A stretch of 64,000 nucleotides of DNA from assembly GCF_030685535.1 (NCBI RefSeq), contig NZ_CP131601.1, forward strand, positions 1,860,001-1,924,000. Direction: 5' to 3'. The notes beneath the pieces were generated by a model. It was given only the letters and a program-made list of their open reading frames with translations. It did not search any database and was not told the DNA's origin. The stretch's first letter is position 1. Every line of letters starts with the position of its first letter. This DNA comes from Photobacterium leiognathi. Its GTDB lineage: Bacteria; Pseudomonadota; Gammaproteobacteria; Enterobacterales; Vibrionaceae. Below are positions 1 to 64,000 of the stretch, piece after piece. Made by a program: the position numbers and the translations under genes.

Positions 1-1
1 A

Positions 2-721
2 GTTTCTGAGCCTGCTAGCGTAAGTGTGAATCTGGTTTCTTTACCTATCGCCAAACCAGAACCTGTTATTCAGCCTGTCGTTGAAACGCCTGTTGAACCG
101 ATAAAGCCTGTCGCAAAAACGATGACGCCAGCGCCAAAAACAGAGATGAAAAAGCTGGTTCAGAAAACCAAGCCAGTAACAAAACCAAAAGCTGAACCTA
201 AGAAGAAAGCTGTTCCTAAAAAACCAGCACAGCCGACACCTAAAAAAACAGTGACTAAAAAAGCTGACGTTAAAAAGCCCGTTCAGAACAAAACGGTAAA
301 GAAAGCACAACCAACGAAACCTATTACTACCAGTAAAAAATTTACGTTAGATAAACCCAATAATAAGCCAGCCATCAAATCAGTGGTTGAGGTCAATAAA
401 AAGACCAAAAACCAGCAAGCAACACTGGGTTCCAGCGAGCCGCAGTTGGTCTCAAAACCGACATTTGCAACTAGACCTTCCCCTGTCAGCTATCCACGTT
501 TGGCTAAGCGTCGAGGTATTGAAGGCACTGTTTTAGTGGAAGTGTTAATTGGTAAAGACGGCAAACAACTAAAACAGAAATTAGCCAAATCATCCGGTGC
601 TAGCGTGCTTGATAAAGCAGCACTGAAAGCAATCAAACTGTGGCGCTTTTCTCCGCACATTATTGACGGAAAAGCTATCGCCCACCGTGTACAAATTCCT
701 GTTCGTTTCAAATTGGATTAA
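2..721 (+). CDS. tonB: TonB energy-transducing protein (5' end outside window)
   Basis: TonB spans the periplasm and passes energy from the ExbB/ExbD proton channel to outer-membrane receptors, here presumably for heme because hut genes follow. The frame is open to the left edge, so the N-terminal anchor helix lies outside the window; a GTG at 26 is an internal Val, not a likely start. What is visible is a long Pro/Lys/Thr-rich spacer (about the first 115 residues) and a C-terminal TonB domain with YPRLAKRRGIEGTVLVEV and LWRFSP near the end. The stop is 3 nt before exbB, so the genes are co-transcribed. Family assignment is firm; substrate is inferred from context. Confidence 0.93.
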   Translation, partial: VSEPASVSVNLVSLPIAKPEPVIQPVVETPVEPIKPVAKTMTPAPKTEMKKLVQKTKPVTKPKAEPKKKAVPKKPAQPTPKKTVTKKADVKKPVQNKTVKKAQPTKPITTSKKFTLDKPNNKPAIKSVVEVNKKTKNQQATLGSSEPQLVSKPTFATRPSPVSYPRLAKRRGIEGTVLVEVLIGKDGKQLKQKLAKSSGASVLDKAALKAIKLWRFSPHIIDGKAIAHRVQIPVRFKLD

Positions 722-724
722 ATC

Positions 725-1426
725 ATGAGCTTTTTAGACAACCTGACCCAACAACTTGGCCTGATGGCATGGCCTCTCATTATCTGCTCTGTGCTCACAG
801 TAATGATCCTTGTGGAGCGTTTAGTTCAAGTTTTGCTTTGCACTGGTGTTGGCAAAACTAAGGTAAACGCTATTCTTGCTAAACAGAATCGTCACGATGA
901 TTGTGCTCTAGATAAACTGACTGAAGAGTTAAAACAGCAACGCCCTCTACTTTATAAAGGCATTGCTATGTTGATTGCTCACCGCCATTTCACCAAACCT
1001 CTACGTGAAGATGCAGCTGCTATTTGGCTTATACAAAAACGTACTGAACTGCGTTCAGGCTTACGTTTGCTTAGCTTAATTGGTGTAATCAGCCCGCTAT
1101 TAGGTTTGCTTGGCACCGTTTTAGGGCTAATTGAAATGTTCAGTGGCATTTCACAATCGACAGGTTCAGTAACACCTAGCGATTTAGCCGATGGCTTAGG
1201 CTTAGCCATGCGAACAACAGCAGCAGGCTTATTGATTGCCCTACCGGCTATTACAGGTGCACAGCTTTTAGGTTTATGGGCAGATAACGTAACAGCCAAA
1301 TTAGAACACTGTTTGAATCGCTGTAACTTATGGCTTGAGGGCATGAATATCGAAGTGGAAAACGGCAAAACAACCGCTTGTGATACTTGTGAACAAAACC
1401 CAGCGGTTAACGGTAAAGCATTATGA
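725..1426 (+). CDS. exbB: ExbB biopolymer transport channel protein
   Basis: Inner-membrane proton-channel subunit of the MotA/TolQ/ExbB family; with ExbD it energises TonB. The 233 residues contain an N-terminal membrane helix (about 14-36), a cytoplasmic stretch, and two further helices with the family's Gly-rich core (SPLLGLLGTVLGLIEMF, then LADGLGLAMRTTAAGLLIALP). It starts 3 nt after tonB and overlaps exbD by 4 nt (ATGA), indicating translational coupling. A Cys pair near the C-terminus (CDTCEQ) is unusual but outside the conserved core. Confidence 0.95.
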   Translation: MSFLDNLTQQLGLMAWPLIICSVLTVMILVERLVQVLLCTGVGKTKVNAILAKQNRHDDCALDKLTEELKQQRPLLYKGIAMLIAHRHFTKPLREDAAAIWLIQKRTELRSGLRLLSLIGVISPLLGLLGTVLGLIEMFSGISQSTGSVTPSDLADGLGLAMRTTAAGLLIALPAITGAQLLGLWADNVTAKLEHCLNRCNLWLEGMNIEVENGKTTACDTCEQNPAVNGKAL

Positions 1427-1845
1427 TCAGAGCTAATAGCAGCATAACTCAATCTGATGATATGGCCCCAGATCTGACACCTTTACTCGATATTATCTTT
1501 ATTGTGATGGTGTTTTTACTGCTTACCGCTACGGTAAAAATTAAGTCTTTGGATGTCGATTTACCGCAAACTGCCACTAAGACATTACAAACCACACAGG
1601 CCGATCCTATCACCATCAATCTCGTTGCTAATGCGCCACATTGGGCGCTTCAGGGCGAAAAAGTCAATGACTGGGACAGCTTTAAGCAATCCCTGTTACA
1701 AGAAGTAAAAGCCAGCCCCAATAAGCCTGTTGTGATCGGGGCTGATAAAACAGCCTCTGTTGAACAGATGCTTAAACTGCTCGCTTTCTTACAAGAAAAC
1801 AATATCAAAGCAACTCAGCTACTTATGGAAGAATCATCATCATGA
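1423..1845 (+). CDS. exbD: ExbD biopolymer transport protein
   Basis: Partner of ExbB in the TonB motor. One N-terminal transmembrane helix (about 18-40) carries the family's proton-pathway Asp in PDLTPLLDIIFIVMVFLLL, followed by a periplasmic domain; 140 residues is the usual length. The gene overlaps exbB by 4 nt and hutB by 4 nt (ATG at 1842 inside the exbD stop), so exbBD and the heme importer form one operon. Confidence 0.95.
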   Translation: MIRANSSITQSDDMAPDLTPLLDIIFIVMVFLLLTATVKIKSLDVDLPQTATKTLQTTQADPITINLVANAPHWALQGEKVNDWDSFKQSLLQEVKASPNKPVVIGADKTASVEQMLKLLAFLQENNIKATQLLMEESSS

Positions 1846-2704
1846 AACGACGCACACTTTTAAAAACATCTTTGCTGACGATCACATTAGGATTGAGTAG
1901 CTTTTCATACGCCAATGCAGATACCAACACAAAAAAATCATCAGTGCTGGCGCATCAATTACACAAATCATTAACGCTTTAAACGCGCAAGATCAGATAG
2001 TAGCCGTAGATCTCACCAGTAAAGCACTCGTTGATAAATCTGTGCCTAAAGTAGGCTACCACCGCCAACTATCTGCTGAAAACTTGATGTCATTATCGCC
2101 AACAAACGTCATTGGTTCAGATGAGATGGGGCCACAAAGCACATTAGATTTACTCAAGCAATCAGGCGTTAGTGTGGATGTCGTAAACTCAGGTGAAACC
2201 GTCAAAGATTTACTGCAACGTATCGATCAAATCGCCTCATTGACTCACCATCAACAGCGTGCAGAGGTATTAAAAGAAAAGCTCAGTAAACAACTAAACG
2301 AGATTAAACAAGCCACTGCTAACATCAAAACCGCTAAAAAAGTGCTGTTTTTGATGATCCATGATGGTCGACCAATCAATGTCGCAGGCAGTAACACCAC
2401 TGCAGATAGCATTATCTCGTTAGCAGGTGCCGTGAATCCTGCAGCTGAATCAGTCAGCAATTACAAACCGATTTCTGCCGAAGCAATTGTGACTATGCAG
2501 CCAGATATCATTCTTTTAAGCACTCGTACTGCAAGTAAGATCAAAAGTATGAAAGATCTGGTTAAGCAAATGCCGCTCATTGCTGCAACACCAGCGGCTA
2601 CCAATAACGCCTTATTAACCATTAACGGTACAGCGTTAATTGGTGGTTTAGGGTTAGAAAGCGTGAATGAAGCATTAAGACTTAATCAAGTTATTTACCC
2701 TTAA
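1842..2704 (+). pseudogene. hutB: hutB, heme ABC transporter substrate-binding protein, frameshifted
   Basis: Periplasmic heme-binding protein of the HutBCD importer. Translation from ATG 1842 gives a signal-peptide-like start (MKRRTLLKTSLLTITLGLSS) and runs into TAA at 1980-1982 after 46 codons. The rest of the protein (IISAGASITQIINAL, later VLFLMIHDGRPINVAGSNTT and LTINGTALIGGLGLES) continues in the -1 frame to 2704. The switch lies at seven consecutive A at 1931-1937: eight A, or one -1 slip, restores one uninterrupted reading frame. It overlaps exbD by 4 nt and precedes hutC by 61 nt. Either a real or phase-variable inactivation, transcriptional slippage, or a sequence error in the homopolymer; the data here cannot tell. 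Confidence 0.85.
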
Positions 2705-2765
2705 TCATCTATCTCAAAATAACGTCATATTCGATTAGTGCCTCATGTTTTAAGGTTGTTTTTTC

Positions 2766-3803
2766 ATGTACGCAAAACGATTTTCAGCCCAACATATTTA
2801 TATTTTAAGCATTGGCTTACTGGTGTTAGCAGGGCTTTCTTCTATTGTGATTGGCCCAATGGCAATCAGTTATAAACAAAGTCTACTTGCGCTAATACCT
2901 GGTGATCATCAGCTGGCGCAACATGTCAGCTTAGTGATCCATCAAATACGTTTACCTCGCACCCTACTCTGTTTTGCCATTGGTGCGATTCTGGCGATTT
3001 GCGGCAGCGTACTGCAAGGGCTATTTCGTAATCCTCTTGCTGACCCCGGTATTATTGGTATTACAGGCGGTGCAGGATTAGGTGCTGCATTAGCCATTGT
3101 GTTATTCGCTCCACTTACCAGCACTTTCCCGCAATTACTTAACTTTGCCATTGTTCCTGTGTTTGCGTTTATTGGTGGTGCAATTAGCACAGTTATGGTT
3201 TACCGCTTAGGCACAGATAAAAACGGCACATCAGTGATGATCATGCTACTAGCTGGGGTTGCGATTACCGCAATTTCAGCAGCAGGATTAGGCTTACTTA
3301 ACTATGTTGCTGATGATGAGGCACTGCGTGATTTATCACTGTGGTCAATGGGCTCACTGGCTGGCGCTACGTGGTCTGGGATCCTTCTTGCCTACTGTAC
3401 TTTAGCGTTACTATTTAGCTACTGTTATCGCCATTGTAATAACTTGAATGCGTTCTTATTAGGTGAAGCAGAAGCCAGACACATGGGCGTCAATACTCAG
3501 CACTTAAAACGTAATCTTATTATTGTCTGTGCGGCTGGTGTTGGCATTACCGTGTCTATTTGTGGCCCTATCGGATTTATCGGCTTAGTCATCCCTCATG
3601 TCGGACGTATGCTGACAGGTCCAAATCATAAAACTTTATTGCCTATTTCAGCCCTATTAGGCGGCTTAATTTTATTAGTTGCAGATATGATCGCCCGTAG
3701 CGCTTTTTCACCACAAGAATTACCCGTTGGCATTATCACCGCTATTTTAGGTGCGCCTTTCTTTATCTATTTACTTAGCGCTCAAAAGAGGCACATTTCA
3801 TGA
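2766..3803 (+). CDS. hutC: Heme ABC transporter permease (FecCD family)
   Basis: Inner-membrane permease that moves heme from HutB into the cytoplasm. The 345 residues form many hydrophobic helices, with the family's hallmark stretches RLPRTLLCFAIGAILAICG, GLFRNPLADPGIIGITGGAG and GPIGFIGLVIPHVGR (the last is the typical coupling region of BtuC/FecCD permeases). Start ATG 2766 lacks a strong ribosome-binding site (AAGG lies about 11 nt upstream). The stop overlaps hutD by 4 nt. Confidence 0.94.
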   Translation: MYAKRFSAQHIYILSIGLLVLAGLSSIVIGPMAISYKQSLLALIPGDHQLAQHVSLVIHQIRLPRTLLCFAIGAILAICGSVLQGLFRNPLADPGIIGITGGAGLGAALAIVLFAPLTSTFPQLLNFAIVPVFAFIGGAISTVMVYRLGTDKNGTSVMIMLLAGVAITAISAAGLGLLNYVADDEALRDLSLWSMGSLAGATWSGILLAYCTLALLFSYCYRHCNNLNAFLLGEAEARHMGVNTQHLKRNLIIVCAAGVGITVSICGPIGFIGLVIPHVGRMLTGPNHKTLLPISALLGGLILLVADMIARSAFSPQELPVGIITAILGAPFFIYLLSAQKRHIS

Positions 3804-4666
3804 CAGCAACTGCCATTGATATTGATTTACTTAGTTCGACAGAAAACAGTTCTCAAAATAACACTTCTCTAAATACAACCAGCGTTATTCAAGCAAGAAA
3901 CCTCAAACTTCGTTACGGCAATAAAATCTTATTAGATGATCTAGATTTAGATATTCATTCAGGCGAAGTCACTGCCCTTTTAGGCCCCAATGGCGCAGGG
4001 AAAAGTACCTTATTAAAAGTACTCTGTGGCGAAGTAACACCTGAATCTGGAGACGTCTCTTTTTTCGGGCAACCATTATCATCATGGGACAGAGCTACAC
4101 TGGCTAAACATTTAGGCATACTGCCGCAACACAGTGCACTTTCTTTTGCGTTTACAGCAAAAGAAGTGGTGGAGTTAGGCGCAATCCCGTTACAACTAAC
4201 GTCACCACAGCTTAAGTCTGTGACACAGATGATAATGGATTATGTGGATGTCGAAAACCTTGCAGATAGGCTTTACCCGACGCTTTCTGGCGGTGAAAAA
4301 CAACGAATCCATTTAGCTCGGGTATTAACCCAATTAAGCCAAGCTGGTGAGCACTGTATTTTAATGCTGGATGAACCAACATCAGCCCTTGATCTAGCAC
4401 ATCAACATCACACCTTACAAATAGCGAAGAACATGGCAATGCAAGGTGCTGCGGTTATTGTGGTATTACATGATTTAAACCTTGCAGCGCAATACACAGA
4501 TCGGATGATTTTCTTAAATGATGGGCAAATAAAAGCGGATGGTACACCGTCACAAGTACTCACTGCTGAAGTCGTAGAATCACTGTATGGTTGGCCTGTT
4601 ACTGTGCATACCCACCCTATAGAAAACTACCCTTATATTTTGTCAGCAAATCATCCTATTCTTTAA
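3800..4666 (+). CDS. hutD: Heme ABC transporter ATP-binding protein
   Basis: ATPase of the HutBCD heme importer. After a roughly 28-residue non-conserved N-terminal extension come Walker A (GPNGAGKST, from about residue 62), a Q-loop region (LPQHSAL), the signature LSGGEKQR (about 162), Walker B ([11 protein letters not shown]) and the H-loop (VVLHDLN). It overlaps hutC by 4 nt and ends the operon. The extension could be shorter if translation starts further in, but the coupled ATG at 3800 is the natural start. Confidence 0.94.
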   Translation: MTATAIDIDLLSSTENSSQNNTSLNTTSVIQARNLKLRYGNKILLDDLDLDIHSGEVTALLGPNGAGKSTLLKVLCGEVTPESGDVSFFGQPLSSWDRATLAKHLGILPQHSALSFAFTAKEVVELGAIPLQLTSPQLKSVTQMIMDYVDVENLADRLYPTLSGGEKQRIHLARVLTQLSQAGEHCILMLDEPTSALDLAHQHHTLQIAKNMAMQGAAVIVVLHDLNLAAQYTDRMIFLNDGQIKADGTPSQVLTAEVVESLYGWPVTVHTHPIENYPYILSANHPIL

Positions 4667-5060
4667 TGACCAGTCAGTTATTAATACTGTAAGGATGCGA
4701 TAAAAATCGGATTAAGCGTGACAACGACCTGCATTTTTATAACTTATCATCAATAATTTCACTCAAGATGAACAGAAAGATTGCACAACGCAAAACACAC
4801 AGTAAAATGTGAGCGCAAGCGATTACACATGTAAAAGTTGTAATAAAGATTTCGATACACTGATGCCGCATTTATTGCGGCTTTAGTTGTTTATAAGCGG
4901 TGCTCTATAAAAACGGTGCCAAATTGAATAATTAAGTAGTTAATAATTAAAGAATTTCATATCTACTAGTCTCTCAACTAGCCATCTACTACGTAATTAA
5001 TCAATTGGGTACCACAACCTTTTGTCAGATCTCTATCTGACCATAATTAGAAGAATAAAT
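4667..5060. other. Intergenic region between hutD and purR
   Basis: AT-rich spacer without a coding signal. It holds a small perfect hairpin (6-bp stem GCCGCA/TGCGGC, 4865-4881, followed by a weak T-rich stretch) that might be a terminator, and a PurR-like operator at 4813-4828. The purR promoter is expected here but no single pair of promoter boxes stood out. Confidence 0.5.
4813..4828. promoter_or_regulatory. Candidate PurR operator (PUR box)
   Basis: The core GCAAGCGATTAC at 4815-4826 fits the PUR box core GCAANCGNTTNC at every fixed position; the outermost consensus bases do not match. It lies about 235 nt upstream of purR. PurR of E. coli represses its own gene, so autoregulation is the natural reading, but binding is inferred. 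Confidence 0.5.
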
Positions 5061-6065
5061 ATGGCAACCATTAAAGACGTTGCACGTATGGCAGGTGTAT
5101 CAACCACAACTGTGTCACACGTGATCAATAAAACACGCTTTGTTGCAGAAGCAACACAGAAAAAAGTGCTGGCTGCGGTAGATGAGCTTAACTACGCACC
5201 AAGTGCTGTAGCGCGAAGCTTAAAATGTAATACAACTCGTACCATTGGTATGTTGGTAACAAAATCAACCAACCCATTTTTTGCTGAAGTTGTACATGGC
5301 GTTGAAGAGTATTGTTACGGCGCAGGTTACACCCTGATCCTATGTAACACTGAAGGCAATCTTGAAAAACAACGTGATTACCTACGCATGCTGGCAGAAA
5401 AGCGTGTTGATGGCCTACTGGTAATGTGTAGCGATCTTGATCAAAAGCTACTTGAACTACTAGAGCGTCAAAACGATCTGCCAATGGTTATCATGGACTG
5501 GGGCCCAGATAAGCCACATACAGACAATATTCAAGATAACGCTGAAACTGGCGGCTATATTGCGACTAAACACTTTATCGATAACGGCCATAAGAAAATT
5601 GGCTGTCTATCAGGTCAAGGTGATAAGTCTACTTGTCATGAGCGCCTAAAAGGTTTCCGTAAAGCAATGGCCGAAGCAGACTTAAGCGTTAATGAAGATT
5701 GGCTACTTGAAGGTGACTTCGAGTGTGAATCAGCGGTTGAAGCGGCGAAAAAGTTCATTGCAATGAAAGAGCGCCCTACTGCTATCTTCTGTTTCAACGA
5801 CATCATGGCAATGGCAATGATCAGTACCTTTGAGCAAGCAGGCCTACGTATTCCTGATGATATCTCTATCATTGGTTACGACAACATTGACCTTGCACCG
5901 TACTTTGCACCGCCACTAACAACAATCCACCAGCCTAAGCGTCGTTTAGGTAAAACTGCAGTGGAAATTTTGCTAGATCGTGTTAAAGACAAGAATCACG
6001 CTCGTCAAACTTTTGAAATGACACCAGAGCTTGTTGCGAGAAAGTCGGTTAAAGATCTCAACTAA
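5061..6065 (+). CDS. purR: HTH-type transcriptional repressor PurR
   Basis: LacI-family repressor of purine nucleotide synthesis genes; in the family it binds DNA with hypoxanthine or guanine as corepressor. ATG 5061 ([20 protein letters not shown]) is the family start, giving 334 residues; an in-frame upstream codon at 5022 adds an unconserved tail and is rejected. The helix-turn-helix occupies about residues 2-46 with a hinge helix near 48-57 (APSAVARSL), then the periplasmic-binding-protein-like effector domain ([33 protein letters not shown]). Flanked by a PUR box and a good terminator, it is a single-gene unit. In E. coli purR lies next to punR and punC, which here sit 6 kb downstream. 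Confidence 0.93.
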
Positions 6066-6090
6066 CGAGATTGACCTTGGTAAGTTTAGA

Positions 6091-6125
6091 AAAAGCCGAT
6101 AAGTTTAACTTGTTGGCTTTTTTTT
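6091..6125 (+). terminator. Rho-independent terminator of purR
   Basis: A 13-bp stem with two G-U pairs (6091-6103 with 6109-6121), a five-base loop and a run of T; it begins 26 nt after the purR stop. Confidence 0.85.
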
Positions 6126-6242
6126 ACTTTTTTAAAAAAGATTTATGCTCACCATAAGATAAGAACAATTACCTGAAGCAATATCACACTTTTGAGAGCT
6201 TGGATTTAATATTAAAACTAATATTTAATATAACTTTATATA

Positions 6243-6337
6243 GTCACGAACAGGCAAATTAATTGAAAGATTAAGACGCAAAACTTCCGGCCTAAAAATT
6301 AATTTTTTAATTCATGGTAGCGGAGTTACCGAAGGAT
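6243..6337 (+). promoter_or_regulatory. Cyclic-di-GMP-I (GEMM) riboswitch upstream of tfoY
   Basis: The leader carries the conserved GEMM-I blocks in order: CACGAACAGGCAAA, GAAA in the P2 region, GACGCAAAACUUCCGGCCUAA, and GGUAGCGGAGUUACCGAAGG in the P3 stem. This is the same arrangement as the Vc2 aptamer upstream of Vibrio cholerae tfoY. Just downstream, TTAGGCCG (6343-6350) is perfectly complementary to CGGCCTAA inside the aptamer (6288-6295), a plausible alternative pairing for the switch. It sits 133 nt before the tfoY start and should couple c-di-GMP level to tfoY expression. Confidence 0.93.
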
Positions 6338-6469
6338 TATAATTAGGCCGCCAATATAATGACATTTATTTTAACAATATATTGACAAGCCTAATGTGAA
6401 GATTAATTAATCTAATTCCTCGCTCTTGATGTTTAGGTGACACTCATATTTTTTTCACCGAGTAGAAGC

Positions 6470-7060
6470 ATGGATAAACCAATATTAAAAGATTCATTAA
6501 AATTATTTGACCATTTTGGATCTGTAAAATCACGGTCGATGTTTGGCGGTTTTGGCATTTTTGCTGGTGATACAATGTTTGCATTAGTTGTGAATGATAA
6601 ACTTCATTTACGAGCAAACGCTGAAACCGAAAAGGAATTCAAACAAGCTGGCTTGGAGCCTTACGTTTACAAAAAACGTGGGTTCCCTGTTGTAACCAAG
6701 CACTACGCAATACCAGATAACTGGTGGGACGAACCTGAAAAGATCGTTGCACAAGGTAGGTATTCCTTGGAAGCCGCAGAAAAAGACAAGCAAGAAAAGG
6801 AGAGTTGTGTACCTGACCGTATAAAGGACTTACCAAACCTACGGTTATCAAATGAAAGAATGCTTAAAAAAGCAGGCATAGAGACTATCGAACAACTTCA
6901 AGCAGCTGGTGCATTAGGTGCATATCAAGCGCTACAAAAAGCGCAAAACAGTCCGCTTAGTCTTGAATTGCTATGGGCGCTTGAGGGTGCAATTAGTGGA
7001 CAGCATTGGTCTGTTATTCCTGAGCAACGTCGAAACGAATTATTATCTGCCCTATCCTAA
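6470..7060 (+). CDS. tfoY: TfoX/Sxy family regulator TfoY
   Basis: TfoX-family DNA-transformation/type VI secretion regulator; the c-di-GMP riboswitch in front identifies it as the TfoY rather than the TfoX paralogue. ATG 6470 ([16 protein letters not shown]) gives 196 residues, the family length; an in-frame codon at 6437 adds a non-conserved hydrophobic tail. The N-terminal TfoX_N domain (about 5-100) contains [20 protein letters not shown]; the C-terminal TfoX_C helical domain (about 110-190) contains [17 protein letters not shown] and [14 protein letters not shown]. Upstream, GGTGA and TCACC at about 6436-6459 could form a stem over the leader end, possibly part of the switch output. Confidence 0.92.
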
Positions 7061-7089
7061 GAAATACATTCTTCGACAATTCGCCTTCA

Positions 7090-7126
7090 CTTAGAAATAA
7101 AAGATGTTCATTCTTTTATTTCTAAG
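7090..7126. terminator. Long hairpin after tfoY
   Basis: A near-perfect inverted repeat of about 15 bp (7090-7104 with 7111-7126) around a six-base loop, about 30 nt after the tfoY stop. It lacks a long T-run, so it may stabilise the transcript end rather than terminate by itself. Confidence 0.55.
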
Positions 7127-7461
7127 TATACCTGTTAAAAATATATTCTAAATAAATCCCTTCACTCTGCTCTATTTTATATCTTTTAATACATAAACCT
7201 CTTAATGCGTAATTGCCAAATATTGCAACTAAAAGTATTTAATAACTTCTTGTTTTATATCAATGCTAAAACATAAATATTTAAAATTGTTTTTTATAAC
7301 GTCAATTATTTAACGCTTTATTAATTTCAGCTCTCATTTATCGTTATTTATAAATAACCAGTGTTTTTTATTTCTCTCACCATTGGTTTTATTTTCACCA
7401 ACTGATTGTAGAAAAAGCCATAATTCTTAGTAAATGAAATACAATACGGGTAGTTCAGGTC
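7127..7461. other. AT-rich spacer with no visible gene
   Basis: Between the tfoY hairpin and the 268-bp repeat the sequence is very AT-rich with stops in all frames; nothing was recognised beyond possible promoter-like A/T tracts. Confidence 0.5.
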
Positions 7462-7729
7462 TATACCCAAATAACTTCAAAATGCAGTGTTCAGCGAGAC
7501 GACCTTAGTTCTCAGGCGCGGCAACGATTTGTAGATATAGTAGTTCTACATTTAGAATCGTTAACAAAGTCTGGGAGCTAAGGACGCTCGCCCTTTGGGA
7601 GCGTGTCACTGAGCCGACTTCTTGCGTCAGACAACTTGGAAAGAGCTCGCAATTCCGCTTCGTTGTCTTCCTTGAATTCAACTCAGTGACCTCGCTCTGA
7701 ATCAGGCATATTGAAGTCACTTGGGTATA
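7462..7729 (-). repeat. 268-bp dispersed element, copy A (MITE-like)
   Basis: Nearly identical, in reverse complement, to 45156-45423 and exactly the same length. Its ends form terminal inverted repeats: TATACCCAAATAACTTCAAA at the left and, on the opposite strand from the right end, TATACCCAAGTGACTTCAAT. The two halves are also partly complementary internally, so the transcript could fold on itself. No transposase is encoded; the single long frame inside is not conserved as a protein. Non-autonomous transposable element is the best reading; the mobilising enzyme is unknown. Confidence 0.85.
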
Positions 7730-7793
7730 CATATATTCATATCTTGCCTTTACGCAGGATCTTTACCCTAACTCTTGAGTATCTTTTTAAGGA

Positions 7794-8405
7794 ATGGCTG
7801 TGCGCATCTCAATCAAGAAAATCGATTCACTTTGGGTAAAACCATTGTTATGGCTACAAGCTCGTCATTATGGGCAAGTGCTTAATCCAGCCAAGCTATG
7901 GGGTCGTAAGCCTGTGCTGTTTTGGTTAGTCGCGGGATTCTTTGGTTTTCTGGATCGCAAAAAGTCCCCTATCCAAGATGTGATGCGTTCGCTTATTTGT
8001 GTTCGTGTATCGCAACTTAATGATTGTGCTTTCTGTGTCGATGCTAATGGCATGAAATTGGCGGAGCGTTGCGATTCTGAAGAAAAAATCAAAGCGCTGG
8101 CAAACTGGCAGCATTCTGATTTGTTTACACAGCAAGAACGCGCTGTGCTTGCCTACACGGAAGCAATGACCATTACAGGTCAACGTGTTACTGATGAGAT
8201 GCTTCATGCCCTCCAGCAGTGGTACAGCAGCGATGACATCATAGAGATCACCGCATTAGTCAGCTTCCAAAACCTATCAGCTAAATTTAACACCGCATTG
8301 GATGTGCCAGAGCAAGGTTTCTGCACCCTGCCTATTAAACCGAATAATACTGCGGTTAGCCAAGAGCAAGACAAACCAAAAGCTGATACTCAGCAAACTA
8401 AATAA
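7794..8405 (+). CDS. ynjA: YnjA-like carboxymuconolactone decarboxylase/AhpD-family protein
   Basis: Alkylhydroperoxidase-like fold protein resembling E. coli YnjA, encoded next to ynjB as in E. coli. The AhpD core spans about residues 60-160 with the redox pair in LNDCAFCVDANG (Cys78, Cys81). The position four residues after the second Cys, His in AhpD, is Asn85 here, so peroxidase activity is uncertain. The first ATG (7794) touches the AAGGA ribosome-binding site; GTG 7800 has better spacing and may be the real start. The C-terminal 25 residues are Gln/Lys-rich and unconserved. Ten nt separate it from the DedA-reductase fusion, suggesting the two act together in a thiol/disulfide relay (inference). 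Confidence 0.8.
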   Translation: MAVRISIKKIDSLWVKPLLWLQARHYGQVLNPAKLWGRKPVLFWLVAGFFGFLDRKKSPIQDVMRSLICVRVSQLNDCAFCVDANGMKLAERCDSEEKIKALANWQHSDLFTQQERAVLAYTEAMTITGQRVTDEMLHALQQWYSSDDIIEITALVSFQNLSAKFNTALDVPEQGFCTLPIKPNNTAVSQEQDKPKADTQQTK

Positions 8406-8415
8406 GGTGAGATAC

Positions 8416-10563
8416 ATGGATAAGAAAAAGCTCGCTTTACTCATCGTGATTGTCAGTCTAATTGCAAGCTGGATCCATTTCGATCTAGGGCAATACCTCA
8501 CGCTTGATTTTATCAAGCAAGAGCAATCAGCCCTGCAAGCGAAAATTCAAAGCCAACCGATCGTGGCTTATGTGTCGTACTTTGCGATTTATGTTCTTGC
8601 AACTGCCTTATCCTTACCGGGTGCTGCTATTTTAACCTTGCTTGCTGCTGCCATCTTTGGTTTCTGGCCGAGCCTGATCATTGTTTCGTTTGCCAGCACC
8701 ATTGGCGCAACATTGGCGTTTCTTTCAAGTCGATTTATTTTACGTGACTGGGTACAACAACGTTTTGGCTATCGCTTAAAAACTATTAATCAAGGTATCG
8801 AGCAAGAAGGCGAATTTTACTTGCTAACTTTACGCTTGATCCCTGTTTTCCCGTTTTTCCTGATCAACTTATTGATGGGCTTAACACCAATCAAAACACG
8901 TACCTTTTATCTGATCAGCCAATTGGGAATGCTGCCTGCCACAGCTATTTTCATTAATGCCGGAACCCAGCTCAGCAACATTGAATCACTGCGTGGGATT
9001 GTTTCTACGCCTGTATTACTATCGTTAGCTCTTCTGGGAACGTTCCCACTCATTGCCAAGTTCATCGTCAACGCGATAAAGCGACAAAAAGTTTACCAAG
9101 GCTTTCAGAAACCTCGTTCATTTGATCAAAACCTTGTCGTTATTGGTGCAGGTGCTGGCGGTTTGGTTAGTTCATATATTGCAGCCGCAGTAAAAGCCGA
9201 AGTGACCTTGATTGAACGTCATAAAATGGGTGGCGATTGCTTAAATACAGGCTGTGTTCCCTCTAAAGCTTTAATTCGTGCCGCCCACAGTTCACATGAA
9301 ATCCAGCAAGCAAAACAGTTAGGCATTAACGCCAACATTGAAGCTATCGATTTCAAAGCCGTCAGGCAACGAGTACATCAAGTTATCGCTGATATCGAAC
9401 CGCATGACTCTATTGAGCGATACACCAAGTTAGGCGTGAACTGTATTCAAGGTGATGCCACCATTGTTTCTCCTTGGCAAGTGAAAGTGAACGATAAGAT
9501 CATCACGACACGTAACATCATTATTGCCACAGGTGCTTCGCCGCTATTGCCAAACATTACAGGTTTAAAAGCAGTTAATCCGCTAACTTCCGATACCTTA
9601 TGGCAACTAGAACAACAGCCACAAAAACTGCTTATTCTGGGTGGTGGTCCTATCGGTTGCGAATTAGCACAAGCGTTCAATCGTTTAGGTACGTCTGTCA
9701 CCTTGGTTGAAATGGCTGAACAAGTGCTCAATCGTGAAGATAACGATGCTGCTAGCGTCATTCGAAACAAACTCACTGACGAAGGCGTAAACGTATTACT
9801 TCAGCACAAAGCCGTAAGCTTTAAAGCAACCAGCAATGGTTATCATCTCGTACAGTTGAATGATCTTGCTAATAACCAAACAGTTGAAGTGGAGTTTGAT
9901 CAGGTCATTGTCGCCCTTGGTCGTGTTGCCAATACCCAAGGTTTTGGTTTAGAGACTTTAAACATTGAAACCACCCCAAAAGGAACAATCAAAGTTAACG
10001 ACTATCTACAAACCCAATACCCAAATATTTATGCAGTCGGTGATGTAGCAGGTCCTTTCCAACTGACGCATGCTGCAGCACACCAAGCATGGTATGCCTC
10101 TGTTAACAGCTTATTTGGTGCGATTAAGAAATTTAAAACCGATTACTCTGTGTTGCCAGCTGTTACCTATACCTCTCCAGAGTTGGCTCGAGTGGGATTA
10201 AACGAGAAAGAGGCACAAGCCCAAGGTATCGAATACAAAATCTATACTTATGATATTGCGGATTTAGATCGTGCGATCACTGACAATACCAATGAAGGTT
10301 TCATCAAAGTGCTGACACCGCCTAATAGCGACAAAATTTTAGGTGTAACCATTGTTGGTCATCATGGTGGTGAACTATTGGCGGAATTTACGTTAGCCAT
10401 GCGTCACAAGTTGGGATTGAACAAAATTTTATCGACAATCCATCCCTACCCAACCATGAGTGAAGCCGCGAAATATACTGCTGGGGTGTGGAAGCAACAT
10501 AACGCCCCGCAAAAGCTTTTATCTTTAGTACAGCGTTACCACCAATGGATGCGTAAACAGTAA
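8416..10563 (+). CDS. DedA/TVP38-type membrane domain fused to FAD disulfide oxidoreductase
   Basis: Fusion protein of 715 residues. Residues about 5-235 are a membrane module of the TVP38/TMEM64 (SNARE-associated/DedA) type with stretches SLPGAAILTLLAAAIFGFWP and LRLIPVFPFFLINLLMG. Residues about 238-700 are a class I pyridine-nucleotide disulfide oxidoreductase, like mercuric reductase or lipoamide dehydrogenase: FAD site VIGAGAGGLVSS, redox-active CLNTGCVPSK (Cys275/Cys280), NAD(P) site ILGGGPIGCELA, second FAD site YAVGDVAG, and the C-terminal interface His in HPYPTMSEA. ATG 8416 with AAGGTGA upstream is the start; the frame extends upstream into ynjA but without conservation. It sits between ynjA and ynjB. 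Substrate unknown; membrane-tethered reductase for a thiol or AhpD-like partner is inferred. Confidence 0.88.
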   Translation: MDKKKLALLIVIVSLIASWIHFDLGQYLTLDFIKQEQSALQAKIQSQPIVAYVSYFAIYVLATALSLPGAAILTLLAAAIFGFWPSLIIVSFASTIGATLAFLSSRFILRDWVQQRFGYRLKTINQGIEQEGEFYLLTLRLIPVFPFFLINLLMGLTPIKTRTFYLISQLGMLPATAIFINAGTQLSNIESLRGIVSTPVLLSLALLGTFPLIAKFIVNAIKRQKVYQGFQKPRSFDQNLVVIGAGAGGLVSSYIAAAVKAEVTLIERHKMGGDCLNTGCVPSKALIRAAHSSHEIQQAKQLGINANIEAIDFKAVRQRVHQVIADIEPHDSIERYTKLGVNCIQGDATIVSPWQVKVNDKIITTRNIIIATGASPLLPNITGLKAVNPLTSDTLWQLEQQPQKLLILGGGPIGCELAQAFNRLGTSVTLVEMAEQVLNREDNDAASVIRNKLTDEGVNVLLQHKAVSFKATSNGYHLVQLNDLANNQTVEVEFDQVIVALGRVANTQGFGLETLNIETTPKGTIKVNDYLQTQYPNIYAVGDVAGPFQLTHAAAHQAWYASVNSLFGAIKKFKTDYSVLPAVTYTSPELARVGLNEKEAQAQGIEYKIYTYDIADLDRAITDNTNEGFIKVLTPPNSDKILGVTIVGHHGGELLAEFTLAMRHKLGLNKILSTIHPYPTMSEAAKYTAGVWKQHNAPQKLLSLVQRYHQWMRKQ

Positions 10564-10573
10564 AGGAATACAC

Positions 10574-11811
10574 ATGAAAACCACAACTATGCCACTGCTT
10601 AGAAAACTATCCCAAGGTGTCACTTTATCCGTTGCCTTGTCAATTACACTGTCAGCTTCTATGTCTGCGTCAGCAACTGAGCCAACAGTAGCTGCGACCC
10701 TCAATCATGGCAACAAGTGCTTGATAAGGCTAAAGGTCAAACCGTTTACTTTAACGCTTGGGGTGGCAGCCAAGAGATCAACGAATACCTCAAGTGGGCA
10801 GATAGACAACTGCAGCAACAATACGGTGTCACGTTAAAGCAAGTCAAAGTCACTGACATTGCCGAAACTACACAGCGTTTGCTGGCAGAAAAAGCCGCTA
10901 ATAAAAACCAAGACGGTAGCGTTGATATGGTTTGGATCAACGGTGAAAATTTCCGCTCTATGAAACAACATCACCTGTTGTATGGTCCATTTACTCAACG
11001 TTTACCTAACTGGAAATACGTTGATACATCATTACCGATAGATAAAGACTTCACCGTACCAACAGACGGTTATGAAGCGCCTTGGGGCGTGGGGCAGCTA
11101 GTGTTTATTTACGACACGACTAAGCTAAAGCAACCACCACAAAGCTTTCAACAGCTATTGGCATTAGCACAACAAAACCCAGGGAAAATTAGTTATCCTC
11201 GCCCACCAGAGTTTCACGGCAGTAGCTTTTTAAAAGCGGCCTTGCTTGAACTCACAACAGATAAACAAGCGTTATACCAACCCTTGTCGTTACCTGCTGA
11301 AAAAGCCTTGTTTGATAAAGTCACCGCACCACTTTGGCATTATTTAGATCAGCTTAATAAAGTCGCATGGCGAGGTGGTAAGCAATTCCCAGCAGGTACA
11401 GCAGAAACGGTTCAATTATTAGATGATCAACAGCTGTTATTAGCGATCACCTTTAATCCCAACGCCGCCCTAGCAGCCATTGAAAACGGCAACTTAACTG
11501 ACACCGCAAAGACTTATGCTTTTAAAGCTGGTGCATTAACTAATGTTCACTTTTTAGCTATCCCTTGGAATGCAACAGCAAAAGAAGGGGCATTAGTGGC
11601 GATTAACTTTTTAATGAGCCCAGAAGCACAAACTCGTAAGGCAGATACAAAAATATGGGGTGATCCAACCATATTAAAACCACAAGCATTTAAAACCTTG
11701 TCAGAGCCATATAAGAGCCAATCGTTTCAGCTTTACCCTGCTATTGCCGAGCCAAACCCTACATGGTTAACAGCAATTGAGATCGAATGGCAAAAGCGTT
11801 ACGGTCATTAA
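10574..11811 (+). pseudogene. ynjB: ynjB-like ABC transporter substrate-binding protein, frameshifted
   Basis: Exported solute-binding protein resembling E. coli YnjB. The first frame (ATG 10574) encodes a signal peptide (SVALSITLSASMSASA) and fails near 10690-10708; the rest of the protein lies in the -1 frame from WQQVLDKAKGQTVYFNAWGG (tgg at 10708) to 11811, with VDMVWINGENFR, TVPTDGYEAPWG and KADTKIWGDPTIL as in YnjB. One lost base explains the break. It starts 10 nt after the fusion gene. No permease (ynjC) or ATPase (ynjD) follows: a terminator and the convergent punR come next, so the transporter is incomplete here and the gene is probably decaying. Confidence 0.83.
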
Positions 11812-11840
11812 TCGACACTTTCATTCACAATGAATACCCT

Positions 11841-11871
11841 TTGCCCCGTCAGATGATGGGGCAAATTTTTT
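11841..11871 (+). terminator. Terminator after ynjB
   Basis: Seven-bp GC-rich stem TTGCCCC/GGGGCAA with a ten-base loop, then a T-run, about 30 nt after the ynjB stop. It also lies just beyond the 3' end of the convergent punR. Confidence 0.88.
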
Positions 11872-11914
11872 GAAGTGCTTTTTGAAATCTTTTTTGAAAC
11901 ACTTTTAGAAACGT

Positions 11915-12817
11915 CTAGCGCATCCATTCATGGTGAAGCTGCTCACTATCACCTAGGTAGTCAAGTAACCAACTTACCGCAGGGCTCATACTTTCCGTAT
12001 TCCAGGCTAAACAACACGGGCTCATCGACGGCTTTACTGCTAATTCCTTTTCAACAAGCTTGCCTGATTCAATTTTACTGATAGCCATGTGGCTCGGCAC
12101 AACCGTAATACCCAATCCAGCTTCTAAACACTGAAAAGCACTGTACCAACTTGGCACCATAATGCGACGTTGGTTATCCATCAGCCAAGTGGTACGTTTT
12201 GGCAAAGTGCGTGAAGTATCTTCTAAGCAAATTGCAGGATATTGAGCTAGCTCATGGGACTCAATAGGATGATCAACAGCTACTAATGGATGATCAGGCG
12301 CTACCACAAACTTCCACGTTAAAACGCCCATATCACGATAATCAAAACTACCACCAATAGGCACTGCCGCAGTTGCACCAATGGCGATATCAGCACGACC
12401 ATCAGCTAAGGCATCCCATACGCCATTAAACACTTCCATGGTTAAGTGCAGCTCAACATCTGGAAAATGCAGATAGAAATCACGCACTAAGGTATTCACT
12501 CGACTTTGGCGAACCACAGTATCAAGTGCCACCGAAACATTTTCAGACCACCCATTCGCGACCCGTTGAGTTTGGTATTTGATGGTATCCATTTGTTTGA
12601 TCAGCTTGCGTGCTTCTTCAACAAAATACTCACCTGCTGGCGTTAATTTCACCTGCCTGTGTAATCGAACAAATAATTCGACAGCTAATCGCTCTTCTAT
12701 TAACCGAACTGTATAACTTATCGCACTGGGCACTTTGTGCAATTCTTCCGCTGCCGCTGAAAAGCTGCCACGACGGGCGACAACGTCGATAACTTGGAGA
12801 TCATTGTATGAAAACAT
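11915..12817 (-). CDS. punR: LysR-type regulator PunR (YdhB-like)
   Basis: LysR-family activator; E. coli PunR (YdhB) controls the adjacent divergent purine-nucleoside transporter punC. The 300 residues start with an N-terminal winged helix-turn-helix (VVARRGSFSAAAEELHKVPSAISYTV, quoted in part: SFSAAAEELHKVPSAISY) and continue with a LysR effector domain. Stretches shared with YdhB include EVFNGVWDALADGRADIAIG, DTSRTLPKRTTWL and the end WLLDYLGDSEQLHHEWMR. The gene is divergent from punC with a 105-nt spacer, the usual LysR layout. Effector not visible from sequence. Confidence 0.88.
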   Translation of the reverse strand: MFSYNDLQVIDVVARRGSFSAAAEELHKVPSAISYTVRLIEERLAVELFVRLHRQVKLTPAGEYFVEEARKLIKQMDTIKYQTQRVANGWSENVSVALDTVVRQSRVNTLVRDFYLHFPDVELHLTMEVFNGVWDALADGRADIAIGATAAVPIGGSFDYRDMGVLTWKFVVAPDHPLVAVDHPIESHELAQYPAICLEDTSRTLPKRTTWLMDNQRRIMVPSWYSAFQCLEAGLGITVVPSHMAISKIESGKLVEKELAVKPSMSPCCLAWNTESMSPAVSWLLDYLGDSEQLHHEWMR

Positions 12818-12922
12818 ATCAAATCAAATTTTTTGAAAGCAATGTTGAAATATTAGCGTTTCACAGCGATGAAAACCAGCATTACACTATCACTATGTCT
12901 TATAGATATAGTTACTATAAAA

Positions 12923-14146
12923 ATGAAAAAAGAACTCGCTAAACCATCAAAAATCACCCTATTCTGGTTCGCATGCCTAAGTATGCTGGGCTTTTTAGCT
13001 ACAGATATGTACTTACCTGCGTTTGAAACAATCCGTGCCGACTTTGCTACATCACAATCTCTTATCGGCCTATCGTTGAGTGTTTTCTTACTGGGTATGG
13101 CATTAGGCCAACTGGTTTACGGTCCACTGTCTGATCGTATTGGTCGTATCAAAGTATTGGTTGGTGGTATCGCGCTATTCAGCGTGGCTTCTATCGCATG
13201 TTCATTTGCACCTAACATCGAAGTGTTCCTACTTGCGCGTTTTGCTCAAGCATTAGGTGCATGTAGTGCAACAGTGATTTGGCAAGCGGTGGTTGTTGAC
13301 CGTTACGAAGGCAAAACATCTGAGCGTGTGTTCGCAACCATCATGCCTTTAGTTGCGTTATCGCCTGCATTAGCACCATTACTTGGCGCATTGTTAGAGC
13401 ATAACCTAGGCTGGCGCAGCATCTTCATCGCACTTGTAGCATTTGGTGTTGTACTTGCAATGCTAACGCTGAAAGAAAAAGAAAGCGCAGCATTAGATAA
13501 AGAACAAGAAAGCGTGACGGTTCAGCTACGTAAAGACTACAGTCAAATCCTACGCTCTAAAAAGTTCTGGGGTAACATGGTGATTTTCGCAGCGTGTTCT
13601 GCGGCATTCTTTGCTTACCTAACAGGTTCACCATTTGTTATGTCAGCAATGGGTTACTCAGGTGCAGACATCGGTTTAAGCTACGCACCACAAACCGTTG
13701 CATTCATCGTTGGTGGTTACGGTTGTCGTACGCTACTTAATCGTTACTCTGGTAAGCAGCTTCTACCTTGGATTTTAGCGCTATTCTTTGCAAGCGTAGC
13801 AGTCATGTTTGTTATCTCGGTAACAACTACAGTAACAACAATCTGGCCTATCCTGATCCCATTCTGCTTCCTAGCAGTGGCAAACGGTGCGATTTACCCG
13901 ATTGTTATTAGCGCAGCACTGTCTGACTTTAAAAACTGTAGCGCAACCGCTGCTGGTCTACTTAACTTCATGCAAACTATGGTATGTTTTGCGGCAAGTG
14001 GTCTAGTTTCAGCATTTGCTGTACACGGTCTACTAACAGTAACAACTGGCATGTTCATTACTGGCTTTATCGCACTATTTGGTTTCTCTCTAGTGGTTAA
14101 AGCACGTAAAGAAGAAGCACAAGACGCTGAACTACAAACAGCGTAA
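12923..14146 (+). CDS. punC: Purine nucleoside MFS transporter PunC (Bcr/CflA family, YdhC-like)
   Basis: Inner-membrane major-facilitator transporter of the DHA1/Bcr-CflA group. ATG 12923 (MKKELAKPSKITLFW) is preferred over an in-frame upstream ATG at 12869; it gives 407 residues with about 12 helices. The family motif GPLSDRIGRIKVLV lies after helix 2, and LGFLATDMYLPAF, AACSAAFFAYLTGSPFV, VGGYGCR and KQLLPW match E. coli YdhC/PunC. Divergent punR supports the assignment; purine nucleoside import is carried over from E. coli. A strong terminator closes the unit. Confidence 0.88.
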   Translation: MKKELAKPSKITLFWFACLSMLGFLATDMYLPAFETIRADFATSQSLIGLSLSVFLLGMALGQLVYGPLSDRIGRIKVLVGGIALFSVASIACSFAPNIEVFLLARFAQALGACSATVIWQAVVVDRYEGKTSERVFATIMPLVALSPALAPLLGALLEHNLGWRSIFIALVAFGVVLAMLTLKEKESAALDKEQESVTVQLRKDYSQILRSKKFWGNMVIFAACSAAFFAYLTGSPFVMSAMGYSGADIGLSYAPQTVAFIVGGYGCRTLLNRYSGKQLLPWILALFFASVAVMFVISVTTTVTTIWPILIPFCFLAVANGAIYPIVISAALSDFKNCSATAAGLLNFMQTMVCFAASGLVSAFAVHGLLTVTTGMFITGFIALFGFSLVVKARKEEAQDAELQTA

Positions 14147-14173
14147 TGCATAGCAATACGTAATATAAATTCT

Positions 14174-14205
14174 AAGGGGAGCTGATCATCAGCTCCCCTT
14201 TTTGT
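14174..14205 (+). terminator. Terminator of punC
   Basis: Perfect 13-bp palindromic stem (AAGGGGAGCTGAT and its complement) with a minimal loop and T-run, 27 nt after the stop. Confidence 0.93.
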
Positions 14206-14365
14206 TTTCTAGCTGTGATATTTGAACCAGCTCGCAAAACACTATCCACATCATGATACTTCATAATAAAACTGACGATGAATACAAAGAATCACTAACC
14301 CGCCATTGCATCAAACAAGAATCCTAATTAGTACGTTGAACTATCACTCAATTAAGGACTTGCTA

Positions 14366-14596
14366 ATGCTAGATACGTACCTGTCTTACTTTAAAATTTT
14401 GCTAACAGACTTCGTGAAATACTACCTAGCGACGGTACTTGTTCTTGGCATCAAAGGTGAACTATTCAATATCGGCTTGCGTGTTTGGTCAGACAACCAA
14501 ATGTCATTTTATGAGGATGGTTTGTGGCAAATAACGTTGATCTTATCATTCTTAATTACTTGCTGTGTGATGGTACATAAGTATGCGCCTGAGTAG
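14366..14596 (+). CDS. Small two-helix membrane protein, unknown function
   Basis: 76-residue protein not recognised as a family. ATG 14366 has a good ribosome-binding site (TAAGGAC, 8 nt upstream); the frame extends to 14306 without support. It has two hydrophobic segments (about 12-28 and 54-70) separated by a short polar region, and ends at MVHKYAPE. It stands alone between the punC terminator and the next small gene. Confidence 0.55.
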   Translation: MLDTYLSYFKILLTDFVKYYLATVLVLGIKGELFNIGLRVWSDNQMSFYEDGLWQITLILSFLITCCVMVHKYAPE

Positions 14597-14774
14597 CTGT
14601 GTTATATAAAGTTTCTTTAATCTTAAATCCGCACAAATAAGCCGCTAAATTGTTAGCGCCCTATTTCTATCGTATCGCATTTCTATTTTTAAAATTATCG
14701 CTATTAACATCAAAAATTAAACTTTATATCAATCAATTACGTACTAGCTTTGATGTGTAAATGGAGAGTAATTG

Positions 14775-15026
14775 ATGACAAACACACAAGAGTCACTATC
14801 ACGTATCATAGAGATGGCTTGGGAAGATAGAACCCCTTTTGAGGCGATTGCAATACAATATGGTCTAAATGAGCAAGGTGTGATCAAGTTAATGCGGCAA
14901 CACCTTAAACCAAGCAGCTTTAAATTGTGGCGAAAACGCGTATCAGGAAGGAAAACTAAACATTTGAAGTTACGCTCTCCCGATGTAAACCGGGGATATT
15001 GCCCGACGCAGTATAAACAGCGTTAA
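14775..15026 (+). CDS. DUF2805/TIGR03643-family small protein
   Basis: 83-residue protein of the TIGR03643 family: RIIEMAWEDRTPFEAIAIQY, then EQGVIKLMRQHLKPSSFKLW and GRKTKHLKLR. The first part looks like a small helix-turn-helix (about 12-45) and the tail is strongly basic, so nucleic-acid binding is plausible, but function is unknown. ATG 14775 follows GGAGAG with good spacing. It stands alone and converges with the COG0523 gene. Confidence 0.8.
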   Translation: MTNTQESLSRIIEMAWEDRTPFEAIAIQYGLNEQGVIKLMRQHLKPSSFKLWRKRVSGRKTKHLKLRSPDVNRGYCPTQYKQR

Positions 15027-15090
15027 CCAATTAGGGCTATAAGCAAGCCCTTTTCTACCTTTGCTAAAAGCATCTTTAGAATGCAGTTAT

Positions 15091-16122
15091 TCATGATATT
15101 TCACTCATATCGTTAACAATCAAACAATTTAAAAGCTTGTCTTCCAATGTATCATCTATTGTTTCAGCGATAATTTCGACACGGCTTTCCGTACACTCAT
15201 CAAGCTCAACTTCCGTTAGTCCATCGGCTGTTTTGTTATAACCAAAGATGCCGTCAAACGTGATAAAGACCGCTTTCATGCGCTCAACATGCAGCATTTG
15301 AAATAGAATTTGTAACGATTGACGATTAAAGACTTTATTAGCAGCAAAGCGCCAACCAATACTTTTAAAATCTTCACCTTGATTGGTCGCTTTAATAACG
15401 CCACTTTCAGGCATAAGAGCTTCGGATAATCCATCTTTAGATGTTCGCTGCTTATTACGGTGAAGATAAGATGGCTGTAATACATCTATATGAGTTTCAC
15501 CATCGAACTCATCAAATGGGATCACGCCGTGCTTAGCAAAAATCACTTTTGTTTCCGGACTAGCAACTGGTGCCACAAAAGCTTTTAATTTTTCTTTATC
15601 ACCTGTTTGATACAGATCGGTCTTATTTCCTACTACTGTATCGGCAATCGCAATTTGTTGTCTAAAGGTGTCATGTGAGGTGTAGCGAGGATCGGATAAC
15701 TTTCTTGCATCCACTAATGTGATATTTTTCTGTAACGATAGGACATCACGATAATATTCAGTAGAAAGCACTTGCATCACTTCTTTAGGATGACCAAGCC
15801 CTGTGGGTTCGATGATCAAGCGATCAGGCTTTGCTTCTGAAAGTAATTGATTAAGCGCAATCTGCATCGGCAAACCTGCAGTACAGCACATACAACCGCC
15901 GGGGACTTCCTTAATAAAAATCTGTTGCTCGTTACCACTTTGCCCTTGCAACAAACTACCATCGACACCAATTTCACCAAATTCATTCACCAGTATCGCC
16001 CAACGCTCAGAATCAGGTTTGCTTTTCATTAAGTGAAGAATGGCTGAGGTTTTACCTACCCCAAGAAATCCAGTAATAATGTTGGTTGGTACACCAGAAA
16101 TAGGTGATATTTTAAAGCTCAT
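15091..16122 (-). CDS. COG0523 G3E GTPase (CobW/ZigA-like metallochaperone)
   Basis: P-loop GTPase of the CobW/COG0523 group. Motifs in order: Walker A GFLGVGKT (about 19-26), NEFGEIGVD, the metal-binding GGCMCC (CXCC), EPTGLGHP and guanine-specificity NKTD, then a C-terminal CobW_C domain (KAVFITFDGIFGYN). ATG at 16122, preceded by AGGAGG, gives 343 residues; an upstream in-frame codon lies inside the preceding gene. It overlaps the gamma-carbonic-anhydrase-like gene by 11 bp, so they are coupled. A Zur box upstream of the pair points to zinc starvation and delivery of zinc to a client protein, possibly the neighbour (inference). Confidence 0.9.
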   Translation of the reverse strand: MSFKISPISGVPTNIITGFLGVGKTSAILHLMKSKPDSERWAILVNEFGEIGVDGSLLQGQSGNEQQIFIKEVPGGCMCCTAGLPMQIALNQLLSEAKPDRLIIEPTGLGHPKEVMQVLSTEYYRDVLSLQKNITLVDARKLSDPRYTSHDTFRQQIAIADTVVGNKTDLYQTGDKEKLKAFVAPVASPETKVIFAKHGVIPFDEFDGETHIDVLQPSYLHRNKQRTSKDGLSEALMPESGVIKATNQGEDFKSIGWRFAANKVFNRQSLQILFQMLHVERMKAVFITFDGIFGYNKTADGLTEVELDECTESRVEIIAETIDDTLEDKLLNCLIVNDMSEIS

Positions 16123-16672
16123 TAGCAATCCTCCTGTATCCCTGAACCAGTTCATGGTTAGCAGATACAACCGATTCAGAAAAAGCGGAATATTCAGGTG
16201 GGACTTTCGAAATACTATTTAAGTCAAAACCTGCACCAATATTGGTCATTGGCGGGACGTGAAATTTTTCAGGCAGATCTAATCCATCTACAACGCAGTT
16301 ATGACGGATCACACACCCTTTACCAATGACAGCATTAAATACCACTGAATTGAAACCAATAAACACATCATCATCCACTTTACACGGCCCATGAATAATT
16401 GAGCGGTGAGCAATAGAAGAACGTTCACCAATAGTCACTGCAGCCCCCGCTTTCGAATGAATAACTACACCATCTTGAATATTGGTATCGCGTTTAATCA
16501 CAATCGCGTCCATCTCACCCTGTTCATTCACTTCATCAGCACGTATCACCGCATAAGGCCCAATGAATACGTTATCTTCCACAACCACTTTGCCGCAAAT
16601 AATAGCGGTAGGATCAATAAATGCAGTTTCAGATATAATTGGGATATGCCCTGTTGGATTTCTTCTTAACAT
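16112..16672 (-). CDS. Gamma-carbonic-anhydrase-like left-handed beta-helix protein
   Basis: 186-residue hexapeptide-repeat protein of the gamma-CA/YrdA-like superfamily. Repeats run from about 15 to 140 (IICGKVVVEDNVFIGPYAVI). The three metal-site histidines are visible as VVIHSK and IAHRSIIHG (two His five apart), so it can bind a metal. The C-terminal helix region is NHELVQGYRRIANEL. It is first of a two-gene operon with a COG0523 GTPase under a Zur box, consistent with a zinc-limitation paralogue. Whether it has carbonic anhydrase activity is not shown by the sequence. Confidence 0.85.
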   Translation of the reverse strand: MLRRNPTGHIPIISETAFIDPTAIICGKVVVEDNVFIGPYAVIRADEVNEQGEMDAIVIKRDTNIQDGVVIHSKAGAAVTIGERSSIAHRSIIHGPCKVDDDVFIGFNSVVFNAVIGKGCVIRHNCVVDGLDLPEKFHVPPMTNIGAGFDLNSISKVPPEYSAFSESVVSANHELVQGYRRIANEL

Positions 16673-17170
16673 CTCTTTTTCTCTTCACTATTCTCTAAAT
16701 ACTTCACAGCTTATGAAGCTGTCACCAAACTTGCGAAATTCGTGCAAACAAGGAAGCGGCACTATCGTTACTTAAGTATTAAACCAAAAATAACCGTTAC
16801 GTTATAACATAACAGTTATGGGTTATCTATATGCTAGATATACAAAAAGATCTGTGTTGTTTATTAGCGTTTTATTCCTGTCTTCGCCCTATCCCAATAC
16901 TCTCATCATTGCACTCAAAACCACCTCTCTCCCATTTGAATAATTACCCAACCAACCCCACATCAATAAATCTAAACTTTTTGCACAAATGTAAATATTC
17001 CACTAAAGCTATTTAACATTCCTAATTCACCAATTTATTTTCGCTATCTCAATAGGATATAAAACCAACAAATGATGATTATTTAAACAATTATTTAACA
17101 AATTAAAATTTTTTTACTTTTTTATTGCATAGATGAACAACTTGGGTAATATAAAACCAAGTGAGAATAA
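16673..17170. other. Divergent intergenic region before the art operon
   Basis: AT-rich, 498 nt. It holds the Zur box (16797-16817) and must contain the leftward promoter of the gamma-CA/COG0523 pair and the rightward promoter of artPIQM. No ArgR box could be called with confidence. Confidence 0.5.
16797..16817. promoter_or_regulatory. Probable Zur box
   Basis: Contains GTTAT-AAC-ATAAC (16801-16813), the 5+3+5 core of the gammaproteobacterial Zur operator (GTTATANTATAAC type), inside a longer imperfect palindrome. It lies about 125 nt upstream of the gamma-CA start. The COG0523/gamma-CA gene pair is a typical Zur target. Binding itself is inferred. Confidence 0.7.
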
Positions 17171-17914
17171 ATGCAGAATAATCGCATGGGTATTCAAGTA
17201 AAGAACATTAATAAATTCTACGGCAACCATCAGGTTCTACATGATGTGACTTTTGATTGTCATAAAGGCGAAACCTTGGTTTTACTTGGCCCAAGTGGTG
17301 CAGGTAAAAGCTCTTTGCTACGGGTATTAAATCTGTTGGAAGATGCTTCGGCTGGTGAACTGAGTATCGCTGAAACCTACTTTAATTTTAAAAAGGCGGT
17401 GGCTGAAAAAGATGGATTAAAACTGCGTCGTAAAGTTGGCATGGTATTCCAGCAATACAATTTATGGCCGCATAAAACGGTGCTGGAAAATTTAATAGAA
17501 GCACCTGTAAAAGTGCTCGGTATAGATAAAGAACAAGCCATACAGGAAGCGATGACGCATTTAGCTAAATTGCAGTTAGCAGATAAAGCGGATGCATGGC
17601 CTTTGCAACTGTCTGGTGGTCAACAACAGCGTGTGGCAATTGCCCGTGCGTTGATGATGAAACCTGAAGTTTTACTGTTTGATGAGCCAACTGCGGCGCT
17701 TGATCCTGAGATCACAAGCCAGATTGTGCAAATCATCAAAACTTTAAGCGGTACTGGCATTACTCAAGTTGTGGTTACCCACGAAGTGGATTTTGCTAAG
17801 AAAATCGCTAGCCATGTGCTTTACATGGAAAACGGAAAAATTGTTGAACACGGCAGTAACGAGGCATTTAGCAACCCTCAAACACCGCAGTTCGCAGATT
17901 ATTTAAAACACTAG
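17171..17914 (+). CDS. artP: Arginine ABC transporter ATP-binding protein ArtP
   Basis: ATPase of the ArtPIQM arginine importer. Walker [19 protein letters not shown] (about 42-50), Q-loop [13 protein letters not shown], signature [17 protein letters not shown], Walker [16 protein letters not shown] and H-loop VVTHEVDFA match E. coli ArtP closely. ATG 17171 follows GTGAGAA; a second in-frame ATG at 17186 (MGIQVKN) aligns better with the E. coli start but has no clear ribosome-binding site. First gene of the four-gene operon, same order as in E. coli. Confidence 0.94.
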
Positions 17915-17973
17915 TTAAAACTTAACGTTATATCCTCTTTTATACGTTCGTTTAAGACGCATGGAGTATCGCG

Positions 17974-18702
17974 ATGAACAAAATTTTATTAGCAACGATT
18001 ATCGGTTTGGCTTCTTCTCAAACAATGGCGCAAGAGATCAAGTTTGCAATGGAAGCCACTTACGCTCCTTTCGAGTACATGGATGAGAACAATCAAATTC
18101 AAGGCTTTGATGTCGACATTGCCAATGCACTATGTAAAGAGCTGGATGCGACTTGTACTTTTCATAATCAATCTTTCGATAGTCTGATCCCTGCTCTTAA
18201 ATTCAAGCGATACGATGCGGCGATTTCAGCCATGGATATTACTGAAGCCCGCCAGCAACAAGTGAGCTTTAGCCAACCTTATTACGATAACGCTGCTGGC
18301 TTTATTTCTATCAAAGGCAAGGTTGCAGATATTGATGCTCTAAAAGGCAAGCGTGTTGGCGTACAAAATGGTTCGACTCACCAAAGCTACCTAACAGATC
18401 AAATGCCTGACGTTACTACTGTGCCTTATAACAGCTATCAAGATGCATTCATTGATATGCAAAATGGCCGTATTGATGCGGTATTCGGTGACACAGCAGT
18501 GGTTGCTGAGTGGTTGAAGAAAGACGACAAACTAGCGTATGTAGGCAAGCCTGTAACGAACCCTAAATACTTCGGTAATGGTTTTGGTATTGCAGTAAAT
18601 AAAAACAATCAAGAGTTACTTAAGCAGTTGAACACGGCACTTGCGAAAATTAAGCAAGACGGTCAATACCAAGTAATTTTTGATAAGTACTTTGGTAAGT
18701 AA
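17974..18702 (+). CDS. artI: Arginine ABC transporter substrate-binding protein ArtI
   Basis: Periplasmic amino-acid-binding protein (SBP_bac_3). Signal peptide MNKILLATIIGLASSQTMA, mature start near QEIKFAMEATYAPFEYMDEN. Ligand-binding region ITEARQQQVSFSQPYYDN and hinge regions are typical for basic amino acids. 242 residues; GGAG lies 8 nt upstream of ATG 17974. Three nt separate it from artQ. Confidence 0.92.
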   Translation: MNKILLATIIGLASSQTMAQEIKFAMEATYAPFEYMDENNQIQGFDVDIANALCKELDATCTFHNQSFDSLIPALKFKRYDAAISAMDITEARQQQVSFSQPYYDNAAGFISIKGKVADIDALKGKRVGVQNGSTHQSYLTDQMPDVTTVPYNSYQDAFIDMQNGRIDAVFGDTAVVAEWLKKDDKLAYVGKPVTNPKYFGNGFGIAVNKNNQELLKQLNTALAKIKQDGQYQVIFDKYFGK

Positions 18703-18705
18703 ATT

Positions 18706-19413
18706 ATGATGTTATCGGGATATTCACTTTCCCTGTTAGAAGCAAGCTGGATGACAGTCCAGCTGGCTTTTACCAGTTTAGTTGTTGGATTAGTGTTAGC
18801 GATGCTTTTTGCTGGCGGTGAGATGTCTCGATTTCGCCTTGTGGCATGGCCGACAACGGCTTTAGTAACGGTGTTAAGAGGCTTACCTGAACTTCTTATT
18901 GTGTTGTTTATCTTTTTTGGTTCAGGTCAGATCTTGTTTTATATCACGGGTGATTATGTCGAGATCAGCCCGTTTCTATCCGGTGTTATCGCACTTTCTT
19001 TGATCTTTGCATCTTATGCAGCACAAACCATTCGTGGTGCAATCCGTGCTGTACCAAAAGGTCAACGTGAAGCTGCGAGCGCATTAGGGATCAGTAAAAG
19101 CAGAACGTTTTTCGCCATTATTGTGCCGCAAGCAGTGCGTCATGCCCTACCGGGGTTAACGAACCAATGGTTGGTGCTATTAAAAGATACAGCATTGGTG
19201 TCATTGATTGGTGTAACGGATCTATTAAAGCAAGCGCAATTAACCTCTGCCGCAACCCATGAAAGTTTTACATGGTACGCAACGGCTGCTGGGGTGTATT
19301 TGGTGATCACCTTGATCACGCAAAAGATCATTAAGATTATTGATGCAAAATACAGTGCTCAAGATGGCGCAAGTAAGTCTAAGTCGCCTGTGGTTGAAGG
19401 AGCAATGGCATGA
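18706..19413 (+). CDS. artQ: Arginine ABC transporter permease ArtQ
   Basis: Inner-membrane permease of the HisM/ArtQ family, 235 residues with about five helices. The coupling-loop motif AIPKGQREAASALGIS is visible as RAVPKGQREAASALG. It starts 3 nt after artI and overlaps artM by 4 nt (ATGA). The C-terminal tail after residue 215 is hydrophilic (AQDGASKSKSPV). Confidence 0.93.
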   Translation: MMLSGYSLSLLEASWMTVQLAFTSLVVGLVLAMLFAGGEMSRFRLVAWPTTALVTVLRGLPELLIVLFIFFGSGQILFYITGDYVEISPFLSGVIALSLIFASYAAQTIRGAIRAVPKGQREAASALGISKSRTFFAIIVPQAVRHALPGLTNQWLVLLKDTALVSLIGVTDLLKQAQLTSAATHESFTWYATAAGVYLVITLITQKIIKIIDAKYSAQDGASKSKSPVVEGAMA

Positions 19414-20081
19414 ATGAACAACACTTCTGGCAATTGATGGATGGCCTTGCCACCAGCTTACAGTTAACTTTAGTGTCATTACTAGTGGGCTGTACGCTTG
19501 CACTATTAATGACAATGACGCTGATTTTAAGAACCTCTGTTTTGCATTGGATCAGCCGTGGCATTATTACTCTATTTACGGGTACGCCTTTGTTAGTTCA
19601 GATCTTTTTGATCTACTACGGCCCAGGTCAATTTGATGTGATCCGTGAGAGTTTCTTATGGGATTGGTTAAGTCAGCCGTGGTTCTGTGCCATGTTAGCA
19701 CTGGCTTTAAATACTGCCGCTTACAGTACCCAATTGTTTAAAGGTGCATTTGACGCTATTCCAAAAGGACAATGGCAAGCCTGCCGTGCTCTAGGCATGG
19801 AAACAAAAACGACCCTAAGCACTTTGTTACCATTTGCGATTCGTCGTGCGGTACCTGCTTATTCCAATGAAGTGATCTTGGTGTTTAAAGGCACCTCCCT
19901 TGCCAGCACCATTACGATTATGGATATCATGGGTTATGCCCAACGTATTAATGCTCAAACCTACGACACGTTAACGGTGTTTGCGATTGCAGGGGCAATG
20001 TACTTAACGGTTAATGCGATACTTTCTATCCTCTTCCGCTTGTTAGAAAAGAAAGCACTGGCTTTTGAAGCTGCAAATTAA
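19410..20081 (+). CDS. artM: Arginine ABC transporter permease ArtM
   Basis: Second permease of the ArtPIQM system, 223 residues, five predicted helices, with the coupling motif DAIPKGQWQACRALGM and RGIITLFTGTPLLVQIFLIY, both characteristic of ArtM. It is coupled to artQ and followed by a bidirectional terminator. Confidence 0.93.
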   Translation: MNEQHFWQLMDGLATSLQLTLVSLLVGCTLALLMTMTLILRTSVLHWISRGIITLFTGTPLLVQIFLIYYGPGQFDVIRESFLWDWLSQPWFCAMLALALNTAAYSTQLFKGAFDAIPKGQWQACRALGMETKTTLSTLLPFAIRRAVPAYSNEVILVFKGTSLASTITIMDIMGYAQRINAQTYDTLTVFAIAGAMYLTVNAILSILFRLLEKKALAFEAAN

Positions 20082-20085
20082 ACAC

Positions 20086-20117
20086 AAAGCCGATGTAATC
20101 TATACATCGGCTTTTTT
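20086..20117. terminator. Bidirectional terminator between artM and the MFS gene
   Basis: Stem AAAGCCGATGTA/TACATCGGCTTT with a short loop and a T-run on the plus strand and an A-rich flank serving the convergent minus-strand gene. Confidence 0.88.
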
Positions 20118-20139
20118 ACACTTCACTTACTGGTTATCG

Positions 20140-21339
20140 CTATGCAGAAACAAGCGTTTTGGTTTGAAGTACTGACGCTTTACTTCCACATGGTTTAGGT
20201 TGTTTAACTGTTAGGAAAATACATGGGATCCCCATCACAGCCATAAACCAAAACATGCTGATATCCGAATGATGCATTAACCAACCACAAGCAGCAGAGA
20301 CAATAGCTAATACAAAACCCGCTGGAATAGCATGGTATAAAGATTGTAATGCAACGTAGTTGTGTTTTCTGTTTTCTTCAACGTAACGAACAGACGACAG
20401 AATGGTTCCAGAGAAAGTAATGCCGTGTAAGATTTGGCAGAAGATTAAAACAGGTAAATCTGTTGAAACCGCCATTAACCCCCAACGAAGTACAACGGCT
20501 ACGACTGCTAGTTTAAATAATGTAGACACTTTCCAGCTAGAAAACGCTTTACGGCTTACTAGATAAAAAACAATCACTGAAATAGTTGATAGGCTCCACA
20601 AATAGCCAATGGTATCTGAGTCTAATCCTTTTTCAGCCCAATATACGGTACTAAAGAAGTAATATCCGCCATGACTCCCCTCTAGCAATGAAGCAACGAG
20701 TAGGAAAACCAATGTTTCTTTACAGCATAAGACTTTAAAGATATTTGGCTTTTTCTCTTCTTCGTTATGATGACAAACCATAGGAACACTGGGTTTCATT
20801 AAAGTACCAATGAATGTAGCACCTAAACCGACTGCGCCCATTACAGGGACTGCACTCACGCCAAAATGTTGAATAACCCATCCCATACATGCTGACGCAA
20901 CCGTTAATGCTACCGCTCCCCATAAGCGGGTATAACCATAATCAAGACGATTATCACGTGCATAATGATTTGAAATAGCATCTGAGATCGCAACGGCTGG
21001 GCCGATTGCTAAGTTAAAAATCACTAGCAATAACGCAAGAGTCCAGAAAGATGGTGTAATAGTTCCAAGCCAAATGAATGCGATAAAACCGAGTAAGCTT
21101 AAAAACATTGACCAACGAAGGAATGGAATGAGATGTCCAACTTTGTGGAAAAAAGGAGTTAACGTAAAATTAATCACACAACGAGCAGCTAGACCAAACC
21201 CTACCAACATTCCGACATCAGCATCTGAAATGCCTAATTTTTCAAGCCATAATCCTCTGAACGGTAAATATACACCGTAAGAAAACCAGAACATAAATTG
21301 ATACGTAGACATCCATAGTGATGGTCGGCATGTGAACAT
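20140..21339 (-). CDS. HcaT-like MFS transporter
   Basis: Major-facilitator transporter resembling the 3-phenylpropionate permease HcaT/LacY-like MFS_1 group: FWFSYGVYLPFRGLWLEKLG at the start, SDAISNHYARDNRLDYGYTR and LRWGLMAVSTDLPVLIFCQI further on; about 12 helices, 399 residues. ATG 21339 is favoured because AGGAG lies 7 nt upstream; a GTG two codons earlier is possible. A Fur-like box sits about 36 nt upstream, suggesting iron control. No aromatic catabolism gene is adjacent, so the substrate is unknown. Confidence 0.8.
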   Translation of the reverse strand: MFTCRPSLWMSTYQFMFWFSYGVYLPFRGLWLEKLGISDADVGMLVGFGLAARCVINFTLTPFFHKVGHLIPFLRWSMFLSLLGFIAFIWLGTITPSFWTLALLLVIFNLAIGPAVAISDAISNHYARDNRLDYGYTRLWGAVALTVASACMGWVIQHFGVSAVPVMGAVGLGATFIGTLMKPSVPMVCHHNEEEKKPNIFKVLCCKETLVFLLVASLLEGSHGGYYFFSTVYWAEKGLDSDTIGYLWSLSTISVIVFYLVSRKAFSSWKVSTLFKLAVVAVVLRWGLMAVSTDLPVLIFCQILHGITFSGTILSSVRYVEENRKHNYVALQSLYHAIPAGFVLAIVSAACGWLMHHSDISMFWFMAVMGIPCIFLTVKQPKPCGSKASVLQTKTLVSA

Positions 21340-21374
21340 TGGCACACTCCTTTTTTGTGTATATCAACGGTATC

Positions 21375-21393
21375 GAAAATGGTTCTCATTAAC
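21375..21393. promoter_or_regulatory. Candidate Fur box
   Basis: GAAAATGGTTCTCATTAAC matches the 19-bp Fur consensus GATAATGATWATCATTATC at 15 positions by eye. It lies between the leftward MFS gene (36 nt away) and the rightward cytochrome/cbb3 cluster (about 205 nt away). The nearer gene is the likelier target. Not tested. Confidence 0.5.
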
Positions 21394-21598
21394 AATTTGA
21401 AGAAATACCAAAAAATCACTAAAAACAGTCATGCCGTTCACTACATTCCGTTCGATAGTCTTTCACTGCAACAGTAAATATTCTCTTTTTTGAGTTGATG
21501 TTAAAAACTGACATTGATAAGCGCAGAAAACAGCTATCTTTAAAACTGTGTCTTTGTATTGCTAATTCTATAAATAGAGTTTTTAAAGGGAGGTGGGC

Positions 21599-21955
21599 AT
21601 GTCTTTTATCCTATCCATTAAACGGTTCTTGTTTGTAGTGTTACTCGCAACACCTCTTGTCGCTTTTGCCGATGAAATAACGCCGGAGCAACAGTTTGAA
21701 ATAGGTAAACAGAAGGCCCTTGTGTGTGTGACCTGCCACGGGGTTGACGGTATTTCGGCTACTGAGACTTACCCCAACCTGCAAGGTCAAAAGCAACAAT
21801 ACCTAATTGCAGCTCTTAAAGCATATAAACAAAACCAACGTATTGATGGGCTAGCAATATTAATGCAAGGCTATGCGAAACATTTAAGTGATCAAGATAT
21901 GAGGGATCTTGCGTATTACTTCAGCCATGTAAAAACAGAAAATCATGATCAATAA
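21599..21955 (+). CDS. Monoheme class I cytochrome c (c553-like)
   Basis: Secreted cytochrome of 118 residues. Signal peptide (SIKRFLFVVLLATPLVAFA) then a single heme site CVTCH and the distal Met in AILMQGYAKHLSDQDMRDLA. ATG 21599 follows AAGGGAGG; a GTG two codons upstream is also in frame. It sits 26 nt before ccoN and is probably the electron donor or an accessory cytochrome of the oxidase encoded next. Confidence 0.88.
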   Translation: MSFILSIKRFLFVVLLATPLVAFADEITPEQQFEIGKQKALVCVTCHGVDGISATETYPNLQGQKQQYLIAALKAYKQNQRIDGLAILMQGYAKHLSDQDMRDLAYYFSHVKTENHDQ

Positions 21956-21981
21956 AAATAAACTGCATCATTGCTAAGGTT

Positions 21982-23421
21982 ATGACGATGGATACTCGGT
22001 ACAACTATAAAATCGTTCAATACTTTATGGTTGCCAGTGTTATTTGGGCGCTAATTGGCATGTTAATCGGTGTGATTTTAGCAGCGCAACTTTACTGACC
22101 AGCCTTGAATTTAGATTCTGAGTATTTCCAGTTTGGTCGTCTTCGCCCTTTACATACTAACGGGGTGATTTTTGGCTTTGTGGTTAACCTCTTGATGGGG
22201 ACATCTTTCTATATAATTCAACGTACCTGTAAGCAGCGACTATATAATATGTCGATTGCTTGGTTGGTATTTTGGCTCTGGCAATTCATCTTAATTCTCG
22301 CAGTTATCACCTTACCAATGGGCTTTACCACCTCAAAAGAATATGCCGAACTTGAATGGCCTATCGACATTCTCATTGCCATCACTTGGGTGATGTATGC
22401 AATTGTTTTCTTTATGACAATAGCCAAGCGTTCGGTACATCATATCTTCGTTGCTAACTGGTTTTATGGTGCGTTTATTATTGTTATTGCGATGATATTT
22501 ATTGCTAACAATCTCGAATTACCTGTCACGATGTGGAAATCTTATTCCATTTATTCCGGCGCAGAAGATGCCATTGTGCAATGGTGGTGGGGTCATAACG
22601 CAGTAGGCTTTTTACTCACAGCAGGGATCATTGGGATGAATTACTACTTCATTCCGAAAGTTGCTGAACGCCCTATTTATTCTTACCGTTTATCTGTTAT
22701 TCATTTTTGGGGATTAGTCGGCTTTTATACTTGGGCGGGCACGCACCATTTAATCTATTCATCAGTACCTGATTGGCTGCAAAATCTCGGTATTGTGATG
22801 TCACTTATTCTATGGCTACCGTCTTGGGGTGGCGCATTTAATAGCATGATGACCTTGCTTAACAATAAGCAAAAGCTCAAACATGACTATATTATGTGGT
22901 TCTTCTTCTCTGCGATTGTGTATTACGCCCTTGCTACTTTTGAAGGCCCATTACTGGCAATTCGTTGGTTTAATATGATCGCCCATAATACTGATTGGGT
23001 AATTGGACATGTTCATTCTGGCGCATTGGGCTGGGTAGGTATGTCTGCCATTGCGACCTTCTATTACTTTATTCCTCGCCTGTATGGTCATGAACAATTG
23101 TGGTCTAACCGTTTAGTGAAATGGCATTTCTGGTTAGCCCATATTGGGATTGTGTTATATGCCGTTGCCCTATGGATTGCAGGTATTGGACAAGGCTACA
23201 TGTGGCTAAAAGAAGAGCCAAATGGCTCACTCAGTTATAGCTTTGTCGAAGCCATGAACTTTAGTGCCCCTTGGATGTTAGTTCGCTTTATTGGCGGTGC
23301 ACTGTTTGTGCTTGGCGTAGTATTGATGATTTATAACCTTTACCGCACGGTGAAACAGCCTAAACCCAAAAACAATAATAACGCTGACACCGTAACAGAA
23401 AAGGTAGATGCGCATGATTAA
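21982..23421 (+). pseudogene. ccoN: ccoN, cbb3 oxidase catalytic subunit, interrupted by in-frame TGA
   Basis: Heme-copper catalytic subunit of a cbb3-type cytochrome c oxidase. From ATG 21982 the frame is conserved (YNYKIVQYFMVASVIWALIG, first helix) but reaches TGA at 22096-22098 (codon 39) where the family has Trp (QLYWPALN expected, QLY-stop-PALN seen). The remaining 440 codons are intact, with all metal-ligand regions: RPLHTNGVIFGF, WWWGHNAVGF (CuB His and downstream Tyr), AGTHHLIYSSVP and VIGHVHSGALGW. TTG 22105 could restart translation but would lose helix 1. A TGG to TGA change explains the break; TGA followed by C is a leaky context. The 3' end overlaps ccoO. Confidence 0.87.
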
Positions 23422-24022
23422 TAAAGACTTTACTTCATCGGTGGTGATTTTAATTGCGTCAACAGCAATTGTTGCTGCTTTCTCTTTCCTTGTTTGGGTT
23501 CTACCTGCCTTCTTCTATCAAGACAAGCTGATTGCAGAATCGACAGCAAAACCGTTAACGGCGTTACAAGTAGCTGGACGTGATATTTACATCAGTGAAG
23601 GTTGCCATACTTGCCACTCAATGATGGTTCGTCCGCTTAATGCTGAGATAAAACGTTATGGCAGATACAACCGAGAGAGTGATGATATATACGAGCATCC
23701 AAATCTTTGGGGTTCAAAACGAACAGGGCCAGATTTAACCAATCTTGGGCGTAAATATTCAGATCAATGGCATATTATTCATCTGCGTAATCCTCGTGAT
23801 GTAGTACCAACATCGATCATGCCGTCTTATCCGTGGTTATTTGAGCAAGTATTAGATGGTGAAGACATTGAAGCTAAGCTCACAGCCCTACGCACTTTAG
23901 GTGTGCCCTATAGTGACAAAGAAATTCGCCAAGCGAGATTAGAGGTGAAAGGTAAAACCAAAGCACAAGCATTAATCGCCTACTTGCAAAGCTTGGGACA
24001 AGATCAAGGAGTACGACCATGA
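23414..24022 (+). CDS. ccoO: cbb3 oxidase monoheme subunit CcoO
   Basis: Membrane-anchored monoheme cytochrome c subunit. N-terminal anchor helix (about 8-30), heme motif in EGCHTCHSMMVRPLNAEI, and YGRYNRESDDIYEHPNLWGS, TGPDLTNLGRKYSDQWH, NPRDVVPTSIMPSYPWL, all CcoO signatures with the distal Met. Start taken at ATG 23414, which overlaps the ccoN stop; ATG 23408 is also possible. It overlaps ccoP by 4 nt, so there is no ccoQ between them. 202 residues. Confidence 0.93.
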   Translation: MINKDFTSSVVILIASTAIVAAFSFLVWVLPAFFYQDKLIAESTAKPLTALQVAGRDIYISEGCHTCHSMMVRPLNAEIKRYGRYNRESDDIYEHPNLWGSKRTGPDLTNLGRKYSDQWHIIHLRNPRDVVPTSIMPSYPWLFEQVLDGEDIEAKLTALRTLGVPYSDKEIRQARLEVKGKTKAQALIAYLQSLGQDQGVRP

Positions 24023-26218
24023 GTGCTTTTTGGAGTAGTTGGGTCATAATCTTAACGCTGATTTTTTTAGCGTTCATGACTGCAGTCGTTGTGGTGTATT
24101 GGAAAAAGAACCACTCAGCCAATGCAAACCGAACTGTTGAGAGCTTTGATGGGATAGATGAAAACGACGCGGCTGTACCCAGTCTGCTGCTTTTATCCTA
24201 TCTTGCTGCGTTCATTATTGCTGCGGTTTTCTTAGTGCTTTATCCCGGCATGGGAAATTGGCAAGGATTAATGAAATGGCAGTCTACCAGCGAAGCAGAA
24301 TCTACCGCTCCGACTTCACTGCAGGCACAAATCGCTCAACTGGGTGGAGATAACTTAAGTTATAAAGATTTGAGTAAATCCCCTGAAATCGTCAATGCTG
24401 GCCTCGCTTTATTTCAAACCCATTGCGCCGCCTGTCATTTAAATCAAGCCCAAGGACAACTACATTTTCCCAATTTAAGCGATACAGTTTGGCTATATGG
24501 CGGCAGTGACGAAGCGATCCATCATTCCATTGTTCACGGCCGTAATGGTGTCATGGCTAGGTTGGAAAGATATTCTAACCGAAGAAGAAATTGAGCATGT
24601 TTCCTCTTATGTCGCTTCACTTGAAAAAAATCGCATTATTGCTGAGCCTACTATTAACCTTGAACTCGGTAAAACCGTATTTGATGCAAACTGTACCGCT
24701 TGTCATGGCAGTGATGCAAAAGGTAATCAAGCTTTAGGTGCGCCGAATCTCACCGATAATATTTGGCTTCATGACGGCAGTATTGAAGGCATTAATGCCA
24801 CCGTCACATATGGCTTAAATAACGTTATGCCCGCTTTTGAAAACCAACTCACTGATGATGAAATTCAAGCTCTAGGGGCTTATATACGTCATCAAGGTAA
24901 TGAGCAACAAAACAAACTTGCAGAGCTCGATCAAGATATGGTCAGTAAAGGACAGTATCTAGCCTACGCAGGTGACTGTATTGCTTGCCATACAGGTGAA
25001 GGTGGTGAACCTTTTGGTGGTGGTTTAGGTTTCTTAACTCCGTTTGGTACGCTTTATTCAACCAATATTTCAGCTCACCCTACCTATGGTATTGGTGATT
25101 ACACCTATGAGGAGTTTTACGACGCACTACACAAAGGAAAAGGGAAACACGGTTATTTATACCCTGCAATGCCTTACTCGTCTTATCAATATGTCACCGA
25201 TGAAGATACTCAAGCGTTATGGGCGTATATGCAATCGCTTAACTTTGTAAACACCCGTAATCAAGAGAATAAGATGATGTTTCCAAGTAACATTCGTTTG
25301 GGGCTATTAGGCTGGAATATTGCTTTCTTAAACACTGCACCACTGGAATACCCCGATGATATGACCGAGCAATGGAAGCGTGGTAAATACCTCACCATGG
25401 GATTAGGTCACTGTTCGGAATGTCATACACCACGTAACGTAGCGCAAGCCTTGATCGAAAAAGAGCTATTCCAAGGTAATTTAATTGATGGTTGGAAAGC
25501 TCCTGATATTACTGCAACAGAGCTTTATCAAGACCGTTGGGATGTGAAAACTTTAACGGATTTTTTAAAAACGGGTCATTCCGATAAAGGAACCGCATTT
25601 GGTGGTATGGCGGAAGTGGTACAAAACAGTACTCGCTTCTTAACAGAGAAAGACGTCGCAGCCATTGCGGAATACTTGATCACTGGTGATAAATATAACG
25701 AGTTAGATAGCTCGGTTCCTCAGCTTAACCCTCCAGGGTTTGGTGATTTAGTGCCAGCCGATGTTGATATTCAAACCGTTGAGCTAAAACCGTTAAGTAG
25801 CGACGATCCTGAAAACGAAGCCAAACTCTATGGTTTGTATGTTCAAACCTGTGGTGCATGTCATGGTAAAGACGGGAAAGGCCGAAAAGGTATCGCCCCT
25901 ACACTGCTTAATAACGGGATAATTATGCACAGTGATCCTTACGATACTATTGCCGTTACTATTCGTGGTTTATCGCCAAACTTTATGGAGCAAGACACCA
26001 ATTTCATGCCAATGAGTAGCTTTAACTCAGTGATCAGTGACGCTAACTTGGCAAAACTGATCAGCTTTGTTCGTGCGAAATTAGGTGATCGTACAGTGCC
26101 AGTTACCCCGCAAGAAGTTTCTGATGTGCGTAAGGCATTAGTTGAAGGTGGTTACGCTGGAAATATTCACAGCATGACACTACCAGAAGCTAATGAGCCA
26201 AATAGTTTTACGGAATAA
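24019..26218 (+). pseudogene. ccoP: ccoP fused to triheme AdhB-type cytochrome (five hemes), +1 frameshift
   Basis: CcoP-type subunit enlarged by fusion. The first part is classic CcoP: two N-terminal helices (about 5-27 and 54-77), ESFDGIDENDA, VLYPGMGNWQG, heme 1 CAACH (Cys136) and heme 2 CTACH (about 225). The chain continues without a break into an alcohol/gluconate-dehydrogenase cytochrome-subunit module with hemes CIACH (about 320), CSECH (about 465) and CGACH (about 611), including DCIACHTGEGGEPFGGG and LGHCSECHTPRN. Corrected length is 732 residues, about twice a normal CcoP. One extra base near 24559 shifts the frame; removing it gives NGVMAGWKDILTEEEIEHV across the junction. Decay or sequence error cannot be separated here. 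Confidence 0.85.
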
Positions 26219-26352
26219 GCGGATATCTAAACAGTGTACAGTTTCATTATCTGCTTAACATTCCATCAACAGTAATAACTTTTACAATTTTTATGCAATT
26301 TTTCACTGTTTTATATTGCCTCTGTAAAATTTATAAGTATCATCAAATTTCA

Positions 26353-26532
26353 ATCCTTTGAGTAGAGGCGCGCTGCCTATTAGTATCCAGATGGAGGGTG
26401 ACACCTAAGAAGTCTGGGGAAAGGAGTCGGCGCCGAAGTCATTGTTGTGTCATCAACAGTGGCTGGGTCTGCATTAAATAAGTGCAGAACTGCCATAGTT
26501 TACGTAGTCTATGGAGCGCTACCCTAAGGGAT
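26353..26532 (+). promoter_or_regulatory. Lysine riboswitch (L-box)
   Basis: Conserved L-box blocks appear in order: AGAGGCGCG, GGAGGGTGACACC, CTGGGGAAAGGAG, CGCCGAAG, a P4-type stem TCTGCATT/AGTGCAGA and TATGGAGCGCTACCC. P1 is formed by ATCCTTTGAGTAG (26353-26365) with CTACCCTAAGGGAT (to 26532). Downstream are a T6 run after a short stem (26531-26549), a CTATC/GGTAG hairpin and a CACCTA/TAGGTG hairpin just before the ribosome-binding site. It controls the lysine transporter that follows, presumably turning it off when lysine is plentiful. Confidence 0.95.
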
Positions 26533-26614
26533 ACGACGAAGTATTTTTTCTACAGAAATCTGTTTCTCTATCCTTTCGGTAGATCTCCACCTAATATAGG
26601 TGTTTAAGAGATCC

Positions 26615-28195
26615 ATGAATCTAGTTCAATATTCTGACTCCCTTTTATCAGTCGTTCCGGCATTACTTGCTGTTATTTTAGCTATCGCCACTCGTCGCGT
26701 ATTGCTATCACTTGGTCTTGGCATTGTTGCTGGCGCAATCCTTCTTAATGATTACAACCCTTTAGCTGCGCTAAAATACATTGTTCATCAAGTCGTTGGT
26801 CTTATTTGGTCTGACGGTGCGGTAAATAGTGGCAACGTGAATATGATCATCTTCATGTTGTTACTAGGCGGTTTGATCAGCCTAATGACAGCAACAGGTG
26901 CAACCCGTGCATTTGCTGAATGGGGTTACCGCCGTTGTAAAGATCGCCGCAGTGCAAACATGCTAACAAGCCTAATGGTTTTTGCTTTCTTTATTGATGA
27001 CTTCTTCCACAGCTTGTCTGTAGGTCCTATTTGTCGTCCTGTGACTGACCGTTTCAACATTTCACGTGCGAAACTGGCATACCTACTGGACTCAACTGCA
27101 GCGCCTGTTTGTGTCATTACACCTATTTCATCTTGGGGCGCATACATTATTGCAATCCTTGGCGGTATCCTAGCAACGAACCATATTACTGATATCAGCG
27201 CGATTTCATTATTCGTTCAAATGATCCCAATGAACCTATACGCGGTGTTCACACTGCTTATGGTTATCGTGGTTATCTTCTTCCAACTAAACATTGGTCC
27301 AATGCGTCAACACGAAGCATGGGCAGAAGAAGGTAAACTATGGGACGAATCAAAAGGTCACCCTAAAGGTCTAGAGATCACAACAGAATCTTCAGGCAAA
27401 GGCACGATGATCGACATGGTACTGCCGATCCTAACGTTAACAGTATCAAGTGTTATCTTTATGGTGATCAGCGGTGCAGACGTTCTAGCCTCTCGCGGTG
27501 AAGCATTTAGCCTAATTAAATCACTTGAACACACTGATTTAGGTTCATCACTGGTCAACGCCTCACTATGTAGCCTTGCTGTTTCAATGGTATTAGCACT
27601 TCGCTTAAAGCTATCACTAAAAACATGGCTAACAGCAGCACCACAAGGTATTCAAGCAATGATGCCTGCGATCGTTATCCTAATGTTCGCATGGACTATC
27701 GGTACTGTAGTAAGTGACATGAAAACTGGTCTGTACCTAGCTTCATTAACGAAAGGTGGCTTCCCTACTGAACTACTACCTGCATTAGTATTCGTTCTAT
27801 CTTGCGCAATGTCTTTCGCGACAGGTACAAGCTGGGGTACGTTCGGTATCATGTTGCCACTAGCGGGTGATATGGCGGTAGCAAGTGATGCTCACCTACT
27901 AATGCCTATGCTTTCTGCGGTACTTGCTGGCTCTGTATTTGGCGACCACAGCTCACCAATTTCAAGCACAAGTATTCTGTCGGCAACTGGTGCTGGTAGC
28001 CACCACATGGATCACGTGATGACTCAGCTTCCTTACGCTGTAACAGTGGCATTCGGTGCATTATTAGGTTACTTAACCATGGGTATTATGTCGTCAACTA
28101 TCGCTGGTATCGGCGTAAGTGCACTATGGTTCCTAGCATGTTGTACTATCCACCTTCGTCGTCACAGAAAATACCAACAAGCGGTAACAGCATAA
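26615..28195 (+). CDS. lysW: NhaC-family lysine transporter LysW
   Basis: Multi-helix inner-membrane transporter of the NhaC Na+/H+ antiporter superfamily, 526 residues. Members next to L-box riboswitches form the LysW lysine transporter group, so lysine uptake is inferred from the riboswitch, not from the fold alone. Typical stretches: FIDDFFHSLSVGPICRPVTD, STAAPVCVITPISSWGAY, FATGTSWGTFGIMLPLAG and GDHSSPISSTSILSATGA. Start ATG 26615 has AAGAG 5 nt upstream; a GTG at 26600 is in frame but lies in the leader hairpin. Confidence 0.88.
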   Translation: MNLVQYSDSLLSVVPALLAVILAIATRRVLLSLGLGIVAGAILLNDYNPLAALKYIVHQVVGLIWSDGAVNSGNVNMIIFMLLLGGLISLMTATGATRAFAEWGYRRCKDRRSANMLTSLMVFAFFIDDFFHSLSVGPICRPVTDRFNISRAKLAYLLDSTAAPVCVITPISSWGAYIIAILGGILATNHITDISAISLFVQMIPMNLYAVFTLLMVIVVIFFQLNIGPMRQHEAWAEEGKLWDESKGHPKGLEITTESSGKGTMIDMVLPILTLTVSSVIFMVISGADVLASRGEAFSLIKSLEHTDLGSSLVNASLCSLAVSMVLALRLKLSLKTWLTAAPQGIQAMMPAIVILMFAWTIGTVVSDMKTGLYLASLTKGGFPTELLPALVFVLSCAMSFATGTSWGTFGIMLPLAGDMAVASDAHLLMPMLSAVLAGSVFGDHSSPISSTSILSATGAGSHHMDHVMTQLPYAVTVAFGALLGYLTMGIMSSTIAGIGVSALWFLACCTIHLRRHRKYQQAVTA

Positions 28196-28230
28196 GCTAA
28201 CTGTCTAAATTCATAATAAATGAGATAACT

Positions 28231-28288
28231 CCCCGTTCGTTTTATCCTGTAATTGCTTTATGCTTAGGGTTAAACAACGGGGATTTTT
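28231..28288 (+). terminator. Terminator of lysW
   Basis: CCCCGTT (28231-28237) pairs with AACGGGG (28276-28282) across a 38-nt AT-rich loop, followed by T6. Confidence 0.75.
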
Positions 28289-28311
28289 TACATCAAATTT
28301 AGGAAAGAAAC

Positions 28312-28752
28312 ATGGAATACTTACACACAATGATCCGCGTGAGCAACCTAGATGCATCACTGGACTTTTACTGTAATAAGTTAGGATTGGTTGAAGTTAA
28401 CCGTAAAGAAAGTGAGCGTGGACGCTTTACCCTTGTGTTCCTTGCAGCACCAAGCCAAGCGGAAGCAGCAAAAGAGACCAAATCACCGTTGCTTGAACTG
28501 ACTTACAATTGGGATCCTGAAGAGTACACTGGCGGTCGTAATTTTGGACACTTAGCGTTTACAGTTGAGAACATTTACGAGTTATGTGCGCGCCTACAAG
28601 ATAACGGGGTTGTTATCAATCGCCTACCACGTGATGGACACATGGCATTCGTTCGCTCACCTGATGGTATTTCTATTGAATTACTGCAAAAAGGTGATGC
28701 ACTTGAAGCGCAAGAGCCTTGGGCATCAATGCAAAACCAAGGCGAATGGTAA
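28312..28752 (+). CDS. gloA: Lactoylglutathione lyase (glyoxalase I)
   Basis: VOC-fold metalloenzyme converting the methylglyoxal-glutathione adduct to lactoylglutathione. 146 residues with the metal ligands in place: His5 ([10 protein letters not shown]), Glu in LLELTYNWD, His in FGHLAFTV and Glu in SIELLQKG. Slightly longer than the usual 135 through an insertion (AAKETKSP). ATG 28312 follows AGGAAAG. Single-gene unit with its own terminator. Confidence 0.92.
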
Positions 28753-28763
28753 TAAGCGATTCT

Positions 28764-28804
28764 TGCTACTTGTCAGTGCAAGAGTGCTGGCAAGTAGCTT
28801 TTCA
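28764..28804 (+). terminator. Terminator of gloA
   Basis: Imperfect 12-bp stem (GCTACTTGTCAG with CTGGCAAGTAGC) and T-run, about 12 nt after the stop, facing the convergent qnr gene. Confidence 0.8.
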
Positions 28805-28822
28805 AGAAGTGAGGAAATTAAG

Positions 28823-29473
28823 CTATAGAACAATAATGCCTAGCTGACTTAATAACTGCTCTTGTTGCCAATCACAAATTTTCACTCCTTGTAGATTCAC
28901 GCGTCGAATATCAACCCCTTCTAAATCCACATGACAAAGATCTGCCCCTTCAAACATACATTGCTGCCAATGTTCAGAAGAAAACTCACCTCGGCTAAGA
29001 TCAGAGCCTTTCAAAGAAGTGGCTAATAAATTTGCCCCATTCCAACGATTTTCAAACAGCTCGCATTGCTCCAGTTTTACATCTTCAAAGTTGCTATAGC
29101 TTAAGTTACAGCCCGTAATATATGCTGAACTAAAGAAGGTATTTTGAGTGATGTAGTTGGAGAACGACGCATACTGAAAATCGGCTCCCTGCAAGTTTGA
29201 GCCTCGCATTTCAATGCCAAAGCACTGCGCATGACGAAAATTCGCCATTGATAAATTACAGTTTTTAAAGCTGGCATCTTTGAGTTTAGCGTAGGAAAAA
29301 TTAGCACCCTGCTCATCACCAGCTTCAATAAAACTACAGCCAATAAAGCTTGCTTCTAACAAATTAGCTCGTGAAAAATCACAGCGATAAAACTGGCAGT
29401 TTTCAAAAATTGCTTCAGACAAATCTTGACCAGAAAAACACTCAGACTGATAACATTTACCTACAACATGCAT
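28823..29473 (-). CDS. qnr: Qnr-family pentapeptide repeat protein
   Basis: 216-residue pentapeptide-repeat protein of the Qnr family, which protects DNA gyrase and topoisomerase IV from quinolones. It follows the QnrA layout closely: QDLSEAIFENCQFYRCDFS, FSYAKLKDASFKNC, CFGIEMRGSNLQGADF, SSAYITGCNLSYSNF, CELFENRWNGANLLATSLKG, SDLSRGEFS, and the C-terminal RRVNLQGVKICDWQQEQLL. Repeats fill the chain except a short break near 115-120 (loop region). Such genes are native to Photobacterium, Vibrio and Shewanella chromosomes. No LexA box was found upstream. Confidence 0.93.
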   Translation of the reverse strand: MHVVGKCYQSECFSGQDLSEAIFENCQFYRCDFSRANLLEASFIGCSFIEAGDEQGANFSYAKLKDASFKNCNLSMANFRHAQCFGIEMRGSNLQGADFQYASFSNYITQNTFFSSAYITGCNLSYSNFEDVKLEQCELFENRWNGANLLATSLKGSDLSRGEFSSEHWQQCMFEGADLCHVDLEGVDIRRVNLQGVKICDWQQEQLLSQLGIIVL

Positions 29474-29499
29474 AATTTCTATTTATTCCTTAGATAAAA

Positions 29500-29533
29500 A
29501 AACGCTGTTATTGATTACTCAATAACAGCGTTT
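29500..29533. terminator. Terminator between the cystatin-like gene and qnr
   Basis: Perfect 14-bp stem built on AACGCTGTTATTGA and its complement with a small loop. It follows the cystatin-like gene (minus strand) and precedes qnr, so qnr needs its own promoter in 29474-29500. Confidence 0.8.
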
Positions 29534-29561
29534 CGATTTTACATTAAAGCAAACAAGCTAA

Positions 29562-29954
29562 TTAGTTAGGTACATCACAGTTAGACACTGCAGATGGTAC
29601 TTGTTTAATTTCTTTAACTTGGTAAGTGTTTTGTAGGCTACGGAACACTTTAGCACTGTAGTAATCACCATTATCAATGCTGAAAGTAATAAGGTAATTC
29701 ATACCTGCAACCACTTGCTGACGCACTTCGTAAATTTTACCTAGCTGATGATCACCTGAAATTTCTTTCACAGCTTCTTTTGCAGCTTGTTCTACTTCAG
29801 GAGTGATTTTGCCTTGAGCCCAACCACCAGCAATTGCTTGAGTGAAATCACAACCTGTTTGCACATTTGCCTCTTCTTTTGTTTCGTTTTTTGCAGAGCT
29901 ACACGCAACTAATACAATTGAACTTAAAGCGATCAGTAAAATTTTCTTTTTCAT
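29562..29954 (-). CDS. Cystatin-like lipoprotein
   Basis: 130-residue predicted lipoprotein: signal peptide with lipobox LVAC (Cys18). The mature part carries the marks of a cystatin (family I25 cysteine-protease inhibitor): a Gly pair near its start (AGGW, 42-45), the helix EVEQAAKEAVKEIS, the QxVxG inhibitory loop as QVVAG (80-84) followed by MNYLITFSI, and the strand YYSAKVFRSLQ. Two Cys (35 and 126) could form a disulfide linking the ends. It stands alone with its own terminator. Inhibition of papain-like proteases is inferred from the motif. Confidence 0.75.
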   Translation of the reverse strand: MKKKILLIALSSIVLVACSSAKNETKEEANVQTGCDFTQAIAGGWAQGKITPEVEQAAKEAVKEISGDHQLGKIYEVRQQVVAGMNYLITFSIDNGDYYSAKVFRSLQNTYQVKEIKQVPSAVSNCDVPN

Positions 29955-30079
29955 TTTCTTATCCTAAATACACAACCTTTCTATATATATGACCAGAAAA
30001 TGTGACCAAACGCAAACAATTTTGTTTAAAACGTCATTTTATTGCTGAAAAAAGCCATAAATACAAATTTATTTGCATT

Positions 30080-30421
30080 TTAAATAACGTACTTTCTATA
30101 TGACTCCTGATTAATATCCTCAATCTCTACTGTCACACAGATATCATTATGGAACATAGCTGCTACTTGATGGAGGATAACTTCAGCGAGATTATCTTTT
30201 TGCTTAGGATCCCTACCTGGCAGCACTCTTACCGTAATATGAACAAAAGGTTTCTCTGTTGTTCCCGTTCGATAAAACTCAAAAGGGATTGCACGTGTTT
30301 TGATGTCTTCTTCATCAAACAGACCTGAACTAAAAGTCGCATAATGGGTGGTTGCCATTAGTTCGTTAATATTGATATCAGTTTCAAGATCTTTGGCATA
30401 CTCAATAATGCAATGCGGCAC
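30080..30421 (-). CDS. Tautomerase-fold protein (5-carboxymethyl-2-hydroxymuconate isomerase-like)
   Basis: 113-residue CHMI/HpaF-like tautomerase (PHCIIEYAKDLE, then FVHITVRVLPGRDPKQKDNL, VTVEIEDINQESYRKY). These enzymes use an N-terminal Pro as base. The first in-frame ATG (30439) would put six residues before it, whereas GTG at 30421 gives Met-Pro-His and has AAAGGAGA 7 nt upstream, so GTG is the right start. No homoprotocatechuate pathway genes lie nearby; true substrate unknown. Confidence 0.82.
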   Translation of the reverse strand: MPHCIIEYAKDLETDININELMATTHYATFSSGLFDEEDIKTRAIPFEFYRTGTTEKPFVHITVRVLPGRDPKQKDNLAEVILHQVAAMFHNDICVTVEIEDINQESYRKYVI

Positions 30422-30604
30422 AACAACTCTCCTTTCCATTGATGTAATGTTTACACGAAAACACTAGCACATATAAAAACGAGAACTCATAGCAAGATCT
30501 GTTTTTTGATAAAAATCATTACTAACAACTGGGTTATTTTAGTTTCTGTGATTTATGCACGGGATCGGTAAAAAATAAGTTGTGACAATGTTACTCACGT
30601 TATT

Positions 30605-30961
30605 TTAAAACGTTAGCACCTTATCTGCGATTAACGTCCAGTGAGCTAAATCATCTAATGTACCTATTTCACAACCCTCAATCAGCAGTTCTTGTGATAA
30701 ACCACGAGCACTACAGCATGTTTTACATAACGACACTTCACTCCCCTGTGCTAAGGCAATTTCAACCATTTGCTGAATATCATAACCTTCAACAGGATTT
30801 TGCTTATGCATTGCACACATCACAGCATCAGACATTAAGAACAGCTTAATTTGAGTGGATTGTTCTTCTTGCTCATTTAACTTAATCGCTAGACGTAACG
30901 CATTAAATGGACGCTCTGAACCATAAGGGGCATCATTAATAACAATTAAAATGGTTTGCAT
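30605..30961 (-). CDS. DsrE/DsrF-like small protein
   Basis: 118-residue DsrE-fold protein (sulfur-carrier type): MQTILIVINDAPYGSERPFN, KLFLMSDAVMC, and a Cys cluster CKTCCSARG (Cys79, 82, 83) plus GCEIG (Cys97). Start ATG 30961 with AAAGAG upstream; an in-frame extension to 31006 is not conserved. Monocistronic. A role in cytoplasmic persulfide handling is plausible from the Cys residues but not proven. Confidence 0.78.
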   Translation of the reverse strand: MQTILIVINDAPYGSERPFNALRLAIKLNEQEEQSTQIKLFLMSDAVMCAMHKQNPVEGYDIQQMVEIALAQGSEVSLCKTCCSARGLSQELLIEGCEIGTLDDLAHWTLIADKVLTF

Positions 30962-31278
30962 AACATACTCTTTCAAAAACCGGATCGATAAGAAAAAGAT
31001 TGTCACACAAATATAGTGGGATTAATACAGCGTCTAATTCATTACTCCTCGTGAATAGCAATGAATAATTTAGTAATAGAGATCACATTTTAAGTGCTTT
31101 TCTCTTTAACGTGCGTTTACAAAACACTCTGTTAGCGCAAATAATTGTCGCAAATTCAATTTATATGCACATTCTGCTATTAACCGTTGAAATAATTTGG
31201 CACATTACCGCCTCAGTTGGTTTACTGCTTGATTTCCTCCAGCTGTCATGTGTTTAACTTCTAGCTAGAGATCATCAA

Positions 31279-31830
31279 ATGAGCCATCGTCTCCAACTTA
31301 CTCATGCCCCGTCAGTCCTGTTTTTATTTGGCCTTTCCGGTGCAGGTAAATCGTTCGTCGGTGATGTAATTGGCGATCACGATGATTGGTTTGTTTATCA
31401 TGCTGATGATGATCTTACCGATGAAATGCTAGATGTTATTCACGCAAACCAACCATTCACTGAAGAAATGCGTGATAATTTTTTTGAACGCATTAGCAAA
31501 AAAGTAAACCAATTCCGTAGCCAATATTCTCGTGTTGTTGTCACTCAAGGCGCTTATAAAAAGAAGCATCGTGATTATCTACGTCAAACGATTAATGATA
31601 TTGAATTGATTTACGTCACAGCGACAGATTCACTCATTCATCAACGTTTGGAATACCGTATTAACGGCATCTCTAATAAGAGTGCTGAAGCGATTAAACA
31701 CATTTTTGAAGTACCAGACTCATCAGTTAAAACCATCTTTAACTATGAAGGTAAAACATCAATTATCGAACAGCTAAACAATTTTTATAGTGAGAAATTA
31801 ATTGAAAGCAGTGAAACAATTTGCGAATAG
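31279..31830 (+). CDS. P-loop kinase-like protein, unknown substrate
   Basis: 183-residue P-loop NTPase with Walker A GLSGAGKS at about 18-25, VYHADDDLTDEMLDVIHANQ after it, VVVTQGAYKKKHRDYLRQ resembling a lid region with basic residues, and LIYVTATDSLIHQRLEYR. The layout is that of small-molecule kinases of the gluconokinase/shikimate kinase type. Single gene with no informative neighbour. Confidence 0.7.
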   Translation: MSHRLQLTHAPSVLFLFGLSGAGKSFVGDVIGDHDDWFVYHADDDLTDEMLDVIHANQPFTEEMRDNFFERISKKVNQFRSQYSRVVVTQGAYKKKHRDYLRQTINDIELIYVTATDSLIHQRLEYRINGISNKSAEAIKHIFEVPDSSVKTIFNYEGKTSIIEQLNNFYSEKLIESSETICE

Positions 31831-31988
31831 TCATTAGATTAGCGTAATTTTACTGAAAGGTTTCTTTAATCCATATTTAATCTTTAATATTAAATAGTTC
31901 GTTCATCACGTTTCTGTATATTCACCCTTAAACATATGCATATTTTGGCATAAACTTACCCTTGTATATGTTGTGCTTATTTTAAGGT

Positions 31989-34900
31989 GTGTATGTGAGT
32001 GGGTTAAAACCGTATCTTGTTGTCATCTTTATGCCCTTAGTGGCAATTGTGGCTATTTTAAGTCTTTACTCTTATCAGAAAGACAGTATTCAATTAACGG
32101 AACACATCAAAGAGAATGAACTTAGTCAGTTAGAGTCTCTCATTCACCTTACTAATCTTCACCTTAATACGGTTTCCGAAGATTTAAATAGCCTTACATA
32201 CCAACTGCAACAAGAACCGCTTCATGAACCACTACGTGTATTAGAAAAAGCACGTGTTTTAAAACAATTTAAAAGCCTTTTAATCAACTCCGATTTATAC
32301 GACTCTATTCGCCTTATCGACTACAAAAACACCCAAGTGCTTTTCTTGAAAAAAGCAGAAAACGGCTTTTACATTGATTACAATCACACGATTAATGATG
32401 AACAGCAATTAAGAAATATCGACCATACCTTTTCTATTGAAAATAAAAAGAATTATATCGATAAATCAGATAACACGATCTCATTCTACCAACACCTTAA
32501 AATGGAGAATAGCCATTGGGTGATCCAACTAAGTTATCGCCATCTACCTATTAACGATCTCTCAAATAATAACGGACGAGTGAATTTCATTATTAACCAT
32601 GATGGACAGTGGATCTCTCCTCCTTACTTGCAAAAATCATTGACGACAGAGCAGATCAATTCAAATACAGCTGAAGATGTTTTATTTTCTGATGCTTACC
32701 CATATTTATGGAATACAGTTAAACGGTTAGATAAAGGACAAACCATTATTGGTAATTACCTTTATAGCTATAGCCCAGTGATTTTTAATAGCGATCAGCA
32801 TGAAGATAACCTAAGCAATGATATTTCTGAATGGGTTTTAATTTCCTCTATTAATATAAGTAAAGAGCTTAACAGCTTATATTTCTCTAACTTTACCCGT
32901 ATTCGATTAGCTGCAATCTGTGCGACATTCCTAGTGCTTATAGGCAGTACTGCATTACTTGTGTGCCGACTGGTTAAGAAGCACAAGAATGAACAAGAGC
33001 TACGTCAACAGCGCGACGATAACCTTAATCGTTATGCTGCAATCATTAAAAATAGTGAAGATGGCATTATTGTGCTTAACAATAAGCGCGTGATCACCGC
33101 TATTAATGATGCGGCTTTTACTATTTTAAACCTTCACGGTAACGCTCTACACAAACCTTTAATTGATCTATTTAAATCCGAGCAAATTAAAACTGAGTTA
33201 GTTAATTTACTTAATACTATCGATCTCTTACCTAACTCTGAACATTTAAAAACCCACATCAAATTAAAATTCAGGCGTTCAAAACACTTAGAAGTTATTG
33301 CAACTAAACAAGTCAATAACGTTGACGATAACATTCTGCTTCATATAGCCGATGTCACTTATTGGGTAGAACGTGAAAAACGATTACAAGCTCTTTCTCT
33401 AGCAGCAGAGCAAAGTACTGAATCTGTTGTGATCACGGATAAAAATGGGTTTATTCAATATGCTAACGGTGCTTATTTAAAACAAAGTAATAAAACATTT
33501 AAAGATCTAGTCGGTAGCCATAGCGCGTCTTGCTTTGATGATTATTTTGATAACGATAAAGAACGTGAAACTTTATTTAATAAATTAATGTCAGGGCAAT
33601 CTATCCAGCATGTTATTGCTAAAAAGAAAGAGAACGACATTACTTATATTGATTACACAATCTCACCTATTCGCGGTGATGATGGCAAAATTTGTAACTA
33701 CATCGCGACCAGTAAAGACATAACAGATCGCATTACTTATGAAAATAAGCTTCATCGGTTGGCGCACTACGACTCAATAACACAATTACCTAATCGGACA
33801 CTGTTTAGTCAAGATATTGGCCGTAGCGCATTAGAAGCAGCAAAGCATCAAGCTCAAATTGCTGTCATGATTATCGACTTAGAGCTCACTAAACAACTAC
33901 ATGAATCCATGAGTAATGAGGAGATTGAAAAAATCCTCTTAATCTTATCTAAGCGGATTAAATCTAACTTAGATTCAAATGATATGTTAGCGCGTATTGA
34001 TACTGATGAATTTGGCATTTTAATTCACGCATTTCATGACACTCAAGTCATTAACCAATTAGCGAAGCGACTCTTACAAATCATCAGTTCACCACTTTCG
34101 CTTGATTGCCAAGTTTTTTCTGTCTCAGCAAATATAGGTATCGCACTCAGCTCTAATAGTGAAACAGATCCTAAAATACTACAAAAATATGCGCATATTG
34201 CCCTATATCGTGCAAAGGCATTGGCTGGCAGCAACTACTGCTACTTCACTGAAGCAATGGAAGTGGAAAATGTACAACGACTATTACTAGAATCAGATTT
34301 AAGACGAACAATTGGTACTGACAGCTATGAATACTTTTATCAACCCAAAGTTAGTACTATTACCCACCGCTTATGTGGTGTTGAAGCGCTTTTAAGATGG
34401 AAAAACTGTAAAGGTGAATACCGCTCCCCTGCTGATGTGATCCCTATTCTTGAGTCATCAGAATTGATAATAGAAGCTTATGAGTACCTTATTCAACAAG
34501 CTTGTAAACAGCTTAAACAATGGCAAGATAAAGAGTATTTCTTTGATCTTGCAATTAATATCTCAGCTAGACAGTTACTTGAAGCCGATTTAGTACAATC
34601 AATTACTGATGCAATCTCTCAATCAGGTTGTGACCCTCGCTATTTGGAGCTTGAACTGACTGAAAGTGTATTAATGTGTGATGTGCAATTTGCATTAACG
34701 CAACTACAGGAACTGCGTGATTTAGGGATAAAAATTGCCATTGATGATTTTGGTACTGGCTACTCATCACTTGCTTATTTATCACGCTTTCCAATCAATA
34801 TTCTTAAAGTTGATAGAGAATTTATTAAGGAGCTACCTTTTAATAAAGATAGCATTACCATTTGTCGCTCAATCATTGAATTAGCACATAACCTTAATCT

Positions 34901-35063
34901 CACCATTGTCGCTGAAGGTGTTGAGAATCAAGATCAACTTGAGTTTTTAGAGTCTCTCGGTGTAGAGGAGCTACAAGGTTACCACTTTGATAAACCACTC
35001 CCTCTTACTAGTTTTGAAGATAAGTACCTTATGGAAGAAACAAAATCACCAGTTTTAACTTGA
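31989..35063 (+). CDS. Membrane sensor c-di-GMP phosphodiesterase (PAS-PAS-degenerate GGDEF-EAL)
   Basis: 1024-residue signalling protein. Helix at about 8-26, periplasmic sensor region to about 305, second helix about 306-328, two PAS domains (about 345-455 and 465-580), a GGDEF domain whose motif is degenerate (ARIDTDEFGIL, so cyclase activity is unlikely), and an EAL domain (about 765-1010) with the active-site set GVEALLRWK, NISARQLLE, LELTESVLM, DDFGTGYSSLAYL and AEGVENQ. It should hydrolyse c-di-GMP. Start GTG 31989 or GTG 31995 after TAAGG. Monocistronic. Confidence 0.88.
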   Translation: MYVSGLKPYLVVIFMPLVAIVAILSLYSYQKDSIQLTEHIKENELSQLESLIHLTNLHLNTVSEDLNSLTYQLQQEPLHEPLRVLEKARVLKQFKSLLINSDLYDSIRLIDYKNTQVLFLKKAENGFYIDYNHTINDEQQLRNIDHTFSIENKKNYIDKSDNTISFYQHLKMENSHWVIQLSYRHLPINDLSNNNGRVNFIINHDGQWISPPYLQKSLTTEQINSNTAEDVLFSDAYPYLWNTVKRLDKGQTIIGNYLYSYSPVIFNSDQHEDNLSNDISEWVLISSINISKELNSLYFSNFTRIRLAAICATFLVLIGSTALLVCRLVKKHKNEQELRQQRDDNLNRYAAIIKNSEDGIIVLNNKRVITAINDAAFTILNLHGNALHKPLIDLFKSEQIKTELVNLLNTIDLLPNSEHLKTHIKLKFRRSKHLEVIATKQVNNVDDNILLHIADVTYWVEREKRLQALSLAAEQSTESVVITDKNGFIQYANGAYLKQSNKTFKDLVGSHSASCFDDYFDNDKERETLFNKLMSGQSIQHVIAKKKENDITYIDYTISPIRGDDGKICNYIATSKDITDRITYENKLHRLAHYDSITQLPNRTLFSQDIGRSALEAAKHQAQIAVMIIDLELTKQLHESMSNEEIEKILLILSKRIKSNLDSNDMLARIDTDEFGILIHAFHDTQVINQLAKRLLQIISSPLSLDCQVFSVSANIGIALSSNSETDPKILQKYAHIALYRAKALAGSNYCYFTEAMEVENVQRLLLESDLRRTIGTDSYEYFYQPKVSTITHRLCGVEALLRWKNCKGEYRSPADVIPILESSELIIEAYEYLIQQACKQLKQWQDKEYFFDLAINISARQLLEADLVQSITDAISQSGCDPRYLELELTESVLMCDVQFALTQLQELRDLGIKIAIDDFGTGYSSLAYLSRFPINILKVDREFIKELPFNKDSITICRSIIELAHNLNLTIVAEGVENQDQLEFLESLGVEELQGYHFDKPLPLTSFEDKYLMEETKSPVLT

Positions 35064-35131
35064 TACAGGTTCTCATCAATTCAATTGTGGCTTATCATTA
35101 TAAAAGAATGATTGTTATGTAGGGTGCTTTG

Positions 35132-35473
35132 ATGAGCTTTGATGAACATTTAAATAACTTTATCAAGCAGCGAGAACAGTTTGGTACGCCTAGTCAGCAA
35201 CGACAACAAAAACGCAATGCTTATGTTGTCGTTGATGCAACGGATCAAAGTAAAGCTCGTGAAGCTATGGCGAAAGAGCAAGAACTCGCCTCAAAACGTG
35301 CAGAGTTCGAAACAAAACAGCATCATGATCGTATTAAAGGTCGCTGCGTATTACCGGATGAAGCAAAAGCATTAGAAAGTACTCAAACACATGCTAGACC
35401 AGCTGATCCTGGTCGTATTGCTTATATCCAGCAACTGAAAAAAGATCTCAAACTAAAAAAGTACAGCAACTAG
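35132..35473 (+). CDS. Small charged protein, unknown function
   Basis: 113-residue hydrophilic protein not recognised. Very rich in Gln, Lys, Arg and Glu with predicted coiled/helical character (QSKAREAMAKEQELASKRAE); no signal peptide or membrane segment. ATG 35132 is chosen over the adjacent TTG. A good terminator follows, supporting that it is expressed. Confidence 0.6.
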   Translation: MSFDEHLNNFIKQREQFGTPSQQRQQKRNAYVVVDATDQSKAREAMAKEQELASKRAEFETKQHHDRIKGRCVLPDEAKALESTQTHARPADPGRIAYIQQLKKDLKLKKYSN

Positions 35474-35493
35474 TCTTAATTTTGAATAAACAA

Positions 35494-35524
35494 AGAGGAA
35501 GCAAATCGATTGCTTCCTTTTTTG
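35494..35524 (+). terminator. Terminator after the small charged protein
   Basis: Stem AGGAAGCAA/TTGCTTCCT with a 5-nt loop and T7. Confidence 0.9.
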
Positions 35525-36149
35525 TATGCATAGGGTTGATAAATTTTGTACTTTTAATGCATAAAAATTCGTAATAAATTTTAGTTCTCTACATAAATTT
35601 GACAAAAAACAACCACCAATTACAGCATTCAGTACTATTAAAATCGGGATTTCAAACTTTTTTCGAATTTTTATTAAAATAAATCCAGGAAAATATGCTT
35701 GTAAAATAATCAATCTTACTGTGTGAGAATAAAGGCTTTTTTTTAAATTGCATTCATAGCAACTAAAATTGCATTTTAACCATCGTATTACAGCGATGAT
35801 TTCGGATTAAATAGGCTCATGTGCATTGATTTACACATTATTTGTAAAGCAACTCTATGTTTTTAAAGTCATTTGGAAATTTAAAGATCATAATTTTGTA
35901 AATTTTCTTTGCACTTTTACTCAGTGTTAAAACACAACAAAGAATCCTTTATTTAAAAACACATTATTTACATTTAAATAAATAAGAAATAACAACAATC
36001 TTCATTTTTGATAAATATATTCGATAATACATACAATTAAGCGATTAAATTCTTAATTGCCTACTATATTAAGTAATAAATAGCAATATGGTAAGAACGG
36101 CTTTTACAAGTTAAAATTACCGTCAAAGAAATACAATAGAAGATTATCG
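35525..36149. other. AT-rich intergenic region upstream of gltS
   Basis: About 625 nt with no convincing frame, riboswitch or repeat. It must hold the gltS promoter and probably a long untranslated leader. A TGTG-N10-CACA sequence near 35820-35838 has the wrong spacing for a CRP site. Confidence 0.5.
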
Positions 36150-37376
36150 ATGAACACAACTATTCAAATTAATGAGCTCGAATCTTTGCTCATAGCAATA
36201 ATCGTGCTTTTTCTCGGTTACTTTATTAACAGCAAAGTTGCGTTTTTAAGAAAATATAATATCCCTGAACCTATTGTTGGTGGCTTAGTTGTCGCTGTTG
36301 TTATTACTATTTTCCATTTCCAAGGTTTTGACATTGTTTTCAAACTCAGCATGAAAAATGCACTAATGGAAATGTTCTTTGCAACTGTTGGTTTAGCTGC
36401 GAGTTATAAATTATTAGCGAAGGGTGGATCCCGCGTTTTCCTTTTCTTAGCGCTAGCCACTGTTTTTATCGTTATCCAGAATGCTGTAGGTGTAAGTTTA
36501 AGTAAGCTACTTGGTCTAGATCCTTTACTTGGTCTTGTGGTTGGTTCAATTACCCTATCAGGTGGTCATGGTACAGGTGCAGCTTGGGCACAAACCTTCT
36601 CTACTGATTACGGCTTAAATACGCTTGAACTGTCTATGGCTTCAGCAACCTTTGGATTGATCATGGGTGGTATTATTGGTGGACCTGTTGCACAGCGTTT
36701 GATCAATAAATACAACCTAAAATCTGATTTTGGTGAAAGTGGTAACCACCACATCGATCACCCAGATCTTGTGACTTACAGTGATAAAGAAGAAGATCGC
36801 ATTACTTCAAAAAACACCATTGAAGTGCTGTTTATCCTTCTACTTTGTGTTGCAGGTGCATCACATGCTAAAGACTTTGTAGACAGTTTTGGTATTAGTG
36901 CCCTACGCATTCCTGAGTTCGTTTACGCACTATTTATCGGTGTGTTTATTACTAACTTGTGTGAAGGTACTAAGTGCTACAAAATCAACAAAGAAACTGT
37001 TGATGCATTAGGTACAATTTCATTATCCCTATTCTTAGCAATGGCACTGATGAGTCTGCATTTATGGGAACTGATGGATCTTGCACTACCAATGCTTGTG
37101 ATTCTTGTTGTACAGACTATCGTACTCGCACTGTTTACTTACTTTGTCACTTTCCGTGTTATGGGTAAGAACTACGATGCAGCAATCATTGCAGGTGGTC
37201 ACTGTGGTTTTGGTATGGGTGCAACACCAACAGCAGTAATGAACATGGGTGCACTTGTATCGCGTAATGGCCCATCGCCACAGGCATTTATGGTAGTGCC
37301 AATTGTAGGTGCGTTCTTTATTGATATTACGAACCTTCTTGTTCTTCAAGGTTATATTAGTTTCCTTGGTCACTAA
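36150..37376 (+). CDS. gltS: Sodium/glutamate symporter GltS
   Basis: Inner-membrane Na+-coupled glutamate importer, 408 residues with about ten helices. GltS signatures: YNIPEPIVGGLVVAVV, SGGHGTGAAWAQTF in the first pore region, and GGHCGFGMGATPTAVMNMG in the second, inverted-repeat pore region. ATG 36150 lies after AGAAG. Monocistronic with a terminator 30 nt after the stop. Confidence 0.95.
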   Translation: MNTTIQINELESLLIAIIVLFLGYFINSKVAFLRKYNIPEPIVGGLVVAVVITIFHFQGFDIVFKLSMKNALMEMFFATVGLAASYKLLAKGGSRVFLFLALATVFIVIQNAVGVSLSKLLGLDPLLGLVVGSITLSGGHGTGAAWAQTFSTDYGLNTLELSMASATFGLIMGGIIGGPVAQRLINKYNLKSDFGESGNHHIDHPDLVTYSDKEEDRITSKNTIEVLFILLLCVAGASHAKDFVDSFGISALRIPEFVYALFIGVFITNLCEGTKCYKINKETVDALGTISLSLFLAMALMSLHLWELMDLALPMLVILVVQTIVLALFTYFVTFRVMGKNYDAAIIAGGHCGFGMGATPTAVMNMGALVSRNGPSPQAFMVVPIVGAFFIDITNLLVLQGYISFLGH

Positions 37377-37405
37377 TAGTTCGCAATAAGCAGAAAAATA
37401 CCATT

Positions 37406-37435
37406 AAGGGGAAAGAGAAATCTTTCCCCTTTTTA
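37406..37435 (+). terminator. Terminator of gltS
   Basis: Stem AAGGGGAAAGA/TCTTTCCCCTT with a 4-nt loop and T-run. Confidence 0.92.
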
Positions 37436-37685
37436 TTTTCTCAAGAAAACACCCTCAAAAAAATAAAACAATTCATTTACAAATAATCTTATTAATCTGT
37501 GATTCTAAATTCGGATTCCATTTTATTTTTGTCATTTCCCTTCATTTGTAACAAAGAATTTCTATCCAATTTTAAATTTGAAAAATCTTGATAATATTCG
37601 CCAACTTTTAAAACCTACGTTTGAACAAATAACCTAGATTTTGTTGGCGAAAGCTTTTGCTTACAAAGTGCTAATTGAGATAAGT
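37436..37685. other. Intergenic region upstream of the OFA transporter
   Basis: AT-rich; presumably holds the promoter of the next gene. No operator recognised. Confidence 0.4.
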
Positions 37686-38915
37686 ATGAAAAAATTTGAT
37701 AGAGCGATGCAGATCCTGCTTGCAGGTTTCTGTATCAACTTGTGTATGGGTATTCTTTACGCGTGGAGTGTTTTCAAAAAAGCACTTGTTGTTGATCTTG
37801 GCTGGTCGAATGCCGATGCATCACTACCTTACACAGTAGCGATTATTACATTCTCATTGTCATTACTGGTTGCAGGTATTCTTCAAGACCGCATGGGTCC
37901 TCGTCGTGTACTTATTCTAGGTACTATGATGGTAGGTCTGGGTATGATCGTTTCAAGCTTTGCTACATCGCCAGCAATGCTGATCGTTACCTTCGGTATC
38001 ATGACAGGTTGTGGTATTGGTTTTGGCTACGCATGTTTAAGCCCATCAGCTATGAAGTGGTTCCACCCTTCTAAAAAAGGTTTAGTTAATGGCTTAATCG
38101 CAGCAGGTTTTGGTCTAGCGGCAGTTTACCTTGCACCACTAACGTCTTTCCTAATTAAAGATTTTGGTATTAACAACAGCTTTATGATCCTAGGTATTGC
38201 GATCATTGTTATTGCTGTGCCACTAGCATTTACTATTAATAATCCACCAGCTGACTACACACCTGAAGTACCAGCAGGTTATGATGCGAAAAACAAATCT
38301 GGCAATGCTGCTGATTTAAATTGGCGCTCAATGCTTAAAACACCTCAATTCTACTCACTATGGGTGATGTACGCATTTGCTTCAGCGTCTGGTCTAATGA
38401 TCATCGGTAACATTACGTCTATTGCTGCAACGCAAGCTAACATTACAGATGCAGCTTACCTTGTTGTGATTTTAGCTATCTTCAACTCTGGCGGCCGTGT
38501 TGCAGCAGGTATTCTGTCTGACAAGATTGGTGGTATTAAGACTCTGATGATCGCTTTCATTATGCAAGCAATCAACATGGTGATGTTTGCAACGTTCAAG
38601 TCTGACTTTACCTTAATTATCGGTGCAGCGGTTGCGGGTGTAGGTTACGGTACGCTACTAGCGGTATTCCCGTCTATCATTGCTGACTTCTACGGTCTAA
38701 AGAACTACGGCGCAAACTATGGCGTTCTTTACACAGCTTGGGGTGTGAGTGGTTTCATCGGTCCAGTTGTTGCAGCATTCGCTGTTGATACAACAGGTAC
38801 TTACACACTAGCTTACACTGTGTGTTCTGTAATGCTTGCGGTTGCTGTTGTACTTTCTTTTCTTACTAAGAAAGTAGATTCTGAAGCATTAGCTAAGAAA
38901 ATGGCCAACGCATAA
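37686..38915 (+). CDS. OFA-family MFS transporter (oxalate/formate antiporter-like, YhjX-like)
   Basis: 409-residue major-facilitator protein of the OFA family: LCMGILYAWSVFKKALVVDL in helix 1, LQDRMGPRRVLILG as the loop 2-3 motif, GFGYACLSPSAMKWFHPSKK, and GRVAAGILSDKIGGIKTLM in the second half. E. coli YhjX is a related monocarboxylate (pyruvate-induced) member; substrate here is not determined. ATG 37686 is chosen; an in-frame extension to 37641 is unconserved. Own terminator downstream. Confidence 0.88.
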   Translation: MKKFDRAMQILLAGFCINLCMGILYAWSVFKKALVVDLGWSNADASLPYTVAIITFSLSLLVAGILQDRMGPRRVLILGTMMVGLGMIVSSFATSPAMLIVTFGIMTGCGIGFGYACLSPSAMKWFHPSKKGLVNGLIAAGFGLAAVYLAPLTSFLIKDFGINNSFMILGIAIIVIAVPLAFTINNPPADYTPEVPAGYDAKNKSGNAADLNWRSMLKTPQFYSLWVMYAFASASGLMIIGNITSIAATQANITDAAYLVVILAIFNSGGRVAAGILSDKIGGIKTLMIAFIMQAINMVMFATFKSDFTLIIGAAVAGVGYGTLLAVFPSIIADFYGLKNYGANYGVLYTAWGVSGFIGPVVAAFAVDTTGTYTLAYTVCSVMLAVAVVLSFLTKKVDSEALAKKMANA

Positions 38916-38932
38916 CACCAGAAATACTTAAT

Positions 38933-38967
38933 GAAAGGCTCAGTTAATCTGAGTCTTTCTTTTTTCT
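38933..38967 (+). terminator. Terminator of the OFA transporter
   Basis: Stem GAAAGGCTCAG with CTGAGTCTTTC (one G-U pair), 5-nt loop, T-rich tail. Confidence 0.88.
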
Positions 38968-39498
38968 AAGATCATTTCATTAATTTTAAAAATAAACAAT
39001 ACTCCGTTAGTAAACCCACAGATATTAGGCATAAATACCATTATAATTAAAGAAAATACTTCTTTTATCTACTAACAAAGATTTTACCAGTTATTTTACC
39101 CAGGATTTTAAAATCGCAACAACCTGCATATTTAATCAAAATTTTGAATATACCCTTCTGTAAATCCAATACTTACCCTCCTATTTCTCTGACTGCTTTA
39201 ATTTTTTATACAACTGTTTAAATCCTGTCACCGCGTAAAAAGACACGAAAATATCTAAACAATCATAATATTACCTAAACTTAATATTGATGATTTTAAG
39301 CAGTGAATAATTAATCACAAATCGTAACTATTCCTATTTTGTTCGTTTTTTCATCTTGTTAGCGTTCCGTGATCTTCATCGCGCCAATCACTAGACCTTT
39401 TTTTTTCTCTTTCTATAATTAACAACTGTTAATAGTTTGTTAATTTATTTGTTTTTACAGTTTTAATTTCACATCAGGACCAACAAAGGAAGGTACAA
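38968..39498. other. Long intergenic region upstream of aapJ
   Basis: 531 nt, AT-rich, no frame. TGAATAATTAATCA at 39304-39317 is close to an ArgR half-site pair (TGAAT-N4-ATTCA) but one half is imperfect. AAGGAAGG before aapJ is a strong ribosome-binding site. The region probably contains a long leader. Confidence 0.4.
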
Positions 39499-40527
39499 AT
39501 GGCTAATAAATTATCAGTTGTATTTGCGGCGTTAGCCTCTTCAACTGCCCTTTTTGCTGCAAATGTTAATGCTGAAGCCACGCTCGATAAGGTAATGAAG
39601 CAAGGTTATATTCAATGTGGTGTCAGTGCTGGTCTACCTGGTTTTTCTAACCCAAATGCTAAGGGTCAATGGGAAGGACTTGATGTAGAGTTTTGTCAAG
39701 CAATCGCTGCTGCAACGATTGGCGATAAATCTAAAGTCAAATACATTCCGCTAACAGCAAAAGAACGTTTCACTGCCCTACAGTCTGGTGAAATTGACGT
39801 GTTATCACGTAACACAACATGGACACTGCACCGCGATACCGCGCTGGGTTTGAACTTTACAGGCGTTAACTACTACGACGGTCAAGGCTTCATGGTGAAA
39901 AAAGACATGGGCATCAAAAGTGCAAAAGAGCTTAACGGTGCTGCCGTTTGTGTACAATCAGGTACAACAACTGAACTCAACCTTGCCGATTACTTCCGTG
40001 TAAACGGTATGGAATACAAGCCCGTAGTATTTGATACTGCGCCACAAACGTCTAAAGGTTTCGACTCAGGTCGTTGTGATGTGCTAACTACCGACCAATC
40101 TGGTCTATATGCCCTTCGCTTAAACCTAAAAGATCCAAGCTCTGCGGTTGTCCTACCAGAAATCATTTCAAAAGAGCCATTAGGTCCTGTCGTACGTCAA
40201 GGTGATGATCAATGGTTCAACATCGTACGCTGGACGCTATTTACCATGATCAACGCTGAAGAGTTTGGTGTGACATCAGCCAATGTAGATAAGCTGGCTA
40301 AAGAGTCAAAAGATCCTAACATTCGCCGCCTAATTGGTTTAGATGGACCAAAAGGTAAAGGCTTGGGTCTGAAAGACGATTGGGGTTACCAAATCATTAA
40401 ACAGGTTGGTAACTACGGTGAGAGCTTTGAACGTACTGTTGGTGAAGGTTCTCCTCTGAAAATTAAACGTGGTCTGAATGCGCTATGGACACAAGGCGGT
40501 ATCCAATACGCACCACCAATTCGTTAA
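39499..40527 (+). CDS. aapJ: General L-amino-acid ABC transporter substrate-binding protein AapJ
   Basis: Periplasmic binding protein of the AapJQMP/BztABCD family (broad-range L-amino acids, especially Glu/Asp). Signal peptide ends near ANVNA (residue 25); mature part begins EATLDKVMKQGYIQCGVSAG. SBP_bac_3 motifs include GLDVEFCQAIAAATIGD, SRNTTWTLHRDTALGLNFTG and DVLTTDQSGLYALR. 342 residues, about 100 more than short polar amino-acid binders, as is typical of AapJ. 129 nt separate it from aapQ. Confidence 0.94.
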   Translation: MANKLSVVFAALASSTALFAANVNAEATLDKVMKQGYIQCGVSAGLPGFSNPNAKGQWEGLDVEFCQAIAAATIGDKSKVKYIPLTAKERFTALQSGEIDVLSRNTTWTLHRDTALGLNFTGVNYYDGQGFMVKKDMGIKSAKELNGAAVCVQSGTTTELNLADYFRVNGMEYKPVVFDTAPQTSKGFDSGRCDVLTTDQSGLYALRLNLKDPSSAVVLPEIISKEPLGPVVRQGDDQWFNIVRWTLFTMINAEEFGVTSANVDKLAKESKDPNIRRLIGLDGPKGKGLGLKDDWGYQIIKQVGNYGESFERTVGEGSPLKIKRGLNALWTQGGIQYAPPIR

Positions 40528-40599
40528 TCTTTTTCTCCCAAGTTACCTCGCGGTACCAGGGTAGATCACCTTTTAAGATAATAAGAAACTTCGCAATAC

Positions 40600-40623
40600 A
40601 TAGGGATTCGGGATCGGATCCCT
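40600..40623 (+). other. Hairpin between aapJ and aapQ
   Basis: TAGGGA pairs with TCCCTA around a GC-containing loop, a typical stem between a binding-protein gene and its permease that can protect the upstream mRNA and give higher binding-protein levels. Role inferred from position. Confidence 0.5.
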
Positions 40624-40656
40624 ACTTTACATCTCAATAGGAACTGAGGTTGTTTT

Positions 40657-41856
40657 ATGGCTCCTACATCACAAACGTCAGATGTATCACGTCTAAAATC
40701 TAAACAAAGCATTTTCTATAACCCCACTTTTCGCTCTGTGATATTTCAAGTGGTGGCTGTAGTTGGACTAGTGTTCTTTTTTTACTCTATCGTAAATAAT
40801 GCGCTAACCAATTTAGAGTCTCGTGGTATTTCTACAGGCTTCGACTTTCTAACCCAAGAAGCAGGTTTCGGGATCGGTTTAACTCTGATCGAATATGATG
40901 AAACTTATAGCTATGGGCGAACATTTGTTGTCGGATTACTTAACACTGCATTAGTAGCGGTATTAGGTATTATCCTTGCAACAATCATCGGCTTTATCAT
41001 GGGCGTGGCTCGCCTATCATCTAACTGGTTGATCAGTCGATTAGCCGCCGTCTACATTGAAGTATTTCGTAATATCCCACTCTTATTGCAAATCTTTTTT
41101 TGGTATTTTGCAGTGCTTCAAGCACTCCCTTCGCCACGACAAAGTGTCAGTTTGGGTGAAGCCATCTTTCTTAATGTTCGTGGATTATCGATCCCAAGCC
41201 CTATCTACGGCTCAGGCTCAGAAATCATCGGCTGGTGTTTGGCCATTGCGGTGGTGTTATCGATTATTTTCTACCGTTACGCTAAAAAGAAACAGCAACA
41301 AACAGGACAACAACTGCCTGTTTTATACACTGTCGCGGGGCTTGTTTTAGGCTTACCTTTGATTGCGTTTTTCGTCACAGGCATGCCGATCACACTAGAA
41401 TATCCAGAGCTCAAAGGTTTTAACTTTAAAGGTGGTATCACCATCGTGCCTGAACTGGCAGCCTTGTTACTGGCATTAAGTATTTACACGGCCTCTTTCA
41501 TCGCAGAGATTGTACGATCTGGTATCAACGCGGTTAGCCATGGGCAAACAGAAGCAGCCGAAGCACTTGGTTTATCCAAAGGTAAAACGTTACGTCTGGT
41601 AGTGGTGCCGCAAGCACTGCGTATTATTATTCCCCCACTCACGAGTCAATATCTAAACCTCACCAAAAACTCATCGCTTGCAATGGCAATTGGTTATCCA
41701 GATCTTGTCTCAGTCTTTGCTGGTACAACCTTAAACCAAACAGGACAAGCGATTGAAATCATTGCTATGACTATGGCGGTGTACTTAACACTAAGTTTAT
41801 TAACTTCGTTATTGATGAATATCTATAACAAGAAAGTTGCATTGGTAGAGAGGTAA
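40657..41856 (+). CDS. aapQ: General L-amino-acid ABC transporter permease AapQ
   Basis: First permease subunit, 399 residues. The N-terminal extension with a helix (about 25-48) and a large periplasmic insert are characteristic of AapQ/BztB. ABC permease core: EVFRNIPLLLQIFFWYF, then the coupling motif SHGQTEAAEALGLSKGKTLR and PPLTSQYLNLTKNSSLAMAI. GAACTGAGG lies upstream of ATG 40657. Four nt separate it from aapM. Confidence 0.94.
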   Translation: MAPTSQTSDVSRLKSKQSIFYNPTFRSVIFQVVAVVGLVFFFYSIVNNALTNLESRGISTGFDFLTQEAGFGIGLTLIEYDETYSYGRTFVVGLLNTALVAVLGIILATIIGFIMGVARLSSNWLISRLAAVYIEVFRNIPLLLQIFFWYFAVLQALPSPRQSVSLGEAIFLNVRGLSIPSPIYGSGSEIIGWCLAIAVVLSIIFYRYAKKKQQQTGQQLPVLYTVAGLVLGLPLIAFFVTGMPITLEYPELKGFNFKGGITIVPELAALLLALSIYTASFIAEIVRSGINAVSHGQTEAAEALGLSKGKTLRLVVVPQALRIIIPPLTSQYLNLTKNSSLAMAIGYPDLVSVFAGTTLNQTGQAIEIIAMTMAVYLTLSLLTSLLMNIYNKKVALVER

Positions 41857-41860
41857 CACG

Positions 41861-42958
41861 ATGAAGAAACATGAATTTCTACCAGACTTGCCGCCACCAG
41901 CAAACACCGTTGGTATTATTGGCTGGCTACGAACGAACTTGTTTTCATCAATCACTAATAGTATTGCAACCCTTCTACTGGGCTATTTTGCTGTACTTGG
42001 GATCTGGTACATCATTGATTGGGCATTTATTAATGCCGATTGGTCTGGTGACAGCCGTGATGCCTGTACCAGCAGCGGTGCTTGTTGGACGTTTATCAAC
42101 GTACGCTTTGATCAGTTTATGTATGGCTTCTATCCAACAGAAGAGTTATGGCGACCACAATTATTCTACGCCACATTAGCTATCTTCATTGGTTTGTTGG
42201 CCTACGAAAAAACGCCGTATCGTGGCTGGATTTGGCTGTTCTTCGTTAACATCTACCCATTTATTGCAGGTTTCTTACTTTACGGTGGCGTATTTGACCT
42301 ACCTGTTGTGGAAACCCACCTTTGGGGCGGATTATTAATCACATTAATCATTGCCATTGTTGGTATTGTCGTCTCACTTCCTATCGGTGTCGTATTAGCC
42401 TTAGGTCGACGTTCTGAAATGCCGATCATCCGTAGTATTTGTACGGTATACATTGAACTATGGCGTGGAGTGCCACTAATCACTGTACTCTTTATGGCAT
42501 CAGTGATGTTGCCGCTATTCCTATCATCAGAAATGGAAACCAATAAACTGATCCGCGCCTTAATGGGTGTTGTGATGTTCAGCGCCGCTTACATGGCAGA
42601 AGTCATACGTGGAGGCTTACAAGCGATCCCTAAAGGGCAATATGAAGCAGCTGACGCACTTGGGCTTACTTACTGGAAGAAGATGTACCTTATTGTGCTG
42701 CCACAAGCGCTGAAAATTACTATCCCATCGATTGTGAATACTTTTATTGGCTTATTTAAAGATACCAGTCTTGTTCTCATCATCGGCATGTTTGATGTGC
42801 TTGGTATTGGACAAGCAGCGACGACCGATCCTGAATGGTTAGGCTTTGCAACCGAGAGCTATGTATTCGTTGCACTGGTCTTCTGGATCTTCTGTTTTGG
42901 TATGTCACGTTACAGTATTTATTTAGAAAACAAGTTGCACACTGGACACAAACGTTAG
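41861..42958 (+). CDS. aapM: General L-amino-acid ABC transporter permease AapM
   Basis: Second permease subunit, 365 residues: several N-terminal helices, a periplasmic loop with two Cys ([10 protein letters not shown]), then the permease core with [40 protein letters not shown] and [20 protein letters not shown]. Co-transcribed with aapQ and aapP (13 nt gap). Confidence 0.94.
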
Positions 42959-42971
42959 CAAGGAAAGCATT

Positions 42972-43748
42972 ATGACGAGTAGTACTTCAAAACCTCAAAC
43001 TGATAACACCAGCTCAGATCTGATGATCCAGCTAACGGATGTGAATAAATGGTATGGTCAGTTCCATGTTCTCAAGAACGTCAATTTAAACGTCAAGAAA
43101 GGCGAAAAGATCGTTATCTGTGGCCCTTCTGGATCGGGAAAATCCACCATGATCCGCTGCATTAACAGTTTGGAAGAACACCAGAAAGGACAAATCATTG
43201 TTGGCGGCACTGAGCTTACAGACGATCTGAAAAACATTGAGTTAGTGCGCAAAGAAGTGGGCATGTGTTTTCAGCACTTTAACTTGTTTCCGCACTTGAC
43301 CGTGTTAGAGAACTGTACCCTCGCCCCTATTTGGGTAAAGAAAATGCCCAAGAAAGAAGCAGAAGCGTTGGCAATGCAATATCTTGAACGTGTTCAGATC
43401 ACCGATCAAGCCAATAAATTCCCCGGTCAACTGTCTGGTGGACAACAACAGCGTGTGAGTATAGCCCGTTCACTGTGTATGAACCCACAAGTCATGCTGT
43501 TTGACGAACCCACTTCAGCCCTTGATCCAGAAATGGTAAGAGAGGTACTGGATGTGATGGTTGAACTGGCTAACGAAGGCATGACCATGCTTTGTGTGAC
43601 TCATGAAATGGGCTTTGCACGACAAGTTGCCGATCGGGTAATTTTTATGGATCAGGGCGAGATCATCGAAGAAAACAACCCACAAGATTTCTTTGATAAC
43701 CCTAAATCAGACCGTACTCAGTTATTCTTAAGTCAGATCCTTCATTAA
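42972..43748 (+). CDS. aapP: General L-amino-acid ABC transporter ATP-binding protein AapP
   Basis: ATPase of the system, 258 residues: Walker [20 protein letters not shown]-loop [20 protein letters not shown], signature [17 protein letters not shown], Walker [17 protein letters not shown]-loop [16 protein letters not shown]. An N-terminal polar tail of about 18 residues precedes the core. Last gene of the operon, followed by a large hairpin. Confidence 0.95.
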
Positions 43749-43757
43749 TGGCAATTG

Positions 43758-43820
43758 CTGAATGTTTCAAAGAAAACAAAGTATTAGTAAAAGGCTCTGT
43801 TTCCTCTTTGAAACATTCAG
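43758..43820 (+). terminator. Large inverted repeat after aapP
   Basis: Fifteen-bp perfect arms (CTGAATGTTTCAAAG, 43758-43772, and its complement, 43806-43820) with a partly pairing inner segment. No T-run follows directly, so it may act as a 3' stabiliser or a Rho-dependent end. A short frame starting inside it is not a gene. Confidence 0.6.
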
Positions 43821-43994
43821 TTACACATTAAACTCAATTTCACCACTTCGTTTAAGTATTATACTGGGTAGCAGTGTTAACGTGCTTCAACACAAAGATT
43901 TTAATATTGATGGCGTCGTTATACTTGCTTTTGTGGTAATTTAGCCTCATATATAAATGTATAGTCTTAATATAACTACCCTAAGGGGATTTTT

Positions 43995-44663
43995 ATGAAC
44001 GATCGTATAGTTAATCGTGACGGCGGTTACGAAGGCTTACTATCTACCAATAAGGTTTTACGTAACACCTACTTCTTACTTTCGTTAACTTTGCTATTTT
44101 CTGCTGCTGTAGCAGGAATTGCGATGGCAATGAATGTACCGCCAGTACACTGGATTGTGTTACTCGTTGGCTTCTACGGCCTAATTTTCTTAACTGAACG
44201 TAACCGTAACAGCAGCTTAGGTCTGTTCTTTGTCTTTGCACTAACCGGTTTCATGGGCTTTACCCTTGGTCCCATCCTGAATCTATATGTTAGCGCAGGC
44301 CTAGGCGATGTGGTTGTAACGGCTCTTGGTGGCACAGCGTTCACTTTCCTTGGCTGTTCAGCTTATGCATTAACAACCAAGCGAGATCTGTCATTCTTGA
44401 ACGGTATGTTAATGGCTGGCTTTATCGCTATTATTGTTGCTATGGTTGCTAATATCTTCTTGAAGATGCCAATGCTGTCACTGGCTATTAGCGGTATGTT
44501 TGTACTGTTCTCATCAGCTGCAATTCTGCTGACTACTCAGTCAATTGTACGTGGCGGTGAAACAAACTACATCTCAGCAACAGTGACGTTGTATGTATCT
44601 ATCTACAACCTATTCCTAAGCTTGTTGCAAATTCTTGGTGTTATCAACAGCGATAACAACTAA
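43995..44663 (+). CDS. yccA: Bax inhibitor-1/YccA family membrane protein
   Basis: 222-residue seven-helix inner-membrane protein of the BI-1/YccA family; E. coli YccA is a substrate and modulator of the FtsH protease. Family stretches: STNKVLRNTYFLLSLTLLFS, GFMGFTLGPILNLYVSAGLG and TLYVSIYNLFLSLLQILGV. AAGGGG precedes ATG 43995. It starts a yccA-tusE-yccX-rlmI-yccT-like block. Confidence 0.93.
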   Translation: MNDRIVNRDGGYEGLLSTNKVLRNTYFLLSLTLLFSAAVAGIAMAMNVPPVHWIVLLVGFYGLIFLTERNRNSSLGLFFVFALTGFMGFTLGPILNLYVSAGLGDVVVTALGGTAFTFLGCSAYALTTKRDLSFLNGMLMAGFIAIIVAMVANIFLKMPMLSLAISGMFVLFSSAAILLTTQSIVRGGETNYISATVTLYVSIYNLFLSLLQILGVINSDNN

Positions 44664-44684
44664 GACATTACTTAGTCGAATTTC

Positions 44685-44714
44685 AAATGCCCGCTATTTT
44701 GCGGGCATTTTTGT
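44685..44714 (+). terminator. Terminator of yccA
   Basis: Ten-bp stem AAATGCCCGC/GCGGGCATTT with a 6-nt loop and T-run. Confidence 0.93.
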
Positions 44715-44812
44715 TTCTGAATACCTTTTCGCTAAACATATTATCGACTTTTACTTGCAGCAATGCTGCTCTCTCACTATCCTTTGAGCCGAAATGAATA
44801 CCGAGGCTCATC

Positions 44813-45142
44813 ATGCTTGAATTTAATAACAAAGAAATCGAAACTGACGCACAAGGTTATCTGAAAAACGTTACCGATTGGTGTGAAGAACTGGTGCCCC
44901 TACTTGCAGCAGATGAAGGTATCGAGCTATCTGAAGCGCACTGGGAAGTGATCCGTTTTGTGCGTGAGTTTTACTTAGAATTTAATACATCACCTGCTAT
45001 TCGTATGCTAGTGAAAGCGATGGCGAAACAATACGGTGAAGAAAAAGGAAACTCGCGTTACTTATACCGCTTATTCCCTAAAGGTCCTGCAAAGCAAGCA
45101 ACCAAACTTGCAGGTTTACCTAAAGCAGTGAAATGTATCTAA
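44813..45142 (+). CDS. tusE: Sulfurtransferase TusE (DsrC-like)
   Basis: 109-residue sulfur carrier that passes persulfide from TusBCD to MnmA in tRNA 2-thiouridine synthesis. DsrC family features: [40 protein letters not shown] and the C-terminal GLPKAVKCI with the essential penultimate Cys108. The 268-bp repeat begins 13 nt after the stop, so the repeat forms its 3' untranslated region. Confidence 0.94.
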
Positions 45143-45155
45143 GAGATAACATCTC

Positions 45156-45423
45156 TATACCCAAGTGACTTCAATATGCCTGATTCAGAGCGAAGTCACT
45201 GAGTTGAATTCAAGGAAGACAATGAAGCGGAATAGCGAGCTCTTTCCAAGTTGTCTGACGCAAGAAGTCGGTTCAGTGACACGCTCCCAAAGGGCGAGCG
45301 TCCTTAGCTCTCAGACTTTGTTAACTATTCTCAATGTAGAACCACTATATCTTCGAATCGTTGCCGCGCCTGAGAACTAAGGTCGTCTCGCTGAACACGG
45401 CATCTTGAAGTTACTTGGGTATA
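45156..45423 (+). repeat. 268-bp dispersed element, copy B (MITE-like)
   Basis: Reverse-complement relative of 7462-7729, same length with scattered substitutions. Terminal inverted repeats: TATACCCAAGTGACTTCAAT at the left, and TATACCCAAGTAACTTCAAG on the opposite strand from the right end. It lies between tusE and the acylphosphatase gene, adjacent genes in enterobacteria, so it looks like an insertion. No obvious target-site duplication beyond the TA ends. Confidence 0.85.
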
Positions 45424-45500
45424 TCCTAATAACGACCACAACGGTTTAATATAAATACCAATGTTGTGGTCGTTTTAATATTCGCTTGTTTTTGCAATGT

Positions 45501-45773
45501 TTATTTAATCGCGAAACCATCCATATGCCGCCATTCCAATCGTTCCGTATTAATTGACTGAACATCAGCAAGCTTTACTCCGCTTGCAAGCCAAAGTAAC
45601 AATGAATCAATATCTGACTCCTCACCACAGGCCATGATTTCAACACTGCCATCCGGTAAGTTTTTCGCATAACCTTTTAAGCTATATTTCAATCCTTCAT
45701 GGGCGGTATGAAACCGAAACCCCACCCCTTGAACGCGTCCTGTTACGTTCGCTTTAATACAAAGTTGTGACAT
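45501..45773 (-). CDS. acyP: Acylphosphatase
   Basis: 90-residue acylphosphatase: VTGRVQGVGFRFHTAHEG with the catalytic Arg and GYAKNLPDGSVEIMACGEE with the catalytic Asn. E. coli yccX counterpart, next to tusE as in enterobacteria though convergent with it here. It hydrolyses acyl phosphates in vitro; cellular role unclear. Confidence 0.93.
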   Translation of the reverse strand: MSQLCIKANVTGRVQGVGFRFHTAHEGLKYSLKGYAKNLPDGSVEIMACGEESDIDSLLLWLASGVKLADVQSINTERLEWRHMDGFAIK

Positions 45774-45871
45774 CCATCACCTCAAGTTTTAACTCACTTC
45801 GTCGATATAATTGTTGTATCTCCCACCGAGTTACTCAGCACACTTTTATATATACCAATTAGGATTTAAGC

Positions 45872-47281
45872 ATGAAAGAAGTCGCCTTTCGATGGATCGA
45901 TAAATACCTTATACACCTAAAGTTAACTGAAAAGTTTTACTTACTTTTTCTTCTTCCTTTTATCGCAATTCTCTTTGTCTCTGCTATTTTAGTTGATGCA
46001 GCTGCAACACAGCGTTCAGAAATAACACAACAACAACTGCAGCTAACCGCAAATATTTTCCAACAGCAAAATATCTCATCCTCAGATGCTGCCATTCTAT
46101 TGCAAAATAGCGCTATAAAAGTGTCGAATACCTCTTCTTCTGACGCTGTTCCTGTTAGTGGACAAAACTATGCACTAGAAGCTATCTCTCAATCTGGGTT
46201 ACTTAATTACTTATCAACAACACAATGGATTGTAACGGCTATTTTACTCGTTATTATTCTTGCCGTTGTGTACTACATCATGACTTTTATCGGCGGTGCT
46301 ATGTTTAATATGCACAAAGCTCTCCAAAGTTTAGCCGATGGAGACTTAACTCACCGTCTTAACTTCTTCCCTGTCCGTGATGAATTTAGCCGTATTGCTA
46401 TCACGATTGATAAAGTCGCTGAACGTGAACAACAATTAGTATTAGCAACACAACAAGCCGTCGCGCTAATGCAGCAGATCAGTGTTGATTTACGTCAACG
46501 TAGTAATAACAGCGGTGATTTATCACAGTCACAACAAAGCCATTTAGATTCTCTCGCAAGTGCTACTGAAGAAATGGCGACATCAATTCGCGAAGTAGCA
46601 ACCCATGCCCATGAAACTTCGCTACAAACTCAAGAAGCACAAGCTGTGAGTGAAAACGGCCGCGTAAAAGTCAGCGAAACTAAAAATGCGATTTCTATTC
46701 TTTCAAGTGAAATCAATGCCGCAGCACAAGCCGTATCTGCACTTGATAGTAATGCAGCAAAAATTGATGATGTGGTCACAACCATCAATGGTATTTCAGA
46801 GCAAACTAACCTACTGGCGCTCAACGCAGCCATTGAAGCAGCACGTGCTGGTGAACAAGGTCGTGGTTTTGCCGTGGTTGCAGATGAAGTACGTACCCTT
46901 GCTGGTCGTACCCAAAGTGCAACCGTTGAAATTCAGCAGATGATTGAATCACTACAACAAAACAGCCAACAACTGATTGCTGTGATGCAAAACACCGTTG
47001 ATAACGCTGTTAACAGTGAGCAATTGATGGATTCGGTTGATAACGAAATCGGTCAAATTAACGAACGTAACCAAGGGATCTCGGATCGCAGTTCTGAAAT
47101 TGCAGCCGCCGCTGAGCAGCAAGGTGCTGTTGCAGAGAGTATCGCAAGTAGTGTTGAACAAGTCCGTACTCAATCTAATCAAATTGCGACCATGATCAGT
47201 GAAGCAAACAGTGAAATTGATCAGCTAAACCAACAAGCCCAAACATTAGAACAACTAATGAGTGGCTTAAAAGCATCATAA
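45872..47281 (+). CDS. Methyl-accepting chemotaxis protein
   Basis: 469-residue chemoreceptor. Helix 1 about 21-43, a short periplasmic segment (about 44-115, too small for a usual Cache or four-helix domain), helix 2 about 117-142, a HAMP region (about 143-195, with [20 protein letters not shown]), and a signalling domain with the hairpin tip [20 protein letters not shown] followed by [17 protein letters not shown]. Signal unknown. It interrupts the yccX-rlmI neighbourhood. AGGA lies upstream of ATG 45872. Confidence 0.9.
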
Positions 47282-47421
47282 CAACAGCCACCAGCAAAAG
47301 TAATCTCGCTTTTTTATGCCGTCATCTTATTCGTATCCGATAAGTTGGCGGCTTTTTCATTTGATTTTATATGCCTAGAGAAAGATAATACGCCCCTTTC
47401 GAATTCCATACTGGGCATGTC

Positions 47422-48612
47422 ATGACAGCTTCTATTTATTTGGTAAAAGGCCGCGAAAAATCATTACGTCGTCGCCATCCTTGGGTTTTCTCTCGCGGTA
47501 TTGATCGCATTGATGGTAAACCTGGCTTAGGCGAAACCGTAGATATCTACGACAACAAAGGCGAATGGTTAGCAAAAGGTGCTTACTCACCACAATCACA
47601 AATTCGCGTTCGCGTATGGAGTTTTGAGAAAAACGAAAACATCGACGTTAACTTCTTCATTAAGCGCCTCAATCAAGCACAAGGTTTACGCGATATTCTA
47701 GCTGCACGTGATGGTCTAACTGGCTATCGTTTAATTGCAGCAGAATCTGACGGCCTACCGGGCATTACCATTGACCGTTACCAAAACTTCCTAGTCTGTC
47801 AGCTGCTAAGTGCTGGCGCTGAAGCACAACGTGATGTGCTAATTGAAGCGCTACAACATTGCTACCCAGAATGCAGCATTTACGAGCGATCTGATGTTGC
47901 TGTTCGTAAAAAAGAAGGTCTAAAACAGCGTACTGGTGTTCTTCACGGTGACGAGCCACCGCAATTTGTTACCATCGAAGAAAATGGCGTTAAAATCAAC
48001 GTTAATATCGTGGGTGGTCACAAAACAGGTTTCTACCTTGACCAACGTGACAGCCGTGAAGCATCAGTAAAATATGTTAACGGTAAACGTGTACTTAACT
48101 GCTTCTGTTACACAGGTGGTTTCGGTCTTTATGCCCTTAAAGGCGGTGCTAAAGAAGTGGTTAACGTGGATGTTTCTCAGCATGCACTTGATACCGCACT
48201 GAAAAATGCACAAGACAACGGCTACCCTGTTGAGAATGCACAATTTTTAAATGCGGATGTATTTAAACTGCTACGTGAATACCGTGATCGTGGTGAGCTA
48301 TTTGATGTAGTAATTATGGATCCACCTAAATTTGCTGAATCTAAATCTCAGCTTGTAGGTGCTTGTCGTGGTTACAAAGATATCAACATGCTAGCAATGC
48401 AAATTCTTAAGCCAGGCGGTACGCTACTGACTTACTCTTGCTCTGGTTTAATGGATAACAACCTATTCCAAAAAATCATTGCTGATGCTGCTCTTGATGC
48501 ACACCGCGATGTTCAATTTATTGAGCGTTTCAGCCAAGCAGCTGATCACCCATTAGACAGTGCTTACCCTGAAGGTTTCTACCTAAAAGGCTTTGCGTGT
48601 TACGTTAAGTAA
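47422..48612 (+). CDS. rlmI: 23S rRNA (cytosine-1962-C5)-methyltransferase RlmI
   Basis: 396-residue SAM-dependent rRNA methyltransferase. N-terminal PUA domain ([20 protein letters not shown]), central EEHR-type region ([16 protein letters not shown]), SAM motif [21 protein letters not shown], motif [16 protein letters not shown] and motif [11 protein letters not shown] with the catalytic Cys. E. coli RlmI (YccW) is the same length and neighbours yccX. Own terminator. Confidence 0.95.
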
Positions 48613-48648
48613 TCACCACTGCGCCTATACTAGATATACAATATCGCG

Positions 48649-48677
48649 AAAGCCCGATGTATGCATCGGGCTTTTTG
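48649..48677 (+). terminator. Terminator of rlmI
   Basis: Nine-bp stem AGCCCGATG/CATCGGGCT with a short loop and T5. Confidence 0.93.
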
Positions 48678-48847
48678 TTTTTCTACTGTTTATGCTCAAG
48701 CGTCCTCATGTACTTTGCAGTTATTTAGCTAAAACTGTCTACACGCTTAATTACATACAGACACCATTTGTCATAGGTATTAATAAAATAATACAATAAG
48801 AAAATACCAATAGCGCATTTTGCTACGGACAAATACAAGGAATTAAC

Positions 48848-49471
48848 ATGAAACTACGTACAGCACTTTTAACCCTAGCCGTTTGTGGTGTGAGCTTCTC
48901 TTCTTTTGCTAACGTTTCGCTTACCCTACCAGACTCTGCTGATCTTGTTCTTGTAAACGGTACCAAAGCGCAAGGTAACGATCCGCTTTCACTGAAAGAT
49001 GGTGATAACCAAATTGCTTTTCGTTACGAAACTAACTACCGCGAAAATGGCGATACTCACCTATTCAAATCTGAAGTTGTGATCGTGACATTCAATGGTA
49101 AAGATGCAAGCTACACATTATCGCTACCAAAAATCCATAGCCAATATGAAGCCAAAGCATTTAACAAACAGCCTCACGTTACGATCACTGATCAGCAAAA
49201 TAACGATGTTGCAATTAAACAAGACGTTTTAATCAAGAATGGCGTTCAAATTGGTCGTGATTTTCAGCAAGAAATTGCGAAGTACAATCTAAGTGGCGCA
49301 CCAGCGGCATTAACATCAGCAATTTCTGTTTCTGTGCCACAGGTACAAAATGTTGCGGTAGAAAAAAGTGGAAAAGTTGATCAAGCCTACGTAACTAAGA
49401 TGCTTAATTACTGGTACGAAAAAGCAGATAAAGCGACACAAGACCAATTCAAAGCATCAATTAACAAGTAA
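48848..49471 (+). CDS. yccT: DUF2057 (YccT-like) periplasmic protein
   Basis: 207-residue exported protein of the DUF2057/YccT family. Signal peptide MKLRTALLTLAVCGVSFSSFA; mature part starts NVSLTLPDSADLVLVNGTKA, with GDNQIAFRYETNYREN. The E. coli homologue has been linked to control of curli assembly; no curli genes are visible here, so function is open. Position after rlmI fits the E. coli ycc group. A perfect hairpin follows. Confidence 0.85.
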   Translation: MKLRTALLTLAVCGVSFSSFANVSLTLPDSADLVLVNGTKAQGNDPLSLKDGDNQIAFRYETNYRENGDTHLFKSEVVIVTFNGKDASYTLSLPKIHSQYEAKAFNKQPHVTITDQQNNDVAIKQDVLIKNGVQIGRDFQQEIAKYNLSGAPAALTSAISVSVPQVQNVAVEKSGKVDQAYVTKMLNYWYEKADKATQDQFKASINK

Positions 49472-49500
49472 CACATAAAGCAATACTCGTTAAATATCAT

Positions 49501-49530
49501 ATGGATAGCTATAAAATTTTAGCTATCCAT
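49501..49530 (+). terminator. Terminator of yccT
   Basis: Perfect stem ATGGATAGCT/AGCTATCCAT with inner AAAATTTT, then a T-rich tail. Confidence 0.85.
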
Positions 49531-49816
49531 TCCTTTTAGTCCTATCTAATACCAAATTTATACCACTTCTCACGTCATCATTTTGACTCTTACTCACTCC
49601 CTTTTCGTGTTGAACAGTTGCTTTTAATTCAACTTTGCAAAAAATATTTACATTTTTTTTACATACTTCCGAGAGCAGCCTTGAATATCAGAACATCTTA
49701 CCGTGCAATATTGGGTATCAGCTTTATAGTTTTTTTACGGCGCTCAAAAAGATTTAAAAAAGAATAATTGCCAGGCTGGGTGCTGATATTTATTAACTGA
49801 AACTAAAGGATACCTA
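49531..49816. other. Upstream region of the chitinase gene
   Basis: AT-rich 286 nt containing the chitinase promoter and leader; AAAGGA sits 7-8 nt before the start. No c-di-GMP or other riboswitch was found. Confidence 0.4.
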
Positions 49817-52800
49817 ATGGATAATGGTAAACATGGAACGATGAGGAAAGGGATATTCACTCTTAGTACTCTAACTATATCATGCTTCTTTGCTCTCAAT
49901 GCACAAGCTGCAGTTGATTGTACAGACCTTGCAGAATGGGAAAGTAATAAAGTTTATACTGGCGGCGACCAAGTTCAGCAAAATGGTGTTGCGTATAAAG
50001 CGAATTACTGGACTCAAAATAACGCACCGAAAGATTTTAGTGGTCAATATTCACAATGGGTTGAGTTAGGACTTTGTTCTGACACGGAGATCCCTGTTGA
50101 AAATGTTGCACCATCAGCAAGCATCACAGCTCCTACCGCAACAAGCTCAATCACGACCGGTGAAACGGTTCTGATCAAAGCAAATGCAACAGACACTGAT
50201 GGCACGGTTGCTAAAGTAGACTTCCTTGTTGACGGCACTGTTGTAGGTAGTTCAACAACAGCTCCTTATGAGTTTGCTTGGGTTGCTACAGAAGGCGCAC
50301 ATAGCCTAGCAGCTGTTGCTTACGATGATAAGAATGCAGCAAGTAGCCAAGCAACTGTAAACGTTGATGTTGCACCTGAAGGTCCTGTTAACCAAGCACC
50401 GACTGTTTCTGTTGCCGTTTCTGCAGCAACTGTAGAACTTGGTGAAGTAGTAACGATTACTGCTGACGCAGCTGATGCTGACGGCACAGTAGAGAAAGTA
50501 GATTTCTATGTTAATGGTGCCCTTGTTGGTACAGCAGCAACTGCGCCTTACGTACTTGAATACACAACGGCACAAGCGGGTTCTGCAAAGATCTTTGCTC
50601 GTGCAACTGATGATAAGAACAAAACATCAGATTCTGCAGTAACTGCAGTTACCGTCAATGGTGCTGTTGTTTCTAACGGTTGTCGTCCTGACGGTTTATA
50701 CCAAACTGAAGGTGTAAACGTTCCTTACTGTTCTATCTACGACGAAGAAGGTCGTGAGAAAATGGGCGCGGATCACCCTCGTCGTGTGATCGGTTACTTT
50801 ACTAGCTGGCGTGCGGGCGATGATCCACAAAGCAGCTACCTTGTTAACGATATTCCATGGGAACAACTAACGCACATTAACTACGCATTCGTTAGTATCG
50901 GTTCTGACGGTAAAGTAAACATCGGTGATGTTAACGATCCATCAAACGCTGCAGTCGGTATGGAGTGGGACGGTGTTGAAATTGATCCAGCACTGGGCTT
51001 TAAAGGTCACTTCGGTGCCCTAGCAACAGCGAAAGCAAAACACGATGTTAAGACATTAATCTCTATCGGTGGTTGGGCTGAAACTGGCGGTCACTTCGGT
51101 ACAGATGGCAACCGTGTTGCTGACGGTGGTTTCTACACCATGACAACGAACTCAGATGGTTCTATCAACCATGCTGGTATCGAGAAATTCGCAGCATCAG
51201 CGGTAGAAATGATGCGTAAGTACAAGTTCGATGGTCTAGATATCGACTACGAGTACCCGACTTCAATGGCAGGTGCGGGTAACCCATACGATAAAGACTT
51301 CATGGAACCACGTCGTCCATACCTATGGGCTTCATACCAAGAGCTAATGAAGGTTCTACGTGAAAAACTGGATGTGGCTTCTGCTGAAGATAACATTCAC
51401 TACATGTTAACCATCGCAGCACCATCATCAGGTTACCTACTACGTGGTATGGAAACATTTGATGTAACGAAATACCTTGATTACGTTAACATCATGTCAT
51501 ACGACTTACACGGTGCATGGAATGATCACGTTGGTCACAACGCTGCTCTATTCGACACAGGTAAAGACTCTGAGCTTGCTCAGTGGAACGTATACGGTAC
51601 AGCTGCTTACGGCGGTATTGGTTACCTAAATACTGACTGGGCTTACCACTACTTCCGTGGTTCTATGCCTGCAGGTCGTATTAACATTGGTGTTCCTTAC
51701 TACACCCGTGGTTGGCAAGGCGTTTCTGGTGGTGATAACGGTCTATGGGGTCGTGCAGCACTGCCTAACCAGTCAGAGTGTCAAGCAGGTACAGGTGAAG
51801 GTGAGAAGAACAACTGTGGTTACGGTGCAACGGGTATCGACAACATGTGGCACGATCTTGACCCAGATGGTAAAGAAATGGGCGCAGGTTCTAACCCAAT
51901 GTGGCACGCTAAGAACCTTGAGAACGGTGTCTTCGGCTCATACGCATCTGCTTACGGCCTAGATCCAGCAAATGATCCTGAAGATAAACTAGTAGGTACA
52001 TATACTCGTAACTACGATGATGTTGCTGTAGCACCATGGCTATGGAACGCAGAGAAGAGCGTATTTATCTCAACGGAAGATAAAGCCTCTGTAAGCGTGA
52101 AAGCTGACTACGTAATCGATAAAGAAATCGGTGGTATCATGTTCTGGGAGCTTGCGGGCGACTACAACTGTTACCTACTAGATGCTAACGGTAAGCGTAC
52201 AAGCACTATTGATGCAACTGAAAAAGCGTGTGCTTCAGGTAATGGTGAGTACCACATGGGTAACTCGATGACAAAAGCTATCTACGATAAGTTTAAGTCA
52301 GCAACGCCATACGGTAATACTGTTGCTACAGGCGCTATTCCAACACAAGCTGTCGATATTGCAGTGAAAGTTGATGGCTTTAAAGTGGGTGATCAAAACT
52401 ACCCTATCAACCCAACAGTAACCTTTACTAACAACACAGGTGTTGACCTACCAGGTGGTACAGAGTTCCAGTTTGATATTCCAGTATCTGCTCCAGATAA
52501 CGCGAAAGATCAATCAGGTGGTGGTCTGAAAGTGATTGCATCAGGTCATACTCGTAGCGATAACATTGGTGGCCTAGACGGCACAATGCACCGTGTAGCC
52601 TTCTCACTACCTAAGTGGAAGACACTACCTGCAGGTGAAAGTTACGAATTAGACTTCATTTACTACCTACCAATCTCAGGTCCAGCTAACTACTCTGTTA
52701 ACGTTGACGGAAATGAGTATGCATTTAAGTTTGAGCAGCCAAATCTACCAATTGGTGATTTAAATGCAGGTGGCGGTAACGGTGGTGGCGACAATGGCGG

Positions 52801-52993
52801 TAATAACGGCGATTGTGATACGACAGGTCTAAATACTTACCCTGAATGTGCACAAACAGACTGGCAAGGTACACCAACACACGCTGGTAGCGGTGACCAA
52901 ATCATCCATGATGGTGCGGTATATAAAGCAAACTGGTGGACATCATCAGTACCAGGAAGTGATGGTAGCTGGACGAAAGTTTGTAACATCTAA
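49817..52993 (+). CDS. Secreted multidomain GH18 chitinase
   Basis: 1058-residue exported chitinase. Signal peptide ends near NAQAA (31). Domains in order: N-terminal chitin-binding type 5/12 module (about 33-88, [19 protein letters not shown]), two Ig-like repeats (about 97-195 and 200-293, each with DTDGTV or DADGTV-KVDF), GH18 catalytic domain from about 320 ([14 protein letters not shown]) with catalytic [10 protein letters not shown] (Glu479), an Ig-like domain near 860-980, a Gly/Asn-rich linker ([13 protein letters not shown]), and a C-terminal type 5/12 module ending WTKVCNI. ATG 49817 has a good ribosome-binding site. Probably endo- or processive chitin degradation in seawater; monocistronic. 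Confidence 0.93.
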
Positions 52994-53016
52994 ACCTAGC
53001 GTCTAAGCAACGTCTA

Positions 53017-53046
53017 AAAGCAGGTAGTTTTCTACCTGCTTTTTTA
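53017..53046 (+). terminator. Terminator of the chitinase gene
   Basis: Stem AAAAGCAGGTAG/CTACCTGCTTTT with a 4-nt loop and T-run. Confidence 0.93.
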
Positions 53047-53450
53047 TTCAATAAAGCATAAAAAAGCAGACATATATACAGATTGAAACGATTACATGAT
53101 TACTTTATACGCAAACTTGTATTTTTTTTGCAAAAAGAAATTTTTATTACCAAACTATTAGCACTATGTTTTTATCTTTAAAAATCATACCCTTAAAAAA
53201 GACACTGTTAATAAACATACAAATAAATTGTAGATAATAAAACTCACACTCTAAAATATAATTAAATGCTGTTCATATTTATAATATACTGTTATTTATT
53301 ACTTTATATACCATATTTTATTAAAAAAAGACGTGCAATTGTATTTAATGTATACACTCTTACAAATTAACTCGTTATATTATTTACCATTTTTTATGAT
53401 AAAGTCCTTGGCTCTAATTCCCCCTAAGCATTGTTAGATGGTAGTACTTA
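53047..53450. other. Very AT-rich spacer before the L,D-transpeptidase gene
   Basis: About 400 nt with long A/T tracts and no frame or repeat recognised; a promoter of the next gene is expected in the last 100 nt. Confidence 0.4.
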
Positions 53451-54086
53451 ATGAAAAAAGCGATATATCTAATAATCCTGATGATGTGTTACCTGCCGTT
53501 TCAGGCTTCGGCTCATGTTCTAAACACAGAAAGAAAGAATGCCGATATTGTTGTGAATTACGTCTATCAAAAGGCGCATTTAAAAAACCAAATTAACTAT
53601 AACGTTTTCAAGCAAGCATTCATCGCTTACAACAAAACCAAAGGTAAGAAAAAGTCACTTTTAACGATCATTGACTACAGTAAGCCATCGACACAAAAAA
53701 GATTTTATGTGATTGATTTAAAACAAAATAAATTACTTTATAAAACTTATGTTTCTCATGGTATGAATAGTGGATTACTAAAAGCTAATGAATTTTCGAA
53801 TAGAGTAAATTCGCATAAGACTTCATTGGGTACATTCCTAACTGAAAGTACATATAACGGTGGTAATGGCTATTCACTGAAACTTAACGGCTTAACCCGC
53901 GGTAAAAATGATAATGCATTAAAACGCTACATTGTCATTCATGGGGCAAAATATGTCTCTGAGTCGTTTATCAAGCGTAATGGTTATTTAGGTCGTAGTT
54001 GGGGTTGTCCTGCATTACCTGAAGCATTAGCTAAAAAGATCATCAACACCATTAAAGGTGGCAGTGTTATTTTTGCTTACGCTTAA
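53451..54086 (+). CDS. L,D-transpeptidase catalytic-domain protein (YkuD_2 type)
   Basis: 211-residue exported protein. Signal peptide MKKAIYLIILMMCYLPFQASA. The C-terminal half carries the YkuD-like active-site region: YIVIHGAKYVSESF (His) and GYLGRSWGCPALPEALAK (Cys). FYVIDLKQNKLLYKTYVSHG is the usual start of the fold. Likely acts on peptidoglycan cross-links in the periplasm, or as a carboxypeptidase. Monocistronic. Confidence 0.85.
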   Translation: MKKAIYLIILMMCYLPFQASAHVLNTERKNADIVVNYVYQKAHLKNQINYNVFKQAFIAYNKTKGKKKSLLTIIDYSKPSTQKRFYVIDLKQNKLLYKTYVSHGMNSGLLKANEFSNRVNSHKTSLGTFLTESTYNGGNGYSLKLNGLTRGKNDNALKRYIVIHGAKYVSESFIKRNGYLGRSWGCPALPEALAKKIINTIKGGSVIFAYA

Positions 54087-54102
54087 CAACATCTCAAATT
54101 AG

Positions 54103-54151
54103 AAGGCTGTTAGTATTTAGTTTAAAAATTAAATGCTAGCAGCTTTTTTTT
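54103..54151 (+). terminator. Terminator of the L,D-transpeptidase gene
   Basis: About 17-bp imperfect stem (AAGGCTGTTAGTATTTA with TAAATGCTAGCAGCTTT) and T8. Confidence 0.85.
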
Positions 54152-54253
54152 GCCTGATGATTATTACTCTACATTTATCTTTGACAACAAAATCAATTAT
54201 TAATCTTGGATTCATTTACACTCACTATAATAGTTTTATTTAGCGAGGTGATT

Positions 54254-54823
54254 ATGAAACGTGCACTGATTATTATTGATTTCATAAATGATATTGTTGA
54301 TCCTAACGGTAAAATTCCTAGCTGCGCCCAACAAGTCACCGCTAACAGCACGATTAAACATGCTAACCGTGCAATCTCATGGGCTCGTGAAAACGATATT
54401 CCCTGTATTTTTGTCAAAGTTGGCTTTCAAAGTAATTATTTCGATCTTCCTCGCCACTCCCCTATTTTCGGTAAAGCGGACACAATTGGTGCATTGAATC
54501 TCAATGGTTGGGGAACACAATTTCATCAAGATATTGCCATTGAAGAAAATGATCTGGTGATCTGTAAGCCACGTGTTAATCCATTTCATAACACACAATT
54601 GGCTAGCGTATTAAGCGCAAACAACATCACTGATATTTATTTATGTGGGGTAAGTACTACGTGGGCAATTCAGTCCGCAGTAAGAGATGCGCATGACCGA
54701 GACTATCAAGTCCATATTATTTCGGATGCATGTGCCGCAGCGACAGAAGAAGAGCACCAAGATTCGTTAACAATGCTATCTCGTTTAGCAACATTACATA
54801 AATCAGATGAACTAAATTTATAG
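54254..54823 (+). CDS. Isochorismatase-fold hydrolase lacking the usual Cys
   Basis: 189-residue isochorismatase/cysteine-hydrolase fold protein. Start ATG 54254 follows GCGAGG; the frame extends to 54206 without conservation. Asp9 (LIIIDFINDIVDPNG) and Lys105 (LVICKPRVNPF) of the catalytic triad are present, but the nucleophile position in LCGVSTTWAIQSAV is Ala138 instead of Cys. Members without this Cys exist (the isochorismatases themselves), so it may be active by another route or bind a ligand. No siderophore genes nearby. Confidence 0.8.
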   Translation: MKRALIIIDFINDIVDPNGKIPSCAQQVTANSTIKHANRAISWARENDIPCIFVKVGFQSNYFDLPRHSPIFGKADTIGALNLNGWGTQFHQDIAIEENDLVICKPRVNPFHNTQLASVLSANNITDIYLCGVSTTWAIQSAVRDAHDRDYQVHIISDACAAATEEEHQDSLTMLSRLATLHKSDELNL

Positions 54824-54842
54824 GCTTATTATTATCATAGAA

Positions 54843-54899
54843 AAACCGCATCCCTTTTTATTGGTTTTCATTAAAAATCGACAAAAAGTAATGCGGTTT
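54843..54899. terminator. Shared terminator between convergent genes
   Basis: AAACCGCAT (54843-54851) pairs with ATGCGGTTT (54891-54899) across a 39-nt AT-rich loop, with T-run on one side and A-run on the other. Confidence 0.6.
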
Positions 54900-54910
54900 A
54901 TTTAGTTAGA

Positions 54911-55177
54911 CTAGATATCGTCTTCCCAAGGCATTTCAGGTAATGCGGCAAGGTTTTCGCTATAGCGTTTTAGGTCAAATTTACCTTCGTTCTTCATCAC
55001 GTCAAACACCTCTATTGAAAGTGCACAAGCCATCATTTGAATAGCTTCTTCACGTGGTGTTCCTGTCATTACTAAACGCATTAGTGTTTCTTTTACAACT
55101 AAAGGTTCGCCATCAGATAGTTGATTTTCAATCGTTTCAACAAGCATATCGCCTGTCATAATCTCTTCGTTTTCCAT
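54911..55177 (-). CDS. Small acidic protein, unknown function
   Basis: 88 residues from ATG 55177 (AAGG upstream), or 98 from ATG 55207. Not recognised. Predicted mostly helical, acidic: METLxRL-type stretch VKETLMRLVMTGTPREEAIQ, then MMACALSIEVFDVMKNEGKF and the end LPEMPWEDDI. No signal peptide or membrane helix. Confidence 0.65.
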   Translation of the reverse strand: MENEEIMTGDMLVETIENQLSDGEPLVVKETLMRLVMTGTPREEAIQMMACALSIEVFDVMKNEGKFDLKRYSENLAALPEMPWEDDI

Positions 55178-55274
55178 GCTATTCGCCTTTAAATAAATTT
55201 GGCTCATTCTATCGTATTTACGGATATAACACCTACTATTGCGCTATACCTTTGCATCGGTTAGCGATAGTTCA

Positions 55275-55928
55275 CTAGTGCTTCACGTTAAATAAAGAGA
55301 GTAATACTGGTGTCGCTTCTGTCATCGAAGCAAAGGAATGATTCGCATGTGCTGGTAACTTAGGGCTGTGTGAATTAACAAAAACCGCATGTATATTGGC
55401 ACTCAGTGCCGACATTAAGCCCGTTCTGCTATCTTCTACTGCCACCGCCTTTTCTGGCAAAACATGCATTGTTTTACACGCTTGTAAGTACACATCAGGC
55501 GCAGGCTTATTGTTCGTCACCTCGTAACCACTAAACACATTATCAAATAGTGATAACCAACCATGATGGGCTAACACACCTGTCACGTAATCTCTTGGAG
55601 CACCAGTTACGACCGCCATCGGCACTTTGCCTGATAATGTTTTAAGTAAATCATCGACACCAGGCATCGCTGGAATGCCTTTTTCAAGAATCATCGCTTC
55701 TGTTAAGGCTTCCATCTCATTGATCATGGCAGAAACTGTCGTAGAAATATTATAGTGAGAGATAAAGTGCTCAGCGATGTGAGGCCAAGTGACACCAGCG
55801 TACTGAGACATAAATGTATCAATACTTAACTCAACCCCATGACCTGCTAAATACTGGCTCCAATTCGCAGCATGAAAGCGTTCCGAATCAACTAATGTCC
55901 CATCAAAATCAAAAAATAACGTTTGCAT
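55275..55928 (-). CDS. HAD-superfamily phosphatase (subfamily IA)
   Basis: 217-residue haloacid-dehalogenase-like phosphatase, beta-phosphoglucomutase/YniC-type. Motif I DFDGTLVDSERFH, motif II VVTGAPRDYV, motif III NKPAPDVYL and motif IV VAVEDSRTG; cap domain about 16-80. Cytoplasmic; substrate probably a sugar or nucleotide phosphate, unknown. Monocistronic. Confidence 0.9.
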   Translation of the reverse strand: MQTLFFDFDGTLVDSERFHAANWSQYLAGHGVELSIDTFMSQYAGVTWPHIAEHFISHYNISTTVSAMINEMEALTEAMILEKGIPAMPGVDDLLKTLSGKVPMAVVTGAPRDYVTGVLAHHGWLSLFDNVFSGYEVTNNKPAPDVYLQACKTMHVLPEKAVAVEDSRTGLMSALSANIHAVFVNSHSPKLPAHANHSFASMTEATPVLLSLFNVKH

Positions 55929-56000
55929 GTATTACCTGATAACTACTGTCCACTGTTACCTTATAGCACGACTATTGATAATCATGTATCTAACAAGTGA

Positions 56001-58955
56001 TTAGCATGGGGTAATTGCACACACATTACTCTGCTTAAGCAGTACCATCGCCGCATCAATATTCACTGCTGGGCTAAAATAAAAACCTTGAATGTAGTGG
56101 CATCCCATTTTAGATAACAGTTGAAGTTGTGCTTTTGTTTCAACACCTTCCGCCACAACATCTAGATGAAGTTTACGGCTCATATCCATAACAAGTGAGA
56201 CTAAAATCTGACTTTCAACACTCTGCTCAATATCAACAATGAAATTGCGGTCAATTTTTATCACATTCGGCTTATTCGCAATAATTGCCGACATCGACGA
56301 GTAACCTGTACCGAAATCATCAATCGCAACACAGATACCTTTTTGTGCGAACTCTGATAATAATTCTAAAATATTATTACCTTCATCAAGTGCAGCAGAC
56401 TCAGTGATCTCAATCATGATCTTGTTATACGCTAACCCATGCTCATCAATAATGTCGTAAATATACTTTTGATCGTACAACGCAAATTCACGAACAGAGC
56501 GATTGATAGACATACAAATGTCATCATAGCCTTGGTTATGCATGTAGGCTAAATCACGACAAGCTTGTTCAAATACGACTCGCCCTAATTGCCCTATCAA
56601 ACCATAGGTTTCTGCCATCTCTATGAAGATAACGGGCGATATGTACCCTTCTTCTTCATCAAACCAGCGTGTTAATGCTTCAAACTTGCAGATTTTACCA
56701 GTTTCAATATCAACAATAGGTTGATAATAAACTTGGATTTTTTTCTCTGTAATAGCTTTAATTAAACGATCTTTTAGACGTAATTTTCGAATGTATTCAG
56801 ATTGTAACTGCGCATCGTAAATTGAAATCCCATTACGCCCATTCCGTTTTTGCTCGTACATGGCATAGTCAGCATTCTTTAACAATGCTTGATGGGTAAC
56901 ACCACTTTCAGGGTAAGTTGATATGCCAATACTAATGGTGACATTAAACTGAAGTGCATCAATAAGAATAGGCACTGATAACGCACGCATTAATTTTCGC
57001 GCATACTGCTTGGCAAACTCTGATGATTTCCCTTTAAGCAATATAGCGAACTCATCGCCACCATAACGGCACACTAAGGTCTCTTTCGAACAAAAATCTA
57101 ATAAGATCTCTGCAATATGCTTCAGCAACTTATCGCCAACATCATGACCATAAAGATCGTTGATTGACTTAAAATCATCTAAATCAATAAACAACACTGA
57201 AAACTCTTGGTTGCAGCCACCTTTTTTTACTTGCTCACATACCGAATTGATCTCCTGCTCTACTCTTTCAGTAAAACAGCGACGATTCATTAATGTGGTT
57301 AAAGCATCATTATTTGCGTAGAACAACAACTCTTTTTCTGTTTGTTGACGCACGCTGATATCATGAAACACACCAACATAATTGACAACTTCATGGTTAT
57401 CATCCTCAACTTTGTTGATCGTCATTTCTTCAGGATAGACATTGCCATTCTTACGACGATTGTATAGCTGACCTTTCCATTGCCCTGTGTGTTCAACACA
57501 ATCCCACATTTCTTCGTAGAACGCTTTATCATGAAATCCTGATGCCAAAATTCGAGGATCTTTACCAATCACTTCTTCACTGCTATAGCCTGTTACAGCC
57601 TCAAATGACTGGTTCACGGTAACAATATGATTATTGCTGTCAGTGATCACGATACATTCAGATGTGTTATCAAAAACAGTTTTAGCCAAATTCAGCTGCT
57701 GAACGGTTGAGACAGAATCTGTAATATCTGTCAGTACACCAGCAACCTTTTCGGTGTCACCAAACGCATTAACAGCAACCACTGAGCCCTGACATTGAAA
57801 CCAATGCTCAATATACGAAATGTTTGTCACATATTTAGGGTTCAAACGAAAATCAAAGCATAGCGATTGAGAATCGTTATTTCTCAATTTTCTAATCGCA
57901 TCTAAAACAACTTTTCTTTCGTCTTTATGAATTAAACGCATTAACTCATACAATGAGTGAATCACACGTTCTTCTATTTTTAATATGTCCCAAACTTTTG
58001 GAGATGTGACTTTTTCACGAGTATTAAAATGATATTCCCATACCCCTTCAGCGACGGCATTATATGTAATATGTAACTTATCTGAAGTTTTAGATAACTC
58101 TGTAGAAATGTGATAAAACTCGCTTATATCTTGAATAATGCCACGAATAAGCGTTGTTTTACCATTATCATCTTTAATAAGTGCTGATTCTTTACGAACG
58201 TACTTTATTTTCCCACTAGGTAATAAAAGGCGATAAATAATATTATATCCCGTATGTTCGGAAGTAATAATATTATTCATAAAGGTAATAACACGCTCTC
58301 TATCTTCAGGATGGATTGAGCTGTGCACAAATTTAAGATCAGGATGCAAGCAATTCTCTAACTCGTAAATACGGCAAGCTTCTTTGCTCCATGTATAGGT
58401 ATTGGTTAATACATCCCACTGCCAATTACCTAATTTAGCGACGCGTTGGGACGCCTCCATCTCACCAAGTAGCAGTTTTTGCTCTGATAGTAATGCCAAA
58501 TATTGTAATTCTGAGCCAAGTAAATGCCCCATCTCTTCAGACCAATCGATCTGTTCTTGTGATAAAACAAACGGATGCAGAAATAAGCATACGACGATAC
58601 CAATAACATCGTCATGAGGAGAGATAACTGGAATACCAAGATAGGATTCAAACTGATGTTCAACCATCAATTTATCTTTGGGATAATCAGAGTATGCGTG
58701 AGCTTCGATGAGATAAATCGCACCGCTTTCTAACACTTTCAGACATGGCACATCCTCTAATAGATAACTTATCGCATTATCAGTAATGACACCGTCAATG
58801 TAATAGGCTAATGATGTTGCCTTGGTGCAACTCTTATTAAAATAGGCGATGTAGTAATGGTCAGGCTGTAACTCATTAAATATTGACTGCATGGTATGTG
58901 ATATAAAATCTTTACCATATTGATTTCGCTTTAATGCTTTTAATGCAGTAACCAT
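56001..58955 (-). CDS. GAF-PAS-GGDEF-EAL c-di-GMP signalling protein
   Basis: 984 residues from ATG 58955, preceded by AGGTTTGAG; a TTG at 58991 would add 12. No membrane helix. GAF-like domain (about 10-155), PAS domains (about 165-280, 295-410 and 425-540, the last with CIVITDSNNHIVTVNQSFEA), GGDEF with intact motif (CRYGGDEFAILL), and EAL with FEALTRWFD, MIEITESAALDEG, DDFGTGYSSMSAI, AEGVETKAQ. Both cyclase and phosphodiesterase motifs are complete, so net activity cannot be told; no RxxD inhibitory site precedes GGDEF. Confidence 0.9.
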   Translation of the reverse strand: MVTALKALKRNQYGKDFISHTMQSIFNELQPDHYYIAYFNKSCTKATSLAYYIDGVITDNAISYLLEDVPCLKVLESGAIYLIEAHAYSDYPKDKLMVEHQFESYLGIPVISPHDDVIGIVVCLFLHPFVLSQEQIDWSEEMGHLLGSELQYLALLSEQKLLLGEMEASQRVAKLGNWQWDVLTNTYTWSKEACRIYELENCLHPDLKFVHSSIHPEDRERVITFMNNIITSEHTGYNIIYRLLLPSGKIKYVRKESALIKDDNGKTTLIRGIIQDISEFYHISTELSKTSDKLHITYNAVAEGVWEYHFNTREKVTSPKVWDILKIEERVIHSLYELMRLIHKDERKVVLDAIRKLRNNDSQSLCFDFRLNPKYVTNISYIEHWFQCQGSVVAVNAFGDTEKVAGVLTDITDSVSTVQQLNLAKTVFDNTSECIVITDSNNHIVTVNQSFEAVTGYSSEEVIGKDPRILASGFHDKAFYEEMWDCVEHTGQWKGQLYNRRKNGNVYPEEMTINKVEDDNHEVVNYVGVFHDISVRQQTEKELLFYANNDALTTLMNRRCFTERVEQEINSVCEQVKKGGCNQEFSVLFIDLDDFKSINDLYGHDVGDKLLKHIAEILLDFCSKETLVCRYGGDEFAILLKGKSSEFAKQYARKLMRALSVPILIDALQFNVTISIGISTYPESGVTHQALLKNADYAMYEQKRNGRNGISIYDAQLQSEYIRKLRLKDRLIKAITEKKIQVYYQPIVDIETGKICKFEALTRWFDEEEGYISPVIFIEMAETYGLIGQLGRVVFEQACRDLAYMHNQGYDDICMSINRSVREFALYDQKYIYDIIDEHGLAYNKIMIEITESAALDEGNNILELLSEFAQKGICVAIDDFGTGYSSMSAIIANKPNVIKIDRNFIVDIEQSVESQILVSLVMDMSRKLHLDVVAEGVETKAQLQLLSKMGCHYIQGFYFSPAVNIDAAMVLLKQSNVCAITPC

Positions 58956-59342
58956 TAAATTCTCAAACCTAAGATAATTGTAATATGTCAAAAAAGTATA
59001 GAGCGCATAATGTACAATACCACTTTATTTAAAAGAAGTTTATTGACAATTAACTTTCGCTTTATTACTTCAATCTTGATTTATATCAGTTTACTTATTA
59101 CGCTCGCACTAATAAATAATATCTTTTATTACTCTTTTAAATATCCATATAAAACAACATGAATATTATTAATTCTCAATCATATGTTTAATTAATTCTC
59201 ATTGTTTTATTGGTAGTACTAATAATTAACACAGTAACGATAAAGTAAAACAATTTTAAAACACATCCTGAATATTTATTCCCAATCAATAATGTAAACA
59301 CTACGCACTCTCATAAACCGATCATCTGACCTGATTCAAATA
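58956..59342. other. Intergenic region with no visible gene
   Basis: About 390 nt, strongly AT-rich, upstream of the GGDEF-EAL gene and downstream of the oxygenase gene. It must hold the leftward promoter of the signalling gene; no operator was recognised. Confidence 0.4.
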
Positions 59343-59371
59343 CAAAAAAGAGAGTCAAATGACTCTCTTTC
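59343..59371 (-). terminator. Terminator of the 2OG-Fe(II) oxygenase gene
   Basis: Ten-bp stem AAAGAGAGTC/GACTCTCTTT with a 4-nt loop; the T-run lies on the minus strand, directly after the leftward gene. Confidence 0.88.
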
Positions 59372-59380
59372 TTTTAATGA

Positions 59381-59989
59381 TTAGCGTGCAATATCTAACT
59401 GATTACCTGTTACACCATTAGTACGGAACCAACCTGCGATACTGAAACGTCGCTGTGTAGCTGGTAATACTTCGTGTGGAAACATTTCTGATAAGAAGAC
59501 CACCAAACGTCCCGCTTTTGGATCTAATGTAGCAAGCTCATTATCGTCAAGATCATACATCTTAAGACGACCACCATGCTCAGGCTTCCAATCATCATTG
59601 AGATAGAACACAGTAGTAAGTTTACGGTTCTCTTGACCACGGAAACAATCAAGGTGTTTTTGGTAAAAGTCACCTTGCTCATATTTGGCAAAATGCGCTT
59701 CGTATTCGAATAAACCAAGATAGAAATGACGATTCACTTCTAAACGGATCTCATTCATGCGCTTTAGAAAGTCAGCGACAGGCTCACCCATCTCATTCGA
59801 TAACCATTGAATTTTATCACTTCGAATAGACTTTTGGGTCATGTATTCATCATTACGACCAATGCCAGCTTGGCTCCAGTCTTGCGGAATACAATCTTTT
59901 AGTGCTTTAACCTCATCCTGAGTTAAAAAGTCATCCCAGACAAACCAACCTTGAGTAAATAAGGCATCAATAAGTTTGTCGTAATTCAT
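59381..59989 (-). CDS. 2-oxoglutarate/Fe(II)-dependent oxygenase (SM-20/prolyl-hydroxylase-like)
   Basis: 202-residue non-heme iron oxygenase. The iron triad is His112 and Asp114 (QKHLDCFRG) and His172 (MFPHEVLPA), with Arg181 for 2-oxoglutarate (RRFSIAGWF). Substrate unknown; bacterial relatives hydroxylate prolyl residues of proteins such as EF-Tu. Monocistronic. Confidence 0.88.
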   Translation of the reverse strand: MNYDKLIDALFTQGWFVWDDFLTQDEVKALKDCIPQDWSQAGIGRNDEYMTQKSIRSDKIQWLSNEMGEPVADFLKRMNEIRLEVNRHFYLGLFEYEAHFAKYEQGDFYQKHLDCFRGQENRKLTTVFYLNDDWKPEHGGRLKMYDLDDNELATLDPKAGRLVVFLSEMFPHEVLPATQRRFSIAGWFRTNGVTGNQLDIAR

Positions 59990-60126
59990 ATTCGTTCCAA
60001 TCGAAATAAAAAAGGCTTTATAGCGCTAGATCTCTCATACGACAAATCATAAATTTTATACTTAACTTAAAAATTTCTGCTCAATAAACACATTGTTACA
60101 CTGTTAATTATTCGTCATATCACATA

Positions 60127-60456
60127 CTAAAATAGATGGTACTGAGCTTGTCCATGTCGTTTTAAATCATCTATAGAATCAACCTGTTGAAAATGCTCAA
60201 CCCAAGCAATATTGCTTCGTGGAAATTCAACTTTAACGGCTTTTTTTATCTGTTTTTTTAACGCGTTGGCATCTACCGTTATCATTTGATCACTATAGCC
60301 AAATTGTTTGAAGCTATATTCAGCTTCAGACTGTTTTAAAACGCAAAAACCACGATCTTTTTTAAAGGTCAGCACTTCAAATGCATCACCAATCGTCATG
60401 GTTTTTATAAAGCGTTCACAGCTGACTTCTACATGAGAAATATGAATCTTTGACAT
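60127..60456 (-). CDS. Unknown protein, second gene of a tight pair
   Basis: 109 residues, not recognised. AGGAGG precedes ATG 60456 by 7 nt and the gene starts 8 nt after the stop of its partner, so the two are co-expressed. Mixed alpha/beta pattern (HVEVSCERFIKTMTIGDAFE), Lys-rich middle (ALKKQIKKAVKVEF), no export signal. Confidence 0.6.
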   Translation of the reverse strand: MSKIHISHVEVSCERFIKTMTIGDAFEVLTFKKDRGFCVLKQSEAEYSFKQFGYSDQMITVDANALKKQIKKAVKVEFPRSNIAWVEHFQQVDSIDDLKRHGQAQYHLF

Positions 60457-60464
60457 ATCGCCTC

Positions 60465-60785
60465 CTAATCAAGTAGATCGGTCTTTGCTAACAACTTACA
60501 GAAATGTGCCTTTATTAATACATCACTAATAAAGAAAACAGTAATCGTATTATCGGCAACGGTGAATGCCACTCGAAAAGCAGTATCAGCAGCAACTACG
60601 ATCTTATATTCCAGTACTCGATGTTTTTGGTACATGCCATGAGGTACTGATTTAATCTTGCCATTATGTAGCGTTAGTAAGGTAGGAAGACGCTCATGGA
60701 GATCATTCATAATCGCTGCTTCATGTTCCGCGTATTGATGAAAGAACTTACGTAAGTGACGATTTTCGGCAATAAAAATATTCAT
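60465..60785 (-). CDS. Unknown protein, first gene of a tight pair
   Basis: 106 residues from ATG 60785 (CAGG upstream; a TTG two codons earlier is in frame). N-terminal helical part (HLRKFFHQYAEHEAAIM) then a beta-rich part (HRVLEYKIVVAADTAFRVAF, NTITVFFISDVLIKAHF) that loosely recalls RelE/HigB-type small toxins. This likeness is weak and no function is assigned. Confidence 0.6.
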   Translation of the reverse strand: MNIFIAENRHLRKFFHQYAEHEAAIMNDLHERLPTLLTLHNGKIKSVPHGMYQKHRVLEYKIVVAADTAFRVAFTVADNTITVFFISDVLIKAHFCKLLAKTDLLD

Positions 60786-61100
60786 AATCAACCTGATATA
60801 ACGTATTTCATATAAACATACGCTCGTCTCTTTATTTATTAAATATGAATTATTTAAAACAAAGGTTCAGAAAATCTTAACCTAATGTTTAAGCAGAAAT
60901 GATGAGAGAAAGGTATGTGACCGTTATAACTGGCATTTGGAGTCGTCAATGTAGAATTAGTGTCCTTACCCTCAATCTACGAAAAATGACTCCAAGTGAT
61001 AAAATAGGAATTATCAAATTTGCATATAGATATGCTTTATAAAAGAGTCGGCAGCATGAAGAGTTTTGATTTAAAGAGTGACTAAAAAGTAAACGTTTTA
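60786..61100. other. Intergenic region holding a palindromic element
   Basis: 315 nt between two leftward transcription units. It contains the imperfect palindrome 60937-60995; otherwise AT-rich with no frame. Confidence 0.4.
60937..60995. repeat. Imperfect palindrome, possible small dispersed repeat
   Basis: Arms TTGGAGTC...GTAGA (60937-60955) and TCTAC...GACTCCAA (60975-60995) around a loop of about 20 nt (containing TAGTGTCCTTACCCTCAA). GC content is above its surroundings. No second copy was seen in the window. It may be a REP/MITE-like element or a 3' mRNA hairpin. Confidence 0.5.
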
Positions 61101-61574
61101 TCAATCCAAAGATAACGAGTAGTTAATTAAAGAGCGCTTCCCTAAAATATCTTCAATTACAATTCTTTTTGCATAAAGGCTCCGTGCTTGTTCGTCTAAA
61201 ACTATTTTTGAACTAAAAAAAGAATTATTTCCTATATAACCGTTAGCACGATTCATTACAAACTTACCATTATAATAGTAAGCATTATGAAAATTGATAT
61301 ACTCCAAGTTAGATAGTATTAGAGTACCATCAGAATAACTAAACCTCTTTTTGGCTGCTTTTTCATCATAAACCATTATCATCATCGTTGAAGAATTAGA
61401 CAATTTTATATCTTCTTTTTGTGTCTTCGCTTTTATCTTATATTGCAATACAGGCTTGTGATCGACTAATTGATATTTCTCATATAAGACTCCACTCATA
61501 ACAAAAACACCACTGGCAGCACATGCTGCCAGTGGTTGTAAACATGTAATTAATACAAGTAAAACTTTTATCAT
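61101..61574 (-). CDS. Exported protein, unknown function
   Basis: 157 residues, not recognised. Signal sequence MIKVLLVLITCLQPLAACAA; LAAC could be a lipobox. The mature part is predicted mostly beta (LYEKYQLVDHKPVLQYKIKA, VMNRANGYIGNNSFFSSKIV). Its ATG overlaps the stop of the upstream lipoprotein gene by one base, so they are translationally coupled and may act together. Confidence 0.65.
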   Translation of the reverse strand: MIKVLLVLITCLQPLAACAASGVFVMSGVLYEKYQLVDHKPVLQYKIKAKTQKEDIKLSNSSTMMIMVYDEKAAKKRFSYSDGTLILSNLEYINFHNAYYYNGKFVMNRANGYIGNNSFFSSKIVLDEQARSLYAKRIVIEDILGKRSLINYSLSLD

Positions 61575-63406
61575 TATTGCAGTGTAGTTAAGAAATCACA
61601 CTGTACAAAAACACCATCATTATTCTTTTCTTCACATGAAGGAACAATAGTATCTAGTTTTCCGCCAGTAATAGTGAAGTTCAACTCGTGGCTTGCAGGC
61701 ATACCTTCTAACATATAGCCATAAGAATCATGATTACCTAAATACTCTCCTTTAAACTTTTGTATGTAACAAGTAGGCGAGTTCATATACTTAGACATCT
61801 CATTATCTATTACACATGTGTATTTATTTTCAGATATAGATAAATCTTCTCGCCCAATCGCTGTATTTAGCATGTATGCTGCTTGAATATTCAATTTCGC
61901 TTTTACATCATCATCTGAAAAATCAAATAACACATCAGCCCCATTATCAGCTTGTAAATGTTGATTCAAGTTATCAAGTAATGGTTGTAAATCTGTAAGT
62001 TCTTCTTTGTTTAAAAACTCAGATAAATCCACTTTAGTATCTGCGATTTCAACAGCGTCACGTAATGATTTTAAAGCTGTTGCTAAATAAATAGGATCTT
62101 GGCGTAATGTAAATACAGTCTTATCTTCAATCCACTCAACAGGAAATGCTGAAGCTCGCTCATACTCAGCAGAAACAATAGGGTAATCAACAGATCCTAA
62201 ATAACCAAACTCATATTCAACTGGATCTGGATTAATATCACCATACTTCCCAGCTTTCACTGTTAAGTTCTTCGCAGTTTGTACCAAGTAGTTTTCATCA
62301 CTTCCTGCATTATATGCAGCAATAGTACTTAGCATATTAGCGACAGTTAAAGCTACCACACGTAAAGACTGTGCATTTTGGTAAGTTAAGTGGTTCTCTT
62401 CACTTTGAGTATAGATAGCGACACGATTAACATTTGCAAAACTAACAGCAAGCTTATCACTCGCAGCAATTAATTTATTCGCTAATGTAAATAGTAATTT
62501 AGAGTCAGCGTCTGTCGAAGCCAAAGCATGATTAAAGTCACCTTTAATGATTAATTCAGGTGTTTTATTTACTGCATAATCAATAGCTTGTGGCAGCAAG
62601 CTATCATAGTTAAATAGAGCATCAACTTGAGAATAATCAAACTCAACACGTTGCTTTACATGTTCATCATTTAGTACTTCTGCGATTTCAATCACAGCCT
62701 TAAGCACATCAATATCAGCATTGTTACTATCATCACCTTGATCAAGGATCTGCTTGTATTCAGCTAACTTTGTTTGATAATTTTGTTTATGCAATTCAGG
62801 AATAATTGATTCTATATCTTTTACGATTTTTTCAACAGCAAGACTATGGAAGCCTTTCACTTTTGGTACATTAGAATCAAGATGTTTTTTTGCATCAGCA
62901 AATGACACTACATTTTCAGTAGGAACACCTGCATCAATAAGTGCTTTTAAGAAATCAGTTTCTTCTTTATCAAAAAGATCTGATGGTAGTTTAGATGCAT
63001 CATATTCAGCAACATTAATACCATTTTCAGGATTTCCATCTGCATCTATACTTTGCAATAAAGACGCAATTTTAACAGCATGTGACGCAGTACCTGCAAT
63101 AGCATAAGGTGTAATAATAGATGAATCTGCAGATACTTTTGTAGAACCTAGCTTAAAACTATTTAAACTAAAGTCACATTGTTGGCCATCTTTAGTCTTA
63201 AACAGACCTTCAGAATCTGTTTGACCATTGTTCTCGCCACAAATATAAGTTAGACCAGAAACGGCACTATCGATAAATTTTGCATCAATTACCGTTTTTT
63301 TGGATTCAGACGCTGATGAGTCAGAGTCACTACCTCCACAACCAACAAGACCGATAGATAAAGCTGGAATCAATAAAGCCAACGCTGTTTTTGGATATCT
63401 CATCAT
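61574..63406 (-). CDS. Large lipoprotein, unknown function
   Basis: 610 residues from ATG 63406 (or 609 from the next ATG at 63403); AAGAG precedes both. Lipobox LVGC in ALSIGLVGCGGSDSDSS. After a Ser/Asp-rich linker comes a domain with IDSAVSGLTYICGENNGQTD and SEGLFKTKDGQQCDF, seen in surface lipoproteins of Vibrio and Shewanella, then a long helical region (about 130-480) and a Cys-containing C-terminus (MNSPTCYIQKF, VPSCEEK, VQCDF). Function unknown. First gene of a pair with the exported protein downstream. Confidence 0.75.
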   Translation of the reverse strand: MMRYPKTALALLIPALSIGLVGCGGSDSDSSASESKKTVIDAKFIDSAVSGLTYICGENNGQTDSEGLFKTKDGQQCDFSLNSFKLGSTKVSADSSIITPYAIAGTASHAVKIASLLQSIDADGNPENGINVAEYDASKLPSDLFDKEETDFLKALIDAGVPTENVVSFADAKKHLDSNVPKVKGFHSLAVEKIVKDIESIIPELHKQNYQTKLAEYKQILDQGDDSNNADIDVLKAVIEIAEVLNDEHVKQRVEFDYSQVDALFNYDSLLPQAIDYAVNKTPELIIKGDFNHALASTDADSKLLFTLANKLIAASDKLAVSFANVNRVAIYTQSEENHLTYQNAQSLRVVALTVANMLSTIAAYNAGSDENYLVQTAKNLTVKAGKYGDINPDPVEYEFGYLGSVDYPIVSAEYERASAFPVEWIEDKTVFTLRQDPIYLATALKSLRDAVEIADTKVDLSEFLNKEELTDLQPLLDNLNQHLQADNGADVLFDFSDDDVKAKLNIQAAYMLNTAIGREDLSISENKYTCVIDNEMSKYMNSPTCYIQKFKGEYLGNHDSYGYMLEGMPASHELNFTITGGKLDTIVPSCEEKNNDGVFVQCDFLTTLQ

Positions 63407-63552
63407 TTTTCTCTTTATAAACAATAAACAAAGCACAAAAGTGCAACCATCGAAATAATACATCATACGCACCTTTTTGCACGTGATATTACCCGCAATT
63501 AATTGCTTATAAAGAGTGTGTTTATGTTGAACTATAATCGGTAATAGGTGGG

Positions 63553-64000
63553 TTAATTTACTTTCACTCTTAACTTATTCTTATTGTCACGATTCTGACG
63601 AATATGCTCATCACTTTGGATCATATCTGGTTGTTTTGCTAGGCGATCATAAAGTACAACGTTAACTGAAGCCGCCAAGTTCATACAACCAACTGTTGGT
63701 ACATACACAACATGATCAGCTTTATCAGCAACGTCCTGAGCAATAGAGCCATCTTCAGGGCCAAAGATATAGATTGCTTTTTCAGGGTGTTCAAAGTGAG
63801 GTAATAACGTTGCCCCTTCTGCAAAATCCACACACACAATTTTCATATCTTGTGGTAAATCGTCAAGGAAAGATTCAACACCTAACAACGGAATTGTCTG
63901 AGCCATCTTCTTGGTATCTGTCTGAAATTTCGCTGCCAAATCATAGCGAGTCCCCGTATATGTCACTGCGTCTGCTTTATAACAACCCGCCGCTCGCAAT
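63553..64000 (-). CDS. SpoU/TrmH-family RNA methyltransferase (5' end outside window)
   Basis: Only the C-terminal 149 residues are in the window; the frame is open to the right edge (ILRAAGCY-type start expected just beyond), so the apparent start at 63999 is internal. SPOUT trefoil-knot motifs: IYIFGPEDGSI and VVYVPTVGCMNLAASVNVVL, which bind SAM. The tail QNRDNKNKLRVKVN is basic. Target RNA unknown. Confidence 0.85.
   Translation of the reverse strand, partial: LRAAGCYKADAVTYTGTRYDLAAKFQTDTKKMAQTIPLLGVESFLDDLPQDMKIVCVDFAEGATLLPHFEHPEKAIYIFGPEDGSIAQDVADKADHVVYVPTVGCMNLAASVNVVLYDRLAKQPDMIQSDEHIRQNRDNKNKLRVKVN

Follow-up and report, generated by a model that had tools for sequence, protein, structure and literature searches.

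A cbb3 oxidase subunit CcoP fused to a triheme dehydrogenase-type cytochrome: a conserved pentaheme variant with a broken copy in Photobacterium leiognathi

The window analysed here, the whole stretch of 64,000 nucleotides of the Photobacterium leiognathi contig NZ_CP131601.1 (positions 1,860,001 to 1,924,000), holds a cbb3 oxidase operon in which the diheme subunit CcoP seems to be prolonged by three further c-type hemes. This locus raises two questions: does a five-heme CcoP exist as a single protein and, if so, from where would its additional hemes receive electrons? Regarding the first question, the pentaheme CcoP fusion is a real, widespread and conserved variant of the cbb3 oxidase, of which the window holds a broken copy.

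The operon spans 21.6-26.2 kb of the window on the plus strand, with the gene order monoheme cytochrome-ccoN-ccoO-ccoP5. Its first gene (21599..21955) encodes a monoheme c-type cytochrome with a CXXCH motif and a Cytochrom_C match (PF00034), as had been claimed in an initial sequence-only reading of this DNA. The following gene, ccoN, starts as a short N-terminal fragment (21982..22098) closed by an in-frame TGA at codon 39, which corresponds to position 39 of a relative's protein, and goes on as a frame of 438 aa (22105..23421) scoring over the TIGR00780 cut-off; one TGA is found within the PF00115 match. The monoheme subunit II is encoded by ccoO, an open frame of 204 aa (23408..24022) which overlaps ccoP with no ccoQ between them. 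The lack of ccoQ, also correctly anticipated, extends to the whole genome, in which PF05545 (FixQ) had no match, the control matches being in Caulobacter only. CcoP is hence co-encoded with ccoN and ccoO, but the operon departs from the canonical ccoNOQP arrangement by its missing ccoQ.

The fused gene itself is found in two frames. Frame 1 (24019..24594, 191 aa) covers the FixP_N membrane segment together with heme 1 (CXXCH at 24424) and departs from the conserved reading near 24560, in the interval separating hemes 1 and 2; frame 2 (24497..26218, 573 aa) carries hemes 2-5 (CXXCH at 24692, 24977, 25412 and 25850) and corresponds to the conserved reading from about 24560 onwards. The fused triheme module, of the Mo-dehydrogenase/FDH/ADH-subunit type, covers 24917..26137 with approximate ends, as located by positions 302-705 of the profile A1 (see below) against 7w2j_C, 8hdd_B and 8gy2_B and by the fold of the Photobacterium lucens protein. 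The CcoP start and the five CXXCH motifs read at 24019-26218 are thus present, the last three spaced as in triheme subunits of dehydrogenases, but the chain is not continuous and does not run straight into the second module as first described; the length of about 732 residues is exactly that of P. lucens, whose protein is intact, and no frame of 732 aa occurs in the window. Moreover, in referring to a corrected protein, the earlier description left unmentioned that ccoN, too, is interrupted by an in-frame TGA. Because the gene is split, its separate pieces reach TIGR00782 scores of 90.9 and 128.7, under the cut-off of 179.95. As sequenced, the gene of this genome cannot make the five-heme chain that had been described.

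Around the operon, a scan for promoters and terminators returned counts no higher than in shuffled sequences, and an upstream FNR-like box showed no clear enrichment (5 of 68 loci vs 3.2 percent in shuffles, chance about 0.07). A lysine riboswitch (RF00168, 129.7 bits) is located at 26355-26529 on the plus strand, before a transporter-like ORF of 531 aa (26600-28195).

The existence of the fusion is established by its relatives. The survey of Photobacterium genomes that had been proposed as a check was run with the second frame as query: 22 of 52 genomes carry the fusion, own genome counted, and the other 21 have it as a continuous frame of 722-755 aa. The 19 Photobacterium proteins that we inspected are 715-734 aa long with exactly five CXXCH motifs each, and the alignment of these intact sequences (A1) was used as query for a search of the family. 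There, 80 of 247 genomes matched, four of them through a separate triheme cytochrome only; among the 76 carriers, 74 have one continuous five-heme frame (704-755 aa) and two, the own genome and G201, a broken or partial one. Searches of the order, class and phylum were performed at a strict threshold (E 1e-130), at which divergent fusions may have been missed, and returned respectively 13 matches in 295 genomes, including three genomes from two other families, the own genome only (1 of 369), and 5 of 398, all from the same family. Among the best 80 of 104 relatives, the named carriers belong to Photobacterium, Aliivibrio, Vibrio, Shewanella and Psychromonas, together with one gammaproteobacterial MAG, the nearest being P. 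lucens with 95 percent identity in the second frame. In 71 loci (70 related ones and the window), the monoheme cytochrome was found 69 times, ccoN 68, ccoO 70 and ccoP5 71 times, while outside these four genes no neighbour family occurs in more than 27 of the 71; of the 70 related loci, 67 encode all five hemes in a single frame, far above chance. A CcoP match of canonical length is absent in 12 of the 22 Photobacterium carriers; eleven of these thus show an intact pentaheme CcoP and no other. A Photobacterium angustum genome, for example, has the gene intact but neither a canonical CcoP match nor one to MoCoBD_2.

If the fusion is genuine, how should the breaks in the window be understood? 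That two separate genes have been merged by an assembly error or a frameshift has a negligible probability. The split of the window's own ccoP could be read in this way, but it falls between hemes 1 and 2, within CcoP proper and not at the junction, and the 74 other family genomes with one frame already refute such a reading. Indeed, relatives do not encode two genes with a stop between heme 2 and heme 3, an arrangement that had been considered at the outset, but one continuous gene, and their intact copies rule out that the join is an assembly artefact. Regarding the interruptions of ccoN and ccoP, the operon has either been recently inactivated or suffers from assembly errors. A test of 189 orthologues of a relative in 400 kb of the own genome found 7 broken, vs 2 of 190 in the reverse test, a scatter that may be residual error; a looser first test had given 17 of 210 vs 14 of 211. 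The pieces of the window still show a dN/dS of 0.04 vs P. lucens, which fits sequencing or assembly errors in an operon intact in the living strain and implies that any loss is very recent. Against such errors, 182 of the 189 orthologues are intact and ccoN and ccoP, two of the seven broken ones, lie in one four-gene operon, as random error would presumably seldom produce. We consider the chances of the error reading to be slightly short of even. The five further broken orthologues (contig C3, within 1700001-2100000) include relatives of two proteins, one of 842 aa bearing a Tat-like signal and the other of 688 aa. As the two other COX1-family subunits of the own genome are CtaD-like and CyoB-like, no other cbb3 subunit I was found in it.

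A programmed frameshift was also considered and rejected: the ccoP5 genes of Vibrio variabilis and of two Vibrio maritimus drafts are split near the window's break, but by a different change, and these near-coincident splits are treated here as coincidence or error. In these three loci (L113, L114 and L115), the split is located around 10340-10550, a few codons from the break of the window, L113 having an earlier one as well; ccoN is also split or truncated, and further genes look split.

The two parts of the intact protein are clearly delimited. Residues 1-291 are CcoP and residues about 302-705 a triheme cytochrome of the fructose/alcohol/aldehyde-dehydrogenase type, as obtained from both profile and fold matches, which bears out the initial assignment of a CcoP joined to a triheme cytochrome of the AdhB/gluconate-dehydrogenase class with five hemes in all. 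Since CcoP matches stop at residue 290-293 and triheme matches start at 300-304, the linker amounts to about ten residues. On the CcoP side, both intact relatives tested exceed the TIGR00782 cut-off, and intact relatives contain the PF14715 membrane part and CXXCH motifs at positions 136 and 225 with their Met ligands. On the triheme side, three CXXCH motifs with Met ligands and the corresponding fold are present. Across the 19 rows of A1, a conserved Met follows each of the five motifs, M179, M384, M530 and M665 being invariant and M270 nearly so. The Met of the YPAMPY motif of the fusion falls opposite residue 109 in the alignment with the glucose dehydrogenase chain, whose heme ligands are given as Met109, Met263 and Met386 in an excerpt of PMC5979317. 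The module matches the PQQ-alcohol-dehydrogenase profile more weakly than fructose dehydrogenase. Its sequence match to the FDH, GDH and ADH chains (478-486 residues) ends at about residue 426-440, leaving their C-terminal stretch without a counterpart, the fold alignments reaching slightly further into these chains (444-464). The P. lucens structure model lacks hemes and reaches intermediate confidence (pLDDT 70.4, pTM 0.66); a first model, built from 19 near sequences, was discarded (pLDDT 48.5).

The triheme part is under strong purifying selection, with a dN/dS of 0.038-0.065 in eight pairs, four of which compare species without a match to MoCoBD_2, a domain of Mo-dehydrogenases. In these four pairs, the triheme part (0.038-0.055) is even more constrained than the CcoP part (0.067-0.081).

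From which lineage was this module recruited? Trees were built with 61 rows, i.e., 24 fusions, which are part of those available, together with cytochromes encoded beside Mo-dehydrogenases, GMC dehydrogenases and aa3/ba3 oxidases and tetraheme forms; L113, L186 and L190 (split or partial) and L130 were omitted, and the set includes no PQQ-ADH-linked sequence. The fusions form one clade (100/100), which joins (100/98) ten cytochromes from Mo-dehydrogenase operons of Photobacterium and Psychromonas and one unlabelled row. When seven long or doubtful rows are removed, the join with the remaining eight persists (100/99). One clade uniting the fusions with five GMC-linked cytochromes was rejected (p-AU 0.0001), this hypothesis having been set after the first tree. 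Among the relatives included in these trees, the fused module, judged by its sequence, is thus nearest to the triheme subunits of periplasmic Mo-dehydrogenases, with which it shares about 37-40 percent identity. The designation as alcohol-dehydrogenase type (AdhB) hence holds for the class of the module but not for its nearest kin. In all nine Photobacterium regions examined for a separate triheme cytochrome, the sequence shows together with it an XdhC-like gene, a 2Fe-2S-like subunit and a large subunit that starts with a twin-arginine-like signal, and in the Photobacterium profundum operon Pfam confirms the MoCoBD_1/2, Fer2 and XdhC domains.

This ancestry brings back the initial proposal that the arm docks a periplasmic dehydrogenase and passes its electrons directly to the oxidase. 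Its kinship with the cytochromes of Tat-signal Mo-dehydrogenases speaks for it in both the full and the pruned trees, as do the Mo-dehydrogenase operons adjoining the fused operon in P. profundum and Psychromonas marina, on different sides, and the occurrence of the sister Mo-dehydrogenase in 10 of 76 carriers vs 6 of 171 other genomes, a moderate enrichment (Fisher p 0.009, uncorrected for kinship) that assumes that both 247-genome searches drew the same genomes. Yet 66 of the 76 family carriers have no match to this enzyme at E 1e-100, and MoCoBD_2 finds no match in 12 of 52 Photobacterium genomes, all of which are carriers (12 of 22), the own genome and 11 others. Gluconate_2-dh3, the small subunit of GMC dehydrogenases, was found in none of the 52 genomes, and PQQ-ADH matches exceeded the family cut-off in none, weak ones being present in all 52 with the seven best in non-carriers. 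Moreover, the fused operon itself contains no catalytic dehydrogenase subunits, adjacency is limited to 2 of 70 related loci, where the Mo-dehydrogenase forms an operon of its own, and the Mo-dehydrogenases seen retain their own triheme cytochrome. In the own genome, where MoCoBD_2, Gluconate_2-dh3 and PQQ-ADH families were searched, no cognate enzyme was found and the proposal is unsupported, its support elsewhere being weak; overall, we regard dehydrogenase docking as possible but unlikely. The arm apparently does not need the sister dehydrogenase. Since purifying selection persists in species without a MoCoBD_2 match, it would rather be kept for another role or for an unrecognised donor.

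Alternatively, the arm might oxidise ubiquinol, making a quinol-oxidising cbb3 oxidase that bypasses bc1, the reverse of what dehydrogenase cytochrome subunits do with quinone. The related cytochrome subunits of acetic acid bacteria react with ubiquinone, in line with this idea. It is nevertheless very improbable: the C-terminal stretch of FDH, GDH and ADH has no counterpart in the sequence match of the fusion, although fold alignments extend a short way into it. The title of one fold match names a C-terminal hydrophobic part of FDH, and the membrane anchor of the fusion is located at its far N-terminal end.

We favour, with moderate confidence, a cbb3 oxidase with a covalent triheme arm on the periplasmic C-terminus of CcoP, derived from the lineage of Mo-dehydrogenase cytochromes and most likely serving as a fixed electron-entry wire. 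Electrons would enter at the C-terminal, distal heme 5, or at the arm in general, and would travel through hemes 4 and 3, then through both hemes of CcoP and that of CcoO, to the b/b3-CuB site of CcoN, the second CcoP heme acting as outside acceptor for the arm. CcoP is attached on the heme-1 side of the triheme module, and this polarity fits a wire leading into the oxidase. Where a cognate dehydrogenase is missing, the likely donor would be the conserved soluble monoheme cytochrome of the operon, the obvious candidate, while in the minority of carriers with a Mo-dehydrogenase this enzyme may dock directly on the arm. What counts against the wire is the descent of its module from a dehydrogenase-cytochrome lineage, and both the enrichment and the adjacency in 2 of 70 loci favour the dehydrogenase instead.

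Similar modules are encountered beside other oxidases. AdhB-like modules occur with coxB-ctaD (aa3), in ba3-type operons and, for the tetraheme form, beside COX2 in 8 of 9 tetraheme loci. We examined a sample of 15 plasmid records, hand-chosen from the best 25 of 136, of which 12 are annotated at the match: five are oxidase operons, one of them having a GMC gene about 3 kb away, five are GMC dehydrogenases and two Mo-dehydrogenases; among the three unannotated ones, one is a fusion itself. This small, hand-chosen sample points to the module class as a possible entry arm of oxidases rather than as a mark of alcohol dehydrogenases. On two rhizobial plasmids, L218 (3249-8311) and L219 (3158-8342), the operon of a ba3-type oxidase also encodes an AdhB-like triheme cytochrome and has two more genes for c-type cytochromes. 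Eight genomes of the same class (loci L179, L183, L184, L185, L187, L188, L191 and L192) encode tetraheme cytochromes with an AdhB-like N-terminal part beside COX2. More tentatively, and with rather less than even confidence, we propose that dehydrogenase-type triheme cytochromes are a portable entry arm recruited repeatedly by heme-copper oxidases, beside aa3/ba3 enzymes and fused to cbb3 in marine Vibrionaceae, Shewanella and Psychromonas, in which case the pentaheme cbb3 oxidases would be a distinct class with an entry site independent of the ancestral dehydrogenase.

Among the matches listed in the open-licence literature, none describes a pentaheme CcoP; the matching passages that pair "ccop" with "pentaheme" or "pentahaem" concern the nitrite reductase NrfA instead. 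The P. profundum cbb3 oxidase PBPRA1834, which may be either the fused or the canonical form, has been reported to be up-regulated at high pressure (PMC3669370). Since 12 of the 22 Photobacterium carriers, 11 of which have the gene intact, show no CcoP other than the pentaheme one, cbb3 respiration in these genomes would depend on an uncharacterised protein with five hemes. The fusion would also illustrate the capture of another enzyme's cytochrome as a way for an oxidase to acquire a new site of electron entry.

Compared with known systems, the fusion adds some 440 residues and three hemes to CcoP/FixP, the diheme subunit III of cbb3 oxidases (TIGR00782; 3mk7, 8smr, 8snh), and is encoded without ccoQ. 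With respect to the triheme subunits of fructose, alcohol, aldehyde and glucose dehydrogenases (7w2j, 8gy2, 8gy3, 8hdd), its module is internal, has no signal peptide of its own, is not accompanied by dehydrogenase subunits and lacks a sequence counterpart to their C-terminal stretch. The triheme cytochrome of the periplasmic (Tat) Mo-dehydrogenase of Photobacterium and Psychromonas, its nearest relative in the trees at the identity given above, is in contrast encoded separately, its gene being preceded by those of the Mo and 2Fe-2S subunits and adjoined by an XdhC-like one. The AdhB-like tri- and tetraheme cytochromes of aa3/ba3 operons represent the same module class by a heme-copper oxidase, but they are unfused, belong to other oxidase families and sit on separate tree branches. 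Finally, the fusion is a natural counterpart to engineered CcoP-cytochrome fusions: in the c1-CcoP-cy construct of Rhodobacter capsulatus, as presented in an excerpt of PMC7876108 (6xkx), the cytochrome cy domain placed at the CcoP C-terminus gave a functional complex, the added domain of this man-made protein being monoheme and borne on a 69-residue linker, whereas that of the natural fusion is triheme and follows a linker of about ten residues.
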